IMG/VR virus record: IMGVR_UViG_3300017751_000068
Coordinates: 1-37,951 of that record
Strand: one strand, 5' to 3'
Source of the DNA: a virus
Length of the DNA: 37,951 bases
This document shows, one piece after another, positions 1-37,951 of the stretch (the first letter of the stretch is position 1; each line of letters begins with the position of its first letter). The position numbers were made by a program, and so were the translations under genes. A model generated the notes under the pieces. That model had not been told where the DNA came from and did no database searches. It worked only from the letters and a program-made list of their open reading frames with translations.

Positions 1-1
1 C

Positions 2-2164
2 CCTGTCCCTATACTTCCAAAATTTGTAGATATTGTTGTTAATGGCATGCAAGACCGTCTTTTCAAAGTAAAAGCTTATGCTCAAGATGCATTGTCCCAA
101 TCAAAAAGGAGTAAGTACCAAGACATGATAGAGGGTCAGATGGCAGCTAAGCCAGTGCTTACAACAATAAAAGAAGAAACAGGATTTGATCCTTTTATAA
201 TGGACCCCGATGAGCTGCCTGCTTCAGATGAAGAACTTTCATTATACATGAACCTGAACTACAAGCCAGCAATAGAAATAGCTGAAGAAGAGGCTATAGA
301 CACTATGTTTGCTGAAAACCATTATGAAGATATCCGTAAGCGCATAGACTATGACCAAATGGTTGTGGGCGTGGGAATGGCTAAACACGAGTTTCTTCCA
401 GGATCAGGTGTCCAAGTATCTTATGTAGACCCTGCTAATGTGGTATATAGTTATACTGAAGATCCATTCTTTAAAGATTGTTTCTATTGGGGTGAAATAA
501 AAACAGTTGGTATTAGTGAGCTAATAAAAATAGACCCTACCCTAGACAGAGAGCAATTAGAAAAAATATCTCAATATAGCCAGAGCTGGTATGATTACTT
601 TAATACAGCTCAGTATTATGAGAACGATATCTTTTATCGTGACACATGTACTCTTATGTACTTTAACTATAAGACTACTAAAAAAATAGTTTACAAGAAA
701 AAAATAAACGAGGGTGGTGCAACTAGAATGATAGAGAAGGATGATACCTTTAATCCGCCAGAAGAAATGCTTGAAGAAGGAAACTTTGAAAAGATAGAAA
801 AGACTATTGATGTATGGTATGATGGCGTTATGGTTATGGGCACAAATATTATTCTCAAGTGGGAGCTTGCCAAGAATATGGTTAGACCTAAGTCTTCATC
901 ACAACATGCATTACCTAACTATGTAGCTGTAGCTCCAAGAATGTACAAGGGTGTTATCGAATCTCTAGTAAGACGCATGATTCCTTTTGCGGACTTGATA
1001 CAGATGACTCATTTGAAGTTACAACAAGTAATTGCTAAGGTAGTTCCAGATGGTGTTTACATTGATGCTGATGGTCTAAATGAAGTAGATCTTGGGACTG
1101 GCGCAGCATATAATCCAGAAGACGCACTACGTTTATATTTCCAAACGGGTAGTGTCGTAGGTAGAAGTTATACTCAAGATGGCGAATATAACCAAGGAAG
1201 GGTCCCTATTCAGCAGCTTACTAGTAACTCTGGAGCTTCTAAAACGCAAATGCTTTTAGCTAACTATAATCATTATCTAGATATGATAAGGTCAGTAACT
1301 GGCCTTAATGAGGCTAGAGATGGGTCTACTCCTAACCCAGATGCTTTAGTTGGCGTTCAAAAACTAGCAGCATTAAATTCAAACACAGCTACCCGACATA
1401 TATTAGACGGAAGTCTTTACATATATCGTACGTTAGCTGAAGCGTTAACGTATAGGGTAGCTGACATTTTAGAGTATGCTGATTTTAAAGATGACTTTAT
1501 TAATAAAATAGGCAAGTATAACGTAAGTATACTAGGAGAAATAAGTGAGTTATATATCTATGACTTTGGTGTGTTTATAGAACTTTCACCAGATGAAGAG
1601 CAAAAGGCTATGCTTGAGCAAAACATTCAAATGGCTTTATCTAAACAAGATATTAATCTTGAAGACGCTATTGATATTCGTGAAATTAAAAACCTAAAGC
1701 TTGCTAATCAGTTACTAAAGGTTAAGCGTAAGTCTAAACAAGAAGCTGACGAAAAGAGAGAAATGCAGAAACAAGCTATGATCTCACAACAACAGCTAAA
1801 GTCTCAAGAGATGTCAGCGCAAGTAGCGGTGCAAAAAATTAATTTAGAAGCTCAAGCTCAGATGAAAATAAAACAAGCTGAGATTGCTTTTGAAATAGAG
1901 AAACAAAACAATGAGGCCAATCTTAAGTCTCAACTTATGAAACAAGAATTTGCTTATAATCAGCAACTTAGAAATGTTTCAGAAAATGCTCTAGCCTTCA
2001 GAGAGGGCGCTAGAGAAGACGCTAAAAAAGATAGAATTAGTCAACAGAACACTGAACAATCTCAATTAATTAATCAAAGAAAAAACAATTTACCTCCTAA
2101 AACATTTGAATCAAATGAGGATTCTATGGATGGTTTTGATCTCGCAGAGTTCGATCCTAGGTAG
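2..2164 (+). CDS. Portal protein (5' end cut by window edge)
   Basis: The reading frame is open from base 2 without a stop, and the codons before the first ATG (at 47) read sensibly (…PKFVDIVVNG then MQDRLF), so the real start lies upstream of the window and ATG 47 is an internal methionine. The protein would be a P22/podovirus-type portal: the dodecameric ring at the capsid vertex through which DNA is packaged and ejected. Support is the size (over 720 aa), its place directly before a scaffold-like and a capsid gene, and the mixed alpha/beta core with a long charged C-terminal coiled coil (about residues 560-680 counted from ATG 47, rich in Q, E, K and A) like the portal barrel/tail region. 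Family assignment is from recognition of the overall pattern and position, not from a catalytic motif. Confidence 0.85.
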   Translation, partial: PVPILPKFVDIVVNGMQDRLFKVKAYAQDALSQSKRSKYQDMIEGQMAAKPVLTTIKEETGFDPFIMDPDELPASDEELSLYMNLNYKPAIEIAEEEAIDTMFAENHYEDIRKRIDYDQMVVGVGMAKHEFLPGSGVQVSYVDPANVVYSYTEDPFFKDCFYWGEIKTVGISELIKIDPTLDREQLEKISQYSQSWYDYFNTAQYYENDIFYRDTCTLMYFNYKTTKKIVYKKKINEGGATRMIEKDDTFNPPEEMLEEGNFEKIEKTIDVWYDGVMVMGTNIILKWELAKNMVRPKSSSQHALPNYVAVAPRMYKGVIESLVRRMIPFADLIQMTHLKLQQVIAKVVPDGVYIDADGLNEVDLGTGAAYNPEDALRLYFQTGSVVGRSYTQDGEYNQGRVPIQQLTSNSGASKTQMLLANYNHYLDMIRSVTGLNEARDGSTPNPDALVGVQKLAALNSNTATRHILDGSLYIYRTLAEALTYRVADILEYADFKDDFINKIGKYNVSILGEISELYIYDFGVFIELSPDEEQKAMLEQNIQMALSKQDINLEDAIDIREIKNLKLANQLLKVKRKSKQEADEKREMQKQAMISQQQLKSQEMSAQVAVQKINLEAQAQMKIKQAEIAFEIEKQNNEANLKSQLMKQEFAYNQQLRNVSENALAFREGAREDAKKDRISQQNTEQSQLINQRKNNLPPKTFESNEDSMDGFDLAEFDPR

Positions 2165-2188
2165 GTAAAAACGTGTTTCTTTTTTTAT

Positions 2189-2196
2189 TAATTTTG
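2189..2196 (+). promoter_or_regulatory. Candidate Bacteroidota -7 box (TAATTTTG)
   Basis: TAATTTTG fits the Bacteroidota sigma-A -7 consensus TAnnTTTG. It sits in the 53-bp gap between portal and scaffold genes, 21 bp before the ATG at 2218. No convincing -33 TTG box is seen at the expected distance, and the gap is very AT-rich, so a chance match is possible. Confidence 0.35.
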
Positions 2197-2205
2197 TAAT
2201 AAATC

Positions 2206-2217
2206 AAATCTAATCAA
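2206..2217 (+). promoter_or_regulatory. AT-rich translation leader AAATCTAATCAA before ATG
   Basis: The bases directly before the start codon read AAATCTAATCAA. Closely similar leaders precede the genes at 4927, 15780 and (minus strand) 36609. There is no Shine-Dalgarno sequence. In Bacteroidota, A-rich bases just upstream of the start are known to favour translation, so this is plausibly the ribosome loading signal for the scaffold gene and helps fix its start. Confidence 0.45.
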
Positions 2218-3378
2218 ATGGAAATCCAAGTAAAAGAAGTAACTGACGTTGTAGAGAAGTCTAAACAACAGATAGAACAAGAATTATTAGACAAGCATGA
2301 AGCTCAACAAAAATTAGAGTTTGATGATGGTGATAAAAAAGAACAGGTAGATTCAGTTAAAGTTTCGGAGCCTGAAGCAAAATCCGAGCAAGGCCAAGAA
2401 GAGGTTTCAGTTGAAGAGCCCAAAGAGGAGATTAAACAAGAACCTACGCCTGCAGAATTAAACGAAGAACAAGTTCTTTCATTTATTGAGAAAAGATACG
2501 GTAAGCAGATAAATTCTTTAGAAGAATTAACAGCTGAAAGAGAAGAGTCCGAGACCCTTCCTGAAGATGTAGCTGCTTATTTTAAGTACAAAAAAGAAAC
2601 AGGAAGAAGTTTGGAAGATTACGTTAAGCTACAGCAAGACTTTTCCCAAATGAATCCTGACTCTTTGCTAAGAGAGTATTTAACTGTAACTGAGGAAGGT
2701 TTAGACCCTGAAGATATAGACTCCTTGATGGAGGACTATGAATCAGACGAGGAACTAGATGATCCTGCAGACATTAAAAAAACAAGATTAGCAAAGAAAA
2801 AAATTATTGCTAAAGCTAAAAAATTCTTCAAAGAACAGCAGGAAGTCTATAAACAGCCTCTTGAGTCAAGGGAAAGTTCAGCCTCTCAGAATGAAGAGTT
2901 CAAAGCTTACAAGCAATATGTGAATGAAGCTAAAACGCAACAAGAGGAAAGTAACCGTAAATCACAATGGTTTGCGAAAAAAAGTGACGAAGTCTTTAGC
3001 ACTGAGTTTAAAGGTTTTAAATTTAAAGTTGACGAGTCCGATATAACTTTTTCTCCAGGTAACGCTTCTGAGTTAAGAAAAGCTCAAGATACGCCTATGA
3101 ATTTTGTAAATAAATTCTTGGATGAATCGGGTATGCTTAAAGACGCAGAAGGATACCACCGCTCTTTAGCTATAGCTATGAATCCTGAAAAGTTTGCTCA
3201 GTTCTTTTATGAACAAGGCAAATCAAATGCGACGGAAGATGTGATACGTAAAACTAAAAATATAAATATGAGTGAGCGTACGGCACCAGAGGTTTCAACA
3301 AAAGGAGGAATGCAAGTGAAAGCAGTCTCATCGCCTTCAAGCAATGGACTGAGAATAAAAAGTATAAAACGAAGTTAA
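2218..3378 (+). CDS. Putative capsid scaffolding protein
   Basis: A 386-aa hydrophilic protein very rich in Glu, Lys and Gln, predicted to be mostly helix and coiled coil, with an acidic first 180 residues and a short basic C-terminus (RIKSIKRS). It lies between the portal and major capsid genes, the usual place for a scaffold, the internal chaperone around which the procapsid assembles. Basic C-terminal tails that bind coat protein are typical of podovirus scaffolds. No enzyme motif is visible and no protease gene is adjacent. The start is fixed by an AT-rich leader ending directly at the ATG. The role is inferred from position and composition, not from sequence identity to a named family. 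Confidence 0.7.
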   Translation: MEIQVKEVTDVVEKSKQQIEQELLDKHEAQQKLEFDDGDKKEQVDSVKVSEPEAKSEQGQEEVSVEEPKEEIKQEPTPAELNEEQVLSFIEKRYGKQINSLEELTAEREESETLPEDVAAYFKYKKETGRSLEDYVKLQQDFSQMNPDSLLREYLTVTEEGLDPEDIDSLMEDYESDEELDDPADIKKTRLAKKKIIAKAKKFFKEQQEVYKQPLESRESSASQNEEFKAYKQYVNEAKTQQEESNRKSQWFAKKSDEVFSTEFKGFKFKVDESDITFSPGNASELRKAQDTPMNFVNKFLDESGMLKDAEGYHRSLAIAMNPEKFAQFFYEQGKSNATEDVIRKTKNINMSERTAPEVSTKGGMQVKAVSSPSSNGLRIKSIKRS

Positions 3379-3401
3379 ATTAAAATTTAAAATTAAATAT
3401 T

Positions 3402-4865
3402 ATGGCTGGACAAGTTAAAACAACTCCAACTTTTGCGCTAACGCCGAGTTCAGAAAGAACTCCAACAGCTCAAAACTATTTGACCAATGCAGATTTCAAT
3501 TGGTTAAATCAATATTTACCAGACACTTACGAAAAAGAATTCGAGCGTTATGGTAACAGAACAATCTCTTCATTTCTACGTATGGTAGGTGCTGAGATGC
3601 CTACTAACTCTGACCTTATTAAATGGGCTGAGCAAGGTAGATTACATACTAAATACACTAATGTTGGATCTGGCGGCGCTGGAGCAGCAGATCAAGTTGT
3701 ATTTCAAGTAAATGATGTGCTAGACCCGACGGCTGCAGAGCAAGTTATTCGTGTTGGACAAACAGTAGTTATTGTACAAAATGACGGATCAGGTTCAAAC
3801 AAAGCTGTAGTTAGTGCAGTAAACAATGCAGGTGGTGGTAGAGGACAATTCACAGCTGACTTTTATGAAGCAGGTGGATTAGTAACTGCAGGAACTGGAG
3901 TAGGTAATGCTGATGTTACAGTATTCATCTACGGATCAGAATTTAAGAAAGGAACTGCAGGAATGCAAGGATCTCTTGAATCAAATGATTTTATCTTTGA
4001 CAACAAGCCTATTATAATTAAAGATACTTACAATGTATCTGGATCTGATATGGCTCAAATTGGATGGATTGAAATTACAACTGAAGATGGTGGAACAGGA
4101 TACCTATGGTACCTAAAATCTGAGCATGAAACAAGACTACGTTTTGATGACTTCTTAGAAACAGCAATGATTGAAGCTGTGCCTGCTGAGACTAACTCAG
4201 GAGCTGCTGCCATTCTTGGTAGTGCTGGTGCTGCTGCTGATCCAGGAGCTGGATCTGATGGTATTTTCTATGCTGTACAACAAAGAGGTAATATCTGGGA
4301 CGGTGGAAACCCAACAGTATTAGCTGATTTTGATAATGTAATTAGTCGTCTAGACAAGCAAGGAGCAATTGAAGAGAATGTATTATTCGTTGATCGTCAG
4401 TTTGCTTTTGATATTGATGATATGTTAGCTGCACAAAACTCTTACGGAGCGGGTGGTACTTCATATGGTCTTTTTGACAATGACGAAGAGATGGCGTTAA
4501 ACTTAGGTTTCTCAGGATTCCGTAGAGGTTATGACTTCTATAAGACTGACTGGAAATACTTAAATGACCCAACTATGAGAGGTGGACTTCCAACAGGAGC
4601 AGGATCAGGACGTGTAAACGGACTACTTGTGCCCGCTGGATCAACTAGTGTTTATGACCAAATCCTTGGTAAAAACGCTAAGAGACCTTTCTTACATGTT
4701 AGATATAGAGCTTCTGAAACAGAAGACAGACGTTACAAGACTTGGATTACTGGTTCTGCTGGTGGTGCTGCAACTAGTGATGTTGATAACATGCAAGTAA
4801 ACTTCTTGTCAGAGAGAGCTGTTTGTACTTTAGGTGCTAACAACTTCTTTATCTTCCAAGAGTAA
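3402..4865 (+). CDS. Major capsid protein
   Basis: A 487-aa protein directly downstream of the scaffold candidate, the right size and position for the main shell protein, presumably of HK97 fold. Seen features: a short polar N-arm (residues 1-25), glycine/alanine-rich stretches around 85-175 that could be the E-loop or an inserted domain, a conserved-looking acidic segment near residues 310-345 (NVLFVDRQFAFDIDDML), and a C-terminus ending GANNFFIFQE, like other marine podovirus capsid proteins. Codons are more uniform than in neighbours (for example many GGA and ACT), as expected for a highly expressed gene. It is preceded by an A/T-only leader without a Shine-Dalgarno site, and followed 10 bp after its stop by the strongest terminator in the window. 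Confidence 0.87.
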   Translation: MAGQVKTTPTFALTPSSERTPTAQNYLTNADFNWLNQYLPDTYEKEFERYGNRTISSFLRMVGAEMPTNSDLIKWAEQGRLHTKYTNVGSGGAGAADQVVFQVNDVLDPTAAEQVIRVGQTVVIVQNDGSGSNKAVVSAVNNAGGGRGQFTADFYEAGGLVTAGTGVGNADVTVFIYGSEFKKGTAGMQGSLESNDFIFDNKPIIIKDTYNVSGSDMAQIGWIEITTEDGGTGYLWYLKSEHETRLRFDDFLETAMIEAVPAETNSGAAAILGSAGAAADPGAGSDGIFYAVQQRGNIWDGGNPTVLADFDNVISRLDKQGAIEENVLFVDRQFAFDIDDMLAAQNSYGAGGTSYGLFDNDEEMALNLGFSGFRRGYDFYKTDWKYLNDPTMRGGLPTGAGSGRVNGLLVPAGSTSVYDQILGKNAKRPFLHVRYRASETEDRRYKTWITGSAGGAATSDVDNMQVNFLSERAVCTLGANNFFIFQE

Positions 4866-4875
4866 TACACTACTT

Positions 4876-4903
4876 AAGGGGGTGTAAAAGCCCCCTTTTT
4901 TTT
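4876..4903 (+). terminator. Rho-independent terminator after the capsid gene
   Basis: A 7-bp stem AAGGGGG / CCCCCTT with an 8-base loop (TGTAAAAG), followed by a run of T to 4903. It lies just after the major capsid stop codon and probably makes the capsid transcript end or fall in level here. Confidence 0.9.
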
Positions 4904-4914
4904 ATATAAAATTT

Positions 4915-4926
4915 AAATCTAATCTA
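4915..4926 (+). promoter_or_regulatory. AT-rich translation leader AAATCTAATCTA before ATG
   Basis: AAATCTAATCTA directly precedes the ATG at 4927 and matches the leader before the scaffold gene at 10 of 12 positions. No Shine-Dalgarno site is present. It supports the chosen start. Confidence 0.45.
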
Positions 4927-5679
4927 ATGAAAACTACTACTAAATATGTAGATAAAATCTACAAACTCACGCGCGACACAGCGCCACTTTCTTTAATCTT
5001 AGCATCAAGACATACACAAAGATTTCCTCTTTTGTGGTTTGATGAAGAGACAGGAACTAACAAAGCTTTACGATATGCAAGAAATCAAAACTCCCCTTTT
5101 CAAGAGGACCAGGATAATAATGCTATTTTGGAGCCTATTGTGTTTGAAAATGGATTTTTAACAGTCCGTAAAGAAAATCAAGTATTACAAAAATTTCTAG
5201 CATACCACCCTGGCAACGGAAGGGTATATGTTGAAGTGGACAAGGCAAAAGATGCGGCTCAAATTGTTGAAGAATTAAACATTGAAGTAGATGCTCTGAT
5301 TCAAGCTCGACAATTAACAGTCGATCAAGTAGAAAATGTCGGTAGGGTTTTATTTCAACAAGACATTACTCGTATGACAACGGCCGAGCTGAGAAGGGAT
5401 ATATTAGTATTCGCTAAAAATCAACCAAAAGATTTTATGCTGCTTCTAGAAGATCCTGCATTAAAGATGAATGCAACTATTCAAGGATTTTTTGATAAAA
5501 ACATTTTACAATTACGTAATCAGAAAAAAGAAGTTTGGTTTAACACCCCTTCAAATAAAAAGAAAATGTTAAATGTCCCTTATGGTGAAGAGCCTATATA
5601 CATGGTATCTTCCTTTTTTGAAAACGATGAGGGTATAGAGCATTTAAAACATTTGTCAGGTTTGGCAAAAAACATGTAA
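4927..5679 (+). CDS. Conserved structural-module protein, unknown function
   Basis: A 250-aa soluble protein with no recognised catalytic motif. The first 120 residues look like small beta domains (a FENGFLTVRKENQVLQKFL segment followed by HPGNGRVYVEVD), the middle (about 105-190) is helical and charged, and the end carries a WFNTPSNKKKM stretch. The lack of a signal peptide or membrane segment fits a cytoplasmic or virion protein. It stands alone between the capsid terminator and the small gene with its own promoter, so its mRNA arises either by read-through or from an unseen promoter. Position suggests a minor capsid or head-completion role; I do not recognise the family. Confidence 0.75.
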   Translation: MKTTTKYVDKIYKLTRDTAPLSLILASRHTQRFPLLWFDEETGTNKALRYARNQNSPFQEDQDNNAILEPIVFENGFLTVRKENQVLQKFLAYHPGNGRVYVEVDKAKDAAQIVEELNIEVDALIQARQLTVDQVENVGRVLFQQDITRMTTAELRRDILVFAKNQPKDFMLLLEDPALKMNATIQGFFDKNILQLRNQKKEVWFNTPSNKKKMLNVPYGEEPIYMVSSFFENDEGIEHLKHLSGLAKNM

Positions 5680-5700
5680 ATAGTACGTTTTAATTTTAAG

Positions 5701-5708
5701 TATCTTTG
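5701..5708 (+). promoter_or_regulatory. Bacteroidota-type -7 promoter box (TATCTTTG)
   Basis: TATCTTTG matches TAnnTTTG exactly and is the most typical form of the box in flavobacteria. It lies 29 bp before the ATG of the small gene at 5738, in a true intergenic gap. The -33 element is weak. A separate promoter fits strong expression of a decoration-type protein. Confidence 0.65.
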
Positions 5709-5737
5709 TTTTTTGTTTAACCCATAAAAATTTTAAC

Positions 5738-6025
5738 ATGGCAAAATATATTACATTCGATACTGCAAGTGACGGAAATGTTCACCTTGCAACAGACGGC
5801 ATTCTTTATGCAGAAACTACAAGTTCAACTGCTGGAACAATATTTTTGAAAGGCGGAAGTCACAAATTTACTGTTACTGGAACAGGTTTAACTTCAGGTT
5901 TCGCAGCAAATGTAAACGCAGCTTTAGTTGATGCAGCGCAAACATCTTGGACTAATGCAGCAATTCCTGTAAGTACATCAGGAGGGCTTTTAGTATTTAC
6001 TAGCGTAGCTGTAGCTACTATTTAA
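5738..6025 (+). CDS. Small beta-rich virion protein, candidate capsid decoration protein
   Basis: A 95-aa protein rich in Thr, Ser, Ala and Gly with alternating hydrophobic residues, predicted to be almost all beta strand; there is no signal peptide, no membrane helix and no catalytic motif. It has its own TATCTTTG promoter upstream and a terminator starting 26 bp after its stop, making it a single-gene transcript beside the capsid gene. Small, separately and probably strongly expressed beta proteins next to the capsid gene are often head decoration proteins, and small proteins of this look recur in marine phage contigs. The decoration role is inferred; a tail tube or other minor virion role is possible. 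Confidence 0.7.
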   Translation: MAKYITFDTASDGNVHLATDGILYAETTSSTAGTIFLKGGSHKFTVTGTGLTSGFAANVNAALVDAAQTSWTNAAIPVSTSGGLLVFTSVAVATI

Positions 6026-6051
6026 CATTACCTTTTTATTAGGTATTAGAG

Positions 6052-6083
6052 AGAGGTCATGAAAAATTGACCTCTTTTTTTTT
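6052..6083 (+). terminator. Rho-independent terminator
   Basis: An 8-bp perfect stem AGAGGTCA / TGACCTCT with an 8-base loop (TGAAAAAT) and a T run reaching 6083. It closes the 95-aa gene. The next promoter's -7 box begins only 4 bp after the T run. Confidence 0.88.
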
Positions 6084-6094
6084 ACTTATCTTTG
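6067..6094 (+). promoter_or_regulatory. Bacteroidota-type promoter (TTG … TATCTTTG) overlapping the terminator
   Basis: TTG at 6067-6069, inside the terminator hairpin, is followed 17 bp later by TATCTTTG at 6087-6094. This resembles the Bacteroidota -33/-7 pair (usual spacing about 19). It would drive the connector and tail operon starting at 6110. The promoter and terminator share bases. Confidence 0.62.
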
Positions 6095-6109
6095 TGTAAA
6101 AGAATAACA

Positions 6110-6841
6110 ATGATAAATTCTGTACGGAATACAGTTTTAGCAATCCTTAATAAAAATAATTACGGGTATATTTCACCGCAAGATTTTAATTTGTTTGCTA
6201 AACAAGCGCAGCTAGATATATTTGATGATTATTTTTATCAGTATAATCAATTAATAAATCAAGAGAATGCTAGGATGTCTGGAACAGGATATGCAAATAT
6301 TACCAAGGGCTATGAAGAGGTGATTGATTTATTTTCAGAAACTAAAACTCTTGCACAAAACCTACTTAATCAATACTTTTTGCCATCTCAAAGCACTACG
6401 GGAGATGACTACTATTTACTAAATAAAATATTATGTTCTAGCGGTGGTGTTTATCAGGGAGAGGCAGAAAAGGTATCTAATAGTAAAATAACTCTTTTAA
6501 ATGCTTCTAACTTAACTTCACCAACTATAACTTATCCAGCGTATAGTTTGCAGGGAGCTTTTATAACAATATTCCCAGCTCAATTTAATGGAGCTACGGA
6601 CATACAAGCACAATATATAAGATATCCTAAAGATCCTAATTGGACCTATTTAAATGTAGCTAATGGAGAGCCTGCATTTAACCAAAGTAACGCTGACTTT
6701 CAAGACTTTGAATTGTCTCCAGATGATGAAACGTCTTTAGTATTTAAAATATTGCAGTACGCAGGTATGTCAATTAGAGATATACAAGAAGCGCAGTTTG
6801 GAGCTGAACAAGAACAAATGGAAGAACAAAAAGAAAACTAA
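6110..6841 (+). CDS. Putative head-tail connector / virion structural protein
   Basis: A 243-aa protein read from ATG 6110; an upstream TTG at 6092 is in frame but lies within the -7 promoter box, so it is unlikely to be used. The N-terminus (VRNTVLAILNKNNYGYISP) is helical, and the C-terminus is acidic and glutamine-rich. No enzyme motif is seen. It is the first gene of the connector/tail operon, overlaps the next gene by one base (TAATG), and sits where podoviruses encode the adaptor or ring proteins that dock the tail on the portal. The precise role is inferred from position. Confidence 0.7.
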   Translation: MINSVRNTVLAILNKNNYGYISPQDFNLFAKQAQLDIFDDYFYQYNQLINQENARMSGTGYANITKGYEEVIDLFSETKTLAQNLLNQYFLPSQSTTGDDYYLLNKILCSSGGVYQGEAEKVSNSKITLLNASNLTSPTITYPAYSLQGAFITIFPAQFNGATDIQAQYIRYPKDPNWTYLNVANGEPAFNQSNADFQDFELSPDDETSLVFKILQYAGMSIRDIQEAQFGAEQEQMEEQKEN

Positions 6842-7761
6842 TGGCATACTTATCTGAATATCAATATTACGAAAACGCAGGTGCAGCACCTACAAATGCT
6901 AATTGGGGGTCTTTTCAATACGTACCGTTAACTGATATAGTTAATAATTTTCTTTTAATGTATGACGGGAATCACTCGTTAGTTAATAATGAAGAGAGGT
7001 ATAAGATATTATTTCACACTAAGCGTGGTATACAAGAGCTTAATTATGATGCGTTTAAAGAAATAAAAGCTTTAGAGCTTAAGGTGTTCGATGATCTCAA
7101 ATTTATTCTACCCTCTGATTATGTAAACTGGGTTCGTATTTCTTTATATCAAAACGGCTATTTAAGACCTCTTACTGAGAACATACAAGTAAACTCAGCT
7201 GCATCCTATTTGCAGAGTGCTACAGGTACTCTAAGCTTCAATGCAGACGGTACAGTGCAGACTACAGCGTCTACTTTAGATACACAAAGAAAAAATGGTT
7301 CGCAACAGAGCATTTACTTAAACCAAAACAATTCTAATGATGCTTCTGATATTGCCTCTGAGAATCCAGATGCATGGAAAGATTATAATATAGGAGCTAG
7401 ATATGGTTTAAATACTGAGACCGCCAATTTTAATCCAACCTTTAGGATAGATAAAAAAGCTGGTGTAATAAACTTTGATTCTACAATGGCTAATCAGCAG
7501 TGTGTTGTTGAGTATATATGCGATGGCATGGAAGGAGGCAATGATTCACTAGTAAGTGTAAATAAGCTTTTTGAAGATTACTTATATGCTTACATTAAAT
7601 ATGAAATATTAAATAACAAATTTGGAGTACAAGAATATATAATTAATAGAGCTAGAAAAGATAAAAGTTCTTTACTAAGAAACGCTAAAATTAGAATAAG
7701 CAATATTCATCCAGGAAGATTACTTATGAATCTAAGAGGCGAGAATAAGTGGATTAAATAA
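6841..7761 (+). CDS. Head-tail adaptor-like protein (T7 gp11 / tail tubular A-like)
   Basis: A 306-aa protein with the pattern seen in podovirus adaptor (tail tubular protein A) proteins: N-terminal helices (about 45-85, KRGIQELNYDAFKEIKALEL), then a beta region beginning with LPSDYVNWVRISLY (about 95-110), a variable loop rich in Asn and Ser (about 125-180), and a helical C-terminus with LFEDYLYAYIKYEIL and RARKDKSSLLRNAKIR. In T7-like virions this ring joins the portal to the nozzle. It shares a stop/start overlap with the gene before and ends one base before the muzzle-like gene, so all three are probably translated together. The match is to general pattern and order, not a proven homology. 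Confidence 0.65.
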   Translation: MAYLSEYQYYENAGAAPTNANWGSFQYVPLTDIVNNFLLMYDGNHSLVNNEERYKILFHTKRGIQELNYDAFKEIKALELKVFDDLKFILPSDYVNWVRISLYQNGYLRPLTENIQVNSAASYLQSATGTLSFNADGTVQTTASTLDTQRKNGSQQSIYLNQNNSNDASDIASENPDAWKDYNIGARYGLNTETANFNPTFRIDKKAGVINFDSTMANQQCVVEYICDGMEGGNDSLVSVNKLFEDYLYAYIKYEILNNKFGVQEYIINRARKDKSSLLRNAKIRISNIHPGRLLMNLRGENKWIK

Positions 7762-7762
7762 A

Positions 7763-10700
7763 ATGGCAAACATTCAAAGAAATTTTATCGCAGGGAGAAT
7801 GAATAAGTCTCTCGATGAAAGACTTGTACCAAACGGGGAATACATTGATGCTTTAAATGTTAGGCTAGGTTCTACCGAAGGTGGGGAAGTTGGCTCTGTT
7901 GAAAACTCCAAGGGTAATACTAAGATGACTAGTTTGCAGTATGAGCAAACTGCTAGTACTACGGGGGCTGTTTTATTAAGTTCACAAGCTAGATGTATAG
8001 GGGCTTATGAAGATGGACAGAGTAACCGAATATACTGGTTTGTCCATGACCCCGCTTATACTTTAGGAGAGACAGGAAAGATAGATATGGTAGTATCTTT
8101 TAATCCTACTACTCAAAGCCTTACTTATCATATAATAAGTATTGATGACGGATTTGGTGCTAACACTACTTTGAATTTTAATCCTCAACATTTAATAACG
8201 GGTATAGATTTAGTAGATGACTTATTGTTTTTTACTGACAACATTAATCCTCCTAGGTTTATAAATGTAACACAGAATTATCCCAATCCTTTTTATGACG
8301 TAGATGTTGTAACTGCGGAAGAGTTTATGGTGATTAAGAAGCCACCTATTAAGTCTCCTACTATTGTGTTAAGAAGTCAAAATAACAATCAAGATGATTT
8401 TTTAGAAACAAGGTTTATTTGTTTTGCTTATAGATATCAATATGCTAATGGAGAATTTTCAGCAACATCACAGTGGTCTGAACCAGCATTTGATCCAAAT
8501 ATTTATCAATATGATTTTGCAACTAATTTAAATGAAGGTATGTTAAACACCGTAACTGGTGTAGATATTCAATTTAATTCAGGTAGCTCTTTAGTAAAAG
8601 GAATCGAAATCCTTTATAAAGAAAGCACAGATGATACAATTAAGATTATTGATAAATTATCTAAAGGTTTGCAAGGGTACGCTGATAACACAGAGTATAC
8701 ATTTACTTTTAATAATAGTAAAATTTTTACTGTTTTACCTTCCACAGAGCTTTTAAGACTATATGATAATGTTCCACTTAAGGCTTTAGGTCAAACCTTA
8801 ATGGGGAATAGATTAGTCTACGGTAATTATATAGAGGGTTATGATTTAAAAGATATTTTTAATAATCCAGTTAAATTAGAATTTCAAGCAAATTTAATTG
8901 CTGGAGAAGTTAGAAATACTTCATTAGTTTCAACTACTGAAAGTGGTGTATATACATTCGGTAGTTCTCAAAATATTTCTAATTCTGTAATAAAATTTAA
9001 TTTATCATCTTTAAATGTTTTTACTGATCTTAAAGTAAATACAGCTTTAAGTTTCTCTTTTACGTTTGAGCATTCTCTTTATGATCCTACCACAGGTCAG
9101 CCAACAACTCAACAACAAAATACAAATATTCAGTATACGTATTTATTGCCTCAAAACTTCACTTCTATTTATGAATTAGTTGAGTCACTAGATTTTCAAC
9201 AAGCTATAGGAACAGCAACTAATATTAAGCCTGTTTACGACGCCTCTAATCCAACATCTTGTTCGGGGTTTACTTTGACTGATACTGTAAATTGTTTAAT
9301 TAATCCAACTCAAACCACTGCCTCTGGAACTGTTTATAAGTATGAAAGCGGAATAACGGCTGCAAACCAACCAATTAAAATAGTAGACAATACACCTTCG
9401 TCTAATTATATAAAATTACAATTACCTGCTATGCGTTATGTTAGTGACGTTGCTAATCCATCAGGAGGTTTTTACGAGTATTTTAAAGTTATTTCGGTTA
9501 GTGCTCAATTTAGTACTATTTCTAACCCTAAAAGCTTACATAGTAATAGAGGTTATGAAATAGGAGTAGTCTATATGGATGAGTTTTTAAGATCATCGAC
9601 GGCTCTCGTAAGTCCAAACAATACTGTTCAAATACCGTGCGCTAATTCAACAACACAAAATCAAATACAAGTCACAATTCCTTGGGCTCAAAGAGCTCCT
9701 TACTGGGCTAAGTTTTATAAGTTTGTTTTAAAGCCTACAGTAGGCACTTATGAAACAATCTATAGTGAAACATTTTTTCAAGACCCTAGGTCTAATAGTG
9801 TTTTCTTTTTGCTAGAAGGTGAAAATGCTGCAAAAATTGAAGCGGGACAAAGATTAATAGTTAAACGAGACAGTGGTGGAGCTGTAACTCAATGCGTTGA
9901 GGCTGTCGTAATTGACAAAAAAGTACAAGCTCAAGATTTTCTTAAAATAAAAAATCCTGCCGACACAACAAATCCTTTTGATCCAAGTGTAGATGGCGCT
10001 TTTATAGAAGTTCCTGCTGGGCCTTATATGGAAATTGTTCCTAGCGGATTTAATTTAACCTCAAGCGAAGAGCCGGGTGGCAACAGAGTCGCTTACCCAG
10101 CCACAACATCAACATTTCCTCCTTTTAACAAAATGAGAGGCTATCCTGTAGGAAGAGCGCGAGTAAATATAATTAACCCCGATCCTAACACATCTTCTAC
10201 GACTCCATATATAGACTATACCATACCTGTAAATAGTGTAATAACTATTAGAGTTTTTCAACACCGTGAAGGAGCGGAAGGAGGTTTTTTGGGAGAGTGT
10301 GAATACAGAAGAAACACATATACTTCAGGCGAGTTGGTCGCAACTACTAATTATACTGATTTTAAATCTTGGTTTGATGGAGATAACATAGGAGATTTAA
10401 TTGCACAAGAAAGTATTTTTGATGTTGGAAGTAAGTCTGATTCTCCTACGGTTACAAATATTTATAATTCCACTTTATTAACTGGTGGTGCAAATGAAAA
10501 AATTCCTGAAGAAACAATAAGTAATGCATTATTACCAGGCTATATAGATGTGGGTTTTGATAAAAATTATTATCAATTTTGGAGAAGTGATAATTCTAAT
10601 GGGGGAGATAATTCTTTATGGTTTTTAGCCACAGGAACATTAAGCTGTACAAGTTCTGGAATATTTGGGGGCGGCAACTCTTCAAATTCTGAAATAGAAA

Positions 10701-13489
10701 TAACAGTTGAACGAGCAAATCAAGGCGGAGTTGTAGTATTCGAAACACTACCTTCAGATGCATCTCCTGATATATGGTATGAGAATAATTTAAATTTTAA
10801 TGTTAATACTAATGGAGAACATCAAGGAACACAAGCAAATCAACGTGTTCAAACTAAAAACTCTGCAATAGTTGACACAGGATTTTTTGATTGTTTTACT
10901 TTTGGAAATGGAGTTGAAAGTTATACCATAAGAGACTCAGTAAAAGGTGAAGCCTTTGCGCTAGGTAATAGAGTTACAACAACATCAGGACAAGAATATA
11001 AAGAAGCGCACAGGTTTGCGGATTTAACTTATAGTGGTGTATACAATGATGAATCAAACGTAAATAAACTTAATGAGTTTAACCTAGGGCTTGTCAACTA
11101 CAAAACCTTAGAAGATTCATTTGGATCTATTCAAAAATTACATTCTAGAAAAACAGATATACTTACTTTACAAGAAGATAAAATATCTTATGTACTAGCA
11201 GGTAAAGATTTACTTACAGATGCAGGAGGCACTGGATCCCTTACTTCAGTTCCAGAAGTGTTAGGTCAACAAATATCTAGAATAGAAGAGTTTGGTATAA
11301 GCAGAAACCCTGAAAGCTTTGCAGTGTTTGGAGCCGACAAGTTTTTTACAGATGAGCAAAGAGGCGCTGTTATACAGTTAAAAGGTGGTGCTTATAACCA
11401 AGAGTCATTGACTGTAATTTCAGAGTCTGGAATGCGAGGTTGGTTTAGAGATTTATTCCATGACAATTTTGATGCGCAGAAAATAGGGGGCTTTGACCCT
11501 TATATGAACGAGTATGTTCTGTCTGCCAACAGTATTACATTACCATTTGTAGGTAACTGTGACCTTTGCGGTAGCTCAAGGAACATAACAATACCAGTAG
11601 GTGAACAGGTTTCATATTGTGTAGATGTTACTCAAGAGGTCGGTACGGTAGAAATAGAATATGTTATTCCTAGTGGCGGCAATGACAATATTATAACTGA
11701 GGCGGATACGCCAAATCCAAATGCAGGATTAGTTAAAATGATTACAGAAACAAATTCAACTGCCGCTTCAGGAAATGAAATAATAATTGAAGATTCTACA
11801 AATAATAATACGTACACTATTACAGCCTTATATAACGGAACTTCTACTAGTGTAACTACTTCCGTTAATGGAATATTAAATGTGGCTAAAAATTCAGTAT
11901 ATGCTGAAGACATGACAATAGTGGTTTCTTCAAACAGCATTACAGCTGATACCATTGAGGTAACAGTTAACTGCCCAGAGCCTGATGAAATTACAATCAT
12001 TCAAGTGGGTATAGGAAGTAATGCAGATGGAGGAAAGTTTATACACAATGAGTACAGGTGGCAAGATGGATTGTTTAATTCTCCTCTTCATAGTGAATTA
12101 ATGGAATTTACAAATGGAACTAACAACCCTTTAGTTAGTCAGTTTTTAAGTTTAACTGGTGGTCAAGGAGCTGGTGTAATACCAGACGATGGTGCAAAGG
12201 TTATTATAGGTAGTAACAAGATTGGATTTGATAATTACAATTTTAAACGTGACACTAACAACTTTAGGTTTTTAAGAACAGCTACTGTATATGGAGAGTT
12301 TATACAATCAGACATAATAGCTTTACTTGCTGCATCAACTAATGTTACGCCTTTACAATTTAATATTCCGGAGGTTACCGCAACCTTTACAATGCCTTCT
12401 GGAAATACAGGAGACAATTTATATCTGATTTATGATTATAGAAATTCTACAGAAGTACAACTATGTTATTCTAACGTAGATTTAAATGATGTTTGTTGTG
12501 TGGGATGTAACGTAGAGCCTACTCCTACTCCTGGACCAGACGTTACACCAGCTCCGTTAGCCTGTAACTCTTATACTTTAGCATCACCGTCTACTTGTAC
12601 TACTTATGATGTTGTTGCTAATGCGGACACTATAAGAATTGACTTTACAGATTGTGATGGCAACCCAGATTTTATAGCTTCATTACCCGCTGGAGACGCT
12701 GTGGATGTATGTTCGACAACAATACCAACCACCACTCCAAGTACAGGTACGGTAACGGCAGGTTCATCTTGTGGAGGATCTGACAATATATTTACTTGGG
12801 AGAGTTGTAATGGGGTTCAATTACAAGAAACAGTTGGAGGCGGAAAGTCAGTTGTAAAATGTGCTCAGAATATACCCGTAAGAACATCAGGAACTAATGG
12901 TACTGTAACAGCAGGATCTGCGTGTGAACAATATAACTACTCAGCTATTCAGTGTGGTAGTAGTGGAACAAGAGTATTCTTATCAGGAAAGACTTCATTA
13001 GGTTTATTTAGTGTTGGTAATTTTGTTTATTATGATGAAATAAATTTAAGCGGATCAAATGTAAGTATAAGAAAATGCGCTCAAATAGAAATAGTAAATT
13101 GGGGTGATGGAGCTAGCGGTGATATTGTAGGAGAAGCATCCGCATGTAATGACCCTGTAAACTGTCCAAGCGATTCTACTGATAACCCTATTTGGATGTT
13201 TAATCAAAGACAAAATAATGGCGCAGATAGTTCGTCTCAATTAGAACCTTGTAATACGATATACTGTAGCAATCCTGTGTTTACATCGATAACAACAACT
13301 AATAATTTATTTAACGGGGATGTTTTATTTTTTATCGATTCAAACTTCAATACTCCATTTAATGGAAATAACAAGTACTTTGGTTTTAGAGCACCGGCTA
13401 CAGGAACTAAAAAAGCTCAAGCAGGTTTTATGGAAGGATGGGTGCAAATAGGAAATAACGGAAGAGTAATATCATTCTCTTTATGTTAA
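7763..13489 (+). CDS. Giant tail nozzle / muzzle-like protein
   Basis: A 1908-aa protein. The N-terminus carries a motif I recognise from podovirus tail nozzle and crAss-type muzzle proteins: MNKSLDERLVPNGEYIDALN (residues 13-32), then repeated beta blades with IYWFVHDP and DNINPPRFINVTQ (about 160-171). Such proteins form the tube at the tail tip. The middle is long, beta-rich and rich in Thr, Ser and Asn. The last 340 residues (from about 1566) are different: they hold many Cys residues and a Pro/Thr linker (EPTPTPGPDVTPAP), and contain two related blocks about 50 residues apart (TGTVTAGSSC and NGTVTAGSAC). T7 gp12 is under 800 aa, so this is a greatly enlarged version. No Shine-Dalgarno; the ATG follows the previous stop by one base. 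Confidence 0.75.
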   Translation: MANIQRNFIAGRMNKSLDERLVPNGEYIDALNVRLGSTEGGEVGSVENSKGNTKMTSLQYEQTASTTGAVLLSSQARCIGAYEDGQSNRIYWFVHDPAYTLGETGKIDMVVSFNPTTQSLTYHIISIDDGFGANTTLNFNPQHLITGIDLVDDLLFFTDNINPPRFINVTQNYPNPFYDVDVVTAEEFMVIKKPPIKSPTIVLRSQNNNQDDFLETRFICFAYRYQYANGEFSATSQWSEPAFDPNIYQYDFATNLNEGMLNTVTGVDIQFNSGSSLVKGIEILYKESTDDTIKIIDKLSKGLQGYADNTEYTFTFNNSKIFTVLPSTELLRLYDNVPLKALGQTLMGNRLVYGNYIEGYDLKDIFNNPVKLEFQANLIAGEVRNTSLVSTTESGVYTFGSSQNISNSVIKFNLSSLNVFTDLKVNTALSFSFTFEHSLYDPTTGQPTTQQQNTNIQYTYLLPQNFTSIYELVESLDFQQAIGTATNIKPVYDASNPTSCSGFTLTDTVNCLINPTQTTASGTVYKYESGITAANQPIKIVDNTPSSNYIKLQLPAMRYVSDVANPSGGFYEYFKVISVSAQFSTISNPKSLHSNRGYEIGVVYMDEFLRSSTALVSPNNTVQIPCANSTTQNQIQVTIPWAQRAPYWAKFYKFVLKPTVGTYETIYSETFFQDPRSNSVFFLLEGENAAKIEAGQRLIVKRDSGGAVTQCVEAVVIDKKVQAQDFLKIKNPADTTNPFDPSVDGAFIEVPAGPYMEIVPSGFNLTSSEEPGGNRVAYPATTSTFPPFNKMRGYPVGRARVNIINPDPNTSSTTPYIDYTIPVNSVITIRVFQHREGAEGGFLGECEYRRNTYTSGELVATTNYTDFKSWFDGDNIGDLIAQESIFDVGSKSDSPTVTNIYNSTLLTGGANEKIPEETISNALLPGYIDVGFDKNYYQFWRSDNSNGGDNSLWFLATGTLSCTSSGIFGGGNSSNSEIEITVERANQGGVVVFETLPSDASPDIWYENNLNFNVNTNGEHQGTQANQRVQTKNSAIVDTGFFDCFTFGNGVESYTIRDSVKGEAFALGNRVTTTSGQEYKEAHRFADLTYSGVYNDESNVNKLNEFNLGLVNYKTLEDSFGSIQKLHSRKTDILTLQEDKISYVLAGKDLLTDAGGTGSLTSVPEVLGQQISRIEEFGISRNPESFAVFGADKFFTDEQRGAVIQLKGGAYNQESLTVISESGMRGWFRDLFHDNFDAQKIGGFDPYMNEYVLSANSITLPFVGNCDLCGSSRNITIPVGEQVSYCVDVTQEVGTVEIEYVIPSGGNDNIITEADTPNPNAGLVKMITETNSTAASGNEIIIEDSTNNNTYTITALYNGTSTSVTTSVNGILNVAKNSVYAEDMTIVVSSNSITADTIEVTVNCPEPDEITIIQVGIGSNADGGKFIHNEYRWQDGLFNSPLHSELMEFTNGTNNPLVSQFLSLTGGQGAGVIPDDGAKVIIGSNKIGFDNYNFKRDTNNFRFLRTATVYGEFIQSDIIALLAASTNVTPLQFNIPEVTATFTMPSGNTGDNLYLIYDYRNSTEVQLCYSNVDLNDVCCVGCNVEPTPTPGPDVTPAPLACNSYTLASPSTCTTYDVVANADTIRIDFTDCDGNPDFIASLPAGDAVDVCSTTIPTTTPSTGTVTAGSSCGGSDNIFTWESCNGVQLQETVGGGKSVVKCAQNIPVRTSGTNGTVTAGSACEQYNYSAIQCGSSGTRVFLSGKTSLGLFSVGNFVYYDEINLSGSNVSIRKCAQIEIVNWGDGASGDIVGEASACNDPVNCPSDSTDNPIWMFNQRQNNGADSSSQLEPCNTIYCSNPVFTSITTTNNLFNGDVLFFIDSNFNTPFNGNNKYFGFRAPATGTKKAQAGFMEGWVQIGNNGRVISFSLC

Positions 13490-13509
13490 AAATTAATTAA
13501 TTTTATACA

Positions 13510-15744
13510 ATGGCTCAAGCTGATATATACTACATAGACACTTTTAATTTTGCAAAAGCTACTGCTGTCTATACTGATGCGGCTTTAACCACCCTTGCAG
13601 CTGATGGGTTTTATCAAATGGGCGGTGTCACAGCCCGTCAACAAGTTAATGGAGTTTTAGACCCGCCACAAGATTGTCCATCGTGTAGTAAGCCTTCTCC
13701 CGATCCTACGCCAGCAGCCAATAATGCGTTTAAAATTACAGATAAAGTTACGGGTACTCAAGACCATGTTGTATTAAAGAATAATTTTGCAGTAGGTCAA
13801 GAGGTTACAACTAGCATTAATTCTAACTGTTGGCTTATTGATTCTTTGGCGGTAAATGGTACGGCAAATACAATATCAGGCGTTTGTGTGCCAGATCCAG
13901 GAACACCTGCGGAATATTATCTTCTTAATTTGTGTCCAGTGTCTGCGGGTACAGGAGCTAAAAGTGCTATTTACACATCAATTCCCCCTACAAGCAATCA
14001 GTTTATTTATCTAAATACAAATTCAAACGCGTACTATTCGTATAGTAATGCCGCTCCAGTTACCACTCTTAGCTCAGGCATACCTTTAGTAGAGAATGGC
14101 TTAGCTTTAACAGCAGACGCTGCGTGCCCTGCAGTGCCGCCTCAATTTACTTACTGGTTTGCTCAGGAGTGTAACAACCCTAATAATACGCTTGTTATTC
14201 AAGCGCCTGTTGGAACAACTTTTAATGAGGGAACAACCTCAGTAAAAATTAATGGATCAACAACGTGTTACCAGATTAACTCTCAAAGATTAGGATCAGA
14301 TACCACATTTGGTGGGGTGTATGATGGGACAGCTTATACTGGATGTACAAGCGGAACTAATCCTTGTATTGTAGTTCCTCCTCCTAATAACTCCTTTGTA
14401 GCTAGAGACATAACAAACTCTAGTAATGAATACGATGTGCAATTAGGTTCTGGACAAATAGGTGACGAAACACAAATAAGTGCAGCTTCGGGTTGTTATA
14501 GATTAGTTAGCCAAACTACTAGAACTACAACCAATACCATTACATCTCCTTGTCCTGGAGTTGGATGCACCTTATCTATACTTAATGGCGGTGGCTCTGG
14601 AGGTACATACAGTTATACTGATTGTGCTGGTTCTTCTTATAACAATGTATCACTTTCCCCTAACGAAGAAAGGTCTTTGTGTTACCAAAATAGTTCTTTA
14701 AGCCTTGGTGGTACAATAACAGAAGATCCACAAGGCTCATGTCCTGGAGGATCAGCACCACCAGCTAACACAGATCCTAATTCCTATTTCACTGCTGAGC
14801 TTTGCACTGGAGGAGGAGAAATAGTGGTTAAAACAACTGGAAGTGCTAGTATAGGTGATTCAATTCATACAAGCAATACAGGAACTACTTGTTATGTTAT
14901 AACAGGTGATTCTACAGCTACCTCTACAAACAATACTATAACACAAACTTTTAGCGGCTGCACTGGTGATAGTTCAGCGTGTACTCCTACCGTTGATTGT
15001 TATGCATATAGTGTAGAATATAATCAAGCTACAGACGTATGTCCTTCTGGAGGAAATACAACTGTTTTTGGAAATGCAAATAATAATTTTAGTGCAGTGA
15101 CTGCAATTTGGAAAACTCAAAACTCTTGTGGAACATCAGATTATGCAAATGCTGGAACCTATGCATTCACTAGCTCAGGCTCAAAAATATCTAGGTATTG
15201 GAATGGAGCTCAATTTACTGGAGTAACAACTACTTGTAGTTCAGCTCCTCAAAATATTACTGGAACTATAACATCAATTGACAATAATATCACTGGAAGC
15301 ACTCTGGGTGTGGGGTATAATTTGATAGGTGACACTATTGGATCTTTTGTTACAGGACCTTCGCCTTTAGATACTACAACTTTTAACTCAAGTATTTTAG
15401 TTACAGATGGATTTAGTATAGCTAATTCAAGTGTTACATTTAATCCTACAAGTATTACTCAAGACTCTGATATAACATTAATTGTTGGAGGACAAATAAC
15501 ACAAGATGTCTCCACATTTACTTATCTAATTACTACGTGTGGTACTTTTGTGAGTTATAGAATTTCATATATAGCTTCATTAGCTGTTTCAACTGTAGTG
15601 TTTTTTAGAACTAATACAGGACAGACTTTTTGTGGCACTATTCAGGGCACAACTACCGCTGCTTCTCAAGGAGACGTAATACAAATAATTACATCTTCAG
15701 GATGTAATAATAGCCAGTGTACAGGAGGAGGGTTTGGATTTTAA
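13510..15744 (+). CDS. Cysteine-rich repeat tail fibre / adhesin-like protein
   Basis: A 744-aa, Thr/Ser/Asn/Gly-rich protein. Residues 6-50 form an N-terminal module seen in marine phage tail proteins (YYIDTFNFAKATAVYTDAAL, then DGFYQ and RQQVNGVL), followed by CPSC and a Pro linker. From about residue 73 to 484 there are several imperfect modules of 55-65 residues, each of the form F-x-(hydrophobic strands)-G-x-x-I/V-G-x-x … C-Y-x-I … N-T-I … C; clear copies are at about 73-126, 215-279, 295-348 and 426-484. The C-terminal 230 residues are a separate beta domain, a possible receptor-binding tip. Position after the muzzle gene and the modular build suggest a fibre or tail-tip adhesin. Confidence 0.68.
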   Translation: MAQADIYYIDTFNFAKATAVYTDAALTTLAADGFYQMGGVTARQQVNGVLDPPQDCPSCSKPSPDPTPAANNAFKITDKVTGTQDHVVLKNNFAVGQEVTTSINSNCWLIDSLAVNGTANTISGVCVPDPGTPAEYYLLNLCPVSAGTGAKSAIYTSIPPTSNQFIYLNTNSNAYYSYSNAAPVTTLSSGIPLVENGLALTADAACPAVPPQFTYWFAQECNNPNNTLVIQAPVGTTFNEGTTSVKINGSTTCYQINSQRLGSDTTFGGVYDGTAYTGCTSGTNPCIVVPPPNNSFVARDITNSSNEYDVQLGSGQIGDETQISAASGCYRLVSQTTRTTTNTITSPCPGVGCTLSILNGGGSGGTYSYTDCAGSSYNNVSLSPNEERSLCYQNSSLSLGGTITEDPQGSCPGGSAPPANTDPNSYFTAELCTGGGEIVVKTTGSASIGDSIHTSNTGTTCYVITGDSTATSTNNTITQTFSGCTGDSSACTPTVDCYAYSVEYNQATDVCPSGGNTTVFGNANNNFSAVTAIWKTQNSCGTSDYANAGTYAFTSSGSKISRYWNGAQFTGVTTTCSSAPQNITGTITSIDNNITGSTLGVGYNLIGDTIGSFVTGPSPLDTTTFNSSILVTDGFSIANSSVTFNPTSITQDSDITLIVGGQITQDVSTFTYLITTCGTFVSYRISYIASLAVSTVVFFRTNTGQTFCGTIQGTTTAASQGDVIQIITSSGCNNSQCTGGGFGF
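13726..14961 (+). repeat. Tandem cysteine-bearing protein modules in the fibre-like gene
   Basis: Diverged in-frame repeats of roughly 165-195 bp encode the modules described for the gene at 13510. They align by protein pattern (C-Y/W-x-I/L, then T-N-T-I, then a closing C) rather than by DNA identity, so they are old duplications. Confidence 0.55.
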
Positions 15745-15772
15745 TTAATTGATTATCTTAGTACATAAAATT

Positions 15773-15779
15773 AAATCTA
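15773..15779 (+). promoter_or_regulatory. AT-rich translation leader AAATCTA before ATG
   Basis: AAATCTA directly abuts the ATG at 15780, forming AAATCTAATG, the same ending as the leader at 4915-4929 with the inner TCTAA block omitted. No Shine-Dalgarno site. A near -7 sequence TATCTTAG lies about 20 bp further upstream, but its last bases do not fit the consensus. Confidence 0.38.
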
Positions 15780-17003
15780 ATGAAATCTATATTTGTACAG
15801 ATTGCGAGTTATCGTGATCCTGAGCTTATACCTACCATCAAAGATCTTATTGAGAAAGCTCATCATCCAGAGAATTTAAAAATATGCATAGCTCACCAGT
15901 ATGCCGAAGAAGATGAGTGGGACCGACTTGATCAGTTTGCTGAAGACGGAAGGTTTATAGTAATACAGATACCACACACAGAGGCTCAAGGCACTTGCTG
16001 GGCACGTAATCAGATACAACAACACTATAATGGAGAGGACTATACTCTTCATTTAGATTCGCATCATAGGTTTATTGAGGGGTGGGACAGTGAATGTATT
16101 AGTACTATAGCTAGGCTTCAGAAGCAGGGCTTTAAAAAACCTTTGCTTACTTCATACTGCCCGGCATACCATATTAATAAACCTATTGAACAAAATGAAA
16201 CTGTATACGGTATGAAAGTGAATACGTGGAAAGATGGCGTAGCTCTTTTTCACCCATACACAATGCCAAAAAGTATTGTTCCTGTCCCCTCAAGGTTTTA
16301 CTCTGGACACTTTGCTTTTACATTGGGTCAGTTTTGTAAAGAGGTTCCTCATGATCCGCTTATGTATTTCTATGGAGAAGAAATATCTATATCAGTCAGG
16401 GCTTACACGCATGGCTACGATTTGTTTGCGCCACATAAACCAATAGTATGGCATGAGTATACGCGTGAGGGCAGGGCTAAACATTGGGACGATCATAAGA
16501 AATGGTTTGAAAGAGATAATCAATCAAAAGCAAGAACAAGACAACTCTTAGGAGTAAACGGAGAGGTGTGTTCTCCTTGCAATAAGAATACCTTTAAAGA
16601 GTATGATCTTGGAGAAGAGCGAACCTTAGAGGATTATGAACTGTATGCTGGAATAAAATTTAAAGATCAGACTATAACACATAGATGTCAACAGAACTTG
16701 CCACCTCCTGGTACAGAAGGAGATTCTATATACCACCAAACTAAAGATTATTATGTTAAGATTAATAAGCATGACTTTTTATATGAGGATTGCGCTTTTG
16801 GAGTGCTTGTATTCGAAGATAGCAATGGAATAGTAGTTCACCATGACACTATAACAAAAGAAGAGATTAAGACCCTTAAATCGCTTAACAATCCTTACAT
16901 GACTGTAGTCAGAAGCTTGGCTGGACAAGTCCCTTATAGGTATCTTATGTGGCCTTATAGCGCGTCACATGGTTGGGGTGATAAAGTGGTCAGTTATTTT
17001 TAG
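15780..17003 (+). CDS. GT60-like glycosyltransferase (GlcNAc-transferase family)
   Basis: A 407-aa protein with the features of the Skp1-type UDP-GlcNAc transferase family (Pfam GlcNAc, PF11397): IFVQIASYRDPEL at residues 4-16, QGTCWARNQIQQHY at 70-83, and the metal/nucleotide-sugar motif LHLDSHHRF at 90-98. The fold is GT-A like, and the enzyme should transfer a sugar, GlcNAc in the best-known members, from a UDP-sugar to protein. The last 120 residues are a separate domain of unknown role. It has no signal peptide or membrane anchor, so it acts in the host cytoplasm. Because it lies inside the tail gene cluster, tail protein glycosylation is the simplest inference; modification of a host surface precursor is the alternative. 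Confidence 0.78.
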   Translation: MKSIFVQIASYRDPELIPTIKDLIEKAHHPENLKICIAHQYAEEDEWDRLDQFAEDGRFIVIQIPHTEAQGTCWARNQIQQHYNGEDYTLHLDSHHRFIEGWDSECISTIARLQKQGFKKPLLTSYCPAYHINKPIEQNETVYGMKVNTWKDGVALFHPYTMPKSIVPVPSRFYSGHFAFTLGQFCKEVPHDPLMYFYGEEISISVRAYTHGYDLFAPHKPIVWHEYTREGRAKHWDDHKKWFERDNQSKARTRQLLGVNGEVCSPCNKNTFKEYDLGEERTLEDYELYAGIKFKDQTITHRCQQNLPPPGTEGDSIYHQTKDYYVKINKHDFLYEDCAFGVLVFEDSNGIVVHHDTITKEEIKTLKSLNNPYMTVVRSLAGQVPYRYLMWPYSASHGWGDKVVSYF

Positions 17004-17011
17004 TAAATTTG
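17004..17011 (+). promoter_or_regulatory. Candidate -7 box (TAAATTTG)
   Basis: TAAATTTG fits TAnnTTTG. It begins right after the glycosyltransferase stop codon and lies 19 bp before the ATG at 17031. There is no good -33 box, so it is tentative. Confidence 0.38.
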
Positions 17012-17030
17012 TATATATAAATTAAACATT

Positions 17031-17825
17031 ATGCCAGACTATACTCTTACCTACAGTGAAAACTCTAACGGGTGGCCTTCTTTTTATTCATACATGCCTG
17101 AGTATTTAGTAGGCTTAAATAACTACTTGTATTCTTTTTCTGGTGGAAATATATTTCAGCACAATAGTAACGAAGTCAGAAACAACTACTATGGCGTTCA
17201 GGGCTTCTCAGAAATAACTAGTGTATTTAATGATGACCCTATAACTAATAAAATATTTAAAACTGTAAACTTAGAATCAGATACAGCGTGGTCAGCAGCA
17301 CTTGAGACAGACCTTCCTAACACAGGCCTTATTGATTACACTTGGTTTGTTCAAAAAGAAGGGGACTGGTTTGCTTACATCAGAAGTTCAGGGGGTGACC
17401 CCGCAGCTCTTACAGAGTATGCGTTACGATCAATGAATGGTATCTCTCAAAGCTTATCGGTAACTGGAACTGCCAATACTCCGATTATAAACTTTGCTAC
17501 TACCATAAACATAGGTAACATTATAAGTATAGGGGACAGTCTATACTCTGCAAACCCTCCCTATACAGGTCCAACACTTGTGGGCACGGTAACAGCTATA
17601 GAAATTGATCTGGTTAATAATATAAACAGGATTACAGTGGACGCAACGGTGGCTGGAGGCGCAGCTCCTACTCTTCAAGACTCTTTTATTTTATATATTA
17701 AAAATCAAGAGGCTGAATCTCATGGACTGTTAGGTCACTACATGAAGTTTGTACTTCAGAATACTGCAACAATAGCAACAGAGCTGTTTGCTGTAGAGTC
17801 TCAAGTAGCTAAAAGCAATCCTTAA
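17031..17825 (+). CDS. Tail-associated virion protein
   Basis: A 264-aa protein that opens with a pattern common in marine and crAss-type podovirus tail proteins: LTYSENSNGWPSFYSYMPEY (residues 4-23), then NYLYSFSGGNIFQHN and a KIFKTVNLESDTAWSA segment (about 80-95). The second half is beta-rich, with Asn- and Ile-rich strands and no catalytic motif. It has no signal peptide. The N-terminal pattern is often found in parts of tail nozzle proteins, so this may be a separate subunit of the muzzle or tail hub. Confidence 0.7.
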   Translation: MPDYTLTYSENSNGWPSFYSYMPEYLVGLNNYLYSFSGGNIFQHNSNEVRNNYYGVQGFSEITSVFNDDPITNKIFKTVNLESDTAWSAALETDLPNTGLIDYTWFVQKEGDWFAYIRSSGGDPAALTEYALRSMNGISQSLSVTGTANTPIINFATTINIGNIISIGDSLYSANPPYTGPTLVGTVTAIEIDLVNNINRITVDATVAGGAAPTLQDSFILYIKNQEAESHGLLGHYMKFVLQNTATIATELFAVESQVAKSNP

Positions 17826-17832
17826 AAATTAG

Positions 17833-17840
17833 TATCTTTG
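17833..17840 (+). promoter_or_regulatory. Bacteroidota-type -7 promoter box (TATCTTTG)
   Basis: TATCTTTG is a perfect consensus in the 22-bp gap before the GNAT gene. Only 7 bp separate it from the ATG at 17848, so a transcript from it would start at or within a few bases of the start codon. No clear -33 box. Confidence 0.55.
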
Positions 17841-17847
17841 TTACTCA

Positions 17848-18258
17848 ATGGAATTTAACATAAGGCCATTAAACGATACTGACTATGAAGAAGTTCTCGT
17901 AGGTTGGTGGAAAGATTGGAAGTGGACAGCTCCAGTTCCTGCATTTTTACCTGATGACGGTAAAGGTGGTATAATGGTTTTAGATAATGACATGCCTGTT
18001 TGTGCAGGATTTATATATATGACTAATTCAAAAGTAGCTTGGGTAGACTGGATTATATCTAATAAAGATTATAAGAAAAAACCACAGCGCCAAGAGGCTT
18101 TGACGTTACTCATTAAGACATTAACAAAAATCTGTAAGGATAGCGGTAAGAAATTCAGCTATGCGCTCTTAAAAAATAAAAGTTTAATTAAAACATATGA
18201 GAACTTGGGATACACCGCAGCAGATAATTACTCACAAGAAATGATAAAACTATTATAA
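17848..18258 (+). CDS. GNAT-like acetyltransferase
   Basis: A 136-aa protein with the layout of a small GNAT domain: N-terminal strand-helix (FNIRPLNDTDYEEVLVGWW), a central GGIMVLDNDMPVCAGFIYM strand pair, then AWVDWIISNKDYKKKPQRQEA, which occupies the place of the acetyl-CoA binding motif A, and a C-terminal NKSLIKTYENLGY segment typical of motif B (N…Y…GF). The classic Q/RxxGxG/A loop is not conserved, so cofactor binding is uncertain. GNAT-like genes are regularly found among tail and internal virion genes of podoviruses. The substrate is unknown. It ends one base before the next gene. Confidence 0.7.
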   Translation: MEFNIRPLNDTDYEEVLVGWWKDWKWTAPVPAFLPDDGKGGIMVLDNDMPVCAGFIYMTNSKVAWVDWIISNKDYKKKPQRQEALTLLIKTLTKICKDSGKKFSYALLKNKSLIKTYENLGYTAADNYSQEMIKLL

Positions 18259-18259
18259 T

Positions 18260-18922
18260 ATGGCAGCAATTACTAGTGCAGTTATAGGCGCAGGGGGTGT
18301 AGCAATGAATTTTCTTCAAGCCTCAAAACAAAATAAACTACAACAAGAAGCCGAAGCGGATGCTGAAAAAGCAATGGCTGCGGCACGGGCACAGTTAGAA
18401 CAAAACTTTTATGAAGGTTTAGATATTAATCTTAAATCATTTGAGCAAGAGCGTGACGCTTTAGCTGGCGTAGGTCAACAGCTGGTACAAGCAGGTCAAG
18501 AGGCCGGAAGAGGCGCTGCAGCTACAGCTGGAAGAGTTATGCTTGGAATGCAGCAAGGCGAACAAGATATTACTAATAGACAGATTGATAGCTTAGAGAA
18601 GTTAGAACGTACAGTAGCAGGCGAAGAGTCTAGATTATCTACAATGAAAGCTACTTTGGATTTGCAAGAAGCTGAAGGCGCTCAACAAGCGGCTGCAGAT
18701 GCAGCTAAAAATCAAGCATCGGCCATAACGGCAGGCGTTCAAGGCTTAGGGGACATTACTACGGGGTTACAAAGCGCTCAAGAATTATATGGAAAAGATA
18801 AAGAAACTAGAGTAGCTAATCGAAAAGCGAGACAGGCTGACGATAAAGGGATGTTTCAAAAAGATGGATTTTTTGGAAAAATATTTCAAGGAGTTACAGG
18901 TTTAATACGCGGAGGTAATTAA
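18260..18922 (+). CDS. Internal virion protein-like (T7 gp14-like position)
   Basis: A 220-aa protein with a short hydrophobic Ala/Gly/Val start (AAITSAVIGAGGVAMNFL, residues 2-19), then long Ala/Gln/Glu-rich helix and coiled coil to about residue 165, and an amphipathic Phe/Gly/Ile C-terminus (DGFFGKIFQGVTGLIRGG). In T7-type phages small proteins of this build (gp14) leave the capsid and enter the host envelope to form part of the DNA ejection channel. Position directly before two large internal-protein candidates supports that. Function is inferred from composition and gene order. Confidence 0.65.
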   Translation: MAAITSAVIGAGGVAMNFLQASKQNKLQQEAEADAEKAMAAARAQLEQNFYEGLDINLKSFEQERDALAGVGQQLVQAGQEAGRGAAATAGRVMLGMQQGEQDITNRQIDSLEKLERTVAGEESRLSTMKATLDLQEAEGAQQAAADAAKNQASAITAGVQGLGDITTGLQSAQELYGKDKETRVANRKARQADDKGMFQKDGFFGKIFQGVTGLIRGGN

Positions 18923-18932
18923 AAAATAAATA

Positions 18933-20549
18933 ATGGCAACGTACTATAAGTATAAATCTAGAGAAGGTAAAGACATAGTTGATTGGAGAGCAATCACCAA
19001 AGGCATTACTGACGATATAACTAGAATAGAAGGGGAGCGCGAACAGCAAAGGGTAGATATTGATAATGCAGTTCTTACTAATTTAGAGGACATAGCAAAT
19101 AAACCTCAAGGAGCTTACTCAAAAGAAAATGATCGTATCTCTAGTTATGCAGAGCAAGCTTCAGCTATTGCTTTAGCTAATCAAAAACTATTAAAGTCTG
19201 GTGCTATATCTTTAAAAGAATATAACTCAAGAACAAATACAGGACTTTCATCTACTAAAAAACTATTTACTTTATCTAAACAGTATCAAGATAACTATGA
19301 GGCAGGGATGAAAAGACTTCAATCTATAGATGGCAAACCCCCAGTTGGCAGTGAGATTGAAGCTATGCTTATGGGATCCGTTGAAAGGTTTGGACCCCCA
19401 GGATCTACTGATTATTATATTGATCCCATAACTGGAGAAGCTTTTTTAGCAAGTACTATAGAAGATGGTGATCCTAATACTTATGAGAATACTAAAAAAA
19501 TAGATGGCGTAAACAAGTCTTTAATGAGCGTTGGTACTGCGGAAGGAATTATAAACAGACAAGTAGACCGGTATCAGTCAGATGTTCAGGCCACTCGACT
19601 TGCGGAATCTTTAGGAACAAGAATAGAGGTATTGCAAGCTACTGATCCCAATATTAAAACTAAGGAAGATGCGTTTGCTAGAATGTTTGAAACAAAAGAC
19701 GGGGAGACTGTATTAAGCGAATTTGGAGAAGCTGTAAATAAAAGCATTGAAGCCTCTATGGTGACAGATATGTCTAAAGCTAGTATGCTTATAGATACAA
19801 TGGGCGCTGATGGATATTACATGTATACTAAAAATGATGACGGCACCTTTACTGACTTAAGGACTAATACTAGAATGGATTCTATTCCAGATGAAAATCT
19901 AGGTATAGAAATGTTTGTAGACAATAGCGGGGCTTATCAGCCTAGGCTAACTGTAGATCAAGAAAAGGCAGCTATAGATGGTGTGCGTGATATGATCAGA
20001 ACTAAGCTGGATATTAAAGAGACTGCTGGGAAAGCTCCAATGAGTGAATATGAAAAGGAGCAAATAAGATTAGGGGACGCAAGAATTAAGCTAGGCTACG
20101 CACAGCTAGGCGAAAAAGAAGAAGAGTCAAGAGATATTATAGGACAAATTATTCAACAAGCTGACAAAGATTTTTCTAATATAATTACTGAGGATATAAA
20201 AGACGCAGAAGGAAATGTTAGGGTCAATCAAATAGAACAGTTAGTTCAGAAAAAACTCGAACCTCTGCTTAGCAAATACAATGCTGAAGTAGAACAAGCT
20301 AACATAGCTGATCCTACTGAAATAAATATAGTTATAGGTGATAAAAAACTTAATATAGATTTATATGATCTTGTAAATAAGAAATTCATGTCTAATGAAA
20401 ATTTGAAAAAATTAATTAAAGATTTTGTTATACTGAATAGTTCTAATGAAAGCCTTATAAAAACATTTAAACTTTTACCAGCCAACACTACTCAGCAAAC
20501 AGATCCCGGAGGTGGAGCTGGTAAGTTTAACCAAGGTCAAAATAACTAA
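18933..20549 (+). CDS. Putative internal virion / ejection protein
   Basis: A 538-aa hydrophilic protein, mostly helical, with coiled-coil tendency in residues 20-120 and 360-430, a central more ordered part (PPGSTDYYIDPITGEAFLAS, about 150-170) and a Gly/Gln-rich tail. There is no signal sequence, membrane helix or enzyme motif. It fits the place of T7 gp15 between a gp14-like gene and a giant gp16-like gene and ends 2 bp before the latter. A GGAGG upstream of its start encodes the end of the previous protein and is too far (about 20 bp) to act as a ribosome site. Confidence 0.62.
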   Translation: MATYYKYKSREGKDIVDWRAITKGITDDITRIEGEREQQRVDIDNAVLTNLEDIANKPQGAYSKENDRISSYAEQASAIALANQKLLKSGAISLKEYNSRTNTGLSSTKKLFTLSKQYQDNYEAGMKRLQSIDGKPPVGSEIEAMLMGSVERFGPPGSTDYYIDPITGEAFLASTIEDGDPNTYENTKKIDGVNKSLMSVGTAEGIINRQVDRYQSDVQATRLAESLGTRIEVLQATDPNIKTKEDAFARMFETKDGETVLSEFGEAVNKSIEASMVTDMSKASMLIDTMGADGYYMYTKNDDGTFTDLRTNTRMDSIPDENLGIEMFVDNSGAYQPRLTVDQEKAAIDGVRDMIRTKLDIKETAGKAPMSEYEKEQIRLGDARIKLGYAQLGEKEEESRDIIGQIIQQADKDFSNIITEDIKDAEGNVRVNQIEQLVQKKLEPLLSKYNAEVEQANIADPTEINIVIGDKKLNIDLYDLVNKKFMSNENLKKLIKDFVILNSSNESLIKTFKLLPANTTQQTDPGGGAGKFNQGQNN

Positions 20550-20551
20550 TA

Positions 20552-23500
20552 ATGAACGAGGAAGCATTACAGTACGCGTATGATTTATTTAAGGCTGATG
20601 GTTATAGCGACAGCATAGATGATTTTAAAAATCTTTTAAGCACGAACACTGAGGCTTTAGATTACAGTTATAAGTTGTTTAGAGACGATGGTTATAATGA
20701 CTCACCTAATGACTTTAAAAGTTTATTAGGAATACAGGACCCGTTAAAAAAAAAAGAAATTTCTGGGGAATCAGAATTGGTGGATGGTTCTTTGGTCTCG
20801 CAAGACTTGTTCGACACAACCGAAGAGTTTGATGCGCGTCTAAATCTTATAGACGGATCTTTTACAGACAAATCAGAAGAGTTTGTAGTTCCTGAATTAC
20901 AAGAAAATTTTAAGCAGTATGGATTTGATTTTGAGGAGAACGCTCCTGGAATGGATTCGGTTAAAATTCTAGCCCCTAAAGACGAGCAAGGCAATAGAGA
21001 AGAGCTTGAGTTACCATTAAAACAACGAAAGGTAACTACAGGTGGTTTTGGAACTAATGTTTATTCTCCTGAAGTTCAACAAGAACTCAATAAACAAAAC
21101 GCTAAAAAGCTTCAAGACTTTTTAAAAAAGAATAAAATTAAAACTGAAGGCAACTGGATAAAAGATGCAGAAAAAGGTTGGGTCAAAGAACAAAAAAATA
21201 TACTTACTGAAAAAGAAGTAGAACAGAGGGTCAAAGAAATTAATGATGTTGAAGAACAATTCAATGATTCTAAAATTAAATTTTTAGAAAATAAACTTTT
21301 ATTTGACAGCTCTCCTGAATTACAAACACCTGAAAACAAAGTAAAATTACAAGAGGCTTTTATAAGTTTGGTAGCCCAAGAAAAAGACCTTAATGAACAA
21401 GGCAGGCTTTTAGATGAGCAAGCTGGGAGATACACGGAGATGCGTGCAAAACAAGGAAGCTGGGCCAAAGGTATTTGGAACGGACTGACAGACGGTTTAG
21501 GAGCTATCTCTTCTTCTATAGAAAGAAAAAAGATAGATTACGCAGCTGAAACAGAATCTAGAGCAGGTCTATCTGAAGAGAAATATAAAGAAGAAGTTGT
21601 TCGTCTAGCTAGAAAAAAAGGTTTGATAGACTTAAGGTTAGAAGAAATACTTGATGATGTTACAGCTGAACAGTTGTTGAGCGAGTTTACAGACATCGCA
21701 AGAACTAGTAAGACCACTCGTATGACTCCAGGCGTGGTTGTGGGAGCTCAAGAAATTGAAAGGGATATTACCTTTGCAGAAGAAATTAGATCTGAAATAA
21801 AAGATTTAAAAAAGAAAGGAGAGAAGTTTTTTGAGTCCTATGATAAAGCTGTAAAAGGTCGTAGGCGTAGTAACTTTTCTAAATACGCTAATCAATTTGA
21901 TGAGAGTGAAGGAAGGCTAGAGGCTGCTCGTAAAGGATTTACCTTAGCGATAGGGTCTTCTGATGTAACCCCAGAGTGGAGTGACGCTAAGAAAGAAGGT
22001 TTTTGGGGAGGCGCTATACTAGGCCTTGCTGAATCTATTCCCGCAATGGTAGCAGTACCTATACCTTATCTAGGGTTTGCACAAAGAGCAGCTCAGATGT
22101 ATGCTCTTGTAACTGATAATGTTACCGAAGAGATGGAGAACAACCCAGAGTTTGATAACATAAGTGAAAACGAAAAAGCTATGGTAGTCACACCCATCGG
22201 AATAGCAGTGGGTGTATTAGAATCATATGGTTTCAGAAATTTAATAAATCAAAAAGGATTAATAAATCAATTTGTTTTAAAAGCATTGCGACAAGTTCCG
22301 AAAGGATCAAGTGTTAAAACTTTCAGAGAATTTATTAGGCAAGATGTTGATAGTGCTATCGGAAGGGGTTTACTTACTATAGGTGCTGGTGGAGCTGCAG
22401 AGTTTGAAACAGGTTTTGCTCAGCAGATAGCAGAGTTAAGTGTAAAACAAATCTATAATATTACCAAGGAGAAAGAAATGTTTAACACTCCAGATACGGT
22501 AGGAGAGTACGTAGCAGAAGTTCTAAAGGCTGGGGCTCAAGAGATGATAGGAGGTTTTATCATGTCAGTACCTGGCGCGATAACAAATGCAGCAACTAGT
22601 CCAAACATGGAAGCTGTTTCCTCTGAGATGTATGATATGTTTGAGGAAATGATAGGGGATCCTCAGTACGATGCAATGTTTGAGACTAGGCTAAAACAAA
22701 AAATAAATGCAACTGAGGGTGAGTTTAAAAACTATACTGAAGAAGATGCAGCAAAGGAGCGTCAAACCTATCAAGAGCTACAAGGTATAAATGCAAATCA
22801 AATACCTGATACTTACACAAAAGAACAGAAGCAGCGTGCTTTAATGTTGATATATAACATCAATCAGCTTCAGAAAAAAATAGAAACTACAGATGATGTG
22901 CTTGCTGAACCCCTTAAGGTAGAGCAAGAAAAAATGAAGAAAGAGCTTGAACGAATGGTAAGCTCTACTTATGATGCTCAACAAAAAGATAAAGCTGAAG
23001 TAGAACAAATTATTGTGGATGATCCAAATAAATCTTTTTCTTTTGAATATGACTCGAAAGAAAATGTTCCTGATGCACTTAAAGGGGTAGAGCCTACAGG
23101 TGAGGGAAGTATCGAGATTGATGGTAAAAAGAAAATAAGATTAACTTATAGTGGACAACAATTGTTGGATGCAGGCATTGGTGTTGCTCCAGAATCTACC
23201 TCTGATACAGTTGTTTCTGATGAGGTAACTGACTTCCAGGAGCTTGTTGAAGGTCCTAGCGACACCGAAGTTAGCATAGAGCCAGGAGAGTCAACTAAAG
23301 AAACAGTACAAAGCCTAGAAGGAGAGCCAGTAGAGGTAGAGGTTGAGACTATTAGTGATAATATAACGGTTACTAAAGGAGCTCTAGAAGAATCTTTAGA
23401 AGAGGATAACGACGCTGATACTGTACTAGGCATTAAAAACCTAGCGGTAAAAGCTGTTAAAGCTCTATCTAAAGTGTTTCCAAAAGTTAATATTGTTCTT

Positions 23501-26500
23501 CACGAAAATAGTGAAAACTATCAGAAAATAGCTGGAGACACTAGCAATGGAACTTATGATCCCGCATCTAATACTATACATATAAATTTACCTAAAGCTT
23601 CAAACAGGACAATGGCTCATGAGGTATTCCATGCGGTATTACTTAATGCAGTTAAAACTAATGCAGCTGCTCAGGCTATTACTAAAAGAATGATGCAAGC
23701 CGTTTCAAAAGCTAAAGGATTAACCCCTGAAATAAAAAGACAAATAGAAGATTTTGTTTCTAATTACGACGAAGCGATTCAAGACGAAGAGCGATTGGCG
23801 GTAATAGTAGGATACATTGCTGACAATTTTATGCAGCTTGATGCTCCATCAAAAAGCAGAATTCGTAAATGGGTCGAAAGCATTTTAAGTAAAGCAGGGA
23901 TTTCTTTTAAACAATTTACTTCTGATGACCAAGGTATTATCGACATGCTTAATGTGGTGGCTAAGAAAACAGCAGAGGGTGAGGCTATTACATCAAAAGA
24001 AATAGCTCCATTAACACAATTTAAAGGAGGAAAAAAAGTTGATAATCCTGCCGATGCTTTAAAAACCAGAAGAGAGGGTTCTTTTGAAGTTAGCTATACC
24101 CAGCAAGAGAGTATAGTTGACTATATAAAGCAGGGTCGTGTTACACAGCCAGAAAATGTTTTATTTTTAAACAACATGTTTACGACAATTACATCTCCTG
24201 ATGATATGCTTGCAGGAGAAATAAAATACGATGGTATTGTTATATTTGAAGGAGAGGGTGGAGTCTTTTTTGTAACTAAATTTGGCGATGTTTGGGCGTC
24301 AGGAAAAAAAGGCACTGCAGAAACTATTGCAAATGCATTAAATAAACAATTAAAACAGAATGGTGGTAAAGCATTTCTTACCCTTACTAAAGGCACTGAT
24401 TCTAAATTAGTTAGTAGTGCATCTGGTGTAAACTCTACACTTGCAATACTAAATACTATGTTAGATGAAAATTTAATTAGCCCATCTTTGTTTAGGTCCG
24501 CTGTTTCTACAACAGTTAGAAAAGCTGATGGAGAAATTAATCTTAGACAAAGCGCTAAAGATTTAAAAACAGATATAAAAAAATACTTTACTGATCCATC
24601 AACAAGTACATTTGAAAAAAGAGGATTTATAGTTAAGGATATTGTTGGTGAAATAGCTAAAAATATTCCTAAAGAAAGTCAAGCAGCAATAACTGAATTT
24701 TTAGGAGGCAGACCAGACAGGACCCTTGCCAAAAAAACCACCACCACAGCTCAAGGATTGATAGATTTAATCGCTAATGTAGCCGCTGAACAACTTACAA
24801 AAGGTTTAGATGTTGGTGATGTTTATGCTATTATTGAAATTAATGGAGAAGTAGAAGTAAAAAAAGACTCACACCCAAGTTATCCTTACCATATTGCATT
24901 AAAAGATGGAACTCAACCAATTTTACATTTACCTAAAAATCGAGAAGCCGGAAGTAAAGTATTGGTTCAGAAAGGCAAAGATGGACAATTCAATCTTGAT
25001 TATGCAGTTCGTAATGTTTCTGTAGTAGAGGGGCAATACGATACTGAAGCAGCAGCTGTGGCTGTAGACGAAGGTACAAGGCGTAGGTCAGATAAAAAAT
25101 CTTCAAAGAAAAAAGAAGATACTCCAGAGCCACGAAGAGAAATGTCTCCAGTTAAAAAGCTTGCGGTAAAATACAACATGGATCGGTATAGTAATTATTT
25201 TCCTGGTGATTTATACAACCCTGGAGCTCTTCGCAAAGAAGCGGCTCGTTTAGGCCTTACACTTAAGACCTCTTACTTCAGAGAGGGATATAGAAGGGGG
25301 GAGATATCTGGATACTATTTAAAGAGAGGTAATAAAGTTATAAAACCTATGACTGATCCCGAACCAAGAAGGGAAAAAAACATTACTGAATTGGGTAGAT
25401 CAGTTGAGGATATTGCGGAAATTATTTTGATAGGTAGAGACAATAACGTAAAAGAATCAACCATAAGAGACTACTTAACTAGAGTAAGAAGGTTTGACAA
25501 GAAGGACGTAAACGCTATTTTAAAAAAAGACACCAATACAATTTTACAAATGCCAAAAAGTTTTGGTAACATTGAAGGCGGTCTAGTAAAGGGTCTAAAT
25601 TTATTTGAAAAATTAAAACGATTTAAACTTAACTTGGAAAAAAATAACATCACTGCCGCAGGTAAAGTGGTGTTAAGAGCTCAACAAAAGCTAGAAAAAT
25701 TATTGGCAGAGCAAGAAGGTGTACAACAAGAATTATTTAAGAAGAGTACAACTGTCGTAAAGAATTTAGAAAAAAGAATTAAAACAGCAAAATCAGAGTT
25801 AGCGGCAAAAAAGAAAAAATATAAAGGGCAAAAACTTTATACTTACACGCGTCAGGAGATAATGGACCAGACTATTGAGTACATGCAAACTTTACCTGAG
25901 TATCAAAATGAAGGTGACAAGCGAAGTCTTTCTCTCCAGCAAGCAAAGATGGAAGTTGACCTTAACAAGGCTTTTAAAGATAGGCCTACCGTTAATATGG
26001 CAGAGCGAATGAAAAAAGCTCAAGCCATGATCAATGAAAGAATAAGAAGAGGCACTGACTTAGCTTCCATGCAACGTGCATTGCGTAACTACATACGTAT
26101 GATAATGCCTGACACCTTATATACTAAAGCTGCTGTAACTAAAATGATTAATAAAATTATAGCCGCTAACGAAACTAACATTGATACTATTCGCGATGAG
26201 GTTATTGATGAGGCTAATATATTGATTAATAGAGACCTTCAAGATAAAATTAAAAAACTCTTAAACAGGAAGTTTCAAAAGGTTGAAAGTGATAGAGTAA
26301 AAGCATATATCATAGATCGTATTACTTTAAACACGTTGAATACTATTAAAAAAAGAATAGGAGACATCGATAAGATAACAGATGTAGAAAAGCTTTTAGA
26401 GTTAGGAGGCAAGATTGAGGACGAAATAAATGCTGCCCGTGAAAAAACTTTGCAATCAGAACAAGACAAGTCTAACGACGCAGGCCTTCAAATACTTATG

Positions 26501-29131
26501 TCATATGTAGCGGCTCGTATAGCCGAAGATTATGAGGTAGAAAAAACATCCGCATTAAATTTAGTTTATGAGAATTTAAATGATATGATAGAGACTGGAC
26601 GAAGCCAGCTCGATCAACAGGTTGCAGCAAAGTATCGTCAGTATATGAGAAACTTTGAGATAGCCTACTATGAAATGACAGGAGAAAAAATTAAAATGTT
26701 AATTCCAAATCCTAATTTTGATGAATTATTACCTGAATCTAAGACTAATCCACTTACGATTAAAAATCCTAAAGCGGAAGAGATGATTGAAAAAGTAACC
26801 GTTGTATCTCAAGCTAAAATAGATAAAGTAAAAGGGCGGATGAAGCGTACTTTTGAAGGAGTTCAAAATGGATGGCTTAGATATATCAGAGGCATGTTAG
26901 ACCTTCCTTCTTTAATGGCTCTTATTAGTAAAGTTCCAGGCGAATCTTTTGGCGGTGATTTACAAGAGGTTACTTCTGAAAGAGTTAATGAAGCTAGTAA
27001 TACTGAAAAAGGTTTTCAGATGGCTGACAATGTTATCATGTCTGATAAAATGACCAAGGTCTATGGCAAAGACTGGTTAGAGCTGAGTAAGGGAGATTCA
27101 GTAATGAGAGATACGGGTATTGTTATTAACACAAAGAAGAAAAAACAAGCTCAGAAAGACTATGACAACAATCCTACACCAGATAACTTATTGTTTTTAG
27201 AGCAACAGACAATCATTGCTAGTCCAAATCAATTAGGTTATTTATACAATCAATACAAAGACCCGGCTAATGAGGCTTCGTTTAAAGAAAAGTATGGCGA
27301 AGAGTACAAAAGAGTTATGGATGAGGTTGTAAATTATCTTGAAACAAACCATAAAGAAGTAATAAAGGTTGCTGACTGGCAAGTTAATGAGTTATTTCCT
27401 TTGCTATATGAAAGGTATAACGAAATGTATCGTAAAGTATACCGAACAGATATGCCGTGGAATAAATATTATGCAGGGAGAATTTACAGAGATTTTGATA
27501 GTGCTGATAAAATGGAAGCTCAAGATGCGGGTATAGATCTTATTGCAAATATGAGTGCATTTATGCAAATAGCATCTCCTGGATCAACAAAGCTCAGACA
27601 AAAAACAAAAACTCCTATCAAAAACATGGACATGATGGGTGCCTTGCTTAATTATATGTCAGAGATGAATCACTTTGCAGCTTATGGTGAAGTAATAACC
27701 GACATGAATAAATTGTTTACTAATTCTGTTATTAAAAAAATCATAACCGCCAACTATGGAGCTCCAGTAAATAGATATATTAAAGACGTAATACAAAAAC
27801 TTGCTAATAGAGGTATAAGTAAGGGCGATAACTTTGAGCTATTTCAAGCGTGGCAAAGTAGATTTATAATAGGAGCATTAGCAATAAATCCAACGGTATT
27901 TTTAAAACAGCTTACATCTTTTATAACCTATGGAAACGAAATAAGCTATACTACATGGCTTAGTTATGCTAATTCTATTGTAAATGTTCCTAAGTTTTTA
28001 GAAATTAGAAAAGAAATATTAAATAACTCTGTATACTTACAAGATAGATACAGCTCTGATTTTAAAACCACTTTAGAAACGTATTCAAAATCTAAAGTTG
28101 AAAGCGTTGTGCCTCCAGGAAAAATGGCATCAATTGTAGATGCCTTAATGTTCTTAATAAAACAAGGAGACAAGGGAGCTATATTGATTGGTGGAGTTCC
28201 TAATTACTTGTATTATAAGGACCAGTATAAAAAATCCAACCCTAATGCTACTGAACAACAGGCTATTGATTATGCTATAAAGAAATTTGAAAAAGACACA
28301 AGGACTACACAACAGTCTGGAGATTTACAAAATAAAGATTACTATCAAACTCAAGGTGGATTTGCTAGGTTTTTTCAAATGTTTCAGAACTCTATTAAAC
28401 AATATTTAAGAAAAGAAATAACATACGCTAGAGAGACATATCGAATTACTAGATCAAAAGGTAAAGAGGGTAAAGGTACCATTGGATCTAATCTTAGAGG
28501 CTTATTAGTCTATCATACTATTCTTCCTATGTTTTTTGAATTTGTAAGCATGGGGCTGCCAGGAATATGGGCTGACTGGGAAGAGGAAGATCTAAATGAG
28601 CTTGGTCGAGCTGCAATCATAGGTAATTTAAACGCTTTATTTATAGCTGGTGATATGATTAATGCTATAACGGACGCTCTAACAGACAAGCCTTGGGCGG
28701 GGAGTAGTAAAACTTTACCACCCTTACAAGCGTCTGCAGATTTTGCTAGACAAATTTTAAGATACAGACAAACAAAAGATCCTCAGAAAAAAGAACAAAT
28801 ATTGTTAGATGCTATTTTAGATTTGACTAAATACGCAGGTGTCCCAGGGCCTCAAGTAGAAAAGTTTGTAAACAATATTAAAAAATTAGTAGAAGGTGGA
28901 GAGGATCCAGGTAAAATTATTTTAAGAATATTTAATTTTGGAGCTTATCAAATAGAAGGTAAGAAGAAAAAAACTAAAAAAAGAACTCAGAGAGAAATAA
29001 ACAGAGAGCTGAAAGCTATGGAACCTGCTTTATACAAAGAGCTTCAAAGCTTAGGAGATGACGATGATATTAAAGCTATGGAAAAAGAGCTTAAAGATTT
29101 AGAAAAAAGTATGTTAGAAGATTTATATTAA
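20552..29131 (+). CDS. Giant polyvalent internal virion / ejection protein with zincin motif
   Basis: A 2859-aa protein in the position of T7 gp16, about twice its size. Seen along it: two short N-terminal repeats (residues 2-62) with DGY-x-D-S-x-x-DF; helical regions; hydrophobic stretches near 485-520 and 540-560 and near 670 that could insert into membrane; acidic linkers (about 900-960); a zinc metallopeptidase motif HEVFH at 1023-1027 preceded by TIHINLPKA; a domain of unknown type about 1170-1510; a basic linker and a small domain framed by two PEPRRE motifs (1525-1530 and 1603-1608); coiled coil about 1650-2050; and a C-terminal part resembling the large polyvalent protein-associated domain LPD38 (AINPTVFLKQLTSF near 2445, FFQMFQNSIKQY near 2612). 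It probably enters the host with the DNA. Domain names are from recognition only. Confidence 0.78.
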   Translation: MNEEALQYAYDLFKADGYSDSIDDFKNLLSTNTEALDYSYKLFRDDGYNDSPNDFKSLLGIQDPLKKKEISGESELVDGSLVSQDLFDTTEEFDARLNLIDGSFTDKSEEFVVPELQENFKQYGFDFEENAPGMDSVKILAPKDEQGNREELELPLKQRKVTTGGFGTNVYSPEVQQELNKQNAKKLQDFLKKNKIKTEGNWIKDAEKGWVKEQKNILTEKEVEQRVKEINDVEEQFNDSKIKFLENKLLFDSSPELQTPENKVKLQEAFISLVAQEKDLNEQGRLLDEQAGRYTEMRAKQGSWAKGIWNGLTDGLGAISSSIERKKIDYAAETESRAGLSEEKYKEEVVRLARKKGLIDLRLEEILDDVTAEQLLSEFTDIARTSKTTRMTPGVVVGAQEIERDITFAEEIRSEIKDLKKKGEKFFESYDKAVKGRRRSNFSKYANQFDESEGRLEAARKGFTLAIGSSDVTPEWSDAKKEGFWGGAILGLAESIPAMVAVPIPYLGFAQRAAQMYALVTDNVTEEMENNPEFDNISENEKAMVVTPIGIAVGVLESYGFRNLINQKGLINQFVLKALRQVPKGSSVKTFREFIRQDVDSAIGRGLLTIGAGGAAEFETGFAQQIAELSVKQIYNITKEKEMFNTPDTVGEYVAEVLKAGAQEMIGGFIMSVPGAITNAATSPNMEAVSSEMYDMFEEMIGDPQYDAMFETRLKQKINATEGEFKNYTEEDAAKERQTYQELQGINANQIPDTYTKEQKQRALMLIYNINQLQKKIETTDDVLAEPLKVEQEKMKKELERMVSSTYDAQQKDKAEVEQIIVDDPNKSFSFEYDSKENVPDALKGVEPTGEGSIEIDGKKKIRLTYSGQQLLDAGIGVAPESTSDTVVSDEVTDFQELVEGPSDTEVSIEPGESTKETVQSLEGEPVEVEVETISDNITVTKGALEESLEEDNDADTVLGIKNLAVKAVKALSKVFPKVNIVLHENSENYQKIAGDTSNGTYDPASNTIHINLPKASNRTMAHEVFHAVLLNAVKTNAAAQAITKRMMQAVSKAKGLTPEIKRQIEDFVSNYDEAIQDEERLAVIVGYIADNFMQLDAPSKSRIRKWVESILSKAGISFKQFTSDDQGIIDMLNVVAKKTAEGEAITSKEIAPLTQFKGGKKVDNPADALKTRREGSFEVSYTQQESIVDYIKQGRVTQPENVLFLNNMFTTITSPDDMLAGEIKYDGIVIFEGEGGVFFVTKFGDVWASGKKGTAETIANALNKQLKQNGGKAFLTLTKGTDSKLVSSASGVNSTLAILNTMLDENLISPSLFRSAVSTTVRKADGEINLRQSAKDLKTDIKKYFTDPSTSTFEKRGFIVKDIVGEIAKNIPKESQAAITEFLGGRPDRTLAKKTTTTAQGLIDLIANVAAEQLTKGLDVGDVYAIIEINGEVEVKKDSHPSYPYHIALKDGTQPILHLPKNREAGSKVLVQKGKDGQFNLDYAVRNVSVVEGQYDTEAAAVAVDEGTRRRSDKKSSKKKEDTPEPRREMSPVKKLAVKYNMDRYSNYFPGDLYNPGALRKEAARLGLTLKTSYFREGYRRGEISGYYLKRGNKVIKPMTDPEPRREKNITELGRSVEDIAEIILIGRDNNVKESTIRDYLTRVRRFDKKDVNAILKKDTNTILQMPKSFGNIEGGLVKGLNLFEKLKRFKLNLEKNNITAAGKVVLRAQQKLEKLLAEQEGVQQELFKKSTTVVKNLEKRIKTAKSELAAKKKKYKGQKLYTYTRQEIMDQTIEYMQTLPEYQNEGDKRSLSLQQAKMEVDLNKAFKDRPTVNMAERMKKAQAMINERIRRGTDLASMQRALRNYIRMIMPDTLYTKAAVTKMINKIIAANETNIDTIRDEVIDEANILINRDLQDKIKKLLNRKFQKVESDRVKAYIIDRITLNTLNTIKKRIGDIDKITDVEKLLELGGKIEDEINAAREKTLQSEQDKSNDAGLQILMSYVAARIAEDYEVEKTSALNLVYENLNDMIETGRSQLDQQVAAKYRQYMRNFEIAYYEMTGEKIKMLIPNPNFDELLPESKTNPLTIKNPKAEEMIEKVTVVSQAKIDKVKGRMKRTFEGVQNGWLRYIRGMLDLPSLMALISKVPGESFGGDLQEVTSERVNEASNTEKGFQMADNVIMSDKMTKVYGKDWLELSKGDSVMRDTGIVINTKKKKQAQKDYDNNPTPDNLLFLEQQTIIASPNQLGYLYNQYKDPANEASFKEKYGEEYKRVMDEVVNYLETNHKEVIKVADWQVNELFPLLYERYNEMYRKVYRTDMPWNKYYAGRIYRDFDSADKMEAQDAGIDLIANMSAFMQIASPGSTKLRQKTKTPIKNMDMMGALLNYMSEMNHFAAYGEVITDMNKLFTNSVIKKIITANYGAPVNRYIKDVIQKLANRGISKGDNFELFQAWQSRFIIGALAINPTVFLKQLTSFITYGNEISYTTWLSYANSIVNVPKFLEIRKEILNNSVYLQDRYSSDFKTTLETYSKSKVESVVPPGKMASIVDALMFLIKQGDKGAILIGGVPNYLYYKDQYKKSNPNATEQQAIDYAIKKFEKDTRTTQQSGDLQNKDYYQTQGGFARFFQMFQNSIKQYLRKEITYARETYRITRSKGKEGKGTIGSNLRGLLVYHTILPMFFEFVSMGLPGIWADWEEEDLNELGRAAIIGNLNALFIAGDMINAITDALTDKPWAGSSKTLPPLQASADFARQILRYRQTKDPQKKEQILLDAILDLTKYAGVPGPQVEKFVNNIKKLVEGGEDPGKIILRIFNFGAYQIEGKKKKTKKRTQREINRELKAMEPALYKELQSLGDDDDIKAMEKELKDLEKSMLEDLY
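20555..20737 (+). repeat. Two N-terminal DGY repeats of the giant protein
   Basis: Residues 2-32 and 33-62 align: E-A-L-x-Y-x-Y-x-L-F-x-x-DGY-x-DS-x-x-DF-K-x-LL. About 30 residues each. Similar short helical repeats occur at the N-termini of other large marine phage internal proteins and may be docking or export/ejection addresses. Confidence 0.7.
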
Positions 29132-29136
29132 TAACT

Positions 29137-29310
29137 ATGCCATTCAGAAGTCAAGCGCAGCGAGCGTACATGTATAAGAACCTACCTGAGATAGCAGAGA
29201 GGTGGGAGAGGGAGACGACCTCTGGGACTTTACCCAAGCGCATACATGCTAAAAAGAAAGAACCGTCATTAATTACCCAACGAAGAAGACGCAGAAAGAT
29301 TAAGGGATAA
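29137..29310 (+). CDS. Small basic SxAQR-type phage protein (57 aa)
   Basis: ATG at 29137, 5 bp after the giant gene's stop, opens a 57-aa frame ending at 29310. It begins MPFRSQAQRAYMYKNLPEIA and continues ERWERE, which I recognise as the common small phage family with an S-K/Q-AQRR-x-MY … PEIA-x-RWE pattern; the C-terminus is strongly basic (RRRRRKIKG). The family is widespread near phage structural genes, but its function is not known to me; nucleic-acid binding is suggested by charge. Its 3' end overlaps the convergent small gene at 29300-29386 by 11 bp. Confidence 0.75.
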   Translation: MPFRSQAQRAYMYKNLPEIAERWERETTSGTLPKRIHAKKKEPSLITQRRRRRKIKG

Positions 29311-29386
29311 CTAAGTAGATTAGGTAACCAATAATTATAGTAAAAGACACTACTGCTATGTATTCCCAGTCTGGTTTAGATTTCAT
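29300..29386 (-). CDS. Putative 28-aa single-span membrane peptide
   Basis: A short frame from ATG 29386 to the stop at 29300 encodes MKSKPDWEYIAVVSFT followed by IIIGYLIYLVIP: a charged head, a Trp-Glu-Tyr interface and one hydrophobic helix (residues 10-27). The start overlaps the end of the upstream gene (29376-29570) by 11 bp, as is common in this operon, and it is the last gene of the leftward transcript. The clean single-span pattern argues for a real gene, but at 28 codons chance cannot be ruled out. A holin-like or membrane-modulating role would be a guess. Confidence 0.5.
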   Translation of the reverse strand: MKSKPDWEYIAVVSFTIIIGYLIYLVIP

Positions 29387-29570
29387 CTGTTACTGATTCA
29401 CTTACGCTCTTGAGTTTTTTAGATAATAAATTAACCTCGCCACGTAGCGGAGTGTATTCTTTATCCATAAGTAATTCGTAAATGTTGTTTAGTGAGGAGT
29501 GAAGATCAGCCATTACAAAATTAATATTTTGTATTCTCTTTTGCTCGACTGGAGGTACTCTCAGTTTCAT
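29376..29570 (-). CDS. Small helical protein, unknown function
   Basis: A 64-aa hydrophilic protein, predicted mainly helical (QKRIQNINFVMADLHSSLNN and LRGEVNLLSKKLKSVSESV look like two helices that could pair). No motif is recognised. It is near the end of the leftward operon and is separated from the upstream gene by 56 bp of almost pure A/T, which contains no clear promoter box. ATG 29570 is the only reasonable start. Confidence 0.6.
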   Translation of the reverse strand: MKLRVPPVEQKRIQNINFVMADLHSSLNNIYELLMDKEYTPLRGEVNLLSKKLKSVSESVTDEI

Positions 29571-29626
29571 GCAGTCTAAATTATAAATAATTTATTACAA
29601 ATAAAAGAACAAATAATAAATATTTT

Positions 29627-29953
29627 TTAATTAAATGTTTGATTCTTATTATAGTAGTCTAAATACTCATCTGAAGTTATCTCGTGTAGACTCTCAAATA
29701 CCATGTCATCATAGTGTGAAAGGACCACAACAAAGTAGTAAGGCTTCTCTCTTTTAAGCACGCCCGCCACCTCCATTACATCATCAGGAGAATAAATATA
29801 GTTCTGATCTACATACCTTTCAATCATCATAACAATAGGAACCGATGTGTATAGGTCTACCCTCATAAGCTCAAGCACAAAGTCACTATCGAAAGTATAT
29901 AGATACCCTTCGTAGCTTGCATTAACCTCTGTATACTTCCGCGTCGAATCCAT
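29627..29953 (-). CDS. Hypothetical protein
   Basis: A 108-aa acidic, tyrosine-rich protein (YEGYLYTFDSDFV, YYFVVVLSHYDDMVFESLHE). No known domain is recognised; hydrophobic residues alternate as in a small alpha/beta fold. Its ATG at 29953 lies 32 bp inside the VRR-NUC gene, in a different frame; the next methionine is about 30 codons later, so the overlapping start is preferred. It is co-transcribed with the nuclease gene. Confidence 0.6.
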   Translation of the reverse strand: MDSTRKYTEVNASYEGYLYTFDSDFVLELMRVDLYTSVPIVMMIERYVDQNYIYSPDDVMEVAGVLKREKPYYFVVVLSHYDDMVFESLHEITSDEYLDYYNKNQTFN

Positions 29954-30161
29954 ACTCTTTCAATTCTTTTATCCTATACTCCTGGAGCTTGGAGACTCTA
30001 CCTTTTTTAGTTTTAACCTCAACAAATAAAACTTTGTTGTTGGGATGTAGAGCTAACAAGTCAGGTATGCCATTCTTATTGGTCTTAATGAGCTTGAGAA
30101 CATAGTATCCGTCAGCTTCTAATTCTTTAATCTTTTTTGTTTGTATCTGTTGTTCGGTCAT
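29922..30161 (-). CDS. VRR-NUC domain nuclease
   Basis: A 79-aa stand-alone VRR-NUC protein of the PD-(D/E)XK nuclease superfamily. The active-site residues are visible: G-I-PD at 31-34 (metal-binding Asp34), V-E-V-K at 47-50 (Glu48 and Lys50), and the supporting Q60 in SKLQ. Small phage members cut branched DNA such as Holliday junctions, and often neighbour an SNF2-like helicase as here. It would act in the cytoplasm in resolving recombination or replication intermediates before packaging. The gene overlaps both neighbours (35 bp with the 44-aa gene upstream, 32 bp downstream). Confidence 0.88.
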   Translation of the reverse strand: MTEQQIQTKKIKELEADGYYVLKLIKTNKNGIPDLLALHPNNKVLFVEVKTKKGRVSKLQEYRIKELKEYGFDAEVYRG

Positions 30162-30261
30162 TTATAAATCTTTCCGGATACATTTCTTTAAGCCATGAGC
30201 TATCCCATAGATCATTATCTGTAAGATAGTCAGGGTCTATTTTAGGCAATCCATCTATCAT
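30127..30261 (-). CDS. Small acidic protein (44 aa) between helicase and nuclease
   Basis: ATG at 30261, 2 bp after the SNF2-like gene's stop, opens a frame of 44 codons that ends at 30127, 35 bp inside the VRR-NUC gene. It fills what would otherwise be a 100-bp gap in a tight operon. The sequence (LPKIDPDYLTDNDLWDSSWL, then KEMYPERF) is acidic with conserved-looking Trp/Tyr/Phe residues rather than random. Function unknown; a small partner of the helicase or nuclease is possible from position. Confidence 0.6.
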   Translation of the reverse strand: MIDGLPKIDPDYLTDNDLWDSSWLKEMYPERFINDRTTDTNKKD

Positions 30262-30263
30262 AA

Positions 30264-31490
30264 TTATAAATTTAGTAAATCTTTTCGGAAATGATTAAGG
30301 GTATAATCCTTCTTGTTAACAACTGCTTTATAGATCTGATCCTCAATACCGCCCTCAGAAAAGATCCAATACACCTCATTTTTTTTGCGTTCCTTGGTTG
30401 TCATCCGATCACGAGACTGCCAATAACTAGTAGCACTAAAGTCAATGTTGTAATAAACTAAACAGTCAGCTTGTCGCAGACTTATACCTTCTCTGCCACT
30501 CACAATTTGTAAAGCAATTGATTTATTGCTGTTAACAAATTCTTTGAGCTGGGTTGTAATATTATCTTGGAATACTTCTTGAATAGCATTCAGCTCCTCT
30601 TTAAACTTATAGAATATAGCAATCTTCTTGCCTTTGAACTCTTCTTTAATAAACTGAGCCTTAGTAAGGTCTAGTATTTTAGAGGCTCCACTCTCAAACT
30701 TAACAGTTCCAGAATAGATCTGATGTAGCTTCATCATAAGCTTTACCGGAGTATCTGCTAGTATTACCTCGTTCTTTCCTTCCACTACTAAATTCTTCTG
30801 AAGCTTAGAAGCGACATTGTATGTCAGTGGACTCATCTTTACATGGAGGATATGCTCATTAGTCTTTACTTGAAAGCCTGCCTCCTTCTGACTATAGGCT
30901 AGAAAGTAAGGTTGCATGGCATCCATTATACTAGGCTGACCTTTAGAGTAGTCGCGAATGTATAAACCATTGATAGGCCTTTGAGTTACGTTTACATGCA
31001 TCTCACAAAACTTATAAAAGTTTATATATCTTCTGAAAGGGTTTCCAGGAATAGCAAACACCTGATGGTACATCTGACTGTATGACTCAGGAGTTGGAGT
31101 TCCCGATAGTAAGATCACAAGAGGGTCGTTCTTCTGGATTATTATCTTCACTTGCTTTGCTCTCTTGCTAGGCTTGGGAAATGCACCCAATGAATGAGCC
31201 TCATCCAATACTACTAGATCAAAGCTGCCTTCTATCTTATGCAAGCTCTCGTAATTAATTACCTCAAGGGTAAATTTAGGTTTCAGCATCTGGTAGTCAG
31301 CCTCGATAGAGCTGATGGCTTTCTTCTTTGTTATAAACAGAACCCTTGTGGCTCCCATCTCTTTGGCTATACCTAAACTCGTAAGTGTCTTTCCAGTTCT
31401 AACCTCCATAGCTAAGTAGACGAAACCATGCTCGCCCAATACATCTACACCCTTGTCAATTATTTCCTCTTGATAATCTCTAAATTTCAT
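30264..31490 (-). CDS. SNF2-like superfamily 2 helicase / DNA translocase
   Basis: A 408-aa protein with all main SF2 helicase motifs: Q-like RDYQEE at residues 4-9, Walker A EVRTGKT at 29-35, motif II VLDEAH at 94-99, motif III LLSGTP at 127-132, motif V IVSGREGISLRQAD and motif VI QSRDRMTT near the C-terminus. It is compact, without accessory domains, as usual for phage SNF2-type proteins. These use ATP to translocate on or remodel DNA; pairing with a VRR-NUC nuclease is common in phages and suggests fork or recombination processing. The start at 31490 follows the primase-helicase stop by 2 bp, with no ribosome binding site. Confidence 0.9.
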   Translation of the reverse strand: MKFRDYQEEIIDKGVDVLGEHGFVYLAMEVRTGKTLTSLGIAKEMGATRVLFITKKKAISSIEADYQMLKPKFTLEVINYESLHKIEGSFDLVVLDEAHSLGAFPKPSKRAKQVKIIIQKNDPLVILLSGTPTPESYSQMYHQVFAIPGNPFRRYINFYKFCEMHVNVTQRPINGLYIRDYSKGQPSIMDAMQPYFLAYSQKEAGFQVKTNEHILHVKMSPLTYNVASKLQKNLVVEGKNEVILADTPVKLMMKLHQIYSGTVKFESGASKILDLTKAQFIKEEFKGKKIAIFYKFKEELNAIQEVFQDNITTQLKEFVNSNKSIALQIVSGREGISLRQADCLVYYNIDFSATSYWQSRDRMTTKERKKNEVYWIFSEGGIEDQIYKAVVNKKDYTLNHFRKDLLNL

Positions 31491-31492
31491 AA

Positions 31493-33922
31493 TTAAAATT
31501 CAAGTGTTGGTTGTGCAGCTTCCTTCTTAGTTGGCTTTACTTTTATTATGATAAATTTACCTGTAGAGTCTCGATCAAAGATCGGTTCAATACCTTGAGT
31601 ATATATGGCATAAGATTTTAACCATTTGTTAAACTCAGTTCTAGAAAGCTTACGTTTACCAAACTGACCATAATCAGGATTCATTGTAACAAAGTCACCG
31701 TAGAGATAATTAGTGTAAACCTTCTCGTTAGTTTTAAGTAGGGGGTTGTGCTGCTCACCTAAGAGTCCACACCACTCAGTAAATATCTCGTCCGTGTCGG
31801 CTTGAAAGAGTTTTATCTTTTGATTTTTAAGTACCGATTTAATTAAACCATTTCTTAAGTAAAGTTGCAGACAGTAAATCATGTAGTTATCAAACTGACA
31901 CCACTCGTCTTGATCCCAACCACCAAAGAGGTATCGTCCAAACTCTTCAAGGGGTGTCTGTACCTCAGTATAGTACTGGGTAAGTTCAAGCTCCCACTTC
32001 CTTCTGATAAAGGAGTTTCCGGTGCCTTTGATAATATGGTTTGTTGTTATAGATATCTTCGGGCTTTTATGAAAAGGTATCTTAATCGCGTCCTTGTTCT
32101 TCTTCTCTAGGGTTAGTCCCTCTGTGACCACGCTGAAGAGCCTCTCAAACTGGAAGCCTTGCTTCACGTCATCAAATAATATTATCTGAGTGTCTGCTGA
32201 CACGGTCTGATAAGGGAAAGACTTTTCAAATGCAAAGGCCTTACCGTCTATGGTCGCTACCTTTTTGATTGCGTCAATGGCCTGGAAGAATATACCTTTA
32301 CCAGTTCCACCGTTAGCTTGGTCTGATATTATCTCATCATTAAGTATAACCGCAGGGCAGTAAGAAATGTTTTTATATCCGTGCAGTAAAAAGCCGGTAG
32401 TAGACTCCATAGATCTTATTCTTTGCGGGTCGTTGTCAGATACATTAGCTATAAAGGTTCTGTAGTCTCCTTTGCCTAGCTCACATGCGTTATAGTCTCT
32501 TGGTATGATGTGGTTATCCCAAACGTACCCATCAAGCTCAAGGTAGTCTATTGGAACAACCGCGTCCTTTGTAATTTTAATAGCACAGTTTTGATAGTAT
32601 AGGTAGCTAGTGTCTATTGTATCCTCAATAAAGTATATCTCTATGGTATCTAAGAGAGTCAAGAACTCCTCCTTGAATATCCTAGTCTGATCCGCGAAGT
32701 AATTATAGATGGTCATGTCATCCATCTCAATAAGGTGTCCTAGGATAAAGTCTTTTATCTCTTTCTCTGAAGTGTTTGAGATTAGGTTGTTAGTCACCTT
32801 TACAAAGAGGTAGGTTTTCTGATCATCAGGACAGTACTTATAGAAACCATTGGCCTCCAAAAACTTTTTAAATATTAGGGGTAGCATTTTAATTATACCC
32901 TTGCTGTTTTTGGTCCAGAACTTAATAGAGTTGTTCTCCTCCGCGGTTTCAATTACTGAGTCAATCAGATCATCCTCCAACATCGACTCAGATAATTGTT
33001 GGCGGATATCATTTTTTGATTCTCCACGCCGTAGTCTTTGTTGTATGTCGTTTACTTTCTCCTCATCCTCAAAGTATTTTGTGTTGTACTTATCACGATG
33101 AGCGTAGGCATTTTTAATAGTCTTATTTATTTCGCTAATAGGAAAGCTAGAAGATGCGTACTTGTTTAATACTATGGTGGCCACAGTCTCAGAGACTCCA
33201 TACTCATTAAAAGCCATGGCTAATGTAAAGGCATTATTGTTGCGCATCCCGTCCACCATTGGGAAATTTTTAGAGTGCCACTTAATTAAGTTAGAAGTTA
33301 TCTTGTCCTCTTCGTTGATTGGAATAGTGTTGATGCCTTGGCCTCTGACAATCTCTTTATACTGAGTCTCTTCTACTTGAGTCCACTCTTCTGCTTTTGG
33401 ATTGATATAGATTAGTGGGTCAAAGGACTCATAGCACACCCTACTTACGTTCTTACTTGTAGTGTCGAAGAACTCAGACTTAAAATGATTCTTTAGTGCA
33501 TTGAAATACCCTACATGATTCTTGGGGTCTCTAGGAATTCTAACCAATACCTTCAGACCTTTTCCAGAGGGAGAGATAAACACGCTGAACACATACTTAT
33601 TCTTGCTGAACTTTTTCTTGTCATCTAGCATCCTCTTCTGTTTAGCATACCCATCTAGATCAAGAGTAATTAATCCAGAGTGTTTTTTTAATGAAACGTC
33701 ACTACGTTTATTAAATTCTCCTGAGAAACATATTGATGGTAAATCTTTTTTTAGTTCATTTCGAGCGGACTTATTCGATTCTGATCTAATCTTCTGAATC
33801 AATTCTTTTGAAGCCCCATCTTTAATTCTTTCTAGTACTGATTCCACTTTTCTATAGAAAGGTGTGTCGGTTTCTTTGATATTTTTGAAGATTGTGACGA
33901 TATGTTCGTTGGTTGTGCTCAT
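31493..33922 (-). CDS. Primase-helicase (VirE_N/BT4734-like + PriCT + SF3-type helicase)
   Basis: An 809-aa replication protein. Residues about 60-180 match the VirE N-terminal/BT4734-like domain, an archaeo-eukaryotic primase relative: HSGLITLDLDG (81-91), ISPSGKGLKVLVRIP (116-130) and SRVCYESFDP (160-169). Residues about 215-280 look like a primase C-terminal helical domain (GMRNNNAFTLAMAFNEYG). The last part is a D5/SF3-type helicase with Walker A NGGTGKG at 537-543, Walker B IILFDD at 580-585 and ITTNH at 625-629, followed by an FIRRKWEL arginine segment. It should prime and unwind DNA at the origin. The VirE_N type is typical of Bacteroidota and their phages, and gives a host clue. The gene follows a 194-bp spacer with a terminator and possible promoter. 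Confidence 0.88.
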   Translation of the reverse strand: MSTTNEHIVTIFKNIKETDTPFYRKVESVLERIKDGASKELIQKIRSESNKSARNELKKDLPSICFSGEFNKRSDVSLKKHSGLITLDLDGYAKQKRMLDDKKKFSKNKYVFSVFISPSGKGLKVLVRIPRDPKNHVGYFNALKNHFKSEFFDTTSKNVSRVCYESFDPLIYINPKAEEWTQVEETQYKEIVRGQGINTIPINEEDKITSNLIKWHSKNFPMVDGMRNNNAFTLAMAFNEYGVSETVATIVLNKYASSSFPISEINKTIKNAYAHRDKYNTKYFEDEEKVNDIQQRLRRGESKNDIRQQLSESMLEDDLIDSVIETAEENNSIKFWTKNSKGIIKMLPLIFKKFLEANGFYKYCPDDQKTYLFVKVTNNLISNTSEKEIKDFILGHLIEMDDMTIYNYFADQTRIFKEEFLTLLDTIEIYFIEDTIDTSYLYYQNCAIKITKDAVVPIDYLELDGYVWDNHIIPRDYNACELGKGDYRTFIANVSDNDPQRIRSMESTTGFLLHGYKNISYCPAVILNDEIISDQANGGTGKGIFFQAIDAIKKVATIDGKAFAFEKSFPYQTVSADTQIILFDDVKQGFQFERLFSVVTEGLTLEKKNKDAIKIPFHKSPKISITTNHIIKGTGNSFIRRKWELELTQYYTEVQTPLEEFGRYLFGGWDQDEWCQFDNYMIYCLQLYLRNGLIKSVLKNQKIKLFQADTDEIFTEWCGLLGEQHNPLLKTNEKVYTNYLYGDFVTMNPDYGQFGKRKLSRTEFNKWLKSYAIYTQGIEPIFDRDSTGKFIIIKVKPTKKEAAQPTLEF

Positions 33923-33968
33923 TTTAATGTTGGTTTTTGATAAAAAATCCCTTTGTTTATCTAGGTTG

Positions 33969-34060
33969 TGTTGAAAATGTTGATTTTATTTTTGAAAACA
34001 GAGTCATAAAAATAAATAATAATAAATATATATATAGAAAATGTCAAAAAATTTTCAACA
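33969..34060. repeat. AT-rich spacer with 10-bp inverted repeats (TGTTGAAAAT … ATTTTCAACA)
   Basis: TGTTGAAAAT at 33969-33978 is the exact reverse complement of ATTTTCAACA at 34051-34060; the 72 bp between are nearly all A/T. A second TGTTGA follows at 33979-33984. It lies directly upstream of the primase-helicase gene. It could be an operator, a structured leader or an AT-rich origin; nothing in the sequence decides. Confidence 0.45.
34019..34047 (-). promoter_or_regulatory. Candidate sigma-70-like promoter TTGACA-N17-TATTAT
   Basis: On the minus strand TTGACA (34047-34042) is followed after exactly 17 bases by TATTAT (34024-34019). It lies between the upstream terminator and the primase-helicase start at 33922, where a promoter would be useful. 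It is not of the Bacteroidota form, and the region is nearly all A/T, so the -10 match is weak evidence. Confidence 0.4.
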
Positions 34061-34069
34061 TTATTCACA

Positions 34070-34097
34070 TAAAAAAAGAGGGAGTGGGTCTCCCTCT
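34070..34097 (-). terminator. Rho-independent terminator (leftward)
   Basis: An 8-bp perfect stem (AGAGGGAG at 34077-34084 with CTCCCTCT at 34090-34097), 5-base loop, and on the minus strand a run of seven T at 34077-34071. It follows the 84-aa gene's stop (34117) and separates the recombination genes from the primase-helicase group. Confidence 0.9.
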
Positions 34098-34116
34098 TCG
34101 TCTAAGTGCTAGTGTT

Positions 34117-34371
34117 CTATAGGTCTAAGAGAACATCCTTTGATTTATCAGAAGATGTTGATTTTTCTCCATCCTTAACATAAGGCTCACTAAATGTTAA
34201 AGTCAATTTTGTTTCACCATTTCCAGTCTGACCTTTCCATGCTGCAATTTCTATTTCTTTACCATCTAGGGTAGTACCTGCTCCTTTTAGATCAGGTTGG
34301 TTTTCAGCCTTCTTATATTTATTAATAAAGAGGGTTGCTTTTCCGTTGGGGTGTACATACTTTTCACTCAT
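34117..34371 (-). CDS. DUF736 / SSB-like small DNA-binding protein
   Basis: An 84-aa protein with the pattern N-G-x-A-T-L-F-x-N-K (about residues 9-18), Q-PD (25-27), a DGKEIEIAAW strand (36-45) and GETKLTLTF (52-60). I recognise this as the small beta protein pattern of DUF736 and similar phage proteins. The Ser/Asp-rich tail ending KDVLLDL is like the acidic protein-interaction tails of single-stranded DNA binding proteins. Its place directly after an exonuclease and an annealing protein fits a ssDNA-binding role, which is an inference. It ends at a strong terminator. Confidence 0.6.
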   Translation of the reverse strand: MSEKYVHPNGKATLFINKYKKAENQPDLKGAGTTLDGKEIEIAAWKGQTGNGETKLTLTFSEPYVKDGEKSTSSDKSKDVLLDL

Positions 34372-34374
34372 AGT

Positions 34375-35169
34375 TTAAAAATTAAGGTTATATATTACAT
34401 TTCTTATGTCTTCTTTCTTGTCCTTGCCATGATAATTCTCATACATTTGGACGGCTCGTTCTACCTTTTGTTTTCCCTGGAGTATAGTTTCCTCACTCGT
34501 AGGGCAGACATAAATTTCATGGTAGAACTCACCAGTATTTCCGTACTCTTTTCTAGCCTTATCTATAGCTACAAAAGTCATTGATTTGCCTGTTAGGGTC
34601 TGATATATAAAAGCTTGAGTATCGTAAAAATATTTGTTCTTTCCTAGCCACACGAACTCTTCAATGGTCTTGGCTGAAGTTGTCTTTAAGTCAACCACTA
34701 TACCTTGGCTAACCAAGTCACATTTGCATTTGAATTGATGTCCGAAAATTTCTCCGATATAGGGTTCCTCTCTGAGAGCCTCCTTGTTAGTTATAAGTTC
34801 AGTTAATTGTTCGTTCCTACTGACTATCTCTTTAGCCATGTTCTCTATTAACAATGCCTCAGATTCTTTCAAGACAAAGTTCAGACCTTTCTCCTCCAAG
34901 AATTCTTTATAGGCCTTACCCCTAGTCTCTGTCGCAGACCATATGGGAAAGTCTTTTGCGAGCTCAGGCTCTAGAAGTAATTGATGAAAATATCGCCCTT
35001 TCACGAAATTCTCATTGTCAGGCTCTACCTTTCCAAACTGTTTAAAGGTAGAGGGTTGGAGGTTCTGAATGTTAGAGTTGGAAAGCCATTGCCTTCCAAA
35101 CTCTCCATAGTACTCCTTATCAATTCGAAGCTTATCAATGATCTGCTTTTTACTTAGTTTTTTCGCCAT
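34375..35169 (-). CDS. RecE-like PD-(D/E)XK exonuclease
   Basis: A 264-aa protein matching the RecE/DUF3799-type nuclease pattern: FVKGRYFHQLLLEP at 55-68 (the G-x-x-x-H-x-LLEP signature), CDLVSQGIVVDLKTT at 150-164 with active-site Asp151, Asp160 and Lys162, and the DTQAFIYQ helix (183-190), which corresponds to the QxxxY motif. It should chew one strand of linear double-stranded DNA to leave ssDNA for the neighbouring ERF protein. It overlaps the ERF gene by 20 bp, and 3 bp separate it from the SSB-like gene. Only part of full RecE length, as usual for phage versions. Confidence 0.87.
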   Translation of the reverse strand: MAKKLSKKQIIDKLRIDKEYYGEFGRQWLSNSNIQNLQPSTFKQFGKVEPDNENFVKGRYFHQLLLEPELAKDFPIWSATETRGKAYKEFLEEKGLNFVLKESEALLIENMAKEIVSRNEQLTELITNKEALREEPYIGEIFGHQFKCKCDLVSQGIVVDLKTTSAKTIEEFVWLGKNKYFYDTQAFIYQTLTGKSMTFVAIDKARKEYGNTGEFYHEIYVCPTSEETILQGKQKVERAVQMYENYHGKDKKEDIRNVIYNLNF

Positions 35170-35785
35170 CGTATATATCTTTTATGTGTTTCTCAGTTGT
35201 TATATTAAAGTCGTACTTCTTTTTCATGCTTCCTATAATAGTTTCAAAATCATTTCCGGCATCTCTATGCTCTATGACCTTGTGCAAAACTTCATACCAC
35301 TTGTCATCTCCTATGTCAAGGTTAACGACTGTAACATCTTTTTTCGGGACCATTTTTTTTGTTGGACCTAAATCCAATTGTTTCTTAGCATTTGTCTTGA
35401 CTTGGTCACCATATGCATCAGTATCTTTGTCGCTTATAATCCCAAGTTGTGAACACAAGGCGTACCTTCTTATATAAGTAATCCCTGAGCCAAACGCTTG
35501 GTAAAGATTTTGCCCCTTCATTTCTACTAGAGGAATATCTACAGTAGCTGAATCAGGCTCTCCACTTGCAACGTGGAATATTGTGGTTGTCAAGCATGAC
35601 TGCCCAGTATCTTTATTAGTTCCTAACTTCTGTGTAAATCCGAGCCCATGCTTTTGCATAAGAGGATTGATAGAGTGGATAATTTTAGTAAGGTCTACAT
35701 ACTTGTAGCCGTACCCATCGGTGTCTTTTAATAGCACTGGGCATTCTTGCTGAAATCCTGCGAGTGCTTTGTAATAGTTTTTCAT
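35150..35785 (-). CDS. erf: ERF family single-strand annealing protein
   Basis: A 211-aa protein of the ERF recombinase superfamily. Characteristic parts: YKYVDLTKIIHSINPLMQKH (about 27-46), then the hallmark QAFGSGITYIRRYALCSQLGI at about 96-116 followed by the acidic SDKDTDAYGD. The C-terminal 80 residues are variable and charged. ERF proteins form rings that anneal complementary single strands; together with the RecE-like nuclease next to it and the SSB-like protein this makes a complete phage recombination set. Start fixed by the downstream pattern and the ATGA overlap at the 3' end of the preceding gene (35782-35785). Confidence 0.92.
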   Translation of the reverse strand: MKNYYKALAGFQQECPVLLKDTDGYGYKYVDLTKIIHSINPLMQKHGLGFTQKLGTNKDTGQSCLTTTIFHVASGEPDSATVDIPLVEMKGQNLYQAFGSGITYIRRYALCSQLGIISDKDTDAYGDQVKTNAKKQLDLGPTKKMVPKKDVTVVNLDIGDDKWYEVLHKVIEHRDAGNDFETIIGSMKKKYDFNITTEKHIKDIYDGEKTK

Positions 35786-36189
35786 TTCTTGTTGGTTAAA
35801 TCATTTAATTTTTTGGACACCAATTCATGCTTAGTATTAAGCGTATTTCTAAGGGTCTTGTGTCCTTCTAAGACCTTCATAGATTTACTTCCGTTCATCT
35901 CATCACGAACCTTTAACTCAAGTCGCTCAAGATTATACTGATATTTTTTTAGTGATATGGTATACACGCCTACGAGCCATCCTTCCTTGAAATAGTCGTA
36001 CTGCTCCTCGGTAAGTTCTCTATAGAAGTTCATTCCTGAAGTCTCTATGCGAGTTGACTGGCTATCCCTAATTATTTTTACTCCCCTATACATATAAGAT
36101 TCAGAGGGAAAGGAGTTGATGCACTTACTGGAGTCGTGAGACTTAGCTTGTTGAAAGACCATATCTAAGTTTTCTTTAGTCAACAACAC
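35782..36189 (-). CDS. Hypothetical early protein
   Basis: A 135-aa protein without a recognised domain. The N-terminal half holds short strands (YMYRGVKIIRDSQSTRIET); the second half (about 65-135) is strongly helical and Lys/Glu/Leu-rich (NLERLELKVRDEMNG). It is coupled to the next gene by an ATGA overlap and overlaps the previous gene by 14 bp, so it belongs to the recombination operon. Confidence 0.72.
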   Translation of the reverse strand: MLLTKENLDMVFQQAKSHDSSKCINSFPSESYMYRGVKIIRDSQSTRIETSGMNFYRELTEEQYDYFKEGWLVGVYTISLKKYQYNLERLELKVRDEMNGSKSMKVLEGHKTLRNTLNTKHELVSKKLNDLTNKK

Positions 36190-36472
36190 TAAGCTTGTTA
36201 ATTACCTCTTGCAAGTCTGTGTCCTCCTCCAGTTGTTTCTCTATAGCTGAAACGCCATAGGTTATTGGAGACCTCTGAAGTTGAGAACCATTGTTTCTCA
36301 TGTACTGCATAATCATGGCAATAGTTAAGCCTCTTTTGGTGCATAAGTAAAACAAGGTCTGCCTTGCTAGTACTATCTCTCCGTTCTGAGTCTTTGAGAA
36401 GAACTCTTCTCTGCTCAGACCAGTATGCTTTAAGATGTTATCAATAAATTGATTGAATATATGTTCTTTCAT
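36176..36472 (-). CDS. DnaA C-terminal-like helix-turn-helix protein
   Basis: A 98-aa protein whose residues 20-85 recall domain IV of DnaA, the DNA-binding helix-turn-helix: IVLARQTLFYLCTKRGLT (33-50; compare the R-x-x-A-x-Y-L pattern), IAMIMQYMRNNG as the next helix, and SPITYGVSAIEKQL in place of the DnaA signature (D-H-[ST]-T-V-x-x-x-x-x-I). The DHTT signature itself is only partly kept, so it may bind a different site. No ATPase domain is present. Such stand-alone proteins could mark the phage origin or block host DnaA sites. Second gene of the leftward operon, ATGA-coupled to the 46-aa gene. Confidence 0.55.
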   Translation of the reverse strand: MKEHIFNQFIDNILKHTGLSREEFFSKTQNGEIVLARQTLFYLCTKRGLTIAMIMQYMRNNGSQLQRSPITYGVSAIEKQLEEDTDLQEVINKLSVVD

Positions 36473-36609
36473 TTTTTGAGTGTAACGTTAAGATTCTTTT
36501 GAGTTTTGGTTCTTATTTCTTGAATAAGATTAAAGGCTTGAACATAGCCTTGACTTTGGTAGTCATCGTCAAGGAATTTATCAAACGTAGGGTTGTTGGT
36601 TAATTGCAT
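36469..36609 (-). CDS. Small leader gene of the leftward operon (46 aa)
   Basis: ATG at 36609 opens a 46-codon frame whose TGA overlaps the next gene's ATG (ATGA at 36469-36472), a strong sign that it is translated. The product (MQLTNNPTFDKFLDDDYQSQ, then helical and basic) is unknown. It has the AT-rich leader AAATCTAAT…AAATCAAATG and a -7 box TAAATTTG upstream, so it is the first gene of the whole leftward replication/recombination transcript. Confidence 0.7.
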   Translation of the reverse strand: MQLTNNPTFDKFLDDDYQSQGYVQAFNLIQEIRTKTQKNLNVTLKK

Positions 36610-36622
36610 TTGATTTAATTAA

Positions 36623-36631
36623 ATTAGATTT
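36623..36631 (-). promoter_or_regulatory. AAATCTAAT leader element upstream of the leftward operon
   Basis: Minus-strand AAATCTAAT, the same core found before the genes at 2218, 4927 and 15780. Here it lies 13 bp before the ATG at 36609, with AATTAAATCAA filling the space up to the start. Likely part of the 5' untranslated region. Confidence 0.4.
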
Positions 36632-36634
36632 AAA

Positions 36635-36642
36635 CAAATTTA
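36635..36642 (-). promoter_or_regulatory. Candidate leftward -7 box (TAAATTTG)
   Basis: On the minus strand TAAATTTG fits TAnnTTTG and lies 25 bp before the ATG at 36609. No clear -33 TTG is at the usual distance, so it may need an activator; the tandem palindromes lie 64-104 bp further upstream. Confidence 0.5.
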
Positions 36643-36704
36643 AGGAATTATTTACTCTTATCCTAATCTTTACTTGGAAGTAATATAGTTGTGTTTTTTA
36701 CGTG

Positions 36705-36739
36705 TTCCCCTAATGGGAAGTTTTGTCCCCTAATGGGAA
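36705..36739. promoter_or_regulatory. Tandem palindromic operator-like sites
   Basis: TCCCCTAATGGGAA occurs twice, at 36706-36719 and 36726-36739, exactly 20 bp apart (about two DNA turns). Each copy is an inverted repeat, TCCC-CTAAT-GGGA; the first extends to TTCCC/GGGAA from 36705. GC-rich sites in an A/T-rich divergent intergenic region, equal helical phase, and overlap of the second copy with the expected -33 region of the rightward promoter (-7 at 36752) point to a dimeric regulator binding cooperatively. Confidence 0.7.
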
Positions 36740-36751
36740 AGTAAATTTTTT

Positions 36752-36759
36752 TACCTTTG
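36752..36759 (+). promoter_or_regulatory. Bacteroidota-type -7 promoter box (TACCTTTG), rightward
   Basis: TACCTTTG fits TAnnTTTG and lies only 4 bp before the ATG at 36764, so its transcript would be leaderless or nearly so. The -33 position (about 36729-36732) is covered by the second palindromic site, consistent with repression or activation there. Confidence 0.6.
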
Positions 36760-36763
36760 CTTT

Positions 36764-37012
36764 ATGGCAGATACTTTCTTAAAAAATAACCTATCAATCG
36801 TTATCTCTTTTTTAGTTGCAGTCTTTACTGCTGGAGGTGTATACTCTGAGTTTATGAGCATAAAGAATGAGCTTACTATGGTACACGAAAGACTAGACAA
36901 AAAGATTATTGTTATTAATGCTTTAGAGAATCGAATCTTTGATATTGAAAAGCAAATTGAATACGAGCGTGGCTTCATAGAGGCCACAAAAAAAAGGGAA
37001 CCTCATCCCTGA
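36764..37012 (+). CDS. Small membrane-anchored coiled-coil protein (spanin/holin-like build)
   Basis: An 82-aa protein, the only rightward gene in this part of the window. Residues 9-27 (NLSIVISFLVAVFTAGGVY) are a single membrane helix close to the N-terminus; residues 32-75 form a charged helix with heptad-like spacing (LTMVHERLDKKIIVINALEN), ending KKREPHP. This N-anchor plus coiled-coil plan is that of small phage lysis proteins such as inner-membrane spanins, and of some accessory membrane proteins; sequence alone does not decide. It has its own promoter and the tandem palindrome in front, so it is controlled apart from its leftward neighbours. Its stop codon lies inside the terminator hairpin of the opposing genes. 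Confidence 0.72.
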   Translation: MADTFLKNNLSIVISFLVAVFTAGGVYSEFMSIKNELTMVHERLDKKIIVINALENRIFDIEKQIEYERGFIEATKKREPHP

Positions 37013-37022
37013 GAATTCCCTT
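36988..37022 (-). terminator. Rho-independent terminator (leftward), overlapping the 3' end of the 82-aa gene
   Basis: Stem AAGGGAA (36994-37000) with TTCCCTT (37016-37022), extended inside by CTCA/TGAG (37002-37005 and 37010-37013) around a TCCC loop. On the minus strand it is followed by eight T (36995-36988). It ends the chain of small genes that starts beyond the right edge. The plus side has only TTCTTC, so rightward termination here would be weaker. Confidence 0.85.
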
Positions 37023-37042
37023 CTTCAATCAAACAAACAAAA

Positions 37043-37213
37043 CTATCTTTTACTCCAGTAAGCGTTATTCCATTTCATCTCCATTACTTGTAAATGTTTT
37101 TTAGTTTTCTCTAACTCTTTCCTCAATGCATTGTTGGAATGCCACAGGAAGTCTGGATCATTTCTATCTACTATTGGTTCTGTATTTTCTAAGTTCATCT
37201 CTGATTTGTTCAT
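37043..37213 (-). CDS. Small hypothetical protein
   Basis: A frame of 56 codons from ATG 37213 (a second ATG at 37198 would give 51). The longer upstream extension to 37285 is rejected because it would lie over 100 bp inside the neighbouring gene. The product has an acidic start (ENTEPIVDRNDPDFLWH) and a helical, basic end (KELEKTKKHLQVMEMKW). No known family. Last gene before the terminator at 36988-37022. Start choice uncertain. Confidence 0.5.
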   Translation of the reverse strand: MNKSEMNLENTEPIVDRNDPDFLWHSNNALRKELEKTKKHLQVMEMKWNNAYWSKR

Positions 37214-37430
37214 TCTTTTTATAAAGATAGATAATTTGTCTTGGTTTTGAAAGCGTAATCTTATACTTTGATTTCGCAGAAACATATTTGTTTCTCTTTA
37301 CCATCTCCTCTATCTGTTCTCTAATCTTTCTTTCATTGCTCATCAGATTAGACCAAAGCGTTTTTTGTCTACTCCTTTTTCTTTTCTTCTTTACTAGCTT
37401 TAGCTTTAGGAATCTTAGTATTTTTTTCAT
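37164..37430 (-). CDS. Small very basic protein
   Basis: An 88-aa, Lys/Arg-rich protein (KLKLVKKKRKRSRQKT near the N-terminus, then helices with EQIEEMVKRNKY and EQIRDELRKY). The ATG at 37430 overlaps the previous stop as ATGA, which supports this start over internal methionines at residues 30-31. The charge suggests nucleic-acid binding. It overlaps the following gene by about 50 bp. Confidence 0.58.
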   Translation of the reverse strand: MKKILRFLKLKLVKKKRKRSRQKTLWSNLMSNERKIREQIEEMVKRNKYVSAKSKYKITLSKPRQIIYLYKKNEQIRDELRKYRTNSR

Positions 37431-37672
37431 AATGTCTGATTTAAAATTAGTTCATACAAGTAATGCTCCTCCTCCAAATGTTGGACGGATAAAGCATCAT
37501 TAGTGCCGTCCTCCCTCAAGGAGACATGACGCACTCCTTCAGAGTCAAGGGTAGCCTCCACGAATATATCAATAAAGGCTCCTGCTCGTCTTCTGTACTT
37601 GGCTCTGATAATGAACGCAACATGCGTTTCATTGTAGCCTCTTCGAGTTCCAAAGTTCTTAATTATCTTCAT
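37427..37672 (-). CDS. Small hypothetical protein
   Basis: An 81-aa protein: a basic N-terminal half with beta pattern (HVAFIIRAKYRRRAGAFIDI) and an acidic helical end (LEEEHYLYELILNQ). Unknown family. It is linked on both sides by ATGA overlaps (37669-37672 and 37427-37430), so it is translated as part of a chain. Confidence 0.68.
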   Translation of the reverse strand: MKIIKNFGTRRGYNETHVAFIIRAKYRRRAGAFIDIFVEATLDSEGVRHVSLREDGTNDALSVQHLEEEHYLYELILNQTL

Positions 37673-37896
37673 CTGTTGTCTTGAGCGTGTTCACATATAT
37701 CTTCTTCCAATTGGTCATGGAGAAAGTCATAATAAAATTCTAAAGGAATTGTTTCTGAATCAATGTATGCCTCAGTAACCTCTAGTTCAGCATCAGGAGG
37801 ATTATCATAGTCTCCTCTATCCCAATAGTAAGTGTAGTCTACAGAGAGGGTGTACTCTTTTTCCACCCTCTGATATGTTCCTCTTAGCTTGTTCAT
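37669..37896 (-). CDS. Small acidic hypothetical protein
   Basis: A 75-aa, Asp/Glu/Tyr-rich protein (YTLSVDYTYYWDRGDYDNPP, a beta-like region, then FYYDFLHDQLEEDICEHA, a helix). Its strong negative charge recalls small early phage proteins that bind host enzymes or mimic DNA, but no family is recognised. ATGA overlaps couple it to both neighbours. Confidence 0.68.
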   Translation of the reverse strand: MNKLRGTYQRVEKEYTLSVDYTYYWDRGDYDNPPDAELEVTEAYIDSETIPLEFYYDFLHDQLEEDICEHAQDNR

Positions 37897-37951
37897 AATG
37901 TTTCTAATTGTAGCCTAATATACTCTCCGTTTCCATCAGTTTCTACATCAG
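37893..37951 (-). CDS. C-terminal end of a small gene cut by the window edge
   Basis: The minus strand is open from the window edge to a TGA at 37895-37893, giving the last 18 residues DVETDGNGEYIRLQLETL. The stop overlaps the next ATG (ATGA), the same arrangement as the two junctions that follow, which is why I take it as a real gene end. Confidence 0.6.
   Translation of the reverse strand, partial: DVETDGNGEYIRLQLETL

Follow-up and report, generated by a model that had tools for sequence, protein, structure and literature searches.

What does a pair of identical palindromes between two divergent phage promoters control, and which protein would read it? The window, that is, the whole 37,951-bp viral stretch analysed here, carries such a pair in the gap between a leftward 46-aa ORF (start 36609) and the rightward gene g82 (start 36764). 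The original prediction had described two identical palindromic sites 20 bp apart in a 154-bp, A/T-rich divergent gap, and coordinates and counts confirmed this description; the gap is 73% A+T. The features of the region are as follows.

36176..36472, minus strand: gene for HTH98, a 98-aa DnaA domain IV-like protein
36469..36609, minus strand: 46-aa ORF that opens the leftward operon and is conserved in relatives
36635..36642, minus strand: -7 box TAAATTTG of the predicted leftward replication-operon promoter, 33 nt before the start of the 46-aa ORF
36705..36719, no strand: distal dyad TTCCC-CTAAT-GGGAA with 5-bp arms, spanning -59 to -45 relative to the predicted g82 start
36725..36739, no strand: proximal dyad GTCCC-CTAAT-GGGAA with 4-bp perfect arms, at -39 to -25, a span that includes the -33 position
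36752..36759, plus strand: -7 box TACCTTTG of the predicted rightward (g82) promoter, matching the TAnnTTTG consensus
36764..37012, plus strand: g82, 82 aa, with a single transmembrane segment and a coiled coil, both read from sequence
36990..37026, minus strand: hairpin and U-run, a predicted terminator overlapping the 3' end of g82

Exact copies of TCCCCTAATGGGAA are present at 36706-36719 and 36726-36739, their starts 20 bp apart and 6 bp lying between them, and the 37,951-bp IMG/VR record holds no further copies elsewhere. Written as half-sites, the whole 35-bp array is TTCCC-CTAAT-GGGAA-GTTTT-GTCCC-CTAAT-GGGAA, with four GGGAA/TTCCC-type half-sites starting at 36705, 36715, 36725 and 36735, a pitch of 10 bp. 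Dyads are not scattered within the genes of the window: even the looser form TCCCN5GGGA is found only twice, both times in the array, against an expectation of 0.13, and none of 100 shuffles contained two. The chance expectation for a dyad pair at any spacing from 13 to 40 bp is ∼1e-5 per window of equal composition.

The position of the array relative to g82 was derived from the -7 box. The Bacteroidota box TAnnTTTG sits at -12 to -5 of the transcription start in Flavobacterium psychrophilum (PMC9723704), and with TACCTTTG placed at -12 to -5 transcription is predicted to begin on the A of the g82 ATG (36764), so that the g82 mRNA would be leaderless; leaderless mRNAs make up only 5.5% in F. 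psychrophilum (PMC9723704). Given this box, the proximal dyad spans -39 to -25, which bears out the earlier claim that the second copy overlaps the -33 region expected for the rightward promoter. The expected -33 position falls within this dyad, and no TTG was seen there by eye. In the window the array consists of two helically phased dyads, the proximal one overlapping the predicted promoter.

Repressor operators of the lambda OR/OL type are tandem dyads of ∼15-17 bp, about two turns apart, that overlap a promoter, and the array is likewise made of tandem dyads about two turns apart over a promoter. It differs in that its two copies are identical in core and that the gene it would control is solo and lysis-like. 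Our best reading, to which we assign a probability of about 0.6, is that the array serves as a cooperative two-dyad operator through which a dimeric regulator controls g82 transcription, and together with the g82 promoter it looks like an ordinary genetic switch. Each 15-bp dyad would space two recognition helices by one helical turn, and the 20-bp spacing would put two dimers on the same DNA face, where cooperative binding is possible. The proximal dimer would then sit where RNA polymerase makes its -33 contact. Repression by simple occlusion, released at the right time, is slightly favoured over class-II-type activation. Protein binding to the array, its cooperativity and the sign of regulation are what we infer here.

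The gene downstream of the array is a candidate lysis gene. A total of 98 g82 homologues were confirmed in viral contigs. In most of six other contigs that were inspected, they lie among small transmembrane proteins and M15-type or other endolysin-like genes, and two homologues with endolysin-like neighbours weakly match the Rz-like spanin family phrog_739 (4.6e-6 and 0.0038). The family search with g82 itself gave no match, and its role in lysis is one that we infer from sequence and context. The array, promoter and g82 form a solo unit that is antisense to its neighbours and that relatives either have or lack as a block. Such a unit, with its own promoter, resembles a phage moron; unlike a moron, it ends at a terminator that belongs to the neighbouring cluster, and its family is lysis-associated rather than a known conversion gene. 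The minus-strand hairpin at 36990-37026 (-18.3 kcal/mol; 0 of 200 shuffles were equally stable) would stop a leftward transcript arriving from the gene cluster beyond g82.

Relatives of the same group were collected as ten contigs via the ERF protein (61-81% identical) and two more via g82. These are named G001 to G012 and correspond to records L013, L024, L007, L034, L027, L028, L030, L032, L033, L036, L181 and L182, respectively. The array has two copies in the window and G001 and three in G002, all exactly 20 bp apart, while G004 retains a single damaged copy with its left arm ruined, so that copy number varies by whole 20-bp units. G001, G002 and G003 each hold a single array per genome. 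Conservation of the pair is therefore partial: its sequence and spacing are kept in G001 and G002, while the site is degenerate in G004, and G011 and G012 carry g82 and its -7 box with no array. The array is thus not needed for expression in all members. As a separate observation, the promoter region of G004 (L034:4937-5010) has repeated ACGTGTT/ACGTGCTT motifs in place of the window's array.

Between the window and G001, the array is identical at 36 of 37 positions, the g82 codons at shared residues at 66% and the adjacent gap at 27%. If the neutral rate is taken as 0.66, identity at 36 or more of 37 positions would arise by chance with a probability of ∼3e-6, a calculation that is void under recent recombination; the identity of the array could stem from such recombination and not from selection. 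A helicase-based search of 80 wider relatives found the array only in the G002 contig.

The array and g82 are jointly missing at this locus in G005-G010. Neither is present in G005-G008 or G010, and in G009, which has no array, a g82 that is 56% identical is located elsewhere in the genome. When G001 is compared with G010, the array-promoter-g82 unit appears as an insert flanked by the leftward promoter and the terminator, and G010 displays the empty site. This distribution bears on the alternative that the array regulates the leftward replication operon, alone or together with the g82 promoter, and has no specific tie to g82. In the window and in G003, the first leftward gene does begin ∼90 bp downstream of the array, and in G003 the array stands without g82, upstream of HTH98 and directly upstream of the replication operon. 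In the window, however, roughly 80-100 bp separate the array from the predicted leftward start, whereas it lies directly on the g82 promoter. Most relatives also lack it at the operon; one of these is G010, which has nearly the same HTH98 and leftward promoter as G001. We therefore consider leftward control unlikely.

The G003 arrangement would also suit replication-origin iterons, bound by an initiator beside the leftward replication operon. Like phage origin iterons, the array consists of tandem palindromic units, here of 20 bp, in an A/T-rich gap upstream of replication genes. Yet two or three units are few, and cumulative GC skew in the window peaks at 29.5 kb, away from the array. Moreover, G005-G010 share the replication operon without any such repeat there, so that the array, in contrast to iterons, is not conserved with the replication module. 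An origin function is, on this evidence, quite improbable, and control of g82 is retained as the preferred reading.

Which protein would bind the operator was addressed by asking what co-varies with it. The original prediction had put forward the DnaA-C-like 98-aa HTH protein or a host factor, and the comparison of relatives corrects the first of these candidates, as HTH98 does not co-vary with the site. The HTH98 proteins of G010 (no site) and G001 (site present) share 97% identity; G005 and G007 lack the site though their HTH98 proteins are 78% and 74% identical to that of the window; and G001 and G002, which carry the identical site, have HTH98 proteins that share just 40% and 38% identity with the window's. 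On this evidence, HTH98 is very unlikely to be the specific binder of the array. For the second candidate, no host factor was identified.

In contrast to the lambda type, no divergent repressor gene was recognised. An HTH_3 (CI/Cro family, PF01381) repressor is absent from 16 related records, several of them fragments, and none was found among the scanned window proteins. The phage records compared contain no regulator gene that co-segregates with the array. The only family that tracks it, in part, is a 95-aa protein encoded at 5738-6025 of the window, which was rejected as the regulator: it looks structural and not like a DNA binder, is also present in G004 and G009 and is missing from G003. 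This protein is 91-93% identical in the two relatives with the g82 array, where a flanking gene is 67-68% identical. A ParB-like gene of G002 (L310:16414-17115, minus strand) is inserted between ERF and the homologue of a 135-aa gene. Its product was also rejected as the binder, being confined to G002, where its gene lies ∼1 kb from the three-copy array. A phage-encoded regulator outside the records is possible, since the records may be incomplete.

The lack of a co-segregating regulator, together with the sporadic occurrence of the array, would be expected if the array were the target of a foreign repressor, encoded by the host or a resident prophage, that would either keep the incoming gene silent or be titrated by the phage. 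Against this, a search of 257 Gb of bacterial and archaeal genomes with the strict AT-core 20-bp pattern, which counts pairs and not single dyads, returned two Paenibacillus loci only. We regard a foreign repressor as decidedly improbable.

Unrelated phages often carry TTCCCN5GGGAA pairs, including spacing classes of 28 bp and 22-23 bp. The half-site equals that of the array; the spacing of the array is 20 bp, and in viral contigs of ≤35% G+C every pair in the scan had this spacing. The contigs with 20-bp pairs are G001, G002, G003, L010, L012 and L019 (arrays in L002 and L003 were set aside as they are located inside an ORF). An unbiased tandem-dyad scan of ∼1.3 Mb gave repeated counts for the 20-bp array geometry only. 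Cultured phages and plasmids yielded no convincing match to the array, and no paper on the motif as spelled was found in the literature. The 28-bp class (L067-L139) comprises many G+C-rich phage contigs with exact 28-bp pairs and appears to be a separate, widespread operator-like element.

In L010, L012 and L019, the array occurs once per contig, within a lengthy stretch of non-coding DNA next to the terminase gene and upstream of the gene adjoining the terminase. L019 also encodes a helicase and a primase distantly related to those of the window. The stretch in L010 (L010:1980-2520) is ∼590 bp of non-coding DNA after the terminase and has repeats of the kinds TTTGCGTC, CAGTACCGATT and TTCCCTTTTTGGGAACTTAA (x3). 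Such a setting might suggest an RNA-level or incidental feature, such as hairpins or a partition or packaging site, and the minus strand folds somewhat better than shuffles (z -2.5). However, both predicted promoters in the window point away from the array, which lies upstream of each, and a terminator shields it, and the ParB-like gene is confined to G002; an explanation of this kind is highly improbable. A more speculative extension of the operator reading, which we consider doubtful, is that a novel regulator of Bacteroidota phages may read phased GGGAA/TTCCC half-sites, one per turn, in single arrays at differing genes, namely a lysis-type gene, the replication operon and the gene beside the terminase.

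Little is known of how uncultured marine Bacteroidota phages regulate their genes, and the compact, conserved 35-bp candidate operator on a lysis-type gene offers a ready bait for its regulator and an easily tested switch. The window comes from a marine Bacteroidota phage. It has Bacteroidota-type promoters, and most annotated phages carrying a related primase are phages of Flavobacterium, Maribacter, Polaribacter and Cellulophaga, the closest being a podovirus genome from Manatee Spring. A 264-aa protein encoded at 17031-17825 matches the C-terminal domain of the crAss-like phage muzzle protein (PF25729, 2.6e-16), which links the virion of the window phage to the crAss-like podoviruses.
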